Source of the DNA: Streptantibioticus cattleyicolor NRRL 8057 = DSM 46488
Lineage (GTDB): Bacteria; Actinomycetota; Actinomycetes; Streptomycetales; Streptomycetaceae
Length of the DNA: 64,000 nt
Direction: 5' to 3'
Assembly: GCF_000240165.1 (NCBI RefSeq)
Contig: NC_017586.1
Coordinates: 3,596,001-3,660,000, forward strand
Shown: positions 1 to 64,000 of the stretch, one piece after another
How positions within the stretch are numbered: the first letter of the stretch is position 1
Layout of the letters: each line of letters opens with the position of its first letter
Program-made: the position numbers and the translations under genes
Notes under the pieces: generated by a model
The model's input: only the letters and a program-made list of their open reading frames with translations
Databases searched by the model: none
Told to the model about the DNA's origin: nothing

Positions 1-2
1 CC

Positions 3-1742
3 GTGCTCGGCGACCTGGCCGGCGCCCGCCCCGTCTTCCACACCCCGTGGGCCGGCGGCACCGCCTACGCCACCGCCGCCCTGCCCCTGGCCGACCTGGC
101 CGGCTCCACCCTCGACACCGGCCACCTCGCCGCCCGGCTGGCCTGCCCCGACGCCCCCGAGGCGCTGCGCGACGGCACCCCCTACACCGGCGTACGCCGC
201 CTGCCGCCCGGACACGCGCTGACCCTGCGGGCGGGCGGCGCCCCGCAGATCACCGGCTACGAACCCGCCGCCTCCCTCGCCCTCGGCGCCCCGCACGACG
301 GCACCGACCCGGACGCGGCCGTCGCCGGGGTGCGCGAGGCGCTCGTCGGGGCGGTACGCGCCCGGCTCACCGCCCCCCGCCACCCGCCCGGCCCGGACGA
401 CCCGCCCGCCCCCGGCGTCGGCGCCGACCTCTCCGGCGGCAGCGCCTCCGGCACCGTCGCGCTGCTCGCCGCCGGACTGCCCGGACCCCTGGGGGCGCCG
501 CCCGGCGACGGCCACCGGCTGCTCGCGGTCACCTTCAACGACCTTGCAGGAACGGCCGGTTGGGGCCCCGACGTACGCGCCGCCGAACTCGACCGGGCCC
601 GCCGCATGGCCGCCGACCCCCGGCTGCGCCACGTGGTGGTGGCCGGCGGCGCCGAGGCGCTGCCCTACGCCGGGCTGGCGGCCGGGCCGCTCACCGACGA
701 ACCCGGCCCGGCGCTGATCACCGCCGCCCGCCACCGCGCCCGCCTCGCGGCCGGCGGCGCCGACCACCTCACCGGGCACGGCGCCCGCCACGTCCTCGAC
801 GGCCACCCCGCCCGCCTCGCCGACCTGCTGCTCGACCGGCACCGGCGGCATCTGCTGCGTCCGGTGACCGCGCTGGCCCGCGCCGAGGGCGCCCCGGCCC
901 GGGCGGCGTTCGTCCCGCTGACCGTCTACCGGGCCGCCCGGCGGCTCGCCCGCACCAGCCGTCAACAGGGTGTGGAGGACGCGGCGGCCCGGCTGCTGCA
1001 ACGCCGCTTCGACGACGACCCGGCCGGCAGCGGCGTCGCTGCCTCGGTGGCCGCGCTCACCTGGTGCCGCCCCGGCCCCGCCGCGCGCTGGCTGACCGGC
1101 GACGCGCTGGCCGAAGTATCGATTCGTCTCCAGGACGCCGCCGCCCGCCCCGGCGCGTCCGGCCGCCCCGGGGAACGCCGCGCCCGCGCCGCCCTCGCCC
1201 GCGCCGCCGCCGACCACCGGATCTACGAGCAGGCCGTCGAGGTACGCGGCCAGCGGCTGCACGCGCCGTTCCTGGACAACGAGGTGGTGCGGGCGGCGCT
1301 GGCGCTGCCGGAGACTCTGCGGGTGCGGCCGGGGGCGCGCACCTCGGTCCTGCGCGCGGTGCTCGCCGGCTCCGGGGTCCGCGACCTGCCCCCCGGCTGG
1401 GGCGCCCCCTCCTACCCGGCCGGCGGCCCGGCCCTGCGCACCGGACTGCGCGTCGCCCTCGACGAGGTTCTCGACCTCTTCCAGGCCCCCCTGCTGGCCG
1501 AGGCGGGCCTGGTGGACGCCTCCGTCGTGCGCCACGCGCTCCGCGCGGCGGCACACGGCGCGCCCATCGCCCTGGAGGGGCTGGCGGACGTGGTGGCCAC
1601 CGAGGTCTGGCTGCGGCGGTTGGCCGCGCGGCGCGGCTCCTGCTGGCAGGGCCCCGCCTCGCCGAAGGCGAGGCTCGGCCGAGCAACGTTCCCCTCCACG
1701 GCCGAGCCGGCCATGACCCCCTGGCCGGTCCGCCCGTCCTAG
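3..1742 (+). CDS. Asparagine synthase-like protein (lasso-peptide cyclase type), probably 5' truncated by the window edge
   Basis: The protein resembles the asparagine synthetase B family used as ATP-dependent macrolactam synthetases in lasso peptide clusters. A glutaminase-like N-terminal half (residues about 1-95) is followed by the ATP-pyrophosphatase half. The P-loop region reads DLSGGSASG (residues 142-150) instead of the usual SGGLDS, so the conserved Asp is replaced. The C-terminal part (HAPFLDNEVVRAAL) matches the family's substrate-domain helix. The GTG at position 3 may be internal, because the first residues (LGDLAGARPVFH) already look like mid-domain sequence, so the true start probably lies before the window. 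No precursor peptide, protease or PqqD-like gene is visible downstream; any lasso cluster would be upstream. The last about 35 residues look unlike the family and may be a run-on. Asparagine synthase superfamily is likely; the lasso role is inference. Confidence 0.7.
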   Translation: MLGDLAGARPVFHTPWAGGTAYATAALPLADLAGSTLDTGHLAARLACPDAPEALRDGTPYTGVRRLPPGHALTLRAGGAPQITGYEPAASLALGAPHDGTDPDAAVAGVREALVGAVRARLTAPRHPPGPDDPPAPGVGADLSGGSASGTVALLAAGLPGPLGAPPGDGHRLLAVTFNDLAGTAGWGPDVRAAELDRARRMAADPRLRHVVVAGGAEALPYAGLAAGPLTDEPGPALITAARHRARLAAGGADHLTGHGARHVLDGHPARLADLLLDRHRRHLLRPVTALARAEGAPARAAFVPLTVYRAARRLARTSRQQGVEDAAARLLQRRFDDDPAGSGVAASVAALTWCRPGPAARWLTGDALAEVSIRLQDAAARPGASGRPGERRARAALARAAADHRIYEQAVEVRGQRLHAPFLDNEVVRAALALPETLRVRPGARTSVLRAVLAGSGVRDLPPGWGAPSYPAGGPALRTGLRVALDEVLDLFQAPLLAEAGLVDASVVRHALRAAAHGAPIALEGLADVVATEVWLRRLAARRGSCWQGPASPKARLGRATFPSTAEPAMTPWPVRPS

Positions 1743-2660
1743 ACCGCCGGGGTGACCCCGGCAGCCCTGGTGTGGTGGGGGTGCCCCCGGATTCCCGCGG
1801 TGTGCGGCTGGCGTTGGCCTTGGCGTGGTGGCCGGTTCGCCCGTTTCAGGGTGCGGGGGTGCCTCCGGCGGGCCCGGGGTGGTGGGGGTGCCCCCGGATC
1901 CCCGCGGTGCCCGCGCTGGCGTTGGCCTTGCCGTGGTGGCCGGGTTCGCCGGATTCGGGTGCTCGGGCGCACCGCTTCCCTCCTGCCCGGTGGGGGGTGG
2001 GGGTGGGTTTTGGTTTGGTTCGGCACGGGGTGGGTTCGCCTATTGCCGGTGCGGGGTCGGGGGCGCGCCGGGGGTGACTCCTCGCTCCCCGTATCCGCCA
2101 AGGCTTGGCTCCGGCTGTTGGGTCGCTGCGGGGACACCCCCGGCACACCCCCTTCTGTCCGGTTGGCGGGTGCCTCTCTTCGCGGGTGGGGGTGAGTGAG
2201 GAGGTTGGGGTGACCCCGGTCTTTTTCTCACCCCCTCCGTGCCGCAGCGCGGAACGAGACCGGACGGGGGCGTGCAGGGGTGTCCCCGCAGCGACCCAGC
2301 AGCCGGAGCCAAGCCTTGGCGGATACGCGGAGCGAGGAGTCACCCCGGAGGGCCCCCGGACCCCAGGCAGACAGTGCGCACCCCGCGCTATACGCCTACA
2401 GCCACGGGTGGGCGGGGGGAAACACTGGACGCCAGCCACGACGAAACGGAAACGGGCGCACCCCGGGGAGGTAATGGCTGACCGCCAGCGCGAGCGAACC
2501 CTCACCCCGGAGGGCCCCCGGACCCCAGACGGACAGTGCGCATCCCGCACTGTACGAACACAGCCACGGGTGGGCGGGGGGAAACATCCGTGACGCCAGC
2601 CACGACGAAAGGGAAACGGGGGCACCCCGAGGAGGTAATGGCTGACCGCCACGACGACCG
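1743..2660 (+). repeat. Intergenic repeat family, copy A (70-nt inverted arms)
   Basis: This 0.9-kb gene-free stretch holds, in order: two tandem versions of a GC-rich unit (starting near 1770 and 1878); a GGTTTTGGTTTGG-containing block (about 1995-2070); an inverted repeat with arms 2071-2140 and 2277-2346, identical at 68 of 70 positions and separated by 136 nt; then two tandem copies of a module with CAGCCACGGGTGGGCGGGG followed by a GACGAAA-rich stretch and ending GGAGGTAATGGCTGACCGC (near 2456-2475 and 2631-2649). The same blocks recur near 13.7-15.1 kb and, inverted, at 41.7-42.4 kb. ORFs through it are low-complexity and differ between copies, so I treat it as non-coding. Its last module carries an ATG that lies in frame with the SARP gene downstream. 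Confidence 0.85.
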
Positions 2661-2670
2661 CACGGCGACA

Positions 2671-5600
2671 ATGGCTCTCGTGCGATACCTCATCCTCGGC
2701 GTCACCGCCCTCCGCCCCGCCGGGGACGCCCCCCTCGGGGGGAACGAGTCTCCTCCCGCGTCGGGATCGGGGGCACCGGGACCCCTCGGGGCGAACGAGT
2801 CTCCTCCCGCGTCCGGATCGGGGGCGCCCGGACCCCTCGGGGGGAGCGAGACTCCTTCCTCGGCCGGTCCGGGGGCGCCCGGGTCTCTCGGGGGGACGGG
2901 GGAGCCCGACGGGGTCGGGGGGGCCGGTGTTTTGCGGGGGGCGCGGTTGCGGGCGCTGCTCGCTGCGCTCGCGTTGCGCCCGGGACGCTTCGTCCCCGTC
3001 GAGTCCCTCGTCTCGGACGTATGGGGCGACACCGACCCCCCGGCCGACGCGGTCGGCGCCCTCCAGGCACTCGTCGGCCGGCTACGCCGGACCCTCGGGC
3101 GCGACGCGGTGCGTTCCGGCCCCGCCGGATACGCCCTCGACGCCACCCCGGACGACGTCGACCTGCACGTCTTCGAGCGCCTGGCGCGCGCCGCCGGCCA
3201 GGCGCTGGACGCCGGCGACGCGCCGACCGCGGCCCGTACCGCGGAACGGGCGCTCGCCCTGTGGCGCGGTCCCGCCCTCGCCGACCTGCCCGACCGCTCC
3301 GCCGCCGCCCGCGTCGAGGCGCTGCGGCTGACCGTCGCGCACCGCCGCAACGACGCCTGGCTCGCCCTCGGCCGCGCCGCCGACGTCGTCCCGTACGCCG
3401 AGGAACTCGTCGCCGCGCATCCGCTCAACGAGACGTTCCGCGCGCAGCTCATCCGCGCCCTGCGGGACGCCGGGCGGCCGGCCGACGCGCTCGCCGGGTA
3501 CGAGGACGCCCGCCGGACGCTCTCCGAACGCCTCGGCGCCGACCCCGGCCCCGAACTGCTCGGGCTGCACGCCGAGTTGCTGGCCGGCGCCCCGGCCCCG
3601 CCGCCGCCGGCGGTGGCCCCCGAGCCGCCCGGCGCGACCAACCTGCGTCCGCGCCTGACGAGTTTCGTCGGGCGCCAGGACGACCTGCGGGCGATCCGCG
3701 CCGCGCTCGCCGGCCACCGCCTGGTGACCCTCACCGGCACCGGGGGCGCCGGCAAGACGCGGCTGGCGGAACGGACCGGCTCCGCGCTGCTGGACGCGTA
3801 CCCGGACGGGGTGTGGGTGGCAGAGCTGGCCCCGGTGGAGGAGCCCGGCGGCGTACCGCGGGCGGTGCTCAACGCGCTGGGGCGCAGCGACACCACCGTC
3901 TTCCCGGCCGCCGGACGCGAGCCGGCCGACCCCACCGCGCGGCTGCTGGAGCACTGCGCGCACCGCCGGACGCTGCTGGTGCTGGACAACTGCGAGCACC
4001 TGATCGGCGCCGCCGCCGAACTCGCCGAGGCGCTGCTCACCCGCTGCCCCGGGGTCACCGTGCTGGCCACCAGCCGGGAGCCGCTGGGGGTGCCGGGCGA
4101 AGTGGTCTGCCCGGTCGGCCCGTTGCCGCATCCGGTGGCCATCCGGCTGTTCGCCGAACGGGCCGAGGCGGTACGTCCCGGCTTCGCCGCCGACCCAGAC
4201 GCCGACCCAGACGGCGACCCAGACGCCGACCCAGACGCCGACGCGGACCGGGAGGCGGTGGACGAGATCTGCCGCCGCCTGGACGGGCTGCCGCTGGCCA
4301 TCGAACTCGCCGCGGCCCGCCTCCGTATCCTGACGCCCCGTCAGATCGCGGACCGGCTCGACGACCGCTTCCGGCTGCTGACCGGCGGCAGCCGCACCGT
4401 ACTGCCCCGCCAGCAGACGCTGCGCGCGGTGGTCGACTGGAGCTGGGAACTGCTCACCCGGCGGGAACGCACCGTGCTGCGGCGGCTCGCGGTCTTCTCC
4501 GGCGGCTGCACGCTGGCCGCCGCCGAAGCGGTCTGCGCCGACGGCGAGGAGGTGACCGGGGCCGAGGTGCTCGACCTGATCGGCTCGCTGGTCGACAAGT
4601 CGCTGGTGGTCGCCGACCCGCTGCCGGACGGCACCCGGTTCCGGCTGCTGGAGACCATCGAGGAGTACGCGGCCGAACGCGCCGCCGAGCACCCGGCCGA
4701 CCGGCAGGCCACCGCCGCCCGCCACACCGCCTGCTACCGCGCCCTCGTCGAGTCCACCGCCCCCCGGCTGCGCACCGCCGACCAGCTCGCCCGGCTCGAC
4801 ACCCTGGAAACCGAGATGGACAACGTGCGGGCCGCGCTGGGCCGCGCGGTCTCCGCCGGGGACGAAGCGACCGCGCTGGCCTTCACCGGCTCGCTCGGCT
4901 GGTTCTGGTGGCTGCGCGACTACCGCGAGGAGAGCGTCACCTGGCTGACCCGGGTCGCCGCCCTCGCCGAGGTGCCGGAGGACGAGGACGACCCGATGTT
5001 CTGGCCGCGGACGGACCTGCGGCTGACACTGTTCCTCCTCGCCTCCGACCGCGGGCACGTCCCCGGCATGAGCGACGAGGAGGCGCACGAGGCCGCCCGG
5101 CGGTTCCAGGCGGTCTACGGCCGCCCCGGCCCGCAGGCCGCCCGCTTCCCCGGACTGCTGTGGCCGTTCGCCGTCCTCCACATCGACGATCGGCACGACA
5201 TGGGGGACCTCATCGGTGACGTGGTCGCCAACTGCCGTGCGTACGGCGGCGACTGGGAACTCGCCTGCGCGCTGGTCTTCCGTACCCACGTGACCGCCGA
5301 CTCGCCCGGCGGCCTGACCGGGGCGGCGGCCGACTGGGCCGAACTCGACCGGCTCACCGCCCGCGTCGGCGACCGCTGGCTGCGCGCCCAGGTGCACGGC
5401 GCCGGTGCCGACGTGGCGCTCCACCGCGGCGAGTACGCCACCGCGCGCACCGAGTACGAGGCGGCGCTGCGGCTCTGCGCCGAACTGGGCGCGCACGGCG
5501 AGGTCGCGTCCCTGACGGCGCGGATGGGGGAGCTGTCCACCCGGCAGGGCGACGACGCCACGGCGACCGAACTGCTGGACCGGGCCGAACAGGCCGTCGA

Positions 5601-6144
5601 ACGGTACGGCATCGGGGACAGCCGCACGTACATCCGGTGCGTCCGCAGCGGGATCGCGCTGCGCGCCGGCGACGTGGCGGGCGCCCGCGCGCTGTGCGAC
5701 CTCGCCCGGGAGGACGCCGGCCGGGGCACGCCGCCGGCGCTCCTCACCGCGGTGCTGCGCGGCATCGAGGCCGAGATCCTGGTGGCCGAGGAACGGCCGG
5801 CCGAGGCGCTGCGGGCGGTCGGCGAGGCGGTACGGACGGTGGCGCCCGGGCACTGTCCGGACACCGTGCTCGCCTGGCTGGCCGAGGGCGGCGCCGGGGC
5901 GCTGCTCGCCCTCGGACGCCCCGGCCCCGCCGCCCGGCTGCTCGGCGCCGCCGACACGCTCCGCGGGGAGCTGCCCCGTTCGGTGCCGGAGGAACGTTCC
6001 GTCGCGCGCACCCGGCGCGGCGCCCGCGCGGCGCTGGGCGAGCCGGCGTACGCCGAGGCGCACGCCGGCGGCGTCCCGCTGGACATGGCCGGGGTGGCCG
6101 AAACCCTCCGACGGGAGGCCGGGTCAGCGGCAGTTGATGCGTGA
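2671..6144 (+). CDS. AfsR/SARP family transcriptional regulator (winged helix-BTAD-NB-ARC-TPR)
   Basis: This is a large SARP-type activator of about 1157 residues. An OmpR-like winged helix (MALVRYLILG...) is followed by a bacterial transcriptional activation domain, an NB-ARC ATPase with Walker A GTGGAGKT (residues 356-363) and Walker B LLVLDNCEHL (around 439), and C-terminal TPR-like helices. Such proteins usually activate secondary metabolism genes. Two oddities are visible: three 17-residue Gly/Pro/Ser repeats (residues 22-72) interrupt the winged helix after its first strand, and an Asp-Pro repeat (DNA about 4191-4252) sits in the NB-ARC region. The start is uncertain: ATG 2671 fits the domain edge but has no clear ribosome-binding site; in-frame ATG 2638 lies in the repeat, two bases after GGAGG. 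The 3' end overlaps the convergent sigma gene by 21 bp. Confidence 0.88.
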   Translation: MALVRYLILGVTALRPAGDAPLGGNESPPASGSGAPGPLGANESPPASGSGAPGPLGGSETPSSAGPGAPGSLGGTGEPDGVGGAGVLRGARLRALLAALALRPGRFVPVESLVSDVWGDTDPPADAVGALQALVGRLRRTLGRDAVRSGPAGYALDATPDDVDLHVFERLARAAGQALDAGDAPTAARTAERALALWRGPALADLPDRSAAARVEALRLTVAHRRNDAWLALGRAADVVPYAEELVAAHPLNETFRAQLIRALRDAGRPADALAGYEDARRTLSERLGADPGPELLGLHAELLAGAPAPPPPAVAPEPPGATNLRPRLTSFVGRQDDLRAIRAALAGHRLVTLTGTGGAGKTRLAERTGSALLDAYPDGVWVAELAPVEEPGGVPRAVLNALGRSDTTVFPAAGREPADPTARLLEHCAHRRTLLVLDNCEHLIGAAAELAEALLTRCPGVTVLATSREPLGVPGEVVCPVGPLPHPVAIRLFAERAEAVRPGFAADPDADPDGDPDADPDADADREAVDEICRRLDGLPLAIELAAARLRILTPRQIADRLDDRFRLLTGGSRTVLPRQQTLRAVVDWSWELLTRRERTVLRRLAVFSGGCTLAAAEAVCADGEEVTGAEVLDLIGSLVDKSLVVADPLPDGTRFRLLETIEEYAAERAAEHPADRQATAARHTACYRALVESTAPRLRTADQLARLDTLETEMDNVRAALGRAVSAGDEATALAFTGSLGWFWWLRDYREESVTWLTRVAALAEVPEDEDDPMFWPRTDLRLTLFLLASDRGHVPGMSDEEAHEAARRFQAVYGRPGPQAARFPGLLWPFAVLHIDDRHDMGDLIGDVVANCRAYGGDWELACALVFRTHVTADSPGGLTGAAADWAELDRLTARVGDRWLRAQVHGAGADVALHRGEYATARTEYEAALRLCAELGAHGEVASLTARMGELSTRQGDDATATELLDRAEQAVERYGIGDSRTYIRCVRSGIALRAGDVAGARALCDLAREDAGRGTPPALLTAVLRGIEAEILVAEERPAEALRAVGEAVRTVAPGHCPDTVLAWLAEGGAGALLALGRPGPAARLLGAADTLRGELPRSVPEERSVARTRRGARAALGEPAYAEAHAGGVPLDMAGVAETLRREAGSAAVDA
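2734..2886 (+). repeat. Three 51-bp in-frame tandem repeats in the SARP gene
   Basis: Three consecutive 17-codon units encode LGGNESPPASGSGAPGP, LGANESPPASGSGAPGP and LGGSETPSSAGPGAPGS. The first two differ by one residue and the third is more diverged, as expected for stepwise slippage. The insert separates the first beta-strand from the LRGARLRALL helix of the DNA-binding domain. Confidence 0.9.
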
Positions 6145-8973
6145 CGCCGCCCAGTCGGCCATGTCCACCATGCCCTCCCCGTCGGCGCGGGCCACCACCA
6201 GCCGCAGCGTGCGGTGCCCGGTGAGGTCGGCGTGGACCGGCACCGCGCCGGAACCGCCGTCCGCCACCCGCGAGGCGTACAGCAGCGACTGGTCGCCGTA
6301 GACGAGGAAGCGCACCGCGCCCAGCCCCATCGACAGCCGGTCGAGCCCGGCCACCGCGTCGAAGGAGGTGCACGCGCGGTTGAGGTCGATCAGGACGGAC
6401 GAGGGCGCGTGCACGATGGCCAGCCCGTCGCGCTGCCACATCCAGCCGGACTCCGAGGGGCGCACGGTCGGCGCGTCGGCCCCCGAACCGGACCCGGCGT
6501 ACGCGAGCCGCTCCACCGCGAAGACGACCGGCGCCGGGGTTCGGGGCGGGGTGGGCCGGGGCCGCGGTGAGGGCGGCGCCGGCGTCGGTGACATCGGGGG
6601 CGATGCGCTGGGGCGCGGCTCCGCACGGTGCGACGGAACGGGACGCGCGACCGCCTGGCGGACCGGCGGCCGGGTCACCGGAACCGCGAGCCGCGCGGGG
6701 GCGGACGCGGACGGACCGGCCGGGATGGCCGGGGCGGACCCGGCCGGACGGGTCACCGGCGCCGCCACGGACGGCCGGGCCTGCGGCTTCGGGACCGGCC
6801 CGGACCCGCCGAGCAACCCCACCGCCAACGCCGCCCCGGCCGCCGCCACCACCAGCCCCCCCGCGATCCCCGCCTTGGCCCCCCCGCCCAACCCCCCGAC
6901 ACCCCCGGTGGTTCCGCTTGCCCCGGCGCTCCCGGTCGCGCCGGTGGCAGTGGTGGTTCCGGCGGTGCCGGTCGCGCCGGTGGCAGCGGCGGTTCCGGCT
7001 GTCCCGGCGGCGCCGGTCGCGCCGGTTGCGGCGGCGGCGCCGTGGGCTCCCGCGGCCCCTGCGGCGGCTCCGGTGCTTCCGGTGGCCCCCGCCGTACTCG
7101 CCGCACCGGCGATGCCGTGGGCACCCGCAGCGCTCCCGGCCGCGCCATGGGAGATCGCGCTGCTTCCGGCGGCTCCGGCCGCGCCGGTGGTCCCGGTGAC
7201 ACCGGCGATGCCGTGGGCTCCGGCGACGGCTCCGGTGCTTCCGGTTGCTCCCGTGGCCCCGGCAGTCGCCGCCGTACTGGCTGCTCCAGCGGTACTGGCG
7301 GCCCCGGAAGCACCTGCTGCACCGGAAGCTCCCACGGCCCCGGCGGTCCCCACCGTGCTGGCTGCCCCACTGGCCCCGGCGGTCCCGGAAGCACCCACCA
7401 CACCGGAGGCTCCGGCGGCTCCAGCGATGCCATGCGAACCCGCGACGGCTCCGGCGGCACCGGTGCTCCCGGCTGTTCCGGCGGCCCCGGCGGCACCGGA
7501 CGCTCCCGCCGTGCCGGACGCCCCGGCCACCCCGGCGGCGCCGTGGGCCCCCGCGACGGCTCCGGCGGCTCCAGTCGCACTGGACGCTCCGGCGGCACCG
7601 GCGGCTCCGTGCGCCCCGGCAACGGCTCCGGCGGTCCCGGTTGCTCCTCCCGTCCCCGTCGCGGTGGCTCCTGCGGCACTGGCCGCCCCCGCGCTCCCGG
7701 AAGCTCCCGCCGCACCGGCGACGCCGTGGGAGCCCGCAACGGCCCCCGCGCTCCCGGCGCTTCCGGCTGCTCCGGCGGTACCCGCGGCCCCGCCGGCCCC
7801 GGCCGCCCCCACCACACCCGACGATCCGGCAGCACCAGACGCACCGGCGGCGGCCGTCGCACCGGAAACCCCCGCGGCACCCCCGGTTCCAGCGGCGCCC
7901 GCCGCACCCGCCGCCCCAGACGCTCCGGCCACGCCCGCGGCCCCGGTCGCCCCGGAAACCCCTGCGGCTCCAGCGGCTCCCGCCGCCCCGGAAGCACCCA
8001 CAACGCCCGTGGCCCCGGCCGCACCCGCGGCCCCCGCCGCACCGGCCCCCGCCGCCCCGGCGGCTCCCGCCACCCCCGCCGCGGCCCCCTTCACCACCCC
8101 CACCCCCGCGAACCACCCGATCACGGCAACCGGAAGCACGCTCTTCAGGCGGGCGTTGAGGTCCGCCAGGTCGGCGGCTGCCGCGCGGCAGCGGGGGCAG
8201 TCGGCGAGGTGTTTGCGGAGTTCGCGGTCGGCGCGGAGGCGGAGGGCGCCGCGGGCGTGGGCGCCGAGGCGGTCGGCGTAGCGGGCGCAGGCGCCGCCGG
8301 CGGTGAGTGAGGCGTTGACGTGTGCCTGGAGGTAGGCCTGGCGCAGCCCTTCGCGGGCGCGGTGGGCGAGGACGGCGGTGGCGTTGGCGGTCAGTCCGAG
8401 CAGGGGGGCGACCTCGCTGGGCGATTCGTCCTCGACGGCCGTGTGCCACAGCACCGCCTGCCATCGTTCCGGCAGGGTGCGGAACGCCTGGACGGCGAGG
8501 GAGCGTTCGGCCTGCCGCATGGCGCGGACGTCCGCGCCCGGCACCGTGGTGCCCGCCGCCGCCACCGAGAACGTGGCGAAGTCTTCGACCAGTTGCTCCC
8601 GTTTGGCGGTGCCGGCCCAGGAGGCCGCGACCCGTCGCACGGTGGTGAGGAGATACGCCCGCACCGCCGACTCCGGTCCGCTGCCGCCGCGTACCGCCTG
8701 GAGCGTGCGGGCGAAGACCTCGCCGGTCAGATCCTCGGCGGTGTGCGCGTCCCGGCAGCAGCCACGGGCGTACCGGCGTACGGCGTCGGCGTGCCGCCGG
8801 TACAGCTCCTCGTACGCGCTGTCGTCCCCGCCGCGCACCCGGGCCACCAGGTCGGCGTCGGACACCGTGCCGTCGGGGTGCTCGCGCTGCGCCGGGACCA
8901 AGCCGTCGACCAGGCCGTCGGCCAAGCCGTCCGCGTCGTCTCCCGGAGTCCGACCGGGCTCCTCAACGCCCAT
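6124..8973 (-). CDS. ECF-type sigma factor fused to zinc finger, Gly-X-Y repeat, membrane segments and NPCBM-like domain
   Basis: This is a 949-residue composite protein. Residues about 38-108 match sigma region 2 (AYEELYRRHADAVRRYA) and 158-218 region 4 (LPERWQAVLWHT). An anti-sigma type zinc finger follows (HLADCPRC; H255, C259, C262), then a hydrophobic segment (about 279-297), about 400 residues of Gly-Ala-rich G-X-Y triplets (296-696) lacking proline, a second hydrophobic segment (about 699-723), a Pro-rich linker and a C-terminal domain (about 816-949) resembling the NPCBM carbohydrate-binding module. This order recalls actinobacterial ECF groups in which the sigma factor carries its own regulatory tail. 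I infer a membrane-tethered sigma factor sensing something outside the cell. Start chosen at ATG 8973; an in-frame GTG at 8994 is possible. Confidence 0.85.
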   Translation of the reverse strand: MGVEEPGRTPGDDADGLADGLVDGLVPAQREHPDGTVSDADLVARVRGGDDSAYEELYRRHADAVRRYARGCCRDAHTAEDLTGEVFARTLQAVRGGSGPESAVRAYLLTTVRRVAASWAGTAKREQLVEDFATFSVAAAGTTVPGADVRAMRQAERSLAVQAFRTLPERWQAVLWHTAVEDESPSEVAPLLGLTANATAVLAHRAREGLRQAYLQAHVNASLTAGGACARYADRLGAHARGALRLRADRELRKHLADCPRCRAAAADLADLNARLKSVLPVAVIGWFAGVGVVKGAAAGVAGAAGAAGAGAAGAAGAAGATGVVGASGAAGAAGAAGVSGATGAAGVAGASGAAGAAGAAGTGGAAGVSGATAAAGASGAAGSSGVVGAAGAGGAAGTAGAAGSAGSAGAVAGSHGVAGAAGASGSAGAASAAGATATGTGGATGTAGAVAGAHGAAGAAGASSATGAAGAVAGAHGAAGVAGASGTAGASGAAGAAGTAGSTGAAGAVAGSHGIAGAAGASGVVGASGTAGASGAASTVGTAGAVGASGAAGASGAASTAGAASTAATAGATGATGSTGAVAGAHGIAGVTGTTGAAGAAGSSAISHGAAGSAAGAHGIAGAASTAGATGSTGAAAGAAGAHGAAAATGATGAAGTAGTAAATGATGTAGTTTATGATGSAGASGTTGGVGGLGGGAKAGIAGGLVVAAAGAALAVGLLGGSGPVPKPQARPSVAAPVTRPAGSAPAIPAGPSASAPARLAVPVTRPPVRQAVARPVPSHRAEPRPSASPPMSPTPAPPSPRPRPTPPRTPAPVVFAVERLAYAGSGSGADAPTVRPSESGWMWQRDGLAIVHAPSSVLIDLNRACTSFDAVAGLDRLSMGLGAVRFLVYGDQSLLYASRVADGGSGAVPVHADLTGHRTLRLVVARADGEGMVDMADWAASRINCR
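6886..8088 (-). repeat. Collagen-like Gly-X-Y coding repeat
   Basis: About 1.2 kb encode near-uninterrupted glycine-every-third-residue sequence such as GAAGASGVAG, with imperfect longer-range motifs (GAVAGAHGAAG, GAVAGSHGIAG) recurring through it. X and Y are mostly Ala, Ser, Thr or Val and no proline is seen. The repeat is bounded by the two predicted membrane segments of the sigma protein. Confidence 0.9.
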
Positions 8974-9171
8974 CCGACCCGCCCCCGCCCGCACCCAAGC
9001 ACCCGACCACCGGCACAGGTTGGCACAGCGACCGCGTCCCCGCGCCCCCTGTGCGGGAGAACCACCCGTCCGGGGTGACTTCCCCGCAACGGCACCCCGG
9101 ACCTACCCGGGAGAGTGGTATTCAGGGCACGCGATTGACGACGGGGCCGGACCCCACGAGCGGTACGGGGC

Positions 9172-9945
9172 TCAGGCCCGCACCGCCGGACGGGACCGCA
9201 GCCCGTCCAGCAGGATCTCCAGCAACCGGGCCGAGGCCGCCGCCTGCTGGGCCGGATCGGGCAGCGCCGGCGCCGGCGTCGCGATCACCAGCAGCACGTC
9301 GGTGACGGCCACGTCGGCACGCAACTCGCCCGCCGTCCGCGCCCGTTCGACCAGCTGGCCCACCACCGACAGCAGCGCGGCCACCCCGGCGTCGTCGTGC
9401 TCCGGCCCCAGCGGCGCGGCCGGCCGCCGGCCGAGCGGGAGGGACGGATCGGCCTGCGGCGCCTCCCGCTGCTGCGGCACCCGGGCCGCCGCCGTACCGT
9501 TGGCCGCCGCCACCGGCTCCGCGTCCACCCGCAGCACCTGCGGCGGCAGCAGCCGCCCGGCCCCGGACGCCGCCGAGGTCCGCAGGAAGCGGGAGAGCGC
9601 GGCCCACGGATCGTCCTCCTGACCCAGCGCCGCCCGCGCCTGCTCGGTCAGCCGCGCCGTCTCCTCCGCCGCGATCCGCCGCACCAGCACGTCCTTGCTG
9701 GGGAACCGCCGGTAGACGGTGCCCACCCCGACCCGGGCCCGCCGCGCCACGTCCTCCATCGGCGCCCCGTAACCCAGCTCGCCGAAGACCTCGCGCGCGG
9801 CCCGCAGCACGTGTTCCAGATTCCGCTGGGCGTCCACCCGCAGCGGCGCCGTACGGGTCCCGACGGGCCGCGTGCCGAAGACCGGCCGCTCCCCGTTGGT
9901 GCCGATGGCCGCCGCGGTCGCCCACTGAGGGTCCTGAATGTGCAT
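9172..9945 (-). CDS. TetR family transcriptional regulator
   Basis: This 257-residue protein has a TetR helix-turn-helix at residues about 62-81 (PMEDVARRARVGVGTVYRRF), preceded by an unusually long N-terminal tail of about 40 residues. The C-terminal half is the variable ligand-binding region, ending in an ILLDGLR helix common in this family. ATG 9945 is preceded by GGGGGA eight bases away. It is divergent from the type II NADH dehydrogenase gene across a 278-bp gap, so control of that gene or of itself is plausible. The gap shows small inverted repeats (ACTCC-GGC-GGAGT near 10037; TTGA-N7-TCAA near 10062) that could be operators. Ligand and targets are unknown. Confidence 0.85.
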   Translation of the reverse strand: MHIQDPQWATAAAIGTNGERPVFGTRPVGTRTAPLRVDAQRNLEHVLRAAREVFGELGYGAPMEDVARRARVGVGTVYRRFPSKDVLVRRIAAEETARLTEQARAALGQEDDPWAALSRFLRTSAASGAGRLLPPQVLRVDAEPVAAANGTAAARVPQQREAPQADPSLPLGRRPAAPLGPEHDDAGVAALLSVVGQLVERARTAGELRADVAVTDVLLVIATPAPALPDPAQQAAASARLLEILLDGLRSRPAVRA

Positions 9946-10223
9946 GTACGTATCCCCCGGTTGTGACGTCTCCCCCCGGAGACTCCCCGCCCCACCTGAA
10001 GGCCGATGTGGTCCGACGCCCCTGGGCGGACGGACGCACTCCGGCGGAGTACGAACATAGTTGAGCGCGAGTCAAGAATGAAGGGGGTGAATCCACCCCG
10101 ATTCCCCTCGATCGGAGTACGTCCCGGTCCGGGTGGGTACGCGCCCACATTTGAGCCCCGCTCCGGCCGCGTGCGCCGGGGGCCGCGCGGGGACGACGGG
10201 ACGGACGGGAACCCCGAGGCACT

Positions 10224-11612
10224 GTGGACAAACGTCCCGCCGTGGGGCGTCATGGTGGGGTGAAGGAGCCCGCACGGATTCTCGTGGTCGGCGGCGGATA
10301 CGTCGGCATGTACACCGCGCTGCGCCTCCAGCGGAAACTGGCGCGCGAGCTGCGGGACGGCAGCGTGGAGATCCTGGTGGTCTCCGCCGACCCCTACATG
10401 ACGTACCAGCCGTTCCTTCCCGAGGCCGCGGCGGGCTCGATCGCGCCCGCGCACGTCGTGGTGCCGCTGCGCCGGGTGCTGCCGCGGTGCACCGTCGTGG
10501 TCGGCGACGCCCGCCGGATCGACCACGCCCGGCGCACGGCCTGGGTCTCCACCCTGGCCACCCGCAGCGAGGGCGGCGGCGACCTGGAGATCGGCTACGA
10601 CGAACTGGTGCTCGCCCCCGGCTCGGTCTCCCGCACCCTGCCCGTCCCCGGCCTGGCCGACCACGGCATCGGCTTCAAGACCGTCGAGGAGGCCGTCGGG
10701 CTGCGCAACCACGTCCTCGCCCAGCTCGACCTCGCCTCCTCCACGCGGGACGTCGAGGTGCGCGACGCCGCGCTCACCTTCGTCTTCGTCGGCGGCGGCT
10801 TCGCCGGGGTGCAGGCGCTGGGGGAGCTGGCGGACATGGCCGGGTACGCCACCCGTTACTTCCACAACGTCGCCGCCGACGACCTGCGCTGGGTGCTGGT
10901 CGAGGCGGCCGACCGCATCCTGCCCGAGGTCGGCGAGGACATGGGCCGCTGGACGGTACGCCAACTGCGCGGCCGGGGCGTCGACGTACGGCTGGAGACC
11001 CGCCTGGAGAACTGCGAGAAACGCGTCGCCAGCCTCAGCGACGGCGCCCGCTTCCCCACCCGCACCCTGGTGTGGACCGCGGGCGTCAAACCCCACCCGG
11101 TGGTCGCCGCCACCGACCTGCCGCGCGACACCGCCGGCCGGCTGCGGGTCACCGCCACCCTGCGGCTGGCGGAGACCGAACACGCCTGGGCGGCCGGGGA
11201 CGCCGCCGCCGTACCCGACCTCACCGCCGGTCACCCCGGCGCGGTCTGCCCGGCCACCGCCCAGCACGCGGTACGCCAGGCGAGGACGCTCGCCGACAAC
11301 CTGGCCGCCACCCTGCGCGGCCGGGAACCGGCCGAATACCGCCACCGGGCGGCCGGTGCCGTCGCCTCGCTCGGCCTCCACAAGGGCGTGGGCCATCTGT
11401 ACGGCCGTCAGCTCAAGGGCTACCCTGCGTGGCTCATGCACCGCGTCTACCACCTGCGCCGGGTGCCCACGGTGAACCGCAAGGCCCGGGTCCTCGCCGA
11501 CTGGACCCTGGCCGCCCTCTTCAAACGGGAGATCGCCGCCCTGGGGTCGTACGAGAACCCGCGTGCCGCGTTCGAGCTGGCGGCGGGCGGCGAGAGACAT
11601 CCGGAGGGCTGA
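10224..11612 (+). CDS. NAD(P)/FAD-dependent oxidoreductase, type II NADH dehydrogenase-like
   Basis: This 462-residue protein has two Rossmann motifs: an N-terminal FAD-binding VVGGGYVGMYTAL (residues about 21-33) and a central NAD(P)H-binding FVGGGFAGVQALGEL. The late FAD motif AWAAGDAAAVPD is also present. This is the layout of single-subunit NDH-2 enzymes that pass electrons from NADH to quinone without pumping protons; length fits the family. A C-terminal amphipathic segment (AWLMHRVYHLRRVP) is typical of membrane association. GTG 10224 has GAGG four bases upstream; GTG 10260 is the alternative. It is divergent from the TetR gene. Other FAD oxidoreductases of this superfamily cannot be fully excluded. 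Confidence 0.85.
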   Translation: MDKRPAVGRHGGVKEPARILVVGGGYVGMYTALRLQRKLARELRDGSVEILVVSADPYMTYQPFLPEAAAGSIAPAHVVVPLRRVLPRCTVVVGDARRIDHARRTAWVSTLATRSEGGGDLEIGYDELVLAPGSVSRTLPVPGLADHGIGFKTVEEAVGLRNHVLAQLDLASSTRDVEVRDAALTFVFVGGGFAGVQALGELADMAGYATRYFHNVAADDLRWVLVEAADRILPEVGEDMGRWTVRQLRGRGVDVRLETRLENCEKRVASLSDGARFPTRTLVWTAGVKPHPVVAATDLPRDTAGRLRVTATLRLAETEHAWAAGDAAAVPDLTAGHPGAVCPATAQHAVRQARTLADNLAATLRGREPAEYRHRAAGAVASLGLHKGVGHLYGRQLKGYPAWLMHRVYHLRRVPTVNRKARVLADWTLAALFKREIAALGSYENPRAAFELAAGGERHPEG

Positions 11613-11946
11613 CCGGCCGACCCGGTGGCCGCCACGCCTCCGGCCGGGTGCCCGGCGCCGGTGCCGACTGGGCGCGCGCCCGGGGCGCCACTACGCTCCG
11701 AACGGTGACGCTGTGACCGCACGTACCCCCCCGTGCGCGAAGAGTGACACATTTGTACGGGATGTCCTGCCGCGGACCTCTCCCGGACAACCGGAACCGC
11801 ATGTTCAACTGAGCCCGCCGAACCGTCCCCCGTCCGATTGACTCCGCCCGCCCTCCGTGACCACCCTCCCTCGACGGCCCACGACCCCCCCTTCCGACCG
11901 GCCGGACCCCGAGCCACCCGGTACGACAGCACGAGGCATCAATTCT
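11613..11946. other. Gene-free stretch upstream of the SpoIIE-type phosphatase
   Basis: About 330 bp without a convincing gene. It includes a possible hairpin GCACG-loop-CGTGC near 11718-11735 and in-frame upstream codons for the next gene (GTG 11857), but no RNA gene or clear promoter that I can define. Confidence 0.4.
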
Positions 11947-13653
11947 GTGAATCTGACGCGCTGGAGCGCCCGGCTCCCCGGAACACAGCGACGCGCCGCC
12001 GCCAAGTCGCCGGCCACCCCGTCGCCCGCCACCGGTTCCGTCCCCGCCGCCCGCGGCACCTCGCCCGACCGGCCCGGCGGCCCCGGGCAGCTCTCCGTCC
12101 ACGACGTCCTGGGCCGCGTGCCCGCCCTGATCGCCGTCACCCACGGCCCCGACCACCGCCTCGCCTACGTCAACGACGCCTACACGGACGTCTTCGGCCC
12201 GCGCACCGCCGGCGAACCCGCCTGCGACGCCCTGCCCGAACTCGCCGAACTCGGCCTGCTGCCGCTGATGGACCAGGTGCACCGCAGCGGCCGGCCCCGC
12301 ACCGTCAAGGCCCGCAAGGTCACCTGGGTACCGCACGCCGACGGCGAGGCCCGCGGCTCCGGCGCCGAAACCGGCCGCGCCGCCCTCGGCCGGGGCCGCC
12401 CCGGCGCCGAACGCCACGGCTACTTCACCTTCACCTGCACCCCGCTGGAGAACGGCGCCGACGGCGGGGTCCTGGTCTTCGCCGCCGACGTCACCGACCA
12501 GGTGCGCTCCGCCGAACGCCTGCGGGCCGGCGAACGCCTCCAGCGCGAGGCCGCGGTCACCCTGCAACGCAGCCTGCTCCCGCAGGAACTCGAACAGCCA
12601 GACGACCTCCGGGTGGCCGCCACCTACCAGCCCGGCGGCACCGACGCGGCCGTCGGTGGCGACTGGTACGACGTCATCACCCTCGGCGCCGGCCGCACCG
12701 CCCTGGTCATCGGCGACGTGATGGGCCGCGGCGTACGCGCCGCCGCCGTCATGGGCCAACTACGCACCGCGGTACGGGCCTACGCCCGGCTCGACCTGCC
12801 GCCGCACGAGGTGATCCAACTCCTCGACGGCCTCGCCGCCGAGATCGACGCCACCCAGATCGCCACCTGCGTCTACGCCGTCCACGACCCCAGCGAGGGC
12901 CGCCTGACCTACGCCTCCGCCGGCCACCTGCCGATCCTGGTACGCGACCCGGACGGCACCGTGCACCGCACCGAGGGGCCCACCGGACCACCCCTGGGCA
13001 CCGGCGGCTGGCTGCACACCTCCGGCTCGCTGCCGCTGGAACCCGGCGCCACCGCCGTCCTCTACACCGACGGCCTGGTCGAACGGCGCGACGCCGACAT
13101 CGACGAGGGCGTCACCGCCCTGGAACGCGCCCTGGCCGGCGCCACCGGCACCCCGCAGGTCATCTGCGACCGGCTGCTGCGCGCGCTCGGCGTCACCGCC
13201 GACCACGACGACGACGTGGCCGTCCTCGTCCTCCAGCACCCCCGCCGCGGCGGCGCCGAGGCCGAACTCTTCCGCAACGCCACCCTCGAACTCCTCGGCG
13301 GCGTCGAAGCCGCCCCACGCGCCCGCGCCTTCGCCACCGGCGTCCTCGCCTCCTGGCGGTTCCCGGTGGAACTGCGCGACCTCGGGGTGCTCGCCGCCAG
13401 TGAGCTGGTGGCCAACTCGTTGCAGCACGGGACGCCCCCCATGCGGTTGCGGCTCCGCCGCACCGACCGGCGCCTGATCATCGAGGTCACCGACGGGGAC
13501 GACCACCTCCCCCGGCGCCGCCGCGCCGACCCGGCCGACGAGGCGGGCCGGGGGATCGCGATCGTCGCCACGATCGCCTCGGGGTGGGGGTCACGGCGGA
13601 CGCCGGGGGGTGGGAAGACCGTCTGGTGCGAGTTCGCCCTCCCGCGGGGATAG
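11947..13653 (+). CDS. PAS-SpoIIE (PP2C)-HATPase regulatory phosphatase
   Basis: This multidomain protein of about 568 residues has a PAS-like sensor (about 45-190, LAYVNDAYTDVFG), a SpoIIE-type PP2C phosphatase domain (about 200-410) with conserved GGDWYDV and GDVMGRG metal-site motifs, and a C-terminal RsbW-like ATPase domain with N-box ASELVANSLQHG (around 484). Such proteins dephosphorylate anti-anti-sigma factors and can also phosphorylate them, tuning alternative sigma factors. GTG 11947 (VNLTRWSARLPG) is chosen because homologous proteins commonly begin there (from memory); GTG 11857 would add 30 low-complexity residues. The gene runs into repeat copy B. No partner anti-sigma or STAS gene is adjacent. 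Confidence 0.88.
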   Translation: MNLTRWSARLPGTQRRAAAKSPATPSPATGSVPAARGTSPDRPGGPGQLSVHDVLGRVPALIAVTHGPDHRLAYVNDAYTDVFGPRTAGEPACDALPELAELGLLPLMDQVHRSGRPRTVKARKVTWVPHADGEARGSGAETGRAALGRGRPGAERHGYFTFTCTPLENGADGGVLVFAADVTDQVRSAERLRAGERLQREAAVTLQRSLLPQELEQPDDLRVAATYQPGGTDAAVGGDWYDVITLGAGRTALVIGDVMGRGVRAAAVMGQLRTAVRAYARLDLPPHEVIQLLDGLAAEIDATQIATCVYAVHDPSEGRLTYASAGHLPILVRDPDGTVHRTEGPTGPPLGTGGWLHTSGSLPLEPGATAVLYTDGLVERRDADIDEGVTALERALAGATGTPQVICDRLLRALGVTADHDDDVAVLVLQHPRRGGAEAELFRNATLELLGGVEAAPRARAFATGVLASWRFPVELRDLGVLAASELVANSLQHGTPPMRLRLRRTDRRLIIEVTDGDDHLPRRRRADPADEAGRGIAIVATIASGWGSRRTPGGGKTVWCEFALPRG

Positions 13654-14135
13654 CCCCCTCCACCCCGTTCCAGGTTGCCGGGGCTCCCCCGGCGACCCCG
13701 GGGTGCCGGGGTGGTCCCCGTTCCCCCTGCCCGGTGGGGGGTGGGGGTGGGTTTTGGTTTGGTTCGGCACGGGGTGGGTTCGCCTATTGCCGGTGCGGGG
13801 TCGGGGGCGCGCCGGGGGTGACTCCTCGCTCCCCGTATCCGCCAAGGCTTGGCTCCGGCTATTGGGTCGCTGCGGGGACACCCCCGGCACACCCCCTTCT
13901 GTCCGTTCGCGGGTTCCTCTCTTCGCGGGTGGGGGTGAGATAGGAGGTTGGGGTCACCCCGATCTCCTTCTTACCCACCCCCGTGCCGCAGCGCGGAACG
14001 AAGCAGAACGGGGGCGTGCAGGGGTGTCCCCGCAGCGACCCAACAGCCGGAGCGCAACTGTGGCGGATACGCGGAGCGAGGAGTCACCCCGGAGGGCCCC
14101 CGGAAACCCAGGAAGACAGTGCGCATCCCGCACTA
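13654..14135 (+). repeat. Intergenic repeat family, copy B, left part up to the IS insertion
   Basis: This holds the same ordered blocks as copy A: the GGTTTTGGTTTGG block (about 13745-13810), then 70-nt inverted arms at 13815-13884 and 14021-14090 separated by 136 nt, then the start of the third module. Arms match at about 63 of 70 positions. The copy is interrupted at 14135 by an IS element and resumes at 15005. The tandem GC-rich units seen upstream in copy A are reduced here. Confidence 0.85.
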
Positions 14136-15004
14136 AGGGCTGTCCCGTAACTGCTGGTCACGGGTGAGATGATCTGGCTGTGTCTGGTGTGATCACGGCG
14201 TCTGAGCCCTCCTGGATAGCCCCGTTCACTGGGCTGAGCCCGCGCCAGTTCGGCAAGCTGATCACCGCGCTCCGGCGTGAGGGTGTGGACCCGGTGCGCA
14301 AGGGTCGGCCATGGAGCCTGCCGCTGGAGGACCGCGTGCTCCTGATCGCCGCGTACTGGCGGACGAACCTGACCCTGCGCCAACTGGCCCCGCTGTTCGG
14401 GGTGTCCAAGTCGGCGGCCGACCGCATCATCGACCACCTCGGGCCCGCGCTCGCGCTCCAGCAGCGCAAGCGGTTCCGCAAGGACACCGTGCTCATCATG
14501 GACGGCACCCTCGTTCCCACCCGTGACCACACCATCGCCGAGCAGTCCAAGAACTACCGGTACTCCACCAACCACCAGGTCGTCATCGACGCCGACACCC
14601 GGCTCGTCGTCGCGGTCGGCCGACCAGTCGCAGGCAACCGCAACGACTGCAAGGCGTGGGAGCTGTCCGGCGCGAAAGACGCCGTCGGCAAGACCACGGT
14701 CATCGCAGATGGCGGCTACCGGGGCACCGGCCTGGTCATCCCGCACCGCCGCGAGAAGGGCCAGACCGAACTCCCGGAATGGAAGGAGGAGCACAACGCC
14801 TCCCACCGCAAAGTCCGCGCCCGTGTAGAGCACGTCTTCGCCCGGATGAAGGGCTGGAAGATCCTTCGCGACTGCCGGCTGAAGGGCGACGGCGTCCAGC
14901 ACGCCATGCTCGGCATCGCCCGCCTGCACAACCTCGTCCTTGCCGGGTGACGCAGAAACCAGCAGGCCACCAGACCCGTCAGAGATCATTTACGGGACAG
15001 CCCT
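14136..15004 (+). mobile_element. IS5-superfamily insertion sequence (IS427-like), 869 bp
   Basis: Terminal inverted repeats begin AGGGCTGTCCCGTAA on the left and, on the opposite strand, AGGGCTGTCCCGTAAA on the right. A TA is duplicated at both edges (14134-14135 and 15005-15006). One intact transposase gene fills the element. The insertion splits intergenic repeat copy B, which reads continuously once the IS is removed, so the repeat is older than this insertion. Ends, TA target and transposase type fit the IS427 group of IS5; exact IS naming needs ISfinder. Confidence 0.92.
14180..14950 (+). CDS. IS5 family transposase (DDE)
   Basis: This 256-residue transposase has an N-terminal helix-turn-helix (about 66-85, LRQLAPLFGVSKSAADRII) and a DDE catalytic domain with D108 (IMDGTL), D177 (IADGGYRG) and E217 (ARVEHVFARMKGWK). 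These are the hallmarks of the DDE_Tnp_4 type used by IS427-like elements. It is a single uninterrupted frame, whereas many IS427 relatives need a programmed frameshift to make the full enzyme. It starts at GTG 14180, 44 bp inside the left end, and stops 54 bp before the right end. It appears functional. Confidence 0.93.
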   Translation: MSGVITASEPSWIAPFTGLSPRQFGKLITALRREGVDPVRKGRPWSLPLEDRVLLIAAYWRTNLTLRQLAPLFGVSKSAADRIIDHLGPALALQQRKRFRKDTVLIMDGTLVPTRDHTIAEQSKNYRYSTNHQVVIDADTRLVVAVGRPVAGNRNDCKAWELSGAKDAVGKTTVIADGGYRGTGLVIPHRREKGQTELPEWKEEHNASHRKVRARVEHVFARMKGWKILRDCRLKGDGVQHAMLGIARLHNLVLAG

Positions 15005-15115
15005 TAGACGAATACAGCCACGGGTGGGCGGGGGGGGAACAGTCTGTGACGCCAGCCACGACGAGACGGGGGATCGGGGGAACCCCGGGGAGGTAATGGC
15101 TGGCGCAGCCGCGAG
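15005..15115 (+). repeat. Intergenic repeat family, copy B, right part after the IS
   Basis: The repeat resumes after the IS with the CAGCCACGGGTGGGCGGGG block, a GACGCCAGCCACGACGA stretch and a terminal GGGGAGGTAATGGCTGGCG, equivalent to the end module of copy A. It abuts the 3' end of the convergent MFS gene. Confidence 0.85.
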
Positions 15116-15122
15116 GGGAACC

Positions 15123-16409
15123 CTACGCGGGGCTGGTGATGGGCTCCGGGCGGGACGGCACCGTACCGCGCGGCGGAAGGTCCTGCGCCGCCGACAACCG
15201 CTTACCGAGCCGCAAGGCCAACGCCGTGATCCCTAGCGAGCACACGAGCAACAGCACGATGTACGCCCCGTACAGCCCCGCTCCGGCCAGCGCACCGCCG
15301 ACCGCCGGGCCGACCGCCAGCGCGAGCTGCTTCACCAGCGCGAACGCGGAGTTGTACTGCCCGACCATGCGTGCCGGCGCGAGGTCCGCGACCAGCGGGG
15401 CCATCGTCGGCGACAGCAGCGCCTCGCCGAGCCCGAACAGGGCGTACGTCGAGATGATCGCCCCCGTCGCCCACGCCCGGTGACCGTGGATGAGGCCGGA
15501 GACCCCGGCCGCGGCCCACGCGACCGTCCACAGCAGGCCGACCGCGGCGATCACCCGGCTGCGGCGGCGCCGCTCGACCGGGCCGAGGACGACGAACTGG
15601 GCGATCACGATCACCGCGGTGTTGGCCGCCAGCGCGACACCCAGCGTGGCCGGACGGATCCGGGTGACCTCGGTGGCGAACGCGGAGAGGCCGGACTCGA
15701 ACTGGCCGTAGCAGGCGAAGAACATCACCGCGCCCAGCACGCACAGCTGCACCATGGCCCGGTCCGCGAGGAGCGCCCGCCAGCCGCGGGTGGCCTTCTC
15801 CGCCGGGGCGTCGGCGATGTCCTCGATCGTCGCGGTACGTGGCAGCCGAACGGTGGCCACCACCGCGGCCAGCACCAGGAACATCGCCGCCTCGATGGCG
15901 AACAGCCGGGTGAACGAGGACGGGTGGGCGGTGTCCACGATGAGCCCGCCGAGCAGTCCGCCGATGCCGAGCCCCAGGTTGTTGAGGAAGAACTGGGTGG
16001 CGAAGGCGCGCGACCGGGTGGCGGTGCTGGAGCACCAGACGATGAGCGTGGCCAGCGCCGGCTGGATCACCGCGATCCCGGCACCGAGCACCGCCGAGCA
16101 CAGGACCGCCATCGGCGCGTCGCTCGACAGCCCGAAGCCGAACGAGCCGACGGCGGAGACCACCGCGCCGACGAGGACCACCGGCACCGGCCCCCGCCGG
16201 TCGATGGTCCGGCCGGTGAACGGCAGGACGACGAGCGCCGCGGCGGCGAAGGCCGACAGCACCACTCCCGCGGTGCCGGCCCCCAGCCCGCGCACTTGGG
16301 CCACGTAGACGAAGAGGAACGGAACGGTGAATCCGTTGCCGAACGCGCTCAACGCGTTACCCAGCTGGATCCGGCGCAGCGCTGCGCCCATCGCGGTGGT
16401 CACACTCAC
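15123..16409 (-). CDS. MFS transporter, probably drug/metabolite efflux
   Basis: This is a 428-residue membrane protein with about 12 hydrophobic segments. The loop after helix 2 contains GRTIDRRGPVPV, matching the MFS cytoplasmic loop signature. A central charged loop separates two six-helix halves, as in DHA1-type exporters. It is divergent from a MarR regulator across 150 bp containing palindromes, the classic layout of an efflux pump controlled by a ligand-responsive MarR repressor. GTG 16409 is used; ATG 16391 is an alternative start. The substrate cannot be read from the sequence. Confidence 0.87.
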   Translation of the reverse strand: MSVTTAMGAALRRIQLGNALSAFGNGFTVPFLFVYVAQVRGLGAGTAGVVLSAFAAAALVVLPFTGRTIDRRGPVPVVLVGAVVSAVGSFGFGLSSDAPMAVLCSAVLGAGIAVIQPALATLIVWCSSTATRSRAFATQFFLNNLGLGIGGLLGGLIVDTAHPSSFTRLFAIEAAMFLVLAAVVATVRLPRTATIEDIADAPAEKATRGWRALLADRAMVQLCVLGAVMFFACYGQFESGLSAFATEVTRIRPATLGVALAANTAVIVIAQFVVLGPVERRRRSRVIAAVGLLWTVAWAAAGVSGLIHGHRAWATGAIISTYALFGLGEALLSPTMAPLVADLAPARMVGQYNSAFALVKQLALAVGPAVGGALAGAGLYGAYIVLLLVCSLGITALALRLGKRLSAAQDLPPRGTVPSRPEPITSPA

Positions 16410-16473
16410 CTACCTAGGTCGGGCACCCGGGCATCCCCGGACGTCCCGGGGCGGGTGCGGATGGAGTACGGGT

Positions 16474-16529
16474 CTGAAGACTTCAGGCGTAAACTTCGAA
16501 ACTAAAATATACACACCCGAAGACTTAAG
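16474..16529. promoter_or_regulatory. Candidate MarR operator region
   Basis: The AT-rich divergent gap contains a perfect palindrome CTGAAGACTTCAG (16474-16486) and a related imperfect site CGAAGACTTAAG (16518-16529), with ACTTCGAA between them. Two similar sites between a MarR gene and its divergent MFS neighbour are the expected arrangement for autoregulation plus efflux control. This is inference from layout and symmetry. Confidence 0.55.
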
Positions 16530-16559
16530 AGCGAACGAGTTTCGTGCGATACTCGACAC

Positions 16560-17090
16560 ATGACCTCAGCGGACGACACGGCCGCAGTGCCGAACGAGAT
16601 CGACCTCGACGAGCAGATCGCGATCTACCAGCGCGAGTTCCCCGAGGTGGACCCGCGCATCGAGAAGGTCGTGTCGGCGCTCCAGCGCCTGAGCCGGCGC
16701 ATGAACGTCTCCTACGGGCGCCAGGTCGCCGAGCTCGGCATCAGCAACGCCGAGTGGGAGGTGCTCAAGGCGCTCGTCCTGGTCGGCAAGCCCTATCGGC
16801 TCGGCCCCGGCGACCTCGCCAAGCGCCTGTGCCTCACCCCGGCCGCGATGACCCACCGCATCGACCGGATGGTCGCCGAAGGGCTCGTCACCCGGGAACG
16901 GGACGAGAACAACCGCGTCCGCGTCATCGTCGAGCTGACCGACGAAGGACGCGGCAAGTGGCTCGACGCCATGCGCATGGCCGCCGGCTTCGAGGCCGAA
17001 CTCCTCCAGGACCTCTCCTCCGAGGAGCTCGCCGGCCTCGGCGACATGCTCAGCCGACTGCTCCAACGCCTGGATCCCGACGGCAGTTGA
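16560..17090 (+). CDS. MarR family transcriptional regulator
   Basis: This 176-residue winged-helix protein contains the MarR DNA-binding core (GDLAKRLCLTPAAMTHRIDRMVAEGLVTRERDE... from about residue 83) followed by the beta-wing, and flanking dimerisation helices (EELAGLGDMLSRLLQRL at the C-terminus). Length is typical once a charged about 30-residue N-terminal extension is counted. It is divergent from the MFS gene with which it probably forms a regulatory pair. ATG 16560 overlaps no other gene. The inducer is unknown. Confidence 0.9.
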   Translation: MTSADDTAAVPNEIDLDEQIAIYQREFPEVDPRIEKVVSALQRLSRRMNVSYGRQVAELGISNAEWEVLKALVLVGKPYRLGPGDLAKRLCLTPAAMTHRIDRMVAEGLVTRERDENNRVRVIVELTDEGRGKWLDAMRMAAGFEAELLQDLSSEELAGLGDMLSRLLQRLDPDGS

Positions 17091-17616
17091 CACCGGCCCC
17101 ACCGGTCCGTACTGTTCTCCGAGTTGTCCGACGTGAGCGCCGACCTCGGTCGGTCCCCGGACAGCCATTCCGCAGAACACACCCGACGGGTAACCGTGGC
17201 CTCGGCTGCGCGCGCTTCGTCGTGTGCGTTTTCGAAATGGGAACCGGAATTCGCTCGATTAGACCGAGCGGCCAAGGATCCGCTAAAGTCTCACTCGTCG
17301 GAACGGCCGCCAGGCCGGAAAGACAAAACCCCGCCAGCGGGGATCGGATCCGAAAGGATCTGATAAGCTGGAGACAACGAAGGGAAAGCCCGGAGGGGCC
17401 GGAAACGGCAACGAAGGAAGCTTCCGTTCCTTGAGAACTCAACAGCGTGCCAAAAGTCAACGCCAGATATGTTGATACCCCGTCCGCCGGGCCTGACGGC
17501 CTGGATGGATGAGGTTCCTTTGAAGAAAACACAGCGAGGACGCTGTGCACGGACCGGATTATTCCTCCGGCCCGTGCCGCTCTCGTGACTGTGTCACCGG
17601 GATAGCCCGGAAGCAT
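17091..17616 (+). promoter_or_regulatory. rRNA operon promoter and leader region
   Basis: This 0.5-kb AT-richer region has no gene. Possible -10 elements are TAAAGT (17283-17288) and TAAGCT (17364-17369), each followed by a purine-rich start region, as expected for the multiple promoters of Streptomyces rrn operons; clear -35 boxes are not evident. TTGAGAACTCAACAG (about 17431-17445) resembles the actinobacterial boxA antitermination signal, and a close relative recurs before 23S. Exact promoters are uncertain. Confidence 0.6.
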
Positions 17617-22536
<4,920 letters not shown>

Positions 22537-22634
22537 AGGTTGCTCGCGTCCACTGTGTAGGTTCTGAGGTAACGAAAAACCGTCACAATCCCCGTGTAGG
22601 GTGTGTTGTGTGGTCTGGTTGTTTACTTCATAGT

Positions 22635-22753
22635 GTTTCGGTGGTTATAGCGTTAGGGAAACGCCCGGTTACATTCCGAACCCGGAAGCTAAGCCTTTCA
22701 GCGCCGATGGTACTGCGGGGGGGACCCCGTGGGAGAGTAGGACGCCGCCGAAC
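22635..22753 (+). rRNA. rrf: 5S ribosomal RNA
   Basis: This 119-nt gene has the paired ends GTTTCGGTGG and CCGCCGAAC and the internal CGCCCGGTTACATTCCGAA block. It lies about 100 nt after 23S and directly before a strong terminator. Confidence 0.95.
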
Positions 22754-22761
22754 AATTTGTG

Positions 22762-22810
22762 GGCCGTTGGCCCGTACCGTGTGTCATCCGGTACGGGCCA
22801 ACGGCCTTTT
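22762..22810 (+). terminator. rRNA operon terminator
   Basis: A perfect 17-bp stem (GGCCGTTGGCCCGTACC at 22762-22778 with its complement at 22790-22806), an 11-nt loop and a following TTTT form a strong intrinsic terminator just after 5S. Confidence 0.93.
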
Positions 22811-22861
22811 CGCGTTCACCACCCTCCCTAACCGGTCGCGCGGGCCCTACCCTGCTCGTCC

Positions 22862-24049
22862 ATGGACGCAACGTTGCGGCACGGGCGGGTCTCGCTCGCG
22901 GTCAGCTTCTTCGTGCAGGGCGCGGTCTTCGCGCTCCTGGTCACGCGGATCCCTGCTGTGCAGGATCGTTACGGCATCTCCGATGCCCTGCTCCCGGTGT
23001 TCCTGGCCGCCGTTCCCGTACTCGCCGGCGTCGGCAGCGTCACCACCGAACACCTCGTCAAACGCGTACGTCCCAGCGTGGTGTTGCGGTGCGTCCAGCC
23101 GGCCGTGTGCCTGGCGCTGGTGGCGGCCGGGTCGGGGGACGCGCTGTGGGAGTGCGCGGTGGCGCTGGCGCTCTTCGGGGTGACCGTCGGAGCCCTCGAC
23201 GCGTCGATGAACATGCTCGGGGTGAGCCTGCAACGGGCGTACGGGCGCAGCATCATGCTGGGCTTCCACGCCGCGTACAGCCTGGGCGGGATCGTGGGGG
23301 CGTCGCTGGCGTGGGCGGGGGCGCACTGGCATCTGTCGCTGGCGATGCTCTATGGGCCCACCGTGACCGTGCTCATCCCGGTGGCCGTGGTCGCCGGCTT
23401 CCGGTTCGTCGACCACGCGGGGGCGGCGGACCCGGGCGGGGCGGGGCCGGCCGTGTCGTTCCGGCTGCTGCTGCCGCTGTGCCTGGTGATGGCGTTCGCC
23501 TACATCGGCGACTCGACGGTCTCCAACTGGAGCGCCAAGTACCTCCACGACACGCTGCGCAGCTCCGAGCAGCTGGCCACCGTTCCGTACAACGTCTACA
23601 TGGTGACCACGCTGCTCGGGCGGGCGGTGGGGGACTTCGGGGTGCGGCGGTTCGGGGCGGCGGCGGTGGTGCGGTTCGGGGCGGTGGTCGCCGCGGGCGG
23701 GTTCGTGGTGGTGGCGGTGGCGCCGGACGCGTGGGCCGGGATGGCGGGGTTCACGGTGCTGGGGCTCGGGCTGTGCGTCGTGGTGCCGCAGACGTTCGCC
23801 GCGGCCGGGCGGGTCTTCCCGCACGCCTCGGACACCGCGATCGCCCGGCTCAACGTCTTCAACTACGTGGGTTTCCTGGTCGGATCACCGCTGGTCGGGG
23901 CGATCGGGGACGCGTGGAGCTACCGCGGGGCGATGCTGGTGCCGATGGTGTTGGTGCTGGTGACACTCGCCTATGCGAAGTCGTTCACGGCACAACCGGA
24001 CCGATACGGTGTCGGGCATGAGCGGGCGCGCGCAGTTGATGTGGGATGA
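22862..24049 (+). CDS. MFS transporter
   Basis: This 395-residue polytopic protein has about 12 hydrophobic segments arranged in two halves and a compact charged central loop. The N-terminal sequence (SLAVSFFVQGAVFALLVTRIPAVQDRYG) resembles the YbjJ-like MFS subfamily, members of which transport sugars or small metabolites. It follows the rRNA terminator and its end overlaps the acuC start by 32 bp, suggesting co-transcription. The substrate is not evident. Confidence 0.85.
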   Translation: MDATLRHGRVSLAVSFFVQGAVFALLVTRIPAVQDRYGISDALLPVFLAAVPVLAGVGSVTTEHLVKRVRPSVVLRCVQPAVCLALVAAGSGDALWECAVALALFGVTVGALDASMNMLGVSLQRAYGRSIMLGFHAAYSLGGIVGASLAWAGAHWHLSLAMLYGPTVTVLIPVAVVAGFRFVDHAGAADPGGAGPAVSFRLLLPLCLVMAFAYIGDSTVSNWSAKYLHDTLRSSEQLATVPYNVYMVTTLLGRAVGDFGVRRFGAAAVVRFGAVVAAGGFVVVAVAPDAWAGMAGFTVLGLGLCVVVPQTFAAAGRVFPHASDTAIARLNVFNYVGFLVGSPLVGAIGDAWSYRGAMLVPMVLVLVTLAYAKSFTAQPDRYGVGHERARAVDVG

Positions 24050-25190
24050 CGCGGTGACGGGCTACGATTTCGGGCCCGGCCACCCGATGGACCCGGTGCG
24101 GCTGGCGCTCACCAGGTCGTTGGTGGAGGCGTTCGGGCTGACCGCGAGGGTGCCCGTGGTGGCGGCGCCGCCGGCCGGTGAGTCCACGCTGCGGCTGGTG
24201 CACCGGGCCGACTACATCGAGGCGGTGCGCCGGGCCTCGCTCGATCCGGCCGGCGCCGACGGCTCGTACGGGCTCGGTACGGTCGACGATCCGGCGTTCG
24301 CCGGGATGCACGAGGTCTCCGCGCTGATCGCCGGCCAGTCGGTGGGGGCGGCCGAGGCGGTCTGGCAGGGGCGGGTGGCGCACGCGGTGAACTTCGCCGG
24401 CGGGCTCCACCACGCGATGCCCGGGAGCGCGTCGGGGTTCTGCGTGTACAACGACGCGGCGCTGGCGGTGGCCCGGCTGCTGGAGCTGGGCGCGCGGCGG
24501 GTGGTCTACGTGGACGTGGACGTCCACCACGGCGACGGGGTGCAGACCGCGTTCTGGGACGATCCGCGGGTGCTCACCATCTCGTTGCACGAGCACCCGG
24601 CGACGCTCTTCCCGATGACCGGCTGGCCGGAGGAGACCGGCGGGCCGGGGGCGGAGGGGAGCGCCGTCAACGTGGCGCTGCCGGCCGGCACCACGGACGA
24701 CGGCTGGCTGCGGGCGTTCCACGCGGTCGTACCGGACTTGGTGGCCGCGTTCCGTCCGGAGGTGGTGGTGAGCCAGCACGGCGCGGACACGCATGTGGAG
24801 GATCCGCTGGCGCACCTGGCGGTGAGCCTGGACGCGCAGCGGGCGGTCGCCGAGGCGGTGCACGAGCTGGCGCACGAGCACGCGCGGGGGCGCTGGGTGG
24901 CGCTCGGCGGCGGCGGTTACGAGGTGGTGGAGGTGGTGCCGCGCAGCTGGACGCACCTGGTGGCGGTGGCCGCGGGCGCCCCGATCGATCCGGCGCGGGA
25001 GACACCCGAGGAGTGGCGGCACGAGGTGTACGCGCGGACCCGGCGGGCGGCGCCGTCGCGGATGACGGACGGGCGCACCCCTCAGCTGCGGCCCTTCGAC
25101 GACCTGGGGTACGACCCGGCGGACCGGCTGGACCAGGCGGTGCTGGCGACGCGGCGGGCGGTCTTCCCGGCGCACGGGCTGCTGCCGTAG
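24018..25190 (+). CDS. acuC: Histone deacetylase-like acetoin utilization protein AcuC
   Basis: This 390-residue zinc-dependent deacetylase of the arginase/HDAC fold is likely to remove acetyl groups from lysines of proteins such as acetyl-CoA synthetase. Visible motifs include GGLHHAMPGSASGFCVYNDAA, the zinc-site YVDVDVHHGDGVQTAF, SLHEHPATLFP and the C-terminal LGGGGYE. ATG 24018 is chosen over an upstream GTG because WDDAVTGYDFGPGHPMDP is the usual N-terminus. It overlaps the preceding MFS gene. The AcuC name follows similarity; the acetoin role is not implied by context. Confidence 0.9.
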   Translation: MSGRAQLMWDDAVTGYDFGPGHPMDPVRLALTRSLVEAFGLTARVPVVAAPPAGESTLRLVHRADYIEAVRRASLDPAGADGSYGLGTVDDPAFAGMHEVSALIAGQSVGAAEAVWQGRVAHAVNFAGGLHHAMPGSASGFCVYNDAALAVARLLELGARRVVYVDVDVHHGDGVQTAFWDDPRVLTISLHEHPATLFPMTGWPEETGGPGAEGSAVNVALPAGTTDDGWLRAFHAVVPDLVAAFRPEVVVSQHGADTHVEDPLAHLAVSLDAQRAVAEAVHELAHEHARGRWVALGGGGYEVVEVVPRSWTHLVAVAAGAPIDPARETPEEWRHEVYARTRRAAPSRMTDGRTPQLRPFDDLGYDPADRLDQAVLATRRAVFPAHGLLP

Positions 25191-25265
25191 CGGTGGGTGT
25201 CCCCTTCCGAGGGGGATTTGACGGTTTGCCGACCCCGGCGGGTGGCGAGGCGTCAGGATCTGGGT

Positions 25266-26072
25266 GTGCTGACTGCCGGCGCGTTGCGCGCCCACCTGCT
25301 GGCGGCCCGGCTGGCCGGGCCGGTGGCCACGCCGCGGGAGAAGAGCCTGCGCAGCTACCGGATGTTCGCGGCGGGGGATCCGCGTTACCTCATCGGGCTG
25401 GAGCCGGAAGGGTGTTGGACGCCGATGGCGGTGCTGCGGCTGATGGCCCGGCGGTGCGGGGTGTCGCCGGATCCGGGGCACACGGCGGGGCCGGACGCGA
25501 TCGATCCGGACCGTACGGTGGCCGCGCTGGAGGCGTTCGCGGACCGGCTGGCGGTAGCGGCGGGGCGGCGGGTCCCGGTGCTGCTGGGTACCGGGCATCC
25601 GCAGCGGCTCCTGGGGTTCTACGCCGTTTTGGCGGCCACGTTGTCGGCGGCGGGGTGTCCTGTCCTCACCCCCGCGTATGGTCGATGTATCGACATTTCG
25701 ACCCGGTTCGGGCTACGTACCCACACCCTGGACTACGTACGGGGGGTGGCGGTGGTGCGGCCGGTGGAGGGGGGCGGGCTGCCCGGTGCGCACTGCCATT
25801 CGCCGCTTCCGGTACGGGTCGCGCTGGCCGAGGCGGCGGCCCGTGGCGGACCCCTTCCGGGGCTGGTGATCGGGGACCACGGATGGGTCTGCGGCGCAGG
25901 TCAGCTGGGGATCGAGGCGATCGGGCTGGGGGACGTCAACGACCCGGCGATCTTCGTGGGGGAGGCCGAGGGACGGCTCGCGGTGGCCGTTCCGGTCGAC
26001 GACGCCGCGCGCTCGGACTACTACGGTCCGCTTACTCGCTATGTACTCAATCGGGCGTGTCTGTCACAGTAG
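25266..26072 (+). CDS. Conserved protein of unassigned function (often labelled phosphatase in Streptomyces)
   Basis: This 268-residue soluble protein has no motif that I can assign firmly. Visible features are VPVLLGTGHPQRLLGFYAVL around residues 102-121, PVLTPAYGRCID after it, and a Gly-rich PGLVIGDHGWVCGAGQLG near the end. Streptomyces annotations commonly call such proteins phosphatases on weak grounds (from memory). GTG 25266 has AGGA nine bases upstream; GTG 25197 would add a basic tail. It sits between acuC and the bdtA-like gene, upstream of the conserved bS22-epimerase-acyltransferase group. Function remains open. Confidence 0.65.
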   Translation: MLTAGALRAHLLAARLAGPVATPREKSLRSYRMFAAGDPRYLIGLEPEGCWTPMAVLRLMARRCGVSPDPGHTAGPDAIDPDRTVAALEAFADRLAVAAGRRVPVLLGTGHPQRLLGFYAVLAATLSAAGCPVLTPAYGRCIDISTRFGLRTHTLDYVRGVAVVRPVEGGGLPGAHCHSPLPVRVALAEAAARGGPLPGLVIGDHGWVCGAGQLGIEAIGLGDVNDPAIFVGEAEGRLAVAVPVDDAARSDYYGPLTRYVLNRACLSQ

Positions 26073-26200
26073 GCGACCGAACGATACTCCTCTTCCCCAC
26101 TTGCCTCACCCGCACCTAACCTGGTGGCAGCGCACGTGGATGCAGCAGTCGCCGGAGGGGAAGCCGGCGGCCGGCATGTGCGGAAGGTGCAGGTGTTGTC

Positions 26201-26410
26201 ATGGCAGCTGACCAGAGGCCTCTCAACGAGGTCGTGTTCCTGACCGTGGCCGAGGTGGCCACGGTGATGCGCGTCTCCAAGATGACCGTGTACCGGCTGG
26301 TGCACAGCGGTCATCTGCCCGCGATCCGGGTCGGCCGGTCCTTCCGGGTGCCCGAGCAGGCCGTCCACGACTACCTGAGGGAGTCCTACGTGGGGGTGGA
26401 ATCGGCGTAG
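26201..26410 (+). CDS. bdtA: Small MerR/excisionase-type DNA-binding protein, BdtA-like
   Basis: This 69-residue protein is essentially a single winged helix-turn-helix (FLTVAEVATVMRVSKMTVYRLVHSGHLPAIRVGRSFRVPEQAV). It resembles Streptomyces BdtA, described as a target of BldD, and mycobacterial Rv0500A. A ribosome-binding site (AGGTG) lies upstream of ATG 26201. It precedes bS22, an epimerase and an acyltransferase in an order conserved in actinobacteria. It probably binds DNA as a small regulator; its targets are not known from the sequence. The gene symbol rests on similarity and neighbourhood. Confidence 0.8.
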   Translation: MAADQRPLNEVVFLTVAEVATVMRVSKMTVYRLVHSGHLPAIRVGRSFRVPEQAVHDYLRESYVGVESA

Positions 26411-26522
26411 CCGGCACCCTGGATTACGTCCCTCGCGCGGCGCCGGGTAGTCTAGGCCGACGTAGGTCGTGTGGGCTCGGACGCCCCGCACCGAGTGATT
26501 CCAATCATGAGCGAGGGTTGTC

Positions 26523-26621
26523 GTGGGCTCTGTCATCAAGAAGCGCCGCAAGCGCATGGCGAAGAAGAAGCACCGCAAGCTGCTCAAGCGCACGCGGGTG
26601 CAGCGCCGTAACAAGAAGTAG
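26523..26621 (+). CDS. 30S ribosomal protein bS22 (AURKAIP1/COX24-domain peptide)
   Basis: This 32-residue, extremely basic peptide ([19 protein letters not shown], then [13 protein letters not shown]) matches the short actinobacterial ribosomal protein bS22, found at the decoding region of mycobacterial small subunits. It starts at GTG 26523, consistent with homologues. Position between the bdtA-like gene and the epimerase mirrors Rv0500A-Rv0500B-Rv0501 in Mycobacterium. It is easily missed because of its size. Confidence 0.9.
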
Positions 26622-26833
26622 CCGGTCGCCCCGTTCCACGGGGCCGATCGCGGACGGGCCCGAGGGTCCGTCGCTCTGCCCGCCCGCCGCCGGTTCTCCG
26701 GCGGCGGGCGGGCAGTGGTGTTTCGGCGGGCCGAACGGGCGAGTGGACCGCGCCGCCCGCCGCCTGGACATCACGGTGTGACACCGAGCGGGTACGGTGG
26801 CCGGGACAGCCGGGCGGGAAGGAAGGTCCGAAC

Positions 26834-27880
26834 GTGGGCAAGGTCGTGCTCGTCACGGGAGTGGCCCGCCGTCTGACCGGTCGCTTCGTCCGCCGGATCC
26901 AACGTGAGCCGGGCGTCGACCGGGTGATCGGGGTGGACGCCGAACCGCCCGGACATCCGCTGGGCGAGGCCGAGTTCGTCCGGCTGGACATCCGCCAGCC
27001 GGCGATCGGCAAGGTGCTCGCCGAGCACGACGTGGACACCGTGGTCCACATGGACGTCAACGGCACCCCGCTGGGGCGCGGCCGGGGCGGCCGGGCGACG
27101 GTGAAGGAGACCAACGTCATCGGCACCATGCAGCTCCTGGGTGCCTGCCAGAAGTCGCCGACCGTCGGCCGCCTGGTGGTGAAGTCCACCACCAACGTCT
27201 ACGGTTCCGCGCCGCGCGACCCGGCGGTGCTCACCGAGGCCATGCAGCCCAAGTCGCTGCCGAGCGGCGGCTTCGCCAAGGACGCCGTCGAGGTCGAGGG
27301 GTACGTACGCGGGTTCGCCCGGCGGCGGCCGGACGTGGCGGTGGCGGTGCTGCGGTTCGCCAACATCCTGGGGCCGGGCGCCGACTCGCCGCTGGCCGAG
27401 TACTTTTCGCTGCCGGTGCTGCCCACCGTCCTCGGGTACGACCCGCGGCTGCAGTTCGTGCACGAGGACGACGTGGCCGAGGTACTGCGGGTGGCGGCGC
27501 TGGACCCGGCGCCGGGCACCCTCAACAGCGGTACGTTCAACGTGGCCGGGGCCGGGGTGCTGCTGCTGTCGCAGGCCGCGCGGCGGCTGGGCAAGCCGAT
27601 GGTGCCGGTGCTGCTGCCCGCGGTCACCTGGGTGGGGCAGGCGCTGCGCGGGGTGGGCGTCACCGATTTCTCCCCGGAGCAGGTCCGGTTGCTGACCCAT
27701 GGCCGGGTGGTCGACACCACGCAGATGCGCGAGACGCTCGGTTTCCGGCCCCGTTACACCACGTCGGAGACGTTCGCCGACTTCGCCAGGGCGCGCGGCC
27801 CCGGTCTGCTGCCGCCGGACCGGCTCGCCCGTGCCGTCGACCGGCTGGCCGGCGCGCTGGCCGTACCCCGTCTTCCCTAG
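26834..27880 (+). CDS. NAD-dependent epimerase/dehydratase (extended SDR)
   Basis: This 348-residue protein of the sugar-nucleotide epimerase superfamily has an N-terminal Rossmann strand VVLVTGVARRLTGRFVRRI (a variant of TGxxGxxG), and ADVLRVAA and FNVAGAGVLLLS further on. The usual catalytic YxxxK is not clear: the equivalent region reads SGGFAKDAVEVEGYV, so activity may differ from classical epimerases. The M. tuberculosis equivalent by position is Rv0501 (galE2). It is followed 22 bp later by an acyltransferase gene and is probably co-transcribed with it. Substrate unknown. Confidence 0.82.
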   Translation: MGKVVLVTGVARRLTGRFVRRIQREPGVDRVIGVDAEPPGHPLGEAEFVRLDIRQPAIGKVLAEHDVDTVVHMDVNGTPLGRGRGGRATVKETNVIGTMQLLGACQKSPTVGRLVVKSTTNVYGSAPRDPAVLTEAMQPKSLPSGGFAKDAVEVEGYVRGFARRRPDVAVAVLRFANILGPGADSPLAEYFSLPVLPTVLGYDPRLQFVHEDDVAEVLRVAALDPAPGTLNSGTFNVAGAGVLLLSQAARRLGKPMVPVLLPAVTWVGQALRGVGVTDFSPEQVRLLTHGRVVDTTQMRETLGFRPRYTTSETFADFARARGPGLLPPDRLARAVDRLAGALAVPRLP

Positions 27881-27902
27881 GCTGACGAAGAGGAGCCCAA
27901 CC

Positions 27903-28988
27903 ATGGCGGATGCCAAGGTGATCCCGTTGGACGAGGACACCCGGGCGCGGCGCGGCACGCGTACCGGTGCCCGGCCGGCCCAGGGGCGCCGCAAGGCCGC
28001 GGTGCCGGGGTCGGCGCGGCTGGCGGCGGTGGGCGACGACACCGACGCGGGCCAGGAGGAGCCGCGGTCCGTGCCGCCGGCCGGGGAACGCGCCGGCGCG
28101 AGCGGGGTGACCGGGACGCTGGGCGGGGTGGCCGAGCGGCTGCTGGGCGGCGACTGGGACCGCAGGGTGGCCGGCGGGCTGGCGTTCCTGCGCCGCCGGA
28201 TCACCGGGGAGTACGAGGTCGACGACTTCGGCTACGACCAGGAGCTCACCGACCAGGTGCTGATGTCGTTGCTCCGGCCGCTGTTCGAGAAGTACTTCCG
28301 GGTCGAGGTGCGCGGGATCGAGAACATCCCGGCCGAGGGCGGGGCGCTGGTGGTGGGCAACCACTCCGGCACGCTTCCGCTGGACGCGCTGATGGCCCAG
28401 GTGGCGGTGCACGACCACCATCCGGCGGGGCGTCATCTGCGGCTGCTCGCCGCGGACCTGGTGTTCGTGCTGCCGGTCGTCAACGAGCTGGCGCGCAAGG
28501 CCGGTCACACGCTGGCGTGCGCGGAGGACGCGCAGACGCTGCTGGAACGCGGTGAGATCGTCGGGGTGATGCCGGAGGGCTTCAAGGGGCTGGGCAAGCC
28601 GTTCGGGGAGCGGTACAAGCTCCAGCGGTTCGGGCGCGGCGGGTTCGTCTCGACGGCGTTGCGGACCGGGGTGCCGATCGTGCCGTGTTCGATCGTGGGC
28701 GCCGAGGAGATCTACCCGATGGTGGGCAACGCCAGGACGCTGGCGCGGCTGCTGGGGTTCCCGTACTTCCCGCTGACGCCGACGTTTCCGTGGCTGGGGC
28801 CGCTGGGGATGGTGCCGTTGCCGACGAAGTGGACGATCCAGTTCGGCGAGCCGATCCGGACGGACGGGTACGCCCCGGAGGCGGCGGACGATCCGATGCT
28901 GGTGTTCAACCTGACCGACCAGGTTCGAGAAACGATTCAGCACACGCTGTACAAGCTGTTGGTGCAGCGGCGGTCGGTGTTCTTCTGA
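27903..28988 (+). CDS. Lysophospholipid acyltransferase family protein (PlsC-like)
   Basis: This 361-residue protein has a PlsC acyltransferase domain with the catalytic HX4D box (GNHSGTLPLDALM) and the phosphate-binding block PEGFKGLGKPFGERYKLQRF. A disordered, basic N-terminal region of about 95 residues precedes the domain. It likely acylates a lysophospholipid or related glycolipid at the membrane. ATG 27903 follows an AAGAGGAGCC ribosome-binding site. Context with the epimerase (Rv0501-Rv0502 arrangement) suggests a shared lipid or glycolipid pathway. Confidence 0.87.
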   Translation: MADAKVIPLDEDTRARRGTRTGARPAQGRRKAAVPGSARLAAVGDDTDAGQEEPRSVPPAGERAGASGVTGTLGGVAERLLGGDWDRRVAGGLAFLRRRITGEYEVDDFGYDQELTDQVLMSLLRPLFEKYFRVEVRGIENIPAEGGALVVGNHSGTLPLDALMAQVAVHDHHPAGRHLRLLAADLVFVLPVVNELARKAGHTLACAEDAQTLLERGEIVGVMPEGFKGLGKPFGERYKLQRFGRGGFVSTALRTGVPIVPCSIVGAEEIYPMVGNARTLARLLGFPYFPLTPTFPWLGPLGMVPLPTKWTIQFGEPIRTDGYAPEAADDPMLVFNLTDQVRETIQHTLYKLLVQRRSVFF

Positions 28989-29045
28989 GGTGTGCGCCCC
29001 CGGTGCCGGCACCGGGCGTGGACCCGGTGCCGGCTTTCCGTACGG

Positions 29046-30356
29046 CTACTTGGTGCCGTGGTCGGTGTCGCCGCCGAGGCCGAGGCCGGGCAGGAGGCCG
29101 GGGAGCAGGGGCGGAACGGTGATGTCGGGCTGGGACTTGCCGTCGCCGCCGCTGGGTGAGGCGGGTTGGCCGGGGGGCGGGTTGAGCAGCCCGGAGCCGC
29201 CGATGAGGCCGTCGCCGGAGGTGTCGGAGGCCGACGGGGTGGCGCCGCCCTTGCCGTGACGGGCGGTCTTGTCGTGGCCGGGGGTGTCGGAGGCGGAGGC
29301 GGAACGGCTGCCGGGGTCGCCGTGGCCGGGGGTGCCGGTGCCCGTGGCGGAACCGTGGCCGGGGCGGGTTTTGCGCCCGGGGTGCTCGGTGGGCTGCGCG
29401 GCCAGCATCCCCTTGAGCGGGGCGACGTCCTGCTCTATGGCGTCGAAGACCGAGCTGACCTTGGCGCCGACATCGGAGAGCTGGGCCGGCAGTTGGGGCC
29501 TGAGCCGGCGCCAGGCGACGCCGTGGGACTCGGAGAACGCGTTGAGCACCTGGATCGGCTGGAGGGAGCCGTCCCGCTGGTAGGCGCCGCTGAGCAGGGA
29601 GTGGCCCTCGGCGGCCTCCCGTTCCATGCCGGACAGGGCGCGGCGGACCTCGCGTACCGAGTCCTGGTCGAGCGGTCCGGAACGGCCGCGTTCCAGCAGG
29701 CGCCGGGCCTCCTGGAGCCGGGTGGAGGCCATGTCGAGCAGGACGGAGCCGCGATCGGCGTCGTCGGAGGCCATGTCGAGGCGGAGGTCCTCCATGCCGC
29801 GTTTGAGGCCGTAGAGGGTGTCGCCGGGCAGCGCGTCGGTGCTGGCGGCGGCGACCCCGCTGAAGGCGCCGGCCGCCACGCCGACGGTGAGGCCGCCGGC
29901 CGCGAGCCGCCTGGACCACCGGGACCGTGGCCGCAGCCCCCGCGGCCGGTGGCGGTCGGACTCGCCGTCGCGCTGTTCGGGGACGCGGCCGGAGGTGTCG
30001 AGGGTGCCGTCGGCGAGGGCGGCCTCCATGGCCGCGATGAGTTGGGCCCGTTGGACGGTCTTGACCTCGGGATCGAGCCCGGGGCGCGGCAGTTGGGCGA
30101 GGGCGTCGGCCACGGCGACCATGCGGTCCTGCCCGGGGTCGGCGGCGCGTTCCGCGGCGCGGCCGGGGGGTGGGCCGGAACGGTCCGGACGGCCGCCGGG
30201 GCCGGACCGCGGACCGGGCCGTGGGCCCGGCTCGCCGGAGCCCTCCGCTGTGCGGGCCCCGCCCTCGGGTTCGGCTGTGGGCTCCTGGCCGGCCGTGGAG
30301 TCCAGGGCCTGGGCGAAGGCGTTCGCCCGCCGGTGCGCCGTCGCCTGTCCGATCAC
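29046..30356 (-). CDS. rsbN: RsbN-like anti-sigma factor (DUF5667), partner of BldN
   Basis: This 436-residue single-pass membrane protein is encoded just downstream of bldN. The cytoplasmic N-terminal part (VIGQATAHRRANAFAQALD..., then MVAVADALAQLPRPGLDPEVKTVQRAQLIAAMEAAL) is the anti-sigma portion; one hydrophobic segment (LAAGGLTVGVAAGAFSGVAAA) is followed by an extracytoplasmic DUF5667 domain and a disordered Gly/Ser/Pro tail. In Streptomyces, RsbN binds and inhibits sigma BldN. GTG 30356 is chosen because GGAGG lies eight bases before it; GTG 30365 is inside that ribosome-binding site. A BldN-like promoter lies upstream. Confidence 0.85.
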   Translation of the reverse strand: MIGQATAHRRANAFAQALDSTAGQEPTAEPEGGARTAEGSGEPGPRPGPRSGPGGRPDRSGPPPGRAAERAADPGQDRMVAVADALAQLPRPGLDPEVKTVQRAQLIAAMEAALADGTLDTSGRVPEQRDGESDRHRPRGLRPRSRWSRRLAAGGLTVGVAAGAFSGVAAASTDALPGDTLYGLKRGMEDLRLDMASDDADRGSVLLDMASTRLQEARRLLERGRSGPLDQDSVREVRRALSGMEREAAEGHSLLSGAYQRDGSLQPIQVLNAFSESHGVAWRRLRPQLPAQLSDVGAKVSSVFDAIEQDVAPLKGMLAAQPTEHPGRKTRPGHGSATGTGTPGHGDPGSRSASASDTPGHDKTARHGKGGATPSASDTSGDGLIGGSGLLNPPPGQPASPSGGDGKSQPDITVPPLLPGLLPGLGLGGDTDHGTK

Positions 30357-30486
30357 GGGCGGCACCTCCTCTCGTCAGATCTTCCGACTCCCCGCGCTAC
30401 CCGTAGGGTTGCGCACCCCGCGCACTTCCACTCGATCGAGTGATTCGTTGTGAACGGACTGCGACCACGGAGAGTCTCCACACCAC

Positions 30487-30515
30487 GCAACGAGTGGCGT
30501 GCCGAGAGGGTTACG
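30487..30515 (-). promoter_or_regulatory. Candidate sigma-BldN promoter for rsbN
   Basis: On the minus strand, CGTAAC (30515-30510) and CGTTGC (30492-30487) are separated by 17 nt. This is close to the BldN consensus as I remember it (CGTAAC, 16-17 nt, CGTTGA). The position, about 115 nt before rsbN and inside the bldN-rsbN gap, would give BldN-dependent expression of its own antagonist. Confidence 0.6.
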
Positions 30516-30614
30516 CGATCACCGCCGGGTATCCGGGCGCTCACCCTGCGTCCACCAGCGCACTCGTGGCCGCGGCCGGGGCTGTCGCCGCCGCGGCCGT
30601 CGTCCCCGCCGAGG

Positions 30615-31415
30615 TCATCGGGCGTCGTCGGGCAGCAGGCGCGCGAGGGTGCGCACCGCCCGGTATTGCAGGGTCTTGATGGCGCCCTCGTTCTTGCCCA
30701 TGATCCGCGCGGTCTCGGCGACCGACAGGCCCTGGAGGAAGCGGAGGGTGACGCACTCCTGCTGCTGCGGGTTGAGCTTGCGGACCGCCTGGAGCAGCGC
30801 CTCGTTGGAGAGCGACTCCAGGACCGACTCCTCGGGGCTGCGCTCGACCTCGTTGGCGTCGAGCATCTCCCCGGTGGTCACCTCCAGCCGGAAGCGGCTG
30901 GACTTGAAGTGGTCGGCGACCAGGTTGCGGGCGATGGTGACCAGCCAGGCGCCGAAGTCGCGGCCCTGCCAGGTGAAGGTGCCGATGCGGCGCAGCGCGC
31001 GCAGAAAGGTCTCGCTGGTCAGGTCCTCGGCGGTGGCCTTACCGCCGACCCGGTAGTAGATGTACCGGTAGACGGTGTCCGAGTAGTGGTCGTAGAGGCG
31101 GCCGAACGCCTCCGTCTCGCCCGCCTGGGCCCGTTCGACCAGCTCCATCATGCGCAGGCTGTCGCTGTCGGCGGGGGGGCGCCGGGACGGTGCCGTGCCG
31201 GGGCCGGCGGCCTGCGTGGCGCGCTGCGCCGGGCCGCTGGGCCGGGTGGCTCGGCGGCCGACCGCGGAGGTGCCGCCGACGGCCATGGCGTATGCGGGTA
31301 CGGATGCGGCGTACGCGGGGACGGCGTACGCGGGGAGGACCAGGCGCAGGCGGTGGGCCACCTGAGCGCGCAGCGTGGCCAGACCTGAGGCGTCAACCCC
31401 GACGAGTGGGTACAC
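30615..31415 (-). CDS. bldN: Developmental ECF sigma factor BldN
   Basis: This 266-residue sigma factor shows region 2 (EAFGRLYDHYSDTVYRYIYYRVG... with AEDLTSETFLRAL) and region 4 (LNPQQQECVTLRFLQGLSVAETARIMGKNEGAIKTLQYRAVRTL). The N-terminal extension beginning VYPLVGVDASGLATLRAQV is characteristic of BldN, which is made as a pro-protein and needed for aerial mycelium formation in Streptomyces. GTG 31415 has GGGAG four bases upstream and gives the expected N-terminus. The rsbN gene follows in the same direction. The extension is Ala/Tyr-rich (PAYAVPAYAASVPAYA). Confidence 0.93.
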   Translation of the reverse strand: MYPLVGVDASGLATLRAQVAHRLRLVLPAYAVPAYAASVPAYAMAVGGTSAVGRRATRPSGPAQRATQAAGPGTAPSRRPPADSDSLRMMELVERAQAGETEAFGRLYDHYSDTVYRYIYYRVGGKATAEDLTSETFLRALRRIGTFTWQGRDFGAWLVTIARNLVADHFKSSRFRLEVTTGEMLDANEVERSPEESVLESLSNEALLQAVRKLNPQQQECVTLRFLQGLSVAETARIMGKNEGAIKTLQYRAVRTLARLLPDDAR

Positions 31416-31822
31416 GGGACTCCCAGAGGCAGAACTTCCATCACGTGCAGTTCGGGACCGTTCACCCGCCATAGGGACGTGTGGGTACCGGTGTGCGTCT
31501 GAGGAGAATAACGCTTCGTACAGACGACACTACACCGAGTTGCTGAATTCGCCGGTTGCGTCCACTCGGTGTCGGTTTGACGACCGATCAAGTGCCGTTT
31601 CTAGTGCGGGAGTTGACCGGACATGCACCTTGTATGTCCGAGTTGAGGGCGTGTTGTGACGATCCGGTCAAGATGCGGCTGAGCTGGGCGGAGCGGGGTA
31701 GGAACGATGGATGCGCCCGGCGCGCCGGGGGCGCGGGGTGGTCACGGAGGGTGTTCGTACGGCCGTACGGGGGGCGTACGCGGGCGCGCACGGCGCGCGG
31801 GGCCGCCGGGGCGGCGGAGGGG
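31416..31822 (-). promoter_or_regulatory. bldN upstream region
   Basis: About 400 bp without a gene, AT-rich relative to its surroundings. It contains an inverted repeat CGGACAT (31618-31624) and ATGTCCG (31634-31640) with a 9-nt loop, and several GAGTTG elements. This is a plausible site of developmental control such as BldD or another regulator; no site can be assigned with confidence. The part near 31700-31822 is the 3' flank of the HAD gene. Confidence 0.45.
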
Positions 31823-32812
31823 TCAGCGGCGGCGGCGGTGGAGGGCTGCGGCAGCCGCGGCGCCGCCGGCGACGGCGCCCACGCCCGCGGCGGCGGGCAG
31901 CCCGATGCGGGCCGCCTTGCGGCCGGTGCGGTAGTCGCGCAGCCGCCAGTCGTGCTCGCGCGCGTACTTGCGCAGCGCGGCGTCCGGGTTGATCGCGTAC
32001 GGGTGGCCCACCAGCGAGAGCATCGGGATGTCGTTGGCCGAGTCGCTGTAGGCGGCGCAGCGCGACAGGTCGAGGTCCTGGGCGGCGGCGAGCGCCTTGA
32101 CCGCCTCGGCCTTGGCCGGGCCGTGCAGCGGCTCGCCGACCAGGCGGCCGGTGTAGACCCCGCCCACCGACTCGGCCACGGTGCCCAGCGCGCCGGTGAG
32201 CCCGAGCCGGCGGGCGATGATGGTGGCCGTCTCCACCGGGGCGGCGGTCACCAGCCAGACGCGCTGGCCGGCGTCGAGGTGGGCCTGGGCCAGCGCCCGG
32301 GTGCCCGGCCAGATCTTGCCCGCCATGTACTCGTCGTAGATCTCCTCGCCGATGGACATCAGTTCCTCGACGCGGTGGCCCTTGACGATGGACAGGGCGC
32401 TGTCCCGGGCGTCCTGCATGTGGCCGGGGTCCTCCAGGCCGGCCAGCCGGAACCAGGTCTGCTGCCAGGCGAAGCGGACCAGGTCGCGCTTGCTGAAGAA
32501 GTGGCGCTTGTACAGCCCGCGGCCGAAGTGGAAGAGGGCGGCGCCCTGCATCACGGTGTTGTCGAGGTCGAAGAAGGCGGCGGCGCGTTCGTCGCCGGCC
32601 ACCGGGAATCGTTCCTGCACGGCCCGCTCGGGGCGGGCCGGCGGCTCGGTGACGGCGGTGGCGGGGGCGGCCAGCGCGGCCTCGGCGGAGGCCTCGCCGG
32701 CCAGGACGCTGCGGGGGCTCGCCGAGGTCCGGCCTGGCATGAACCGGCCCCACCGGCGGACGGTCCCCAGGGGGTTCCAACCGGGGTGGTGTCCGGGCGA
32801 CGGGTGAGCCAT
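31823..32812 (-). CDS. HAD-IB family phosphatase (SerB-like)
   Basis: This 329-residue protein has a HAD fold: motif [12 protein letters not shown] (D82, D84), motif II around WLVTAAPVE, and motifs III-IV in [11 protein letters not shown] and [11 protein letters not shown]. It belongs to the HAD-IB group that includes phosphoserine phosphatase. An N-terminal about 75-residue disordered region and a C-terminal Gly/Ala hydrophobic stretch with a basic tail ([24 protein letters not shown] region) suggest possible membrane association. M. tuberculosis has serB2 (Rv0505c) in an equivalent position. Substrate not proven. ATG 32812 begins MAHPSPGHH. Confidence 0.83.
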
Positions 32813-32972
32813 ACCGCGAGCATAGTCACTTGCCCGGCCGCCTCGGCCGCGGGCCGGAGCCGGGGGTGTGAACTCTTGCCGACGCCTTTCCGACGGCCCC
32901 GTACGCCCGGGTGCCGCGAGGCCGGCCGGGGCCCGGCCCGGCGCCTGGCCGCGGCCGGGCACAATGGGCGGA

Positions 32973-33251
32973 ATGAGCCCGCTTCTCGGCCGCCGCGCCC
33001 GCCCCAACCCCGCCGACCGTGTGGTCACGTTGATCGGCAAACCCGACTGCCATCTGTGCGACGACGCCCGCGCGGTGGTGCGCAAGGTGGCCGGTGAACT
33101 CGGGGCGCGGGTGGAGGAGCGGTACATCACCGAGGACCCGGAGCTGCACCGGAAGTACTGGGAGCAGATCCCGGTGGTGCTGATCGACGGGGAGCAGCAC
33201 GACTTCTGGCGGGTCAGCGAGGAACGGCTGCGCAAGGCGCTCGGCGGCTGA
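32973..33251 (+). CDS. Glutaredoxin-like thiol protein
   Basis: This 92-residue protein has a thioredoxin fold ([20 protein letters not shown]) with the redox motif CHLC and the cis-Pro segment [17 protein letters not shown]. It matches the DUF836/glutaredoxin-like family, represented at the same place in Mycobacterium by Rv0508. It may reduce disulfides or serve in redox signalling near the Rex-heme operon. ATG 32973 follows GGGCGG. It is divergent from the HAD gene. Confidence 0.85.
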
Positions 33252-33408
33252 TCGGCCGGCCGGGTGACCGGCGCGTGGCGGTCCGCGGTTGAACGGCGGG
33301 CGGGGCGGGGCACCGGTTCCCGTTTCCGTCCGCTTCCTCACGCTCGCGCATTCGATTACCATCGAGGGGTTTTTGTGCGTCGGGGGCATAGGCAGGGCAG
33401 GTGACGTG

Positions 33409-34134
33409 GTGTCCCCGGGGCAGGTGAGGGGGGCTCTTGGCGCCTCCGGGCTGATCCCCGGCGGTACCGGGGCGCGCGGGTACGCGGTGGTCGACGTGGA
33501 GGCCACCGGGTCGAGTTCGCGGCGCCACCGGGTGGTGGAGCTGGCCGTGGTGCTGCTGGATCCGGCGTTGCGCACGCAGGGCGAGTTCAGCACGCTGGTC
33601 GACCCCGAGGGGCCGGTCGGGCCCACCCACATCCACGGCATCGAGGCGGCCGACCTGCTGGCCGCGCCCCGGTTCGGACAGATCGCGCCCCGGCTGCTGG
33701 GGCTGCTGCGCGGACGGGTGCTGGCCGGCCACAACGTCGGCTGCGACCGGGCGTTCCTGGCCGCCGAGTACGGGCGGCTGGGGGTGACGCTGCCCGCGGT
33801 GCCCGAGGTGTGCACGATGCGCCTGGCCGAGCGGCGGCTCGCCCGGACCGGCGGGCTGTCGCTGCGGGCCTGCGCCGAGGCGGCCGGGCTGCCCGGCTGG
33901 GAGTCGCACACCGCGCTGGGTGACGCCCGCACCACCGCCCGGCTGCTGGCCCGGTGTCTGCCGGAGGGGGCGGCCGGGGCGGTCGAGGAGGCGGCGGCGA
34001 TCGAGTGGCCGGTGCTGCCGTGCCCGGCGCCGGCTCCGGCCCGCTGGGTCGGGCGTGACGCCCTTCCGCGGGCCGTCGAGGGGAACGATCAGGGCCGCCG
34101 AATGGTTTCGTATGCCGGAAATGGGGGTGCGTGA
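33409..34134 (+). CDS. DEDDh-type 3'-5' exonuclease (DNA polymerase III epsilon-like)
   Basis: This protein of about 241 residues has all three exonuclease motifs: YAVVDVEATG (D-E), LAGHNVGCDRAFL (second Asp), and ESHTALGDARTTARLL (H and final Asp). HIHGIEAADL is the conserved substrate helix. It could act in DNA repair or RNA turnover; it lacks polymerase III epsilon's tau-binding tail, so a proofreading role is not implied. GTG 33409 and the adjacent GTG 33406 are both possible starts (AGGTGAC upstream). It ends 128 bp before rex, with the Rex operator in between. Confidence 0.83.
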   Translation: MSPGQVRGALGASGLIPGGTGARGYAVVDVEATGSSSRRHRVVELAVVLLDPALRTQGEFSTLVDPEGPVGPTHIHGIEAADLLAAPRFGQIAPRLLGLLRGRVLAGHNVGCDRAFLAAEYGRLGVTLPAVPEVCTMRLAERRLARTGGLSLRACAEAAGLPGWESHTALGDARTTARLLARCLPEGAAGAVEEAAAIEWPVLPCPAPAPARWVGRDALPRAVEGNDQGRRMVSYAGNGGA

Positions 34135-34172
34135 TGCCCATCACTTCCCGGGGACAAAGCGGACACCATCTT

Positions 34173-34188
34173 TGTGCACGCGTTCACA
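34173..34188. promoter_or_regulatory. Rex operator
   Basis: TGTGCACGCGTTCACA matches the Rex operator consensus TGTGAACGCGTTCACA at 15 of 16 positions. It lies 75 bp before the rex start codon, consistent with known autoregulation of rex and the hem genes by the NADH/NAD+ ratio. Confidence 0.92.
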
Positions 34189-34262
34189 AAGACATAGCCT
34201 GGCATGGACGGGGCGGTCCCAACGGTGGTCGCCCGCAGCCCAGCTCTACCCGCAGGAGCATC

Positions 34263-35054
34263 GTGGCAACTGGCCGAACTCACCGACCGGCGACCCGGAG
34301 CCGAGGGATCCCCGAGGCCACCGTCGCCAGGCTTCCGCTGTACCTGCGGGCGCTCACCGCTCTGTCGGAGCGGTCCGTACCCACGGTCTCCTCGGAGGAA
34401 CTCGCCGCCGCGGCGGGGGTCAACTCCGCGAAGCTGCGCAAGGACTTCAGCTACCTCGGGTCGTACGGCACCCGGGGCGTCGGGTACGACGTCGAGTACC
34501 TCGTGTACCAGATCTCCCGTGAGCTCGGCCTGACCCAGGACTGGCCCGTGGTGATCGTCGGTATCGGTAACCTCGGCGCGGCGCTCGCCAACTACGGCGG
34601 TTTCGCCTCCCGCGGCTTCCGGGTCGCGGCGCTGATAGACGCGGACCCGGCGCTCTCCGGGCGGATGGTGGCCGGGCTGCCGGTGCGCCACACCGACGAG
34701 CTGGAGGCGATCGTCGCCGACAACCAGGTGTCGATCGGCGTGATCGCCACCCCGGCCGGCGCCGCCCAGGAGGTGTGCGACCGGCTGGTGGCCGCCGGGG
34801 TCACCTCGATCCTCAACTTCGCCCCGACCGTGCTCGCGGTGCCGGACGGCGTCGACGTCCGCAAGGTCGACCTGTCGATAGAGCTGCAGATCCTCGCCTT
34901 CCACGAGCAGCGCAAGGCCGGTGAGGAACTCGACGGCGCGGTCGCCGCCACCCGCCGCCCGCTGCCGAAGGCCGACGGCGCCCCCGCCGCCCGGCCCGCG
35001 GGGGACGAGCGCCCTGGACCTGACGGGGACCTGCCCGCCGTGATGCCGGCATGA
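34263..35054 (+). CDS. rex: Redox-sensing transcriptional repressor Rex
   Basis: This 263-residue protein has an N-terminal winged helix (residues about 20-70; SSEELAAAAGVNSAKLRKDFSYLGSYG) and a Rossmann domain with the NAD(H) motif GIGNLG (100-105). NADH binding releases it from DNA. GTG 34263 has AGGAG upstream. The stop overlaps the hemA start (ATGA), so rex heads an operon with hemA, hemC, hemD and hemB. C-terminal about 45 residues are disordered, as in other Streptomyces Rex proteins. Confidence 0.97.
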   Translation: MATGRTHRPATRSRGIPEATVARLPLYLRALTALSERSVPTVSSEELAAAAGVNSAKLRKDFSYLGSYGTRGVGYDVEYLVYQISRELGLTQDWPVVIVGIGNLGAALANYGGFASRGFRVAALIDADPALSGRMVAGLPVRHTDELEAIVADNQVSIGVIATPAGAAQEVCDRLVAAGVTSILNFAPTVLAVPDGVDVRKVDLSIELQILAFHEQRKAGEELDGAVAATRRPLPKADGAPAARPAGDERPGPDGDLPAVMPA

Positions 35055-36379
35055 GTCTGCTCGTCGTCGGGCTCAGTCACCGCAGCGCACCCGTGAGCGT
35101 CCTGGAGCGCGCCGCGCTGACCACGGACGCCAAGGCCAAGCTGCTCCAGGACACGCTGGCCGCCGAACCGGCCGCCGAGGCCGCGGTGCTGGGCACCTGC
35201 AACCGCATCGAGCTCTACGCCGAGGTGGACAAGTTCCACGCCGGCGTCGCCGAGCTGTCCACGCTGCTCGCGCTGCACAGCGGCGTCGCGCTGGAGGAGC
35301 TGACCCCGCACCTGTACGTCCACTACGAGGACCGGGCGGTGCACCACCTGTTCTCGGTGGCGTGCGGGCTGGACTCCATGGTGGTGGGCGAGGGCCAGAT
35401 CCTCGGCCAGATCAAGGACGCGCTCGGGCTCGGCCAGGAGCTGCACACCGCGGGACGCAACCTCAACGACCTGTTCCAGCAGGCGCTGCGGGTGGGCAAG
35501 CGGGCGCACAGCGAGACCGGGATCGACAAGGCCGGGCAGTCGCTGGTCACCTTCGGGCTGGCCGAGCTGACCCGGGTCACCGGTGAGCTGCCCGGCAAGC
35601 GTGCCCTGGTGGTGGGCGCGGGCTCGATGTCGTCGCTGGCGGCGGCGACGCTGGCGCGCGCCGGGGTGAGCGAGCTGGTGGTGGCCAACCGCACGCTGGA
35701 GCGCGCCGAGCGGCTGGCGCAGTCGCTGGGCGGACGCGCGGTGCCGTTCTCCGCCGTGCCGCACGAGCTGGCCGCCGCCGACGTGGTGGTCTCGTGCACC
35801 GGCGCGACCGGCCTGGTGCTGGACGCCGAGACGGTCACCGCGGCGCTGGCGCAGCGTGCCGCCGCCGGTCCGCTGGGCCTGCTGGACCTGGCGATGCCGC
35901 GGGACGTGGACGGTGCCGTGCACGAGCTGCCCGGCGCCCACCTGGTGGACATCGAGGACCTCGCCGCGGCCTCCGCGGACGCCCCGATGGCCGCCGACGT
36001 GGACGCGGTGCGCCGGATCGTGGCCGCCGAGGTCACCGCGTTCGGCGCGGCCCAGCGGGCGGCCCGGATCACCCCGACCGTGGTGGCGCTGCGCACCATG
36101 GCGGCCGACGTGGTCAGCGCGGAGCTGGCCCGGCTGGACGGCCGCCTCCCCGATCTGGACGACAAGGAGCGCGCGGAGATCACCCAGACCGTGCGCCGGG
36201 TCGTCGACAAGCTCCTGCACGCGCCCACCGTGCGGGTCAAGCAGCTCGCGGGGGAACCCGGCGGCGCCGGGTACGCCGACGCGCTGCGTGAACTGTTCGA
36301 CCTCGACCCGCAGGCGGTGGCCGCCGTGAGCCGGGCCGATTCCGTGGGCACGCAAGACTCGAATCGAGGCAAGAAATGA
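35051..36379 (+). CDS. hemA: Glutamyl-tRNA reductase
   Basis: This 442-residue enzyme makes glutamate-1-semialdehyde from glutamyl-tRNA, the first step of C5-pathway heme synthesis. The catalytic cysteine is in LGTCNRIELYAEV, the NADPH site in VGAGSMSSLAAATL, and the C-terminal dimerisation domain follows. Length is close to other actinobacterial HemA proteins. ATG overlaps the rex stop. Expression should be under Rex control through the operator at 34173. Confidence 0.97.
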   Translation: MSLLVVGLSHRSAPVSVLERAALTTDAKAKLLQDTLAAEPAAEAAVLGTCNRIELYAEVDKFHAGVAELSTLLALHSGVALEELTPHLYVHYEDRAVHHLFSVACGLDSMVVGEGQILGQIKDALGLGQELHTAGRNLNDLFQQALRVGKRAHSETGIDKAGQSLVTFGLAELTRVTGELPGKRALVVGAGSMSSLAAATLARAGVSELVVANRTLERAERLAQSLGGRAVPFSAVPHELAAADVVVSCTGATGLVLDAETVTAALAQRAAAGPLGLLDLAMPRDVDGAVHELPGAHLVDIEDLAAASADAPMAADVDAVRRIVAAEVTAFGAAQRAARITPTVVALRTMAADVVSAELARLDGRLPDLDDKERAEITQTVRRVVDKLLHAPTVRVKQLAGEPGGAGYADALRELFDLDPQAVAAVSRADSVGTQDSNRGKK

Positions 36380-37359
36380 CCGCGACGCGCAGCGCGCAGG
36401 CGCTGCGGCTGGGCACTCGGCGCAGCAAGCTGGCGATGGCCCAGTCGGGCATGGTCGCCGACCAGGTGGCCCGGGTGACCGGCCGCCCGGTGGAGCTGGT
36501 GGAGATCACCACCTACGGCGACACCTCCCGGGAGGCGCTGGCGCAGATCGGCGGCACCGGGGTGTTCGTCTCGGCGCTGCGCGAGGCGCTGCTGGCCGGG
36601 GAGATCGACTTCGCCGTCCACTCGTTGAAGGACCTGCCGACCGCCGCCCCGAAGGGGCTGCTGCTGGCCGCCGTCCCGGTCCGTGAGGACCCCCGGGACG
36701 CGCTGGTGGCCAGGGACGGGCTGACCTTCGCCGGGCTGCCGGAGGGCGCCCGGGTCGGTACCGGCTCGCCGCGCCGGATGGCCCAGCTCAACGCGTGGGC
36801 GCGGGCGCTGGGCCGGCGTATCGAGACCGTGCCGATCCGCGGCAACGTCGACACCCGGATCGGGTACGTCACCTCCGGTGAGCTGGACGCCGTGGTGCTG
36901 GCGGCGGCCGGGCTGAGCCGGCTGGGCCGGCTGGACGTGGTCACCGAGTACCTGGCCACCGACGAGGTGCTGCCCGCTCCCGGCCAGGGAGCGCTGGCCG
37001 TCGAATGCGCCGCGGGTGACGCGGGGCTGGCGGCGCTGCTCGGCGAGCTCGACGACCCGGTGACCCGGGCCGCCGTGACCGCCGAGCGATCCCTGCTCGC
37101 CGCCCTGGAGGCCGGCTGTTCCGCCCCGGTGGGCGCGCTGGCCGAGCCGGGGGTCCCCGGTGACGGGGACGACGAGTCCGTAACCGAGCTGCGCCTGCGC
37201 GGTGTCGTCGGCACGACCGACGGCAGCGAGCTGGTGCAGATGTCCGCCACCGGCACCCTGTCGGCATCCCTGGACGAGGCCGCGGCGCTGGGCCGCTGGC
37301 TCGCCGAGGACATGCTGGCCAAGGGCGCGTCCGGTCTGATGGGGGAGCGAGCACGATGA
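36376..37359 (+). CDS. hemC: Hydroxymethylbilane synthase (porphobilinogen deaminase)
   Basis: This 327-residue enzyme joins four porphobilinogen units. The N-terminal RLGTRRSKLAMAQS, the VHSLKDLPT substrate loop and the cofactor-anchoring cysteine in EAGCSAPVGAL identify it; PAPGQGALAVE is a further signature. It overlaps hemA by ATGA and is translationally coupled to it. Confidence 0.97.
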   Translation: MTATRSAQALRLGTRRSKLAMAQSGMVADQVARVTGRPVELVEITTYGDTSREALAQIGGTGVFVSALREALLAGEIDFAVHSLKDLPTAAPKGLLLAAVPVREDPRDALVARDGLTFAGLPEGARVGTGSPRRMAQLNAWARALGRRIETVPIRGNVDTRIGYVTSGELDAVVLAAAGLSRLGRLDVVTEYLATDEVLPAPGQGALAVECAAGDAGLAALLGELDDPVTRAAVTAERSLLAALEAGCSAPVGALAEPGVPGDGDDESVTELRLRGVVGTTDGSELVQMSATGTLSASLDEAAALGRWLAEDMLAKGASGLMGERAR

Positions 37360-38975
37360 GCCCCACCGCCACGCACAAGCCTGCCGCAGGGCACGTCACC
37401 TTCCTGGGTGCCGGGCCCGGTGACCCCGGGCTGTTGACACTGCGCGCCGTGGAGGCGCTGGCCGACGCGGATGTGCTGGTCGCCGACCCGCGGGTGCTCG
37501 ACGTGGTGCGCAGGCACGCGCCCGCCGCGACGGAGGCACCGGAACTGACCGCGCTGGACGGCACCTCGGGCGCCGCCGCGCACGCCTCCAAGCTTGTCAT
37601 GGCGTCCGCGAGCAACGGCAAGCGGGTGGTCCGCGCGGTCGCCGGCGACCCCGGGCTGGACGGCGGCGCCGCCGAGGAGATGCTGGCCTGCGCCAAGGCC
37701 GGTATCCCGTTCGAGGTGGTGCCGGGTATCGCCAACGCCGTCGGGGTGCCCGCGTACGCGGGGGTGCCGATCGGCGGTGACGTGCGGTTCCTGGACGGCA
37801 CGACGGCGGACGCGCGCTGCTGGGCGGAGGCGGGCGCCTCCGACGCGACCCTGGTGGTCAGCACCACGCTGGAGGCGGTGGCCGGACACGCGGCCGAGCT
37901 GATCGCGGCCGGCCGCAAGCCGGACACCTTGCTGACCGTCACGGTGGCGGGCACCACGACCCGGCAGCGGACCTGGACCGCCACGCTGGCCACGATCGCC
38001 GCCGAGCTGAAGGCCACCAAGGCGTTGCCGGCCGCCGAGCCGGGGCAGGCGGCGATAGCCGTGGTCGGGGAGCGGGCGCTGGCCGACCGCGACCACCTGT
38101 CGTGGTTCGAGACCAAGCCGCTGTTCGGCTGGCGGGTGCTGGTGCCGCGCACCAAGGAGCAGGCCGCCTCCCTCTCCGACCAGCTGCGTTCCTACGGCGC
38201 GGTGCCGCACGAGGTGCCGACCATCGCGGTGGAGCCGCCGCGTACCCCGCAGCAGATGGAGCGGGCGGTCAAGGGTCTGGTGACCGGGCGGTACGAGTGG
38301 ATCGCCTTCACCTCGGTCAACGCCGTCAAGGCGGTGCGGGAGAAGTTCGAGGAGTACGGGCTGGACGCCCGGGCGTTCGCCGGGATCAAGGTGGCCGCGG
38401 TCGGCGAGCAGACCGCCAAGGCGCTGGTGGACTTCGGCGTCAAGCCGGACCTGGTGCCCTCCGGTGAGCAGTCGGCGGCCGGGCTGCTGGAGGACTGGCC
38501 GCCGTACGACCCGGTGTTCGACCCGATCGACCGGGTGTTCCTGCCGCGCGCCGACATCGCCACCGAGACGCTGGTGGCCGGCCTGATCGAGCTGGGCTGG
38601 GAGGTGGACGACGTGACCGCGTACCGGACGGTGCGCGCCTCGCCGCCGCCGGCCGAGACCCGGGAGGCGATCAAGGGCGGCGGGTTCGACGCCGTGCTGT
38701 TCACCTCTTCGAGTACGGTGCGCAACCTGGTCGGCATCGCCGGCAAGCCGCACAACGTCACGGTGATCGCCTGCATCGGCCCGGCCACCGCGAAGACGGC
38801 CGAGGAGCACGGGCTGCGGGTGGACGTGATGGCGCCGGAGCCGTCGGTGCACGCGCTCGCCGAGGCGCTGGCAGACTTCGGCCGGGCGCGCCGGGCGGCG
38901 GCGGTGGAGGCCGGCGACCCGGTGACCCGGCCCAGTGAGCGCCGTCCCGGCGCACGGAGGAGGGCCCGCGGATGA
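37356..38975 (+). CDS. hemD: Bifunctional uroporphyrinogen-III C-methyltransferase/uroporphyrinogen-III synthase
   Basis: This 539-residue fusion has an N-terminal tetrapyrrole methylase domain ([20 protein letters not shown], the SUMT motif) and a C-terminal uroporphyrinogen-III synthase domain (from about residue 245, with [10 protein letters not shown] and [11 protein letters not shown]). The fusion is common in actinobacteria and links heme to siroheme/cobalamin branches. The methylase half lacks some typical SUMT residues and may be degenerate, as reported for related fusions. ATGA overlap with hemC. Confidence 0.93.
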
Positions 38976-39964
38976 GTGGGAACGAAGCACCGGTGGTCCG
39001 GCCGCGGCGGCTGCGGACCACCCCGGCGATGCGCCGGATGGTGGCGGAGACGCGGCTGCACCCGGCCGATCTGATCCTGCCCGCCTTCGTGCGGGAGGGC
39101 ATCGACGAGCCGGTGGCCATCGGTTCGATGCCGGGGGTGTACCAGCACACCCGGGACTCGCTGCGCAAGGCGGCGGCCGAGGCGGTGGCGGCCGGGGTGG
39201 GCGGCATCATGCTCTTCGGGGTGCCGCTGCACAAGGACGCGACCGGCTCCCAGGGCACCGACCCGGACGGCATCCTCCAGGTGGCGATCAGGGACGTGAA
39301 GGCCGAGGTCGGCGACGACCTGGTGATCATGTCCGATCTGTGTCTGGACGAGTTCACCGACCACGGTCACTGCGGGGTGCTGGACGAGCGCGGCCGGGTG
39401 GACAACGACGCCACGCTGGAGCGGTACGCGCAGATGGCCCGGGTCCAGGCGGACGCGGGGGTGCACGTGGTGGGCCCCAGCGGCATGATGGACGGCCAGG
39501 TACGGGTGGTCCGCGCCGCGCTGGACGCCGCCGGCCACCAGGACGTGTCGATCCTGGCGTACACCGCCAAGTACGCGTCGGCGTTCTACGGCCCGTTCCG
39601 CGAGGCGGTCAACTCCTCGCTGCGCGGGGACCGTAAGACGTACCAGCAGGATCCGGCCAATGCGCGCGAGTCGCTGCGCGAGCTGGAGCTGGACCTGGCC
39701 GAGGGCGCCGACATGGTGATGGTCAAGCCCGCCCTGCCGTATCTGGACATTCTGCGGCAGATCGCCGACGCGGTGGACGTGCCGGTGGCGGCGTACCAGA
39801 TCTCCGGCGAGTACGCGATGGTGGAGGCGGCGGCGGCCAACGGCTGGATCGACCGGGACCGGGCGATCATGGAGACGCTGACCGGGATCCGGCGGGCCGG
39901 CGCGGGCATGGTGCTGACCTACTGGGCGACCGAGGCGGCGCTGCGGTTGCGTCGCGGGGAGTGA
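38972..39964 (+). CDS. hemB: Porphobilinogen synthase (delta-aminolevulinic acid dehydratase)
   Basis: This 330-residue enzyme condenses two aminolevulinate molecules. The Schiff-base lysines lie in [15 protein letters not shown] and in [12 protein letters not shown]. The metal region reads [14 protein letters not shown], retaining Cys at two of three zinc positions with Asp at the other. It overlaps hemD by ATGA and ends the operon, followed by a terminator. Confidence 0.97.
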
Positions 39965-39990
39965 GGGAACCTCCCGGTTCCCCGATGTGA

Positions 39991-40041
39991 GGGCGGACGG
40001 GCAAGGCCGTGGGTACGCACGGCCGGCCCGTCCGCCCTTTT
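39991..40041 (+). terminator. Terminator after the rex-hem operon
   Basis: GGGCGGACGGGC (39991-40002) pairs with GCCCGTCCGCCC (40026-40037), with a further GGCCGTG/CACGGCC inner stem, and TTTT follows. Confidence 0.88.
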
Positions 40042-40132
40042 GTGCGTCCACGCGCCGTGGGGGTCGGCGGGAAACCGCCACCGGCCGCCGCGAGGGCGGG
40101 TGACATCCGGCCACCCCGTTAACGGAATACGT

Positions 40133-40162
40133 CAACTCACCTTTACAGTACGGGAGTTGTAA
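40133..40162. promoter_or_regulatory. Nested inverted repeats upstream of the HTH/TPR gene
   Basis: CAACTC (40133-40138) is inverted as GAGTTG (40154-40159), and TTACA (40143-40147) as TGTAA (40158-40162), in an AT-rich stretch 60 bp before the HTH gene. It could be an operator; no known regulator is assigned. Confidence 0.4.
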
Positions 40163-40219
40163 GGACGTTCGACGGGGGAAGCGCGTGACGTACGCCCGTG
40201 GCTGGAGGAGCGCAGCGCG

Positions 40220-41704
40220 ATGACGACGACGGCGAAGTCGCCGGCCCTTGCCGAGCCGATCGCGCGTGGCAGCCGCCGGTGCAACCGGTGCGGCTGCCTG
40301 CTCAGCGCGTACAACACCGACGAGCACTGCGGGGCCTGCGCCCGGGCCGCGCTCCCGCCGGCCGAGGGCACCCCGCGGGTGCCGCCCCGGGTGTGGGCCG
40401 ACCCGGAGGTCAGGGAGGCGCTGGCCGCCTGGAACTTCGGCCAGGTCAGCCGCCTGGTACGGCAGCGCGGTTCGATACGGCAGGAGGACGTGGCCCAGCT
40501 GACCGGGCTCAGCCAGGGGTTCTTGTCCATGCTGGAGTCCGGGGCGCGCCGGCTGACCAGCATCGACCGGATCGTGGACTTCCTGGACGGGCTGGCGGTG
40601 CCGGCGGATCTGGTGCGGGTGCCGCGGCGCCGCCCGGTACCGCGCAGCGCGGTGGTCCCGGCGCAGCCCGGCCCGTCGGCCGTCGAGGGGCGGCGCGCGG
40701 AGCCGGAGGGGCAGTGGACGGCCGAGCAGGCGGTGGCGGCGCTGGCCGAGGCGACCGCGGCTGCCAGCGGCCCCGGCGCCGGTCCGCGTCCGCCGGACGT
40801 GGCCGCGGTGGCCCGCCGATGGGCCACCGCGCCCCCCGGCCGACTGGTCAGCAAGGGGCCGGCCGGGGTGGAGGTGCCGCCGGAACTGCTGGACCAGCTC
40901 CAGGCCACCACCGATCTGCTGCGCCGGATGGACGGCGAGTACGGCGGCGGCGGCCTCGCCCAGGCCGGCACCGCCCATCTCGCCGTCGTGGTGGGCCTGT
41001 TGCGCAACGGGCAGTACGGGCCGGAGGCCGGGCAGCGGCTGGCGGTGGTGGCCGCCGACGCGGCCGGGCAGGCGGGCTGGTACCAACTGGACGCCGGTCG
41101 GCCGGGCCCCGGCCAGCGGCTGATGGCGGCCGGACTGCGGGTCGCGCACGCCGGCGGGGACACCCGGACCGGCGCCGGCATCCTGGCGCACCTGGCGGTG
41201 AGCGCCTACGCGGTGGGCCGTCCGCAGGCGACCGTGGAGGCGGCCCGCACCGGCCGGGAACGCACCGCGGAACTGGACGCGCCGGCGCTCCACGTGCTGC
41301 TGCTCACCTGGGAGGCGCGCGGCCACGCCAAGCTCGGCCGGCGCCGCGAGGCGCTGCGCGCGCTCGGGCTCGCCGCCGAACTGTGCATCCGCGGACGCGG
41401 CCCGGACGACCCGCCGGCGCTGGCCGAACCGGCGGAGGGCGACATCCACGCCCAGGCCGGCAGCTGCCACCTGGACCTCGGCGACCACCAGCAGGCGGCG
41501 GCCTCGCTGCTGCTGGCCGTCGAGAAACTGCGCCCGGCGCAGGTGCGGGCCCGCGCCGTGGCACTGGCTCGCGCCGCGGTCGCCCGACTGCGGCTCGGGG
41601 ACCGCGTCGGGGCGCGGGAACCTGCCGCACGGGCGCGGGAGTTGGCGGTCCGCGTGAGGTCGGCATGCCTGGACGAATTGCTGCGGGCGCTCCCAGAGGG
41701 GTAG
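40220..41704 (+). CDS. XRE-type helix-turn-helix protein with N-terminal cysteine cluster and TPR-like region
   Basis: This 494-residue protein starts with a possible zinc-binding cluster (CNRCGCLLSAYNTDEHCGAC), followed by an XRE HTH (about residues 75-125, RQEDVAQLTGLSQGFLSMLESGARRLTSIDRIVDFL) and a long alpha-helical Ala/Arg/Leu-rich C-terminal half resembling tetratricopeptide repeats. Proteins of this layout are abundant in Streptomyces and often sit in gene pairs linked to signalling peptides or development; the function of this one is unknown. ATG 40220 has GGAGGAG about 12 bases upstream. Its stop is followed directly by repeat copy C. Confidence 0.82.
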   Translation: MTTTAKSPALAEPIARGSRRCNRCGCLLSAYNTDEHCGACARAALPPAEGTPRVPPRVWADPEVREALAAWNFGQVSRLVRQRGSIRQEDVAQLTGLSQGFLSMLESGARRLTSIDRIVDFLDGLAVPADLVRVPRRRPVPRSAVVPAQPGPSAVEGRRAEPEGQWTAEQAVAALAEATAAASGPGAGPRPPDVAAVARRWATAPPGRLVSKGPAGVEVPPELLDQLQATTDLLRRMDGEYGGGGLAQAGTAHLAVVVGLLRNGQYGPEAGQRLAVVAADAAGQAGWYQLDAGRPGPGQRLMAAGLRVAHAGGDTRTGAGILAHLAVSAYAVGRPQATVEAARTGRERTAELDAPALHVLLLTWEARGHAKLGRRREALRALGLAAELCIRGRGPDDPPALAEPAEGDIHAQAGSCHLDLGDHQQAAASLLLAVEKLRPAQVRARAVALARAAVARLRLGDRVGAREPAARARELAVRVRSACLDELLRALPEG

Positions 41705-42415
41705 CGCTCACGCTGGCGTCAGCCACGGACTCCTCGGGGTGCGCCCGATTCCGCTTCGTCGTGATTGGCGTCACTGATGTTCCCCCCGCCCACCCGTGGC
41801 TGTATTCGCATAGCGCGGGGTGCGCACTGTCTGCCTGGGTTCCCGGGGGCCCTCCGGGGTGACTCCTCGCTCCGCGTATCCGCCACGGTTGCGCTCCGGC
41901 TGCTGGGTCGCTGCGAGGACACCCCTGCACGCCCCCGTTCTGTTGCGTTCCGCGCTGCGGCACGGGGTGGGTGAGAAAAAGATCGGGGTGACCCCAACCT
42001 CCTATCTCACCCTCTCCCGCGAAGAGAGGCACCCGCGCGACGGCGGGAGGGGGTGTGTCGGGGGTGTCCCCGCAGCGACCCAGCAGCCGGAGCGCAACCG
42101 TGGCGGATACGGGGAGCGAGGAGTCACCCCCGGCGCGCCCCGACCCCATACCGGGCATAGGCGAAGCCCACCCCGTGCCGAACCAGACCAAAACCCCACC
42201 ACCCACCCACCAACCCGCGCCCGCCGGAGGCACCCCGGCACCCCGAACCGGGCGAACCGGTCATCACGCAAGGCTGGCGGCGGCCCGGGCGCCGCGGGGA
42301 TCCGGGGTTACCCCCGCCACCACGGGGCCGACGGGGCAACCCCGGCGCCCTGAAACGGGCGAACCCGGCCACGGAGCAATGGCTGACCGCAAGCGCGGGC
42401 GAACCCGTAGACTGG
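41705..42415 (-). repeat. Intergenic repeat family, copy C (inverted orientation)
   Basis: This copy is oriented opposite to copies A and B. Read on the minus strand it has the GC-rich unit, the GGTTTTGGTCTGG block (near 42190), 70-nt inverted arms (42130-42061 and 41925-41856; 68 of 70 positions paired, 135-nt spacer), the CAGCCACGGGTGGGCGGGG block (about 41792) and a terminal GTGGCTGACGCCAGC at 41724-41710. An ATGGCTGACCGC module in the opposite direction lies at 42379-42390, so the copy may be bounded by inverted ends. Both arms share the variant core CACGGTTGCG, differing from copy A. Confidence 0.85.
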
Positions 42416-42457
42416 GGGTCTTTGCAGGGCCGGGTGACGCGGACGGGAGGGTGGACG

Positions 42458-42814
42458 GTGGCCTCATCAGGGGGCGCGGAGTTCGCCGATCCGCCCGCCG
42501 ATCTGTTGCAGGAAGCCGCCGCCGCGTTCGGGCTGCTCGCCTCACCGGCCCGGCTGCACATCGTGTGGGTGCTGGCGCAGGGCGAGTGCGACGTGACCGG
42601 GCTCGCCGAGCGGGTCGGTGGCGCGTTGCCGGCGGTCAGCCAGCATCTGGCCAAGTTGAAGCTGGCCGGTCTGGTGCGCTCCCGGCGCGAGGGGCGGCGG
42701 CAGGTGTACCTGGTGGACGACCCCGACGTGGTGACCATCGTGCGGCTGATGGTCGGCCAGCTCGCCGATCGCCGTTCCGGGCGGCCGGAGCGCCTGCGTG
42801 GCCTCGGCGCGTAG
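42458..42814 (+). CDS. ArsR/SmtB family transcriptional regulator
   Basis: This 118-residue winged-helix protein has the ArsR core (FGLLASPARLHIVWVLAQGECDVTGLAERVGGALPAVSQHLAKLKLAGLVRSRREGRRQVYLV). No cysteine-rich metal box is seen, so the sensor may not be a classical arsenic-type site. GTG 42458 is chosen because GGGAGG lies seven bases before it; an upstream ATG (42422) is less supported. It overlaps the magnesium-type P-ATPase gene, suggesting an operon in which it regulates the transporter. Confidence 0.87.
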   Translation: MASSGGAEFADPPADLLQEAAAAFGLLASPARLHIVWVLAQGECDVTGLAERVGGALPAVSQHLAKLKLAGLVRSRREGRRQVYLVDDPDVVTIVRLMVGQLADRRSGRPERLRGLGA

Positions 42815-45359
42815 CGCCGCGGAGCCGGGCGGGCCCAAGGTGCCGCCGGACGCCGGGCTCACCCCGTTGGAGGTGCTGCGGCGGCTGGATTCCCGGCCGC
42901 GCGGGCTGCTGGAGTCGGAGGCGGCCGAGCGGCTGGCCCGGTACGGCGAGAACACGGTGGCGGCGGCCCGCCCGGCCTCCTGGGCACGGCGGCTGCTGCG
43001 TACCGCGCGTGATCCGTTCACCGCGGTGCTGCTGGTGCTCGGGGTGGTCTCGGCGGCGGTGGGCGCGTGGGGCACCGCGGCGGTCATCGGCACGCTGGTG
43101 GCGGTCAGTTGTGTGCTGCGGTCGGCGGGGGAGTACCGGGCGGACCGGTCGGCGGCGGCGCTGCGGGAGCTGGTGGCGGGCACCTCGACGGTGCAGCGGC
43201 GGGCCGCCGAGGGGGCGGCGCCGCTCGCCCGTGAGGTGCCGGTGGAGCAGGTGGTGCCGGGGGACGTGGTGCGGCTGGGCCCCGGTGACCTCGTCCCGGC
43301 CGATCTGCGGCTGCTGCGGGCCGACGGGCTCACCGTCCACCAGGCGGCGCTGACCGGGGAGTCGGCGCCGGTGCCCAAGTACGTGCCGGCCGGGGCGCCC
43401 GCCGGCGGGGTGTCGCTGTTCGAGCAGCCGCAGTTGTGTTTCGCCGGGACCAGCGTGGTGGCCGGCACCGGTACCGGTGTGGTGACGGCGACCGGCGCGG
43501 ACACCCGGTTCGCCGCGGCGCAGCCGCCGGAGGGCAGGCGGTCGGGGGCCTTCGACGCCTGCGTCAACAGCATCTCGTGGACGCTGATCCGGTTCATGCT
43601 GCTGGCCGCGCCGCTGGTGCTGGCCACCGGGGCGCTGATGCGCGGCCGGGGGCTGGAGATCTGGCCGTTCGCGGTGGCGGTGGCGGTGGGGCTCACCCCG
43701 GAGATGCTGCCGGTGGTGGTGACCACGGCGCTGGTGCGCGGCGCGACCGAGCTGGCGCGCCGGGGCCGGGTGATCCTGCGGCGGCTGCCCGCCCTGCACG
43801 ACCTGGGCGCGATGGACGTGCTGTGCACCGACAAGACCGGCACGCTCACCCAGGAGACGCTCAGTGTGGAGTGCTCGCTGGGCCCGGACGGGCGGCCGGA
43901 TCCGGCGGTGCTGCGCTGGGCGGCCGTCAACAGCCTGTGGACGGTGCGGCTGGCCGAGCTGCCGGTGCCGGATCCGCTGGACGAGGCGATCTGGCGGGCG
44001 GCCGAGGACGTCGGCGAGGCGGCCGGGGTCGAGGTGATCCCGTTCGACCCGGTGCGCCGGCTGGCCACCGCGGTGGTGACGGTGCCGGCCCGGCCCGGCC
44101 GCCACACGCTGGTGGTCAAGGGCGCGGTCGAGGACGTGGTGGAGCGCTGCGTGATGGACGCGCGGGCGCGGGCGCGGGTGCTGGGCCTCGCCGAACAGCT
44201 GGCCGGGCAGGGGCTGCGACTGCTGGCGGTGGCCACCGCCGACCGGGCGGCCCGGGCCCGCCGCTACACCCCGGCCGACGAGCGCGGGCTGACCTTCACC
44301 GGACTCGTGGGGATCAGGGACACCCCCGCGCCCACCGCCGCCGCGGCGCTGGCCGCGCTCGCCCGCCGCGGGGTCAAGGTCACCGTGCTCACCGGCGACC
44401 ACCCCGGCACCGCCGCCCGGGCCTGCCGTGACCTGGGGCTCGACCCGGGCGAGGTGGTCACCGGGGAGCGGATCGACGCGCTGGACGACGCGGCGCTGGC
44501 CGAGGTGGCGACCGCCACCACCGTCTTCGCCCGGTGCACCCCGGCGCACAAGGCGCGGATCGTCGGCGCGCTGCGCCGCGCCGGGCGCACGGTGGGCTTC
44601 CTGGGCGACGGGGTCAACGACGTGCCGGCGCTGCACGCGGCCGACGTCGGGCTGTGCCCGCGCGGCGCGGTGGACGTCACCCGGCAGGCGGCCGACGTGG
44701 TGCTGGCGGAGAAGGACCTGACCGCGATCGATCTGGCGGTGGGGCTGGGCCGGCGCAGCACCGCCAACATCGCCACGTATCTGCGGGTGGCGGTCTCCTC
44801 CAACCTGGGCAACGTGCTGTCGATGCTGGTGGCCGGGGTGCTGGTGCCGTTCCTGCCGATGCTGCCGGCGCAGGTGCTGGTGCAGAACCTGTGCTTCGAC
44901 GCGGCGCAGGCGTCGTTCGCGGTGGACCGCCCGGATCCGGCGATGTGCCGTCGTCCGCTGCTGCTGCGCCCGCGCGCGTTCACCCGGTACGTGGCCGTCT
45001 TCGGGCTGCTCAACTCGGCGGCGGACGTGGCCACCTTCGCGGTGCTCTCGGCGGTGGCCGGGGGTGAACAGGCCTTCCACACCGGGTGGTTCACCGAGAA
45101 CCTGATGACGCAGGGGCTGGTGATGCTGATGCTGCGCACCGGACGCGGGCGGGTGCCGCGTCCGGTGCGGCTGGCGGCGGCCGTGCTGGCCGCCGCCGGG
45201 CTGCTGCTGCCGCTGTCGCCGCTGGCCGGGGCGCTGGGGATGCGTCCGCTGCCGGTCCTCTACCACCTGCTGCTGGCGGGGGTGCTGGCGGCGTACGCGG
45301 GGGCGTTGCTGCTGGCGCGCCGGTCGGCGGTGGGCCGGGCCGGCGCCGGTCAGCCGTAG
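42798..45359 (+). CDS. mgtA: Magnesium-translocating P-type ATPase
   Basis: This 853-residue P-type ATPase shows TGES (around residue 186), the phosphorylation motif DKTGTLT (around 345), GDGVNDVPAL in the hinge, and about 10 membrane helices. Domain order and the NALTPEM-like VGLTPEMLPVVV segment fit MgtA/MgtB-type magnesium importers. It starts inside the ArsR gene (GTG 42798) and the two genes are coupled. Its 3' end overlaps the convergent LCP gene by 10 bp. Another divalent metal is possible. Confidence 0.88.
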   Translation: MASARSAAEPGGPKVPPDAGLTPLEVLRRLDSRPRGLLESEAAERLARYGENTVAAARPASWARRLLRTARDPFTAVLLVLGVVSAAVGAWGTAAVIGTLVAVSCVLRSAGEYRADRSAAALRELVAGTSTVQRRAAEGAAPLAREVPVEQVVPGDVVRLGPGDLVPADLRLLRADGLTVHQAALTGESAPVPKYVPAGAPAGGVSLFEQPQLCFAGTSVVAGTGTGVVTATGADTRFAAAQPPEGRRSGAFDACVNSISWTLIRFMLLAAPLVLATGALMRGRGLEIWPFAVAVAVGLTPEMLPVVVTTALVRGATELARRGRVILRRLPALHDLGAMDVLCTDKTGTLTQETLSVECSLGPDGRPDPAVLRWAAVNSLWTVRLAELPVPDPLDEAIWRAAEDVGEAAGVEVIPFDPVRRLATAVVTVPARPGRHTLVVKGAVEDVVERCVMDARARARVLGLAEQLAGQGLRLLAVATADRAARARRYTPADERGLTFTGLVGIRDTPAPTAAAALAALARRGVKVTVLTGDHPGTAARACRDLGLDPGEVVTGERIDALDDAALAEVATATTVFARCTPAHKARIVGALRRAGRTVGFLGDGVNDVPALHAADVGLCPRGAVDVTRQAADVVLAEKDLTAIDLAVGLGRRSTANIATYLRVAVSSNLGNVLSMLVAGVLVPFLPMLPAQVLVQNLCFDAAQASFAVDRPDPAMCRRPLLLRPRAFTRYVAVFGLLNSAADVATFAVLSAVAGGEQAFHTGWFTENLMTQGLVMLMLRTGRGRVPRPVRLAAAVLAAAGLLLPLSPLAGALGMRPLPVLYHLLLAGVLAAYAGALLLARRSAVGRAGAGQP

Positions 45360-46939
45360 GAGATGTTGGAGCAGGGGTTCTCGTCGGCGGAGCGGGCCTG
45401 CTTGGCATCGTCGGCCGGGAGCGCGCTGGGCGGGGCGGAGGACGGCGTGCCGCCGGTGTCGCTGGTGCCGGCCTGCTGGGCGTAGTCCTGGCCGACCACG
45501 AGGTTGATCCCGGAGGTGGCGGTCTGCCGCAGCTGGGCGCCGGGGAAGAGCTTGGCGAGGTTCTGGGCGGCTGCCAGCCGGCCGGCGCCGTACTGGACCT
45601 CGGTGACGGCGTGGTCGCGGGTGTGGGCGTCGCCGGTGCCGGTGACGGTGAAGTCGGCGCCGCGCAGCTTCTCGGCGGCCTTGCCGGCCAGGCCGGTGGT
45701 GAAGGTGCCGTTGTAGACGGCGACGGCGGTGCCGGAGCCGTCGACGTGGGCGTCGGCCTGGGCGGTGGAGGCGGACGCGGAGGGCTTCTTCTTGCCGCCG
45801 CTGGCGTCCTTGCCGTCGAGCGTGCGGTCGGCGCGCAGGGTGGCCCACAACGTGTCGACGTCGGGGTGGACCAGGGCCACGCGCTTGCCGAGGTAACGCC
45901 AGGGGGCGGTGATGAACTGGATGTTGTGCAGGTCGATGTCCTTCATCGACATGGCGAAGGACATCAGCTTCTCCGCGGAGCCGAGGCCGGGGTCGACGGT
46001 CATCGACTTGGTGGCCGCGTCGGCCAGCGGCAGCAGGGTGGTGGGGCTGAGCCCCTGGCCCTTGACCTTCTTGATCAGCTGGGAGAGGAACGCCTGCTGG
46101 CGCTTCATCCGGCCGATGTCGGAGTTGTCGCCGATGCCGTGCCGCAGCCGTACGTAGTCCAGCGCCTTCTGGCCGGAGACGTTCTGCTCGCCCTTGGGCA
46201 GGACCAGGGAGCCCCGGTGGCCGAGGTTGGGGTTCATGTCGCCCTGGTAGATGTTGTTGGGCACGCAGACCTCGACGCCGTTCACGGCGGAGGTCATCGC
46301 GGCGAACCCCTTGAAGTCGACCACCATGGTGTGGTCCACCCGCAGCCCGGTCAGCTTCTCCACCGTGTTCTGGGTGCACGCGGGGTTGCCGACGGTGGAA
46401 TTGCCCTGCGTGAAGGCGGAGTTGAACATCGCCGAGGGCTGCTCGGCGGTCCACTTGCCGTCCGGCAGCAGGCAGGGCGGGATGTCGACCAGGGAGTCAC
46501 GGGGTATGGAGACGCCGACCGCGTGCTTCCCGTCGGAGTAGACGTGCAGCAGGATGGTGGTGTCGGAGTGGGCGACGTCGCCGGCGGCGCCGCCGAGCGC
46601 GTCGTTGCCGTTGGCGCGCGAGTCCGACCCGATGAGCAGGATGTTCTGGCCCGCGGTGTCCATCGGGCGGTCCTTGCTCAGGCCCTTGCCGTCGAAGGTC
46701 TTGATGTTGCCGTTGAGCTTGAGGTAGACCGCGCCCACCCCGGCCACCAGCAGTACGGCGACCGACAAGGTGATCACCGCGGCCTTGCGGCCCCGTCGTT
46801 TGCGCTTGCGACCGCGCGCGGGTGGCTGCGGGTCACGCTGCCGCGCGGCACGGCGGCCGGATTCGCGGTCGTCGCGGCGGCGGCTGCCGCCCTGCCGTCC
46901 GTCCCGCCCCCCGGTCACTGCGCCATGGCTGCCTGTCAT
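45350..46939 (-). CDS. LytR-CpsA-Psr (LCP) family cell wall polymer ligase
   Basis: This 529-residue protein has a basic cytoplasmic N-terminus rich in KR (RGRKRKRRGRK), one membrane helix (AAVITLSVAVLLVAGVGAVYL), an extracytoplasmic LCP domain (GQNILLIGSDSR..., DTTILLHVYSDGKHAVGVSIPRDS, and a LRHGIGDNSDIGRMKRQQAFL region) and a C-terminal LytR_C domain. LCP enzymes attach teichoic acids or other glycopolymers to peptidoglycan. ATG 46939 gives an N-terminus with a clear membrane anchor. The conserved arginine-rich catalytic pocket residues are present. Confidence 0.92.
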   Translation of the reverse strand: MTGSHGAVTGGRDGRQGGSRRRDDRESGRRAARQRDPQPPARGRKRKRRGRKAAVITLSVAVLLVAGVGAVYLKLNGNIKTFDGKGLSKDRPMDTAGQNILLIGSDSRANGNDALGGAAGDVAHSDTTILLHVYSDGKHAVGVSIPRDSLVDIPPCLLPDGKWTAEQPSAMFNSAFTQGNSTVGNPACTQNTVEKLTGLRVDHTMVVDFKGFAAMTSAVNGVEVCVPNNIYQGDMNPNLGHRGSLVLPKGEQNVSGQKALDYVRLRHGIGDNSDIGRMKRQQAFLSQLIKKVKGQGLSPTTLLPLADAATKSMTVDPGLGSAEKLMSFAMSMKDIDLHNIQFITAPWRYLGKRVALVHPDVDTLWATLRADRTLDGKDASGGKKKPSASASTAQADAHVDGSGTAVAVYNGTFTTGLAGKAAEKLRGADFTVTGTGDAHTRDHAVTEVQYGAGRLAAAQNLAKLFPGAQLRQTATSGINLVVGQDYAQQAGTSDTGGTPSSAPPSALPADDAKQARSADENPCSNISYG

Positions 46940-47033
46940 GTTCACACCCTTGTCTCCACGACTTCCTGGTGGGAAGACGATCGGTCCGGGCTTTTGGTTC
47001 GCCACTTGCGCAAGGGCCCAAGTACGCGGACAA

Positions 47034-47059
47034 GCCCCCCGGAACGGTATCCGGGGGGC
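47034..47059 (-). terminator. Intrinsic terminator after argS
   Basis: GCCCCCCGG and CCGGGGGGC form a stem with an 8-nt loop between the argS stop and the LCP start. On the minus strand it is followed by TTGTCC, a weak T-tract, so it may be only partly efficient. Confidence 0.65.
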
Positions 47060-47072
47060 CTGAGAAACCTTC

Positions 47073-48830
47073 TTAGAGCCGCTCGGGCGTCCGGATGCCG
47101 AGCAGCGCCATCCCTTGGTGCAGCGTACGGGCGGTGAGGTCGCAGAGGAACAGCCGGTTCTCCACGAGCTGCGGCGACTCCGCCTTCAGCACCGGGCACT
47201 GGTCGTAGAAGGTGGTGTACGCCGACGCCAGCGCGTACAGGTACGACGCCAGCTTGTGCGGCTCGTAGCTCTCGGCGACCGCGGCGAGCGTCTCGCCGAA
47301 CTCGTCCAGCAGCAGCCCCAGGGTCCGCTCGGCCGGGGCCAGCGGCAGCTCGGGGTGGGCCACCGGACGCGCCTCGCCGGCCTTGCGCAGGATCGAGCGG
47401 ATGCGGGCGTAGGCGTACTGGAGGTAGACGCTGGTGTCGCCGTTGAGCGAGACCATCCGGTCCAGGTCGAAGACGTAGTCCCGGCCGAGGGAGGTCGACA
47501 GGTCGGCGTACTTGATGGCGCCGATGCCCACCTCGGCGGCGCGCTCGGCGACCTCGGCGTCGGTCAGCTCCTGGCTCTTGGCGCGGATCACCGCGGCGGC
47601 CCGCTCCACCGCCTCGTCCAGCAGGTCGACCAGGCGGAAGCTCTCGCCCTCGCGGGTCTTGAACGGCCGGCCGTCCTTGCCGAGCACGGTGCCGAACGGC
47701 AGGTGGCGCACGGTGACCTCGTCGGTGAGCCAGCCGGCCCGCCGGGCGGTGGCGAAGACCATCCGGAAGTGGAGCGCCTGGCGGGCGTCGACCACGTACA
47801 GCAGGGTGTCGGCGGCCAGTTCGCCGGTGCGGTTGCGGATCGCCGACAGGTCGGTGGCCGCGTAGCCGAAGCCGCCGTCGGCCTTGCGCACGATCAGCGG
47901 GACCGGCTCGCCGTCCTTGCCCTTGATGTCGTCGAAGAAGACGCACAGCGCGCCGTTGGAGCGGACCGCGACGCCGGACTTCTCCAGCAGCTCGCAGGTC
48001 TCGACGAGCATGTCGTTGTAGGCGCTCTCGCCGACGATGTCCTCGTCGCGGATGGCGATGTCGAGCTTGTCGTAGACCGAGTTGAAGTAGATCTTCGACT
48101 CGTCGACGATCTTGTGCCACAGCGCCAGCGTCTCCGGGTCGCCGGCCTGGAGGTCGACCACCCGGCGGCGGGCCCGCTCCTTGAACTCCGGGTCGGCGTC
48201 GAAGACCGCGCGGGACGCCTTGTACAGCCGGTTCAGCCGGGACATGGCGCCCTCGCCGCTGTCGCTGTCGGCGGGGTGGTCCAGCTCGTGCGGGTGCTCG
48301 ATCAGGTACTGGATGAGCATCCCGAACTGGGTGCCCCAGTCGCCGATGTGGTGGCGGCGGACCACCGTCTCGCCGGAGAACTCCAGGATCTTGGCGATGG
48401 CGTCGCCGATCACCGAGGAGCGCAGGTGGCCGACGTGCATCTCCTTGGCCACGTTGGGCTGCGCGTAGTCGATCACGGTGCGCCCCGGCTCGGCCTTGAC
48501 GGCCACGCCCAGCCGGTCGTCGGCGGCGCGGGCGGCGAGCCGGGTGGTGATCGCGGCGTCGGCCACGGTCAGGTTGAGGAAGCCGGGGCCGGAGACCTCG
48601 ACCTCGGCGAGGACGTCGTCGGCCGGCAGGTGCCCGACCACCTCGGCGGCCAGCTCCCGCGGGTTGGCCTTGGCCTTCTTGGCGATCCCCAGCACCCCGT
48701 TGGCCTGGAAGTCCGCCCGGTCGCTACGTCGCAGCAGCGGGTCGGCGCCGGCCGCCGAGGGGCTCGCCGCGGCCAGGGCCGCGGAGACGCGCTGCTGGAG
48801 CGAGGCGGTGAGCGAGGGGACCGAGGTCAT
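47073..48830 (-). CDS. argS: Arginyl-tRNA synthetase
   Basis: This 585-residue class Ia enzyme charges tRNA-Arg. The HIGH motif appears as HVGH in [18 protein letters not shown]. The KMSKS-like loop is [17 protein letters not shown], and the C-terminal anticodon-binding domain with [15 protein letters not shown] follows. ATG 48830 ([19 protein letters not shown]) is the expected N-terminus; the longer upstream frame is not needed. It is divergent from lysS, as in other Streptomyces genomes. Confidence 0.96.
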
Positions 48831-48994
48831 GGATTGCCGTTCCAGTCGAGGGGAAGGGTCTGATCCCCCCGAGTATCCCATGCCACCCACGGCCCGCCCG
48901 GGCCCACGGCCGGTGGCGTCCGGACACCGTCCGGGGATGGGACAATCGAGGGGTGCCCTGCCTTGATAGGGATCCAAGGAAGGAAGTAGAGACT

Positions 48995-50650
48995 GTGGCT
49001 GCCAGCACCGAGGCCGACTGGGTCGCCCGTTTCGCGGATGAGGTCATCGCGGAGGCGGAACGGCGGGCGCCCGGCCAGAAAATCATCTGTGCCTCGGGGA
49101 TCAGCCCGTCCGGCCCGATCCACCTGGGCAACCTGCGCGAGATCATGGTCCCGCACCTGGTCGCCGACGAGATCAAGCGGCGCGGCATCGACTGCGAGCA
49201 CATCCTGTCCTGGGACGACTTCGACCGTTACCGCAAGGTGCCGGCCGGCTACGACCCGTCCTACGCCGACCACATCGGCAAGCCGCTGACCTCGGTGCCG
49301 GCCCCGGCCGGGTCCCCGTACGCGAGCTGGTCCGACCACTTCAAGGCACCGTTCCGCGCCGCCCTGGCCGAGCTGGGCGTCGAGGTCACCGAGATCAGCC
49401 AGACCGAGCAGTACACCGCGGGCACCTACCGGGACCGCGTCCTGCTGGCCATGCGCGAGCGCCACCGCATCGACGAGGTGCTCGGCCGCTACCGCACCAA
49501 GAAGAAGCAGGCCGAGGAGCAGGACGACGAGGAGACCGGCACCGCCGCCGACTACTACCCGTACAAGCCCTACTGCGCCGTCTGCGACCGCGACCTGACC
49601 ACCGTCACCTCCTACGACGAGGAGACCACCGAGCTGGCGTACACCTGCGTGTGCGGCCACGCCGAGACGGTGCGCCTCGCCGAGTTCGACCGGGGCAAGC
49701 TGGTGTGGAAGGTCGACTGGCCGATGCGCTGGGCCTTCAAGGGCGTGATGTTCGAGCCCTCCGGCGTGGACCACCAGTCGCCGGGTTCGTCGTGGATGGT
49801 CGGCCAGCAGCTGGTGCGCGAGATCTTCGGCGCCGAGCCGCCGATCGGCCCGATGTACGCCTTCGTGGGCATCAGCGGCATGGCCAAGATGTCCAGCTCC
49901 AAGGGTGGCGTGCCGACCGCCGAGGACGCGCTGCGGATCATGGAGCCGCAGCTGCTGCGCTGGCTGTACGCCCGCCGCCGGCCCAACCAGGCGTTCAACA
50001 TCTCCTTCGACCAGGAGATCAGCCGCACCTACGACGAGTGGGACGCGCTGGAGCGCAAGATCGAGTCGGGCACCGCCGCCCCGGTGGACGTGGCCGTGCA
50101 CTCCCGGGCCGCCCGCACCGCCGCCGGTGAGCTGCCCACCACGCCGCGCAAGCTCCCGTACCGCACGCTCGCCTCGGTGGTCGACATCACCACCGGCGAC
50201 GAGGAGCAGACGCTGCGCATCCTGCGCGACTTCACCATCGAGGACCCGGTCTCCTCGCTGGAGGAGACCCGGCCGCGGCTGGACAAGGCGTCGGCGTGGG
50301 TCTCCACCCACGTCGAGGAGGACCAGCGCACCCGGGTGCGTACCGAGCCGGACCGCGAGACGCTGGCGGCGCTCGGCGACACCGACCGCGAGGCGCTCAA
50401 GCTGCTGGTCGAGGGGTTGGACGAGCACTGGTCGCTGGACGGGCTGACCACCTTGGTCTACGGCGTGCCCAAGGTGCAGGCCGGGCTGACGCCGGACGCC
50501 AAGCCCACCCCCGAACTCAAGGCGGCGCAGCGGTCGTTCTTCGCCCTGCTGTACCAGCTGCTGGTGGGCCGGGACACCGGTCCGCGGCTGCCCACGCTGC
50601 TGCTCGCGGTTGGCGCCGACCGGGTGCGCAAGCTGCTGGCCACCGGCTGA
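48995..50650 (+). CDS. lysS: Class I lysyl-tRNA synthetase
   Basis: This 551-residue enzyme is of the class I, archaeal-like type: HIGH region [18 protein letters not shown] as KMSSSKGG, and paired zinc-like CxxC clusters ([10 protein letters not shown]... and CVCGH). Bacteria mostly use class II LysRS, so this is notable, but class I is standard in Streptomyces. GTG 48995 ([13 protein letters not shown]) follows GGAAGGAAG. It is followed by a strong bidirectional terminator. Confidence 0.94.
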
Positions 50651-50662
50651 GCCGGATGACGT

Positions 50663-50709
50663 GACGACGAAGGCCGTCCCCCCGCGAGGGGGGGACGGCC
50701 TTCGTCGTC
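50663..50709. terminator. Bidirectional terminator between lysS and the DUF3558 lipoprotein
   Basis: A stem of about 20 bp (GACGACGAAGGCCGTCCCCC and its complement) with a short GCGA loop lies between convergent genes. No long T-tract is present, but stem stability suggests termination for both. Confidence 0.8.
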
Positions 50710-50721
50710 GTCGCGGGTCCG

Positions 50722-51477
50722 TCAGTGGCTGGAGGCGGAGGCGGACGGCTTGGACTTGGCGGGGGCCGAGGCGGAGGCGGAGGGGGTGGCCTTGGCGGCG
50801 GCGAGGGAGGCGACGGCCTGCTTGGCGGCGTCCTGGGCGTCCTGGTTCATCTCGTCGGCCTTGGGCTTGTCGTCGCCCTCCAGGCCGGCGCCGGAGAAAT
50901 CCACGGTGACCACGGCGTTGGCGCTGCGCACCACCACGGTCGCGTAGTGGTAGTCGGTGTCGTCCTTGGTGGCGTCCCAGGTGAGCAGGGTGGCCTCGTC
51001 ACCGAGTCCGGAGACCTGGCCGGTCTTGGCGCCGGAGGGCTTGTCGACGTTCTGCACGGCGAGCCGGTAGGCGTTCTTCGCCTGGTCCTCGCCGGAGGCG
51101 GCGCCCGGGATGGAGTCGAAGCGCTGGAGGGAGTCGTCGAGGAAGCGGAACTGGTAGCCGTCCAGACCGGTCCAGGAGCAGCCGCCGCGGGTCTTGGGGT
51201 CGGATGAGGTGACGGCCTTGCCGGAGGCGTCCTTGGCGCTGGGCACCATCTGCTTGACGGTGTCCTGGGAGATCGCCTTGCACGCGTCGGGCAGCGCGGC
51301 GTACTTGTCCGCGGGCAGGCTCGCGGTGGGGGAGGACGAGGGGGCGGACGGCGCCCCGGAGGCGCCCTTGGACGCGTCGTGAGCGCTGCCGGAGCCCGAG
51401 GAGCATGCCGTCAGGAGCGCCACCGGTACGGTCGCGCAGGCGAGCAGTCGGGCGAGTCGCTGGGCTGAGCTGTGCAT
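50722..51477 (-). CDS. DUF3558 family lipoprotein
   Basis: This 251-residue secreted lipoprotein has signal peptide MHSSAQRLARLLACATVPVALLTACSS with a lipobox ending in Cys, followed by a Ser/Gly linker and a DUF3558-like domain (YAALPDACKAISQDTVKQMVP, WTGLDGYQFRFLDDSLQRF). Cys residues CKAISQD and GGCSW could form a disulfide. It ends in a Ser/Pro/Ala tail. ATG 51477. The next gene upstream encodes a related protein. Confidence 0.82.
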   Translation of the reverse strand: MHSSAQRLARLLACATVPVALLTACSSGSGSAHDASKGASGAPSAPSSSPTASLPADKYAALPDACKAISQDTVKQMVPSAKDASGKAVTSSDPKTRGGCSWTGLDGYQFRFLDDSLQRFDSIPGAASGEDQAKNAYRLAVQNVDKPSGAKTGQVSGLGDEATLLTWDATKDDTDYHYATVVVRSANAVVTVDFSGAGLEGDDKPKADEMNQDAQDAAKQAVASLAAAKATPSASASAPAKSKPSASASSH

Positions 51478-51581
51478 CGGTTCCTCTGTCGTCGTGGGGC
51501 GGTTGGTGCGTGACGCGCGACCGTCCCGGCCGCAGACACAAAGCGCCACAATACGTGCCGTTGGGCAGGGCTTCACTCAGC

Positions 51582-52496
51582 TCATTCGTCGATCTTGTCG
51601 TCGATCTCCCGCGCCACCTGGGCCGCCCCGGTCTGCAGGTCGGCGCTGGGCGGCAGCACCGACTTCTGCCCGGACCACTGCGAGAAGACCACGGTGACCA
51701 GGACGTTGGCGTCCTGGAAGACCACGGTGACATCGCGGTGGACGCCGGAGTCGCGGGTGGTGAGCACATCGGTGAGGAAGGCGGCGTCGCCGATGCCGTC
51801 GAGCCTGCGCGGCGCGCTGGTGTCGTCCGCGCCACCCGGTCCGGAGTCGGTGGGATCGGCCGAGTCGGTGGGGTCGGCGGAGCCGGTGGCGGACGGGGTG
51901 GCCGGTGTGGCCGAACTCTCCTCGGTCCGCGGCCTCGAACCGCTCGGGGTGGACCCCGGGGTGGCGGTGGGGCGGCCGGTCGGCGAGGACGGGGCGGTGG
52001 TCGGGGTGTCCACGGGGACGTGGGCGGCGGTGGCCCGCTGGGCGTACTGCTGGGCGGCCCGGTCGTCGTCGCTGACCGCCGGGTCGTAGGAGACCACCCG
52101 TTCCAGGTCGATGGTGAGGAAGCGGTTGCCGTCGGCCACCGGGCCGCTCCAGCGGCAGCCGACCCGGCGGTCGGTGTCGTAGGTCACCGCGGCGTCGCCG
52201 GAGTAGTCCGAGGAGTGCGGCAGCAGGGCGTGGAGCGTCTGGCCGCCGACGGTGCCGCACGGCTCGGGCAGCCCGCTGAACTTCCCCGGCGGCACGGGGG
52301 AACTCTGCGTGCCGTGCGCGCCCTGCCCGGCGCTGTCGGTGCCGCCACCGGAGCCCGTCGAGCCGGAACATCCGCCGAGCGCGCCGAGCGCGGTGAGTGA
52401 GAGCACCCCCGCGAGCGCGCCTTTGGTCAGGGCCCGCGCCGTCTGCCGTCCGGGCGCCCGCCTTGGCTCCACTGACCTGGCCCCTTTCGAAAACAT
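51582..52496 (-). CDS. DUF3558 family lipoprotein
   Basis: This 304-residue lipoprotein has N-terminal signal peptide ending GALGGCSGSTG (lipobox Cys), a DUF3558-like domain (PCGTVGGQTLHALLPHSSDY, VGCRWSGPVADGNRFLTIDLERV) and a Ser/Thr/Pro-rich low-complexity insert (about residues 165-215). It lies 104 bp upstream of a second DUF3558 gene in the same direction; the pair may derive from duplication. The start ATG 52496 lacks a strong ribosome-binding site. Function unknown. Confidence 0.8.
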   Translation of the reverse strand: MFSKGARSVEPRRAPGRQTARALTKGALAGVLSLTALGALGGCSGSTGSGGGTDSAGQGAHGTQSSPVPPGKFSGLPEPCGTVGGQTLHALLPHSSDYSGDAAVTYDTDRRVGCRWSGPVADGNRFLTIDLERVVSYDPAVSDDDRAAQQYAQRATAAHVPVDTPTTAPSSPTGRPTATPGSTPSGSRPRTEESSATPATPSATGSADPTDSADPTDSGPGGADDTSAPRRLDGIGDAAFLTDVLTTRDSGVHRDVTVVFQDANVLVTVVFSQWSGQKSVLPPSADLQTGAAQVAREIDDKIDE

Positions 52497-52678
52497 GTTG
52501 CCGCCGCCGGGCGGCCGGTGGACACAATGTCTACCGCAGACACCGGCGTCGTCGCCGGTCGCGTGAAGTGATTGCGGCGGTTGGCCCGTCATTCTCTTTT
52601 CGCCCGGATTCCCGGGGAATTCACTGTTGTCCGAAACGTCCGTCCGTCTGCCTGTCGTTCGCCTGTTGGAGGGGGAGA

Positions 52679-53893
52679 ATGCCGATGTCCGCGGATGAGT
52701 CCGCACCTTACGTGGTCTCCGGCGGCCGGGTGCCGATCCGGATGTGGACCGACCCGGCCTCGGTGGAGGACGTGGCGCTGCGGCAACTGCGCGACACCGC
52801 CACGCTGCCGTGGATCGAGGGGCTGGCCGTGATGCCCGACGTGCACTACGGCAAGGGGGCCACCGTCGGCTCGGTGATCGCCATGCGGGACGCGGTCTGC
52901 CCGGCCGCGGTCGGGGTGGACATCGGGTGCGGGATGAGCGCGGTGAAGACCTCGCTGACCGCGAACGACCTGCCCGGTGACCTGTCCCGGCTGCGGTCGC
53001 GGATCGAGCGGACGATCCCGGTGGGCCGCGGGATGCACGACGACCCGGTCGACCCGCGGGGGCTGCACGGCTTCCCGGCCGCCGGGTGGGAGGAGTTCTG
53101 GCGGCGCTTCGACGCGCTGGCGTCCGCCGTCCACCCCCGTCAGGAACGGGCCGCCAAGCAGCTGGGCACCCTGGGCTCGGGCAACCACTTCATCGAGGTG
53201 TGCCTGGACACCGAGGGGGCGGTGTGGCTGATGCTCCACTCCGGCTCGCGCAACATCGGCAAGGAGCTGGCCGAGTACCACATCGGCGAGGCGCAGCGGC
53301 TGCCGCACAACCAGGGCCTGGTCGACCGGGACCTGGCGGTCTTCCTGGCCGGCACCCCGCAGATGGCCGCCTACCGGCGCGACCTGTTCTGGGCGCAGGA
53401 GTACGCCCGGCACAACCGGGCGCTGATGATGGCGCTCTTCCAGGACGTGATCCGCAAGGAGTTCAAGAAGGCCGCCGTGACCTTCGAGCCGGTGATCTCC
53501 TGCCACCACAATTACGTCAGTGAAGAACGTTACGACGGTGTCGAGCTGCTGGTGACCCGCAAGGGCGCGATCCGGGCCGGCGCCGGGGACCTGGGCATCA
53601 TCCCCGGCTCCATGGGCACCGGCTCCTACATCGTGCGCGGACTGGGCAACCCCGCCTCGTTCAACTCCGCCTCGCACGGCGCCGGCCGCCGGATGAGCCG
53701 GAACGCGGCCAAGCGGCGCTTCACCGAGGCCGACCTCGCCGAGCAGACCCGGGGCGTGGAGTGCCGCAAGGACTCCGGGGTGGTCGACGAGATCCCCGGC
53801 GCCTACAAGCCCATCGAGCACGTGGTGGAGCAGCAGCGGGACCTGGTCGAGGTGGTGGCCAAGCTGAAGCAGGTGGTCTGCGTCAAGGGCTGA
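52679..53893 (+). CDS. rtcB: RtcB family RNA ligase
   Basis: This 404-residue protein of the RtcB family joins 2',3'-cyclic phosphate or 3'-phosphate RNA ends to 5'-OH ends using GTP and Mn2+. Conserved blocks are DVHYGKGATVGSVIA, VDIGCGMSAVKT, GSGNHFIEV, SGSRNIGK, SCHHNYV and the C-terminal SHGAGRRMSR with the guanylated-histidine region. A strong ribosome-binding site (GGAGGGGGAG) precedes ATG 52679. It ends 7 bp before the convergent SDR gene. No archease gene is visible. Confidence 0.93.
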   Translation: MPMSADESAPYVVSGGRVPIRMWTDPASVEDVALRQLRDTATLPWIEGLAVMPDVHYGKGATVGSVIAMRDAVCPAAVGVDIGCGMSAVKTSLTANDLPGDLSRLRSRIERTIPVGRGMHDDPVDPRGLHGFPAAGWEEFWRRFDALASAVHPRQERAAKQLGTLGSGNHFIEVCLDTEGAVWLMLHSGSRNIGKELAEYHIGEAQRLPHNQGLVDRDLAVFLAGTPQMAAYRRDLFWAQEYARHNRALMMALFQDVIRKEFKKAAVTFEPVISCHHNYVSEERYDGVELLVTRKGAIRAGAGDLGIIPGSMGTGSYIVRGLGNPASFNSASHGAGRRMSRNAAKRRFTEADLAEQTRGVECRKDSGVVDEIPGAYKPIEHVVEQQRDLVEVVAKLKQVVCVKG

Positions 53894-53900
53894 CACACCG

Positions 53901-54779
53901 TCAGCTCTCGCGGTGCACCTTGTAGTTGGACGCCTGGGCGCGCGGACGGACCACCAGCAGGTCGATGTTGACGTGGGCGGGGCGGGTCACCGCCCACACC
54001 ACGGTGTCGGCCACGTCGTCGGCGCTCAGCGGCTCGGCCACGCCCGCGTAGACGGCCGCCGCCCGCTCCTGGTCGCCGCGGAACCGGGTGAGCGCGAACT
54101 CCTCGGTGCGCACCATCCCGGGGGCGATCTCGATCACCCGTACCGGCTGCCCGCACAGCTCCAGCCGGAGCGTCTCGGCGATGACGTGGGCGCCGTGCTT
54201 GGCCGCCACGTAACCGCCGCCGCCCTCGTAGGTGGCGAGCCCCGCGGTGGACGACATGACCACCACGTCGCCCGCCCGTCGCCCGCCACCACCCTCAACG
54301 GAGGCGCTGCGCGCCGCATTGTCCGCCGCCCGTCGCCCGCCACCACCCTCAACGGAGGCGCTGCGCGCCGCATTGTCCGCCGCCCGTCCGTCCGCGCCGG
54401 CGGCGGTGAGCGCGGGCAGCAGGGCCTGGGTGACGTTGAGCACCCCGAGCACGTTGACCTCGTACATGGTGCGCCAGTCGGCCGGGTCGGCGGTGGCCAC
54501 CGGGTCGATGCCCAACGCGCCGCCGGCGTTGTTGACCAGCACGTCGCAGCGGTCGAGGCCGGCCGCGAACTCGTCCACCGCGGCCCGGTCGGTGACGTCC
54601 AGCGCGCGGGCCACCGCCTGGTGGCCGACCGCGGTCAGTTCGGCGGCGAGCGCCTCGATGCGGTCGGCGCGGCGCGCGGCGAGCACCACCCGGTAGCCGG
54701 CCTCGGCCAGCCGCCTGGCGGTGGCGGCCCCGATGCCGCTGCTCGCTCCGGTGACCACTGCGGTGCGGGTGGTGCTCAT
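53901..54779 (-). CDS. SDR family NAD(P)-dependent oxidoreductase with an 18-residue tandem insert
   Basis: This 292-residue short-chain dehydrogenase has cofactor motif TGASSGIGAATA (residues 10-21), NNAGG, and the YxxxK catalytic pair in YVAAK, with the Ser of MSSTAG. The usual about 250 residues are extended by an insert between helix alpha-4 and strand beta-5, containing two identical 18-residue units (RAADNAARSASVEGGGGR). Classical SDRs have no insert here, so the fold probably tolerates a surface loop. Substrate unknown. Confidence 0.87.
   Translation of the reverse strand: MSTTRTAVVTGASSGIGAATARRLAEAGYRVVLAARRADRIEALAAELTAVGHQAVARALDVTDRAAVDEFAAGLDRCDVLVNNAGGALGIDPVATADPADWRTMYEVNVLGVLNVTQALLPALTAAGADGRAADNAARSASVEGGGGRRAADNAARSASVEGGGGRRAGDVVVMSSTAGLATYEGGGGYVAAKHGAHVIAETLRLELCGQPVRVIEIAPGMVRTEEFALTRFRGDQERAAAVYAGVAEPLSADDVADTVVWAVTRPAHVNIDLLVVRPRAQASNYKVHRES
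54274..54381 (-). repeat. Two identical 54-bp units in the SDR gene
   Basis: Units 54274-54327 and 54328-54381 are identical at all positions I compared, giving in-frame duplication of 18 codons. Such a perfect duplication indicates recent slippage or recombination. Confidence 0.9.
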
Positions 54780-55061
54780 GGTGTCCCGTCTCCTCCGGCG
54801 TCGAGTGTTGGGTGCACCCTAACCGCGCCGGTCACCGGCGGCGGGGCCAAGCGGGTCACGGTGTTTGCGCCATCGGGCGGACAATCCTCACATGTGTGTG
54901 ATTCCGCGGTGGCGTTCGTCAACGATGGCTGCGGCCGACCCTCCCGACCGCGTCCTTCGCGCCTCGCTCCCGGGCTGCGGAACGACGCGCCGCGCCCCCT
55001 GCCGTACGCCTTGCGGCAGGGGGGTGGGCCGGCGCGTCAACGGCCGTACGGCGGCGGATCG

Positions 55062-55496
55062 TTACGGCCACACCAGGCAGTACATCTGATGACCGGTCTC
55101 GTAGCAGCGCTGCGCGAAGTCCTGCCATTCGTGGAGCATCCGGTAGATCACGAAGGCGTCCCGCGGTCCCCGGCGGTCGGGAACGGTGGACCAGATGAAG
55201 GCGGCGGCGCCCAATTCCTCCTCGCCGGCCTTGCGCAGCGGTTCGACGACGTTGGACGGGAGTTTGACGACCGCGTAGTCGGGGTGGAGGACGACCAGTT
55301 CCAGCGGCGGGACCTTCGCCAGCGGTATCCCCTGGATGCCGGTGAGCACCATCGCCGCCATGGTTTCCGGTTTGACCTTGGTGAACATGCCGTTGCCGAG
55401 CTCGTCACCGCCGAGTTCCTCGGGGCGCATGGAGATCGGCACGCGGGCCGCCGTGGCGCCGTCGGGCGCGCCGAAGTACTTGTAGGTCACCCCCAC
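55062..55496 (-). CDS. Conserved hypothetical protein next to hemL
   Basis: This protein of about 144 residues has no domain I recognise. It reads TYKYFGAPDGATAARVPISMRPEELGG..., with a central MAAMVLTGIQGIPLAKVPPLELVVLHP and a C-terminal HEWQDFAQRCYETGHQMYCLVWP. GTG 55496 has AGGGG seven bases upstream; GTG 55490 is also possible. It is divergent from hemL. The sequence has normal codon use for the region, so it looks like a real gene, and similar small genes occur beside hemL in Streptomyces (from memory). Confidence 0.7.
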   Translation of the reverse strand: MGVTYKYFGAPDGATAARVPISMRPEELGGDELGNGMFTKVKPETMAAMVLTGIQGIPLAKVPPLELVVLHPDYAVVKLPSNVVEPLRKAGEEELGAAAFIWSTVPDRRGPRDAFVIYRMLHEWQDFAQRCYETGHQMYCLVWP

Positions 55497-55769
55497 TCGG
55501 CCACCCCTGTTTCCACCCTCTGCGGCTCGCGGACGCCCGGCCCGTGCGGGTCGGCGTCTCCTGCCGGTGGGGCGGGCGTGCTCGGGGTTGTGGTCGCCCG
55601 CCCCTTCGCCCAGTTCGCCACCTGGCTGCATTTCACTACCCGACCATTCGCAGTCCCAACCGCGCAACCCGATCATCGTCTCAGATGCAGGGTCGAGACC
55701 TGATCACGCAACGCCTTTCCCCGACGCCCGCCCCCACGAAACGTCCGAGGCTGATGAGACCATGTATAT

Positions 55770-57089
55770 GTGAGCAATCGTTTCCCGTTTGAAGCCCCAG
55801 TTTCGCAGAGTCTCTACGACCGGGCCGCCGCCGTGACCCCGGGTGGCGTGAACTCTCCGGTACGGGCCTTCCGTGCCGTGGGTGGAACGCCGCGGTTCAT
55901 GGTGTCCGGTAAGGGTCCGTACCTTACCGATGCGGATGGCCGTGAATATGTGGATTTGGTGTGCTCGTGGGGTCCGATGATCCTCGGGCACGCCCACCCG
56001 GTGGTCACCGAGGCGGTGCAGGCGGCGGTGGCCCGCGGCACCTCCTTCGGCACCCCGGGCGCCGGTGAGGTGGAGCTGGCCGAGGAGATCACGGCCCGGG
56101 TGGCCCCGGTGGAGCAGGTGCGGCTGGTCTCGTCGGGCACCGAGGCGACGATGTCGGCGATCCGGCTGGCCCGCGGCTACACCGGCCGCTCGAAGGTGGT
56201 CAAGTTCGCCGGGTGCTACCACGGTCATGTGGACGCGCTGCTGGCCGCCGCCGGTTCCGGGGTGGCCACCTTCGCGCTGCCGGACACCCCCGGGGTGACC
56301 GGGGCGCAGGCGGGCGACACCATCGTGCTGCCCTACAACGACCTGGCGGCGGTGCGGGAGGCGTTCGCCGCCCACCCCGGGGAGATCGCCTGCGTGATCA
56401 CCGAGGCGTCGGCCGGCAACATGGGCGTGGTGCCGCCGCTGCCCGGCTTCAACCAGGGGCTGGCCGACCTGTGCCGGGAGTACGGCGCGCTCTACATCTC
56501 CGACGAGGTCATGACCGGCTTCCGGGTCTCCAGGGCTGGCTGGTACGGGATCGACGGGGTGACCCCCGATCTGATGACCTTCGGCAAGGTGATGGGCGGC
56601 GGCTTCCCGGCGGCGGCGTTCGGCGGCCGGGCCGACGTGATGGCCCAGCTCGCCCCGGCCGGGCCGGTCTACCAGGCGGGGACGCTCTCCGGTAACCCGG
56701 TGGCCACCGCGGCCGGCGTCGCCCAGCTGCGGCTGCTGGACGACGCGGCGTACGCCACCGTCGACCGGGTCGCGGCGGAGGTCTCCCGGCTGGTGGGTGA
56801 GGCGCTCACCAAGGAGGGCGTGGCCCACCGGGTGCAGACGGCGGGCAACATGTTCTCGGTCTTCTTCACCGAGGCGCCGGTGACCGACTACGCCGGGGCC
56901 AAGGCGGCCGAGGCGTACCGTTTCACCCCGTTCTTCCACTCGATGCTGGCGCAGGGCGTCTACCTGCCGCCGTCGGCCTTCGAGTCGTGGTTCGTCTCCA
57001 CCGCCCACGACGACGCGGCGGTCGAACGGATCGCCGCGGCGCTCCCGGCCGCCGCCAAGGCCGCCGCCCAGGCGGAGGAGGGCCGATGA
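55770..57089 (+). CDS. hemL: Glutamate-1-semialdehyde 2,1-aminomutase
   Basis: This 439-residue PLP enzyme converts glutamate-1-semialdehyde to aminolevulinate, the step after HemA. The PLP lysine lies in [18 protein letters not shown]. Other signatures are [16 protein letters not shown] at the N-terminus and [11 protein letters not shown]. It overlaps the following phosphatase gene by ATGA. The other hem genes lie about 16 kb away, so hemL is separately controlled. Confidence 0.96.
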
Positions 57090-57769
57090 CCGCGGGCGAC
57101 AACGAGCTGACCGTCGTCCACCTGATGCGCCACGGTGAGGTGGAGAACCCCACCGGCGTGCTCTACGGGCGGCTGCCCGGCTACCACCTGTCCGAACTCG
57201 GCCGCCAGATGGCCGAACGCGTCGCCGAACACCTCGCCGACCGCGACATCCGGTACGTGGTCGCCTCCCCGCTGGAACGGGCCCAGGAGACCGCGGCGCC
57301 GATCGCCAAGGCGCACGGGCTGGAGGTGGCCTCGGACGAGCGGCTGATCGAGGCGGAGAACGTCTTCGAGGGCAAGACGTTCGGCGTGGGCGACGGGGCG
57401 CTGCGCAAGCCGGGCAACTGGCGGCACCTGACCAATCCGTTCCGGCCGAGCTGGGGTGAGCCCTACATCGAGCAGGTGGTCCGGATGATGGCGGCGCTCG
57501 GCGCCGCCCGCGACGCGGCCCGCGGCCACGAGGCGGTCTGCGTCAGCCACCAACTGCCCATCTGGATCGTCCGCAGCTTCGTCGAACGCCGCCGCCTGTG
57601 GCACGACCCGCGCAAGCGCCAGTGCACCCTGGCGAGCCTGACCAGCTTCACCTACCGCGGCGACAAGATCGTCTCGGTCGGCTACAGCGAACCGGCCCGG
57701 GACCTGGTGCCGGCGCATCTGCTGGCGGGGGCGAAGAGGAAGGGTGGGGCGAAGGGCTTCGGAGCGTGA
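57086..57769 (+). CDS. Histidine phosphatase family protein
   Basis: This 227-residue protein has the RHG motif ([12 protein letters not shown]), the second catalytic His in [12 protein letters not shown] and conserved Arg in [10 protein letters not shown]. Such proteins are broad phosphatases or phosphoglycerate mutase-like. It is translationally coupled to hemL (ATGA), so a role in the same pathway or house-cleaning is possible but not shown. Confidence 0.88.
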
Positions 57770-58603
57770 CCGCTGGGCGCTGAGCCAAAGCCCGGGTCCC
57801 GCCCCCGCCGGCCGGCCGCCCCCGGGCGAGGTGCCCCCGGTGGATCCCCGCCCCCCGCGTTGCCCGGCCGTTCCCTGGCCCAACGCCACCCCGCCGGTGT
57901 CGCGGGTTGGGGTGCTCCCGGTGGGCCCTGGCCCATTGGGGGGCCTCGGCCGGCCCAGCTGCCCCTGGTTCCGGCCCCCGGTTGCCTGGCGGTTCCCTGG
58001 CTCCGGCCCAACGGCCGCCCCGGCTGCCCGGCCACTCCCCGGCCCCGTCCGCCCCGCAGGCCTTGCAGGATCGAGGTGCCCCGGCGGACTCCCGCCCGGG
58101 CCCAACCGTCCTGGCCTACCCGGCGTTCCCTGGCGGGTCGGCTGCTCGCCGTCCGGGGCGGGGGGCATACGGACACGGGTCCTGGCGGCGGTATCGGGCC
58201 CTGGTCCGTGCCGGACGGCCCGGGGGTCCCGGACCGGGGCCGTCCCTGACGCACCGTCAGTTATCGGCCCGCCTCCCCGGGGCTCCTTCGGGGGCGTTCG
58301 GGCTGCGCGTTGTGATGTGCGTCACTCGGGGGATCTTGGCTGGAAAGGGAAGGGTGGCGGAAAGGCGCGGGGGGAGGGGTGAGCTGCGGGGGTGGGGGTC
58401 AGTCGGATGGCGCTGAGGGGGCGTCATCGCGGTGGAAGTGGACGAATCCGTACATAAACTGGTCGGACCGCTTCGGAACCCGAGGCAATTCGGCCGCGTC
58501 TTAGGTCGCGTGTGCGAGTTCGGCCGGGCCGGCGTCCTGGCCTCGTACACGCCGAGGCGTGGACCAGGACCAGAAGTAGACGACCGCGGATGGCGGGGAC
58601 TGT
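57770..58603. other. Gene-free GC-rich stretch
   Basis: About 830 bp without a convincing gene. The first 450 bp is C/G-rich with many CCCGG runs and frames on both strands that lack recognisable protein features. A possible CRP-like site TGTGATGTGCGTCACTC occurs at 58311-58327. The last 170 bp holds the upstream region of the deacetylase-like gene. No RNA gene or repeat of the main family is seen. Confidence 0.5.
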
Positions 58604-59839
58604 ATGCGTGCGATGACCCGAAGGAGCTTGCTCACGGCGACCGCGGGGGCCGCGATGGGCACCGTGGCCGGGTGCGGCGGGGGGAGCGGAGGCTCCCGGC
58701 CCAACGCCGCGCCCCCGGCCGCCTCGGTCTCCCAGGGGGCCACCGCCCAGCCCACCGGCACCCCGATAGGCGACGGCTCCACCGCCGACACCGGCCCGCA
58801 GCCGTTCCAGCCCGAGGCCGAACGGCTCGCCCCCGGCCAGACGCCGCCGCAGTTCGTCATCTTCTCCTGGGACGGCGCCGGCGAACTCGACAACGGCCTG
58901 TTCGCCCGGTTCCGCAAGCTCGCCCAGGACCACGACGCGAAGATGACGTTCTTCCTCTCCGGGCTGTACGTCCTGCCGGAGTCGAAGAAGCACCTGTACC
59001 GTCCGCCGAACAACCCGATAGGCGCATCGGCCATCGGCTACTTCAGCGACAAGCACATACGGATGACCCTGGAGCAGGTACGGCTCGCCTGGCTCGAAGG
59101 GCACGAGATAGGCACCCACTTCAACGGGCACTTCTGCGACGGGCACGGCTCGGTCGGCAACTGGACCCCGGCACAGTGGGAGAGCGAGACCCGGCAGGCC
59201 GTGGAGTTCGTCACCCGCTGGCGGACCAACACCGGCTTCACCGACCTCCCGCCGCTCCCCTTCGACTACCACAAGGAACTCAAGGGCGGACGCACCCCGT
59301 GTCTGCTCGGCCAGAAGAACTGGCTGCCCACGGCGAAGAAGCTCGGCTTCCGCTACGACGCCAGCTCCTCCGGCGGCCTGCAGATATGGCCCGGCAAGCT
59401 GCACGACGTATGGGACCTGCCGTTGCAGTCCATACCCTTCCCGGGCCGCAAGTTCGAGGTCCTCTCGATGGACTTCAACATGATGTTCAACCAGTCGGGC
59501 AACGCCACCAAGAGCGACCCGCGCAACTACCCCGCCTGGCGTGAACAGGCCGCCCAGGCGTACATCGCCGGCTTCCACCGGGCCTACGAGACCAACCGCG
59601 CCCCGCTGTTCATCGGCAACCACCTGGAGCAGTGGAACGGCGGCATCTACATGGACGCCGTCGAGCAGGCCCTCAAGCACATCGCCTCCCTCGGCAAGCG
59701 CGACGTGCGCCTGGTCTCCTTCAAGCAGTTCGTCAACTGGCTCGACGTCCAGGACCCCCGTCTGGTGGCCAAGCTGCGCACCCTCAACGTCGGCGAGCGG
59801 CCCAAGGAGGGCTGGAAGGCGTTCACCGCCGCGGTGTGA
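58604..59839 (+). CDS. Polysaccharide deacetylase-like lipoprotein (Tat-type signal)
   Basis: This 411-residue exported protein has twin-arginine signal MTRRSLLTATAGAAMGTVAGCGG, whose lipobox Cys is in AGCG. A NodB-like domain follows, with a possible metal Asp in FSWDGAGE and the HxxxH-like HFNGH in GHEIGTHFNGHFCDGHG. No other clear NodB motif was confirmed, so catalytic activity is uncertain. It could modify cell-wall or extracellular polysaccharide. It is upstream of the cytochrome c operon but probably a separate unit. ATG 58604. Confidence 0.78.
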   Translation: MRAMTRRSLLTATAGAAMGTVAGCGGGSGGSRPNAAPPAASVSQGATAQPTGTPIGDGSTADTGPQPFQPEAERLAPGQTPPQFVIFSWDGAGELDNGLFARFRKLAQDHDAKMTFFLSGLYVLPESKKHLYRPPNNPIGASAIGYFSDKHIRMTLEQVRLAWLEGHEIGTHFNGHFCDGHGSVGNWTPAQWESETRQAVEFVTRWRTNTGFTDLPPLPFDYHKELKGGRTPCLLGQKNWLPTAKKLGFRYDASSSGGLQIWPGKLHDVWDLPLQSIPFPGRKFEVLSMDFNMMFNQSGNATKSDPRNYPAWREQAAQAYIAGFHRAYETNRAPLFIGNHLEQWNGGIYMDAVEQALKHIASLGKRDVRLVSFKQFVNWLDVQDPRLVAKLRTLNVGERPKEGWKAFTAAV

Positions 59840-59943
59840 GCCGGCGGCTCGCCGGTGGCACGTTCTTCCAGGTCGCGGGGGACGCGCCGGGCCAGGGCGG
59901 GGGGTGCCCGAGGGCACGGGGACGGCCATGCGAAACTTTTCAC

Positions 59944-60558
59944 ATGAGTCTGACGCGCGCCCCGCACCCGCGCCCGCACCGCCGTGCCGCGGCGGCCCTG
60001 GCCGTCGGCGCGGCCCTGGCAGTGACCCTGGCCGGCTGCGGCTCCGACGGGTCGTCCTCGGGCGGGTCGCAGACGAAGTTCGTCGCCGGCACCGGCCAGA
60101 TCAGCACCCTGGCGGCGGCCAACCGCCCGGCCGCACCGGACATCTCCGGCACGACGGTCGACGGGTCGCAGCTGTCGCTGAACTCGTTCAAGGGCAAGGT
60201 CGTCGTCCTCAACGTGTGGGGATCGTGGTGCGACCCGTGCCGCGCCGAAGCCCCCAACTTGGCCAAGGTCGCCAAGGCCACCGCGGCCGAGGGCGTCCAG
60301 TTCGTCGGGATCAACACCCGCGACTACGACACCGCGCAGGCCCGCAGCTTCGAACGCGGCTTCGGGATCACCTACCCGAGCCTGTACGACCCGGACGGCA
60401 AGCTGCTGGGCAAGTTCCCGCGCGGCAGCCTGCCCCCGCAGTCCATCCCCACCACCTTGATCATCGACCGCCACGGCCGGATCGCGGTGCGGGCGCTCAA
60501 GGCGCTGGGCGAGGACGAACTGCGCAAGGCGCTCGACCCGATCGTCGCGGAGAAGTGA
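59944..60558 (+). CDS. resA: TlpA/ResA-type thiol-disulfide lipoprotein
   Basis: This 204-residue membrane-anchored thioredoxin-like protein has lipobox LAVTLAGCGS, a thioredoxin fold with redox motif WCDPC (GSWCDPCRAEAPNL) and cis-Pro PQSIPTTLIID. It is expected to reduce apocytochrome c cysteines before heme attachment. ATG 59944 gives the lipoprotein start. It begins the resA-ccdA-resB-ccsB operon. Confidence 0.9.
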   Translation: MSLTRAPHPRPHRRAAAALAVGAALAVTLAGCGSDGSSSGGSQTKFVAGTGQISTLAAANRPAAPDISGTTVDGSQLSLNSFKGKVVVLNVWGSWCDPCRAEAPNLAKVAKATAAEGVQFVGINTRDYDTAQARSFERGFGITYPSLYDPDGKLLGKFPRGSLPPQSIPTTLIIDRHGRIAVRALKALGEDELRKALDPIVAEK

Positions 60559-60559
60559 C

Positions 60560-61321
60560 GTGATCGCCCTGGCCGCCGCCGACGTCAACCGGACCGTGCT
60601 GTCCGGAGCGCTGCTGCTGGCGATCCCGGTCGCCCTCCTCGGCGGTCTGGTCTCCTTCTTCTCGCCATGCGTGCTGCCGCTGGTGCCCGGCTACCTCTCC
60701 TACGTCACCGGGGTCTCCGGCGCCGACCTCGGCAACGCCCGGCGCGGCCGGATGGCGCTCGGCGGCTCGCTGTTCGTCCTCGGCTTCACCGCGGTCTTCG
60801 TCTCCGGCGGGGCGCTCTTCGGCTTCTTCGGGTCCACCCTCCAAGCGCACCGGGACGTGATCACGCGTGTCCTGGGCGGCCTCACCATCGTGCTGGGGCT
60901 GGCGTTCATGGGCGCGCTGCCCGGGGTGTTCCAGCGGGAGCTGCGGGTGCACAAGCGCCCCTCGATCGGACTGGTCGGCGCACCGCTGCTCGGCGTCCTC
61001 TTCGGGCTGGGGTGGACGCCGTGCCTGGGGCCGACGCTGGCGTCGGTGGAGGCGCTCTCCGCCTACCAGGCGAGCGCGGCGCGCGGCGCGCTGCTCACCG
61101 CGGCGTACTGTGTCGGGCTCGGCCTGCCGTTCATCCTGGCGGCGGTGGCGTTCCGGCGGGCGCTGGGCGCGTTCTCGTTCGTCAAGCGGCACTACGCCTG
61201 GGTGATGCGGATCGGCGGCGGCATGCTCGTCCTGGTGGGCGTGCTGCTGATCACGGGGGCCTGGGACCGGGTGGTCTACCAGATGCAGATCTGGTCCAGC
61301 AGCTTCAACGTGGGGATCTGA
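60560..61321 (+). CDS. ccdA: Cytochrome c biogenesis protein CcdA
   Basis: This 253-residue membrane protein has about 6 hydrophobic segments and the two conserved cysteines in SFFSPCVLPLVPGYLSY and GWTPCLGPTLAS. CcdA passes reducing equivalents from cytoplasmic thioredoxin to ResA. It starts 1 bp after the resA stop (GTG 60560), so the two are translationally coupled. Confidence 0.95.
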   Translation: MIALAAADVNRTVLSGALLLAIPVALLGGLVSFFSPCVLPLVPGYLSYVTGVSGADLGNARRGRMALGGSLFVLGFTAVFVSGGALFGFFGSTLQAHRDVITRVLGGLTIVLGLAFMGALPGVFQRELRVHKRPSIGLVGAPLLGVLFGLGWTPCLGPTLASVEALSAYQASAARGALLTAAYCVGLGLPFILAAVAFRRALGAFSFVKRHYAWVMRIGGGMLVLVGVLLITGAWDRVVYQMQIWSSSFNVGI

Positions 61322-61324
61322 TCC

Positions 61325-63079
61325 ATGCGCAGCACCGGAACCGGCGGCGGGGCCTCCCAGGTCACCGAGGCCGCCGACGCCTCGGCGGAGTCGGCCGCCG
61401 AGGCGATCAGCACCGCGCCGCGTGAGGAGGAGCCCGGCGCCGGCGAGGTGACCATGCCCAAGCTGGGCGTCATCGGCTGGGTGCGCTGGATGTGGCGGCA
61501 GCTCACCTCGATGCGGGTGGCGCTGATCCTGCTCTTCCTGCTGTCGCTGGCGGCGATCCCCGGCTCGCTGGTGCCGCAGGAGAGCAGCGACCCGGTCAAG
61601 GTCAACGACTTCCTGGCCAAACACACCACGCTGGGCCCGATCTACGACAAGCTGGGGCTCTTCCACGTCTACGGCTCGGTGTGGTTCTCGGCGATCTACA
61701 TCCTGCTGTTCGTCTCGCTGGCCGGCTGCATCGTGCCGCGTTCCTGGCAGTTCGTGGGCCAGCTGCGGTCGGCGCCGCCGCGTGCCCCGCGCAAGCTGGA
61801 CCGGATGCCGGCGTACGCCACCTGGACCACCGAGGCCGATCCGGACGAGGTCCTCCAGGCGGCCCGCAAGGCGCTGCGGGGCCGCCGTTACCGGGTGGCG
61901 CCGGAGAACGGCGACTCGGTGGCCGCCGAACGCGGTTACCTGCGCGAGGCCGGCAACCTGCTCTTCCACATCGCCCTGTTCGGGCTGCTGATCGCGTTCG
62001 CGGTGGGCACCTTGTGGAAGTCGGACGGCAACAAGCTGGTGGTGCAGGGCGGCGGCTTCACCGACAACCTCACCCAGTTCGACGACTTCCGGCACGGCGC
62101 CCTGTTCGACCCGGGCGACCTGGCGCCGTTCGGCTTCAAGCTCGACGCCTTCCACGCCACGTACGCCCCCTCCGGCCCCAACCGGGGCACCCCGCGCACC
62201 TTCCGCGCCGACGTGACCTACTCCGGCGCCGACGGCGTGCCGCACCGGACCTCGGTGCGCGTCAACGAGCCGCTGGAGATCGAGGGCAACAAGGTCTACG
62301 TCACCGGCCACGGCTACGCCCCCGTGGTGACCGTCCGGGACGGGCGGGGCGACGTGGCCTACAAGGGCCCGGTGCCGTTCCTGACGATGGGCGACGGCGG
62401 GATCACCTCGCAGGGCGTGATCAAGGTGCCGGACGCCTTCGGCAAGGACGGCCGCAAGGACCAGCTCGGCTTCTCCGGGCTCTTCACCCCGACCTTCGCG
62501 CTGGACGCCAAGAACGGCCCGCACTCCTCGTTCCCGGCGCTCGACTTCCCCGTGCTGGTGCTCACCGCCTACCACGGCGACCTGGGGATGGACGCCGGGC
62601 TGCCCCAGAACGTCTACCAGCTGGACACCGCCGGCAAGCGGCTCACCCAGTTCAAGCAGGCCAACGGCGAGCCGCTGCGGCAGTTCCTGCGGCCCGGGGA
62701 CACCATGGCGCTGCCCGGCGGCGCCGGCTCGCTCACCTTCGACCGGATCGACCAGTGGGCCAACTTCGAGATCGTCCACCAGCCCGGCAACGGGCTCGCC
62801 CTCGCCAGCGCGGTGTGCATGCTCGCCGGACTGGCCGGCTCGCTGTTCATCCAGCGCCGCCGGGTGTGGGTGCGGGCCCGCCAGGACGACGACGGGCGCA
62901 CCGTCGTCGAACTCGCCGGCCTCGGCCGCAGCGAGTCCCCCAAGCTCGGCGAGGAACTGGCGGTACTGGTCGACCGGGTGCACGCCGCGGCGCCCACCGC
63001 CCCCGAACCGCCCCCGCCGCCGGCCGGACCGGAAGAACCCCTGCCCACGAAGGACCGCTCGGACAAGGAGCACGCGTGA
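61325..63079 (+). CDS. resB: Cytochrome c biogenesis protein ResB
   Basis: This 584-residue protein has a charged N-terminus, three N-terminal membrane segments (MRVALILLFLLSLAAIPGSLVPQ, YGSVWFSAIYILLFVSLAGCIVP, LLFHIALFGLLIAFAVG), a large exterior domain and a final membrane segment near residue 500. ResB and CcsB form the System II heme-lyase complex. It starts 3 bp after the ccdA stop and overlaps ccsB by ATG/GTG. Confidence 0.95.
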   Translation: MRSTGTGGGASQVTEAADASAESAAEAISTAPREEEPGAGEVTMPKLGVIGWVRWMWRQLTSMRVALILLFLLSLAAIPGSLVPQESSDPVKVNDFLAKHTTLGPIYDKLGLFHVYGSVWFSAIYILLFVSLAGCIVPRSWQFVGQLRSAPPRAPRKLDRMPAYATWTTEADPDEVLQAARKALRGRRYRVAPENGDSVAAERGYLREAGNLLFHIALFGLLIAFAVGTLWKSDGNKLVVQGGGFTDNLTQFDDFRHGALFDPGDLAPFGFKLDAFHATYAPSGPNRGTPRTFRADVTYSGADGVPHRTSVRVNEPLEIEGNKVYVTGHGYAPVVTVRDGRGDVAYKGPVPFLTMGDGGITSQGVIKVPDAFGKDGRKDQLGFSGLFTPTFALDAKNGPHSSFPALDFPVLVLTAYHGDLGMDAGLPQNVYQLDTAGKRLTQFKQANGEPLRQFLRPGDTMALPGGAGSLTFDRIDQWANFEIVHQPGNGLALASAVCMLAGLAGSLFIQRRRVWVRARQDDDGRTVVELAGLGRSESPKLGEELAVLVDRVHAAAPTAPEPPPPPAGPEEPLPTKDRSDKEHA

Positions 63080-64000
63080 CCATCGCTGCCGCGGTCAACG
63101 ACAACGTCGCCAGCATCAGCAACTACCTGCTCTACTCCGCGATGGCCGTCTACACGCTGGCCTTCCTCGCGCACATCGCGGAATGGACCTTCGGCAGCCG
63201 CAGCCGGGTCGGCCGCACCGCGGCGGCGCTGTCGGCCACGCCCGCCACCACCACCACCGCCCCGGCCGTACGGGTGGCCCGGCGCGGCGGCGGCACCGCG
63301 GTGCTGGAGCGCCCCAAGGTCGTCACCCGGGACGTCTCGGCCGACCGCGGGGTCGGCGACGGCGACGGGGCGGCCGGCAAGAGCGAGCGCGGTGAGCTGT
63401 ACGGCCGGATCGCCATCTCGCTGACCACCCTGGCCTGGCTGCTCCACCTCGGCGCGGTCACCGCCCGCGGCATCTCGGTGGGCCGGGCGCCCTGGGGCAA
63501 CCTGTACGAGTTCTCGGTCACCCTGGCGCTGGTGGCGATCACCCTGTACCTGGGGCTGCTGGCGCTGCGCAAGAACGTCCGCTGGGCCGGGCTCTTCCTG
63601 GTGACCACCGTGCTGCTGTCGCTGGGGCTGGCGGTCAACAACCTCTACGCCGCCGACGACCAGCTGGTGCCGGCGCTCCACTCCTACTGGCTGTGGATCC
63701 ACGTCAGCTGCGCCATCATCTGCGGCGGCGCCTTCCACGTGGGCGCCATCGCCACGGTGCTCTACCTGTTCCGGGACCGCTACGAGGCGGCGCTGGCCGA
63801 CGGGCGGGACGGCGGCAGGTTCGCCTCCATGCTGAGCCGGCTGCCGGCCGCGGCGACGCTGGACAAGTTCTCGTACCGGATCAACGCGGCGATCTTCCCG
63901 CTGTGGACGTTCACCATCATCGCCGGCTCCATCTGGGCCGAGTCGGCGTGGGGCCGCTACTGGGGCTGGGACCCCACCGAGACCTGGTCGTTCATCACCT
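63076..64000 (+). CDS. ccsB: Cytochrome c biogenesis protein CcsB, 3' truncated by the window edge
   Basis: This partial membrane protein runs off the end of the window. The conserved WWD motif begins WGRYWGWDPTETWSFIT (63950-64000), the heme-handling site of CcsB/CcmC/CcmF proteins. GTG 63076 overlaps the resB stop. Residues 40-100 are a low-complexity linker (TPATTTTAPAVRVARR and similar). Confidence 0.93.
   Translation, partial: MTIAAAVNDNVASISNYLLYSAMAVYTLAFLAHIAEWTFGSRSRVGRTAAALSATPATTTTAPAVRVARRGGGTAVLERPKVVTRDVSADRGVGDGDGAAGKSERGELYGRIAISLTTLAWLLHLGAVTARGISVGRAPWGNLYEFSVTLALVAITLYLGLLALRKNVRWAGLFLVTTVLLSLGLAVNNLYAADDQLVPALHSYWLWIHVSCAIICGGAFHVGAIATVLYLFRDRYEAALADGRDGGRFASMLSRLPAAATLDKFSYRINAAIFPLWTFTIIAGSIWAESAWGRYWGWDPTETWSFIT

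Follow-up and report, generated by a model that had tools for sequence, protein, structure and literature searches.

The minus-strand gene at 6124-8973 of the window (the whole 64,000-nucleotide stretch of DNA that was analysed) encodes what its architecture and synteny indicate to be an ECF52-type sigma factor, a relative of SCO4117, in which a long Gly-X-Y array stands where a short linker is usual. The domain fusion itself is already known and the linker is the odd part, and the protein is an extreme variant within a known family, not a new kind of protein. The preferred explanation, namely a membrane-anchored ECF52-type sigma factor whose cytoplasmic array has grown from the linker and acts as a long leash, is given as a whole a probability of about 0.6.

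Gene, domains and reading frame

The open-frame list gives a frame at 6124-8994 on the minus strand, with 956 aa from a GTG, and the ATG at 8973 is the likelier start. The features are as follows, all on the minus strand.

6124-8973, minus: whole gene, 949 aa, ECF52-type (SCO4117-like) fused sigma/anti-sigma factor (single open frame, Pfam and NCBIfam matches, homologues)
8614-8805, minus: sigma-70 region 2 (PF04542, 42.8 bits, cut-off 24)
8350-8490, minus: sigma-70 region 4 (PF08281, 19.3 bits, under the cut-off of 25.7)
8185-8289, minus: zf-HC2 / zinc-binding anti-sigma domain with C229, H255, C259 and C262 (PF13490, 20.0 bits, under the cut-off of 22.2)
8098-8148, minus: hydrophobic segment LKSVLPVAVIGWFAGVG with a weak membrane score (P281, A283 and W287 invariant in 49 rows)
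6907-8088, minus: Gly-X-Y array, 394 aa, residues 296-689, proline-free, in the place of the homologues' short Gly/Ala-rich linker
6805-6876, minus: membrane helix with the invariant K700 at its inner end (hydropathy and charge scan; model helix 703-720)
6532-6804, minus: Pro-rich stretch (seen in the sequence, the same in homologues, and described for SCO4117 in the excerpted text of PMC5826349)
6127-6528, minus: NPCBM/CBM51 domain with C868 and C948 (PF08305, 80.2 bits, over the cut-off; Foldseek to CBM51)
9172-9945, minus: TetR-family regulator in the atrA (SCO4118) position, the upstream neighbour (PF00440; same neighbour in locus L057)

A homologue (E <= 1e-40) is present in 273 of the 297 family genomes. 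Because the homologues keep the same domain order and no frameshift is seen, the frame from the sigma domain to the NPCBM domain is taken as one gene; a single minus-strand frame from 8973 to 6124, intact across 949 codons, carries the ECF sigma domain, the zinc-finger anti-sigma domain, the array, the membrane helix, the Pro-rich stretch and the NPCBM/CBM51 domain, which rules out a frame error or two separate genes. The sigma part and the repeat, which the earlier note had assigned to one gene, are therefore not separated by any frameshift, and the NPCBM domain downstream is also in frame. The TIGR02937 (sigma70-ECF) match of 61.5 bits against a cut-off of 42.9 covers regions 2-4. In the homologues that were scanned, PF08281 is likewise under its cut-off in all seven, and PF13490 is under it in five and above it in two. 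The residues C229, H255, C259 and C262 do not vary in any of the 49 aligned rows. These rows were selected from homologues that have one or more Cys within their final 60 residues, so that Cys invariance in this alignment is in part a product of the selection.

In the parts of PMC5826349 consulted, ECF52/SCO4117 is characterised by a zinc finger, a membrane region, a Pro-rich extension, a carbohydrate-binding module and a position next to atrA. The present protein has the ECF sigma domain with a fused zinc-finger anti-sigma domain, the membrane region followed by the Pro-rich extension, the C-terminal module (with a 10-residue deletion) and the position next to atrA (SCO4118), a name for the TetR gene that is taken from that paper. 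A pyridine-nucleotide oxidoreductase gene lies at 10224-11612, and the TetR/oxidoreductase order is the same in L057, from Streptomyces nigrescens. In-frame tandem repeats are also present in the neighbouring regulator gene. Between 6000 and 10300, no sigma-70-type promoter match is found, and one terminator-like site is found at 10084-10099 on the minus strand, where 0.6 are expected; the published SCO4117 motif is not found in the 198 bases upstream of the gene.

The best Foldseek matches of the C-terminal domain are CBM51 entries. The domain lacks a 10-residue segment, with the junction near 6414/6415, that is present in 48 of 48 aligned homologues; this segment is a strand with a common, but not universal, Y-x-x-G-[IV] motif. 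A stretch similar to the missing segment is present in the CBM51 chains that were aligned. A looser form of the Y-x-x-G pattern occurs in 124 of 163 complete distinct C-termini; among the remaining 39, inspection by eye shows the segment with different letters in 28 and no readable domain in 11. As a result of the deletion the sensor may be non-functional, and the protein could be heading for loss.

The base composition across the array raises the question of whether Gly-X-Y is the coding frame at all. The G+C contents at codon positions 1, 2 and 3 are 0.79, 0.91 and 0.74, a low third-position value, and other long frames overlap, one of which (5744-8464, minus strand) shows 0.74, 0.79 and 0.92 across the array. 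However, the flanking sigma and NPCBM domains lie in the Gly-X-Y frame with position-3 values of 0.91 and 0.94, the linkers of homologues read in the same frame, and the codons of Gly and Ala suffice to account for the high position-2 value. An illusory reading frame is thus extremely improbable, being already contradicted by the flanking domains and the homologues, and coding in the overlapping frame is rejected.

The array and the linkers of homologues

The array consists of 119 Gly, 164 Ala, 43 Thr, 36 Ser, 20 Val, 8 His and 4 Ile, with no Pro, Asp, Glu, Lys or Arg among its 394 residues. The earlier note had described a sigma factor with zf-HC2 and NPCBM domains that bears a long proline-free Gly-X-Y stretch at 6886-8088, which is correct to about 20 bases. 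Its description of the periodicity as nearly unbroken is too strong, because 27 of the 118 spacings between consecutive Gly residues are not 3 but 1 (3), 2 (4), 4 (8), 5 (1), 6 (9), 7 (1) or 9 (1). Nevertheless, the 91 spacings of 3 far exceed those of 2000 residue shuffles (mean 17.5, sd 3.9, maximum 31), and the longest unbroken run is 21 triplets, compared with a shuffle maximum of 11. The Pfam Collagen model PF01391, which has a cut-off of 27.2, scores 91.9 bits over the entire protein; this total adds up many stretches, each of which by itself stays under the threshold. The collagen triple helix is stabilised by Pro or charged residues; the array has neither, and its Gly-X-Y register is not continuous. 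RNA folding of the first 1000 bases of the array is no better than that of shuffles (z -0.56).

In the homologues the domain order is the same, and a linker of approximately 40 aa made of the same small residues replaces the array. The homologue search and comparison of repeat lengths that the earlier note had proposed give a median linker length of 42, a longest other Gly/Ala linker of 112, and 397 in this protein. The repeat does share a frame with the sigma-factor gene, as had been claimed, but rather than interrupting an ordinary sigma factor it occupies the site of the short linker. Composition was counted over both locus sets without the Gly filter or hand-made list of the periodicity test (163 distinct linkers including this one): 160 of the 162 others consist of at least 84% Gly, Ala, Ser, Thr or Val (median 97%), with only L141 and L195 below that value. 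This shared Gly/Ala composition, of which the consulted parts of the literature on the group make no mention, points to a common requirement. The triplet periodicity z is 18.9 here, compared with a median of 0.5 and a highest value of 5.1 in 119 other linkers, from which L141, L075, L094, L030 and L029 were omitted by hand and linkers with a length below 20 aa or a Gly count below 6 by script.

The segment measures 444 aa here, followed by 218 (L195, not Gly/Ala-rich), 207 (L141, which reads as frameshifted), 159, 151 and 145; the measurement covers loci other than those cut by contig ends (for example L005, L006 and L176). In the other candidate long-linker homologues that were measured (frames of at least 900 aa, among the matches listed), the excess is due to sequence upstream of the gene or to a broken frame and not to a Gly/Ala linker. 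The rarity that had been suggested for this combination is borne out, with none like it among 165 distinct homologue segments measured, and the literature search turned up no paper that connects collagen-like repeats to a sigma factor in this way.

Topology, origin and proposed function

The side of the membrane on which the array lies depends on the two hydrophobic segments that flank it. K700 is invariant in 49 of 49 rows and K295 is present in at least 90% of them; both are on the linker side, as the positive-inside rule requires for a linker in the cytoplasm. The two conserved Cys residues (115 of 119 homologues have exactly two within their final 130 residues) and the CBM51 fold favour a C-terminus outside. 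On a membrane scale, the second segment scores far better as a span than the first, with means of 0.19 and 4.14 kcal/mol in 119 homologues, and approximately 0.0 and 4.6 in this protein. The first segment, LKSVLPVAVIGWFAGVG, lies inside one helix (260-299) of the AlphaFold model and is more likely the end of an anti-sigma helix than a membrane span. The pLDDT is approximately 27-34 across the array, a low value that, with 49 rows and no coverage of the array among them, is not proof of disorder, and the model of homologue L031 is likewise uninformative for the linker. The charges, cysteines and hydropathy suggest that the array is a disordered tether on the cytoplasmic side and not a stalk outside the cell.

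The earlier note had suggested that the repeat, of a type normally seen in collagen-like surface proteins, might form a stiff or multimeric stalk. If the first segment spanned the membrane, the side of the array would change, and a collagen-like or polyglycine-II rod or trimer would stand outside the cell. The review PMC8999054, as far as consulted, gives one to two membrane helices for these groups, and the first segment, with a mean Kyte-Doolittle value of 1.65 compared with 2.22 for the second, shows moderate hydrophobicity. The Pfam Collagen score and a periodicity far above chance also favour a stalk, and non-collagen bundles of Gly/Ala-rich GXX repeats are known from the springtail antifreeze proteins (PMC10235112, consulted in part). 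However, the missing proline and charged pairs, the 27 spacings off register and the absence of a confident structure leave the stalk unsupported; Lys is conserved at both ends of the linker, and with two spans the NPCBM domain and its pair of conserved Cys would be intracellular. The cytoplasmic side is thus the more likely, and an external stalk is regarded as improbable.

The two closest relatives, 86% and 85% identical across the sigma/anti-sigma part, have ordinary short linkers, and the simplest account is therefore growth in this lineage, in which the old linker would have expanded in tandem, mostly in steps that are multiples of 9 bases (one Gly-X-Y). Such growth might instead be a neutral by-product of tandem duplication in an unconstrained linker of a protein whose sensor was already decaying, with the periodicity merely following from units that are multiples of 9 bases. 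The period is a multiple of 9 in 14 of the 18 tandem-repeat rows of the array, the linkers of homologues vary widely in length and sequence, broken frames in or after the linker seem present in several homologues, and both the sensor without its 10-residue segment and the repeats of the adjoining regulator gene fit this reading. Against it, 21 internal repeat pairs, which overlap one another, were chosen at 75% identity or more and are therefore not independent, show 68, 43 and 167 mismatches at codon positions 1, 2 and 3 in 420 codon pairs; the third positions differ approximately 2.5 times as often as the first and 3.9 times as often as the second, which suggests that selection has kept the small-residue pattern. 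The intact frame and the 86% identity of the sigma/anti-sigma part to the nearest relative also argue against neutrality, which is considered rather unlikely.

In the preferred reading, that of a cytoplasmic leash, the anti-sigma domain would keep the sigma domains inactive at the membrane, the Pro-rich stretch probably crosses the cell wall, and the external CBM51 domain would sense sugar, either of the cell wall or extracellular. Proteolytic cleavage within or at the membrane helix may then free the sigma part; activation by proteolytic release has only been proposed for this group in the parts of PMC8999054 and PMC5826349 consulted. The array, mostly disordered or extended (polyproline-II-like) between the anti-sigma domain and the membrane helix, would directly provide a much longer, uncharged leash for the sigma/anti-sigma head.

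By analogy, the Gly/Ala linker of ECF52 sigma factors could also be a built-in brake for AAA+ proteases, an idea that is regarded as improbable. A cytosolic unfoldase that enters from the new C-terminus after membrane cleavage would meet the Gly/Ala tract beside the folded head and fail or stall, and the tract would thus set how much of the anti-sigma/sigma head survives. If so, the 394-aa array would be an extreme setting with an unusually long-lived released head, and in principle the tract would be akin to the glycine-rich signals that direct the processing of DnaX and NF-kB p105. SCO4117, the characterised ECF52 member, controls antibiotic production and sporulation in Streptomyces. A natural member with a linker approximately ten times the usual length and an altered sugar-binding domain offers a ready-made test of whether activity is set by linker length and composition, or by the sensor.

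Comparison with known systems

Compared with SCO4117 of Streptomyces coelicolor, as described in the consulted parts of PMC5826349, the protein has the same domains in the same order, with a TetR gene in the atrA position. It differs from the homologues compared here in the array of approximately 400 aa, where they have a short Gly/Ala linker, and in a carbohydrate-binding module without the 10-residue segment. The ECF53 and ECF48 proteins, likened here by their description in part of PMC8999054, also carry a fused zinc-finger anti-sigma domain and membrane helices, and proteolytic release is proposed for them.

Bacterial collagen-like proteins share Gly at every third residue, and among the NCBIfam Scl1/Scl2 models Scl2 scores 93.7 bits; however, this is far under the cut-off of 325, the array has no Pro or charges, its register is broken, and no LPxTG motif is found in this protein. 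The springtail glycine-rich polyproline-II antifreeze proteins likewise have Gly/Ala-rich GXX repeats but, in the consulted part of PMC10235112, form small bundles of short GXX runs with loops and some predicted disulfides, whereas the low-confidence model of the array gives no sign of a bundle. The link to proteases is drawn by analogy with ClpXP, which Gly-Ala and Gly-rich tracts impair (PMC9531181 and PMC6677533, each consulted in part). The present protein, for which proteolytic release is proposed, likewise has a long low-complexity Gly/Ala tract beside a folded domain, but its array has a triplet pattern that includes Ser, Thr and Val.

A proline-free Gly-X-Y array in an ECF52-type gene

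The earlier note remarked on a proline-free Gly-X-Y repeat lying inside a sigma-factor gene, and this is borne out by the open frame and its glycine spacing. Residues are counted from the ATG at 8973.

8973 to 6124, minus strand: sigma-factor gene, ECF52-type by domain order and gene neighbours, open frame of 949 amino acids (956 with an upstream GTG start)
8088 to 6907, minus strand: Gly-X-Y array, residues 296-689, 394 residues without proline

The array contains 119 Gly and 164 Ala, the remainder being Thr, Ser, Val, His and Ile. Successive glycines are three residues apart in 91 of 118 intervals; 2000 shuffles average 17.5 such intervals, with an sd of 3.9. The longest run without a break comprises 21 triplets, and a longer unit, GAVAG[AS]HG, occurs five times and moves the register because its Gly spacing is 4. 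The Pfam collagen model gives 91.9 bits as a sum over the whole protein, with no individual stretch above the threshold by itself. Only one further place in the genome scores as collagen at E 0.001, namely L171 (C2:6080500-6082000), where a 9-base tandem array at approximately 615-780 does so in several frames and on both strands; it sits between methyltransferase-like and phospholipase D-like frames, named by eye.

Linker length and origin of the array

The array occupies the place of a small-residue linker that in homologues connects the anti-sigma domain to the membrane helix. Comparison of repeat length among homologues, as the earlier note proposed, sets the window protein apart: its linker is 397 aa long, against a median of 42 aa in 163 distinct linkers (the window's included) and 112 aa for the next-longest Gly/Ala linker (homologue locus L144). 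The composition is shared, with Gly, Ala, Ser, Thr and Val making up a median of 97% of the same 163 linkers and falling below 84% only in loci L141 and L195. The triplet periodicity reaches a z of 18.9 in the window protein, compared with a median of 0.5 and a maximum of 5.1 in the 119 other linkers that passed the filters (z above 2 in 11 and above 3 in three). Counting from the conserved LKSVLP up to the Pro-rich part gives 444 aa for the window protein and a median of 89 aa for 166 distinct segments, the window's included, from 183 loci (144 + 39). The nearest relatives, with sigma/anti-sigma parts 86% and 85% identical to that of the window protein, have ordinary linkers.

Of the 18 overlapping repeat rows that Tandem Repeats Finder lists within the array, 14 have a period divisible by 9 bases, which means that duplication alone may account for some of the periodicity. 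Mismatches within 21 pairs of internal repeats, each 20 codons long, number 68 at the first codon position, 43 at the second and 167 at the third; the pairs were picked at 75% identity or more and overlap one another. The pattern is consistent with old tandem growth accompanied by selection for small residues. GGA and GGT account for 58 of the 119 Gly codons in the array versus 8 of 58 elsewhere in the gene; the same codons take a 37% share in the linkers and 15% in the sigma parts of 141 homologue loci, so that the unusual codon choice characterises this linker in the family as a whole. The neighbouring AfsR/SARP-type regulator gene (2536-6144, plus strand) contains tandem repeats as well, in frame and with units of 51 and 12 bases (2731-2896 and 4188-4242), and repeat growth thus extends beyond the sigma gene. 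A perfect tandem repeat of a 54-base unit (2.2 copies) is also present at 54272-54388.

Topology and the sugar-binding domain

The second hydrophobic segment, which follows the linker (here the array), scores well as a membrane span in 119 homologues and likewise in the window protein, on a kcal/mol scale; the first segment, before the linker, scores poorly. K700 precedes the membrane helix and is unchanged in all 49 aligned rows (the window protein plus 48 of 60 loci marked intact, out of 80 fetched), and K295, after the first hydrophobic segment, is conserved in at least 90% of them. The invariance of C868 and C948 in these rows is partly by choice, because the intact marking required at least one Cys within the final 60 residues; without that choice, exactly two Cys are found in the final 130 residues of 115 of 119 proteins. 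Together with the predicted CBM51 fold of the C-terminal domain, these features favour a single pass through the membrane, which would leave the array inside the cell and expose the sugar-binding domain on the outer side. The AlphaFold pLDDT of approximately 27-34 over the array is compatible with disorder, without proving it.

The NPCBM/CBM51 domain, or sensor, of the window protein lacks a 10-residue segment in frame (junction 6414/6415, within 6397-6435) that is present in 48 of 48 aligned homologues, and PDB CBM51 chains have a similar stretch there. In homologues the segment holds a Y-x-x-G-[IV] motif that is common, not universal: 124 of the 163 complete, distinct C-termini contain a looser form, and the segment is kept with different letters in most of those remaining. 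In Foldseek comparisons with 2vmi, homologue L031 aligns over 153 columns (TM-score 0.79) and the window protein over 98 (0.59); with 2vmg the drop is smaller (156 columns and 0.74 versus 148 and 0.66). The missing segment and the weaker matches indicate that the sensor is altered, and it is perhaps inactive. Frames seemingly broken in or after the linker or Pro-rich part are found at homologue loci L018, L021, L073, L074, L075, L082, L099 and L141, which may reflect assembly error or real sensor loss; a split gene is also described in S. clavuligerus (PMC5826349).

Possible role and comparison with known systems

Proteolysis has been proposed to release the sigma domains, which the anti-sigma domain would until then keep at the membrane (PMC8999054, PMC5826349), and the array would form a long, uncharged leash on the cytoplasmic side. 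A bolder reading, by analogy, is that the Gly/Ala linker may govern how AAA+ proteases unfold the protein: ClpXP is reported to degrade three titin variants more slowly when they carry a Gly-Ala tract of 37 residues (PMC9531181), and a Gly-rich tract in DnaX hinders ClpXP (PMC6677533). However, an 11-residue Gly-Ala tract is described as not slippery, hindering the most stable titin variant only, and the lack of an effect on GFP, as cited in the same paper (PMC9531181), also counts against this reading.

Sigma regions 2 and 4, zf-HC2 and NPCBM flank the array (Pfam and NCBIfam); region 4 lies under the Pfam cut-off here and in seven of seven scanned homologues, and zf-HC2 here and in five of the seven. 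Homologues at E ≤ 1e-40 are present in 273 of the 297 family genomes sampled, and the TetR and pyridine-nucleotide oxidoreductase genes upstream of the sigma gene are arranged identically in S. nigrescens (L057). The characterised ECF52 member, SCO4117 of S. coelicolor, adjoins atrA and activates secondary metabolism and sporulation, and by its published description it has the same domain order as the window protein (PMC5826349). The window protein is an extreme but genuine variant of a family already described, rather than a novel type of protein, and any effect of the array is putative.
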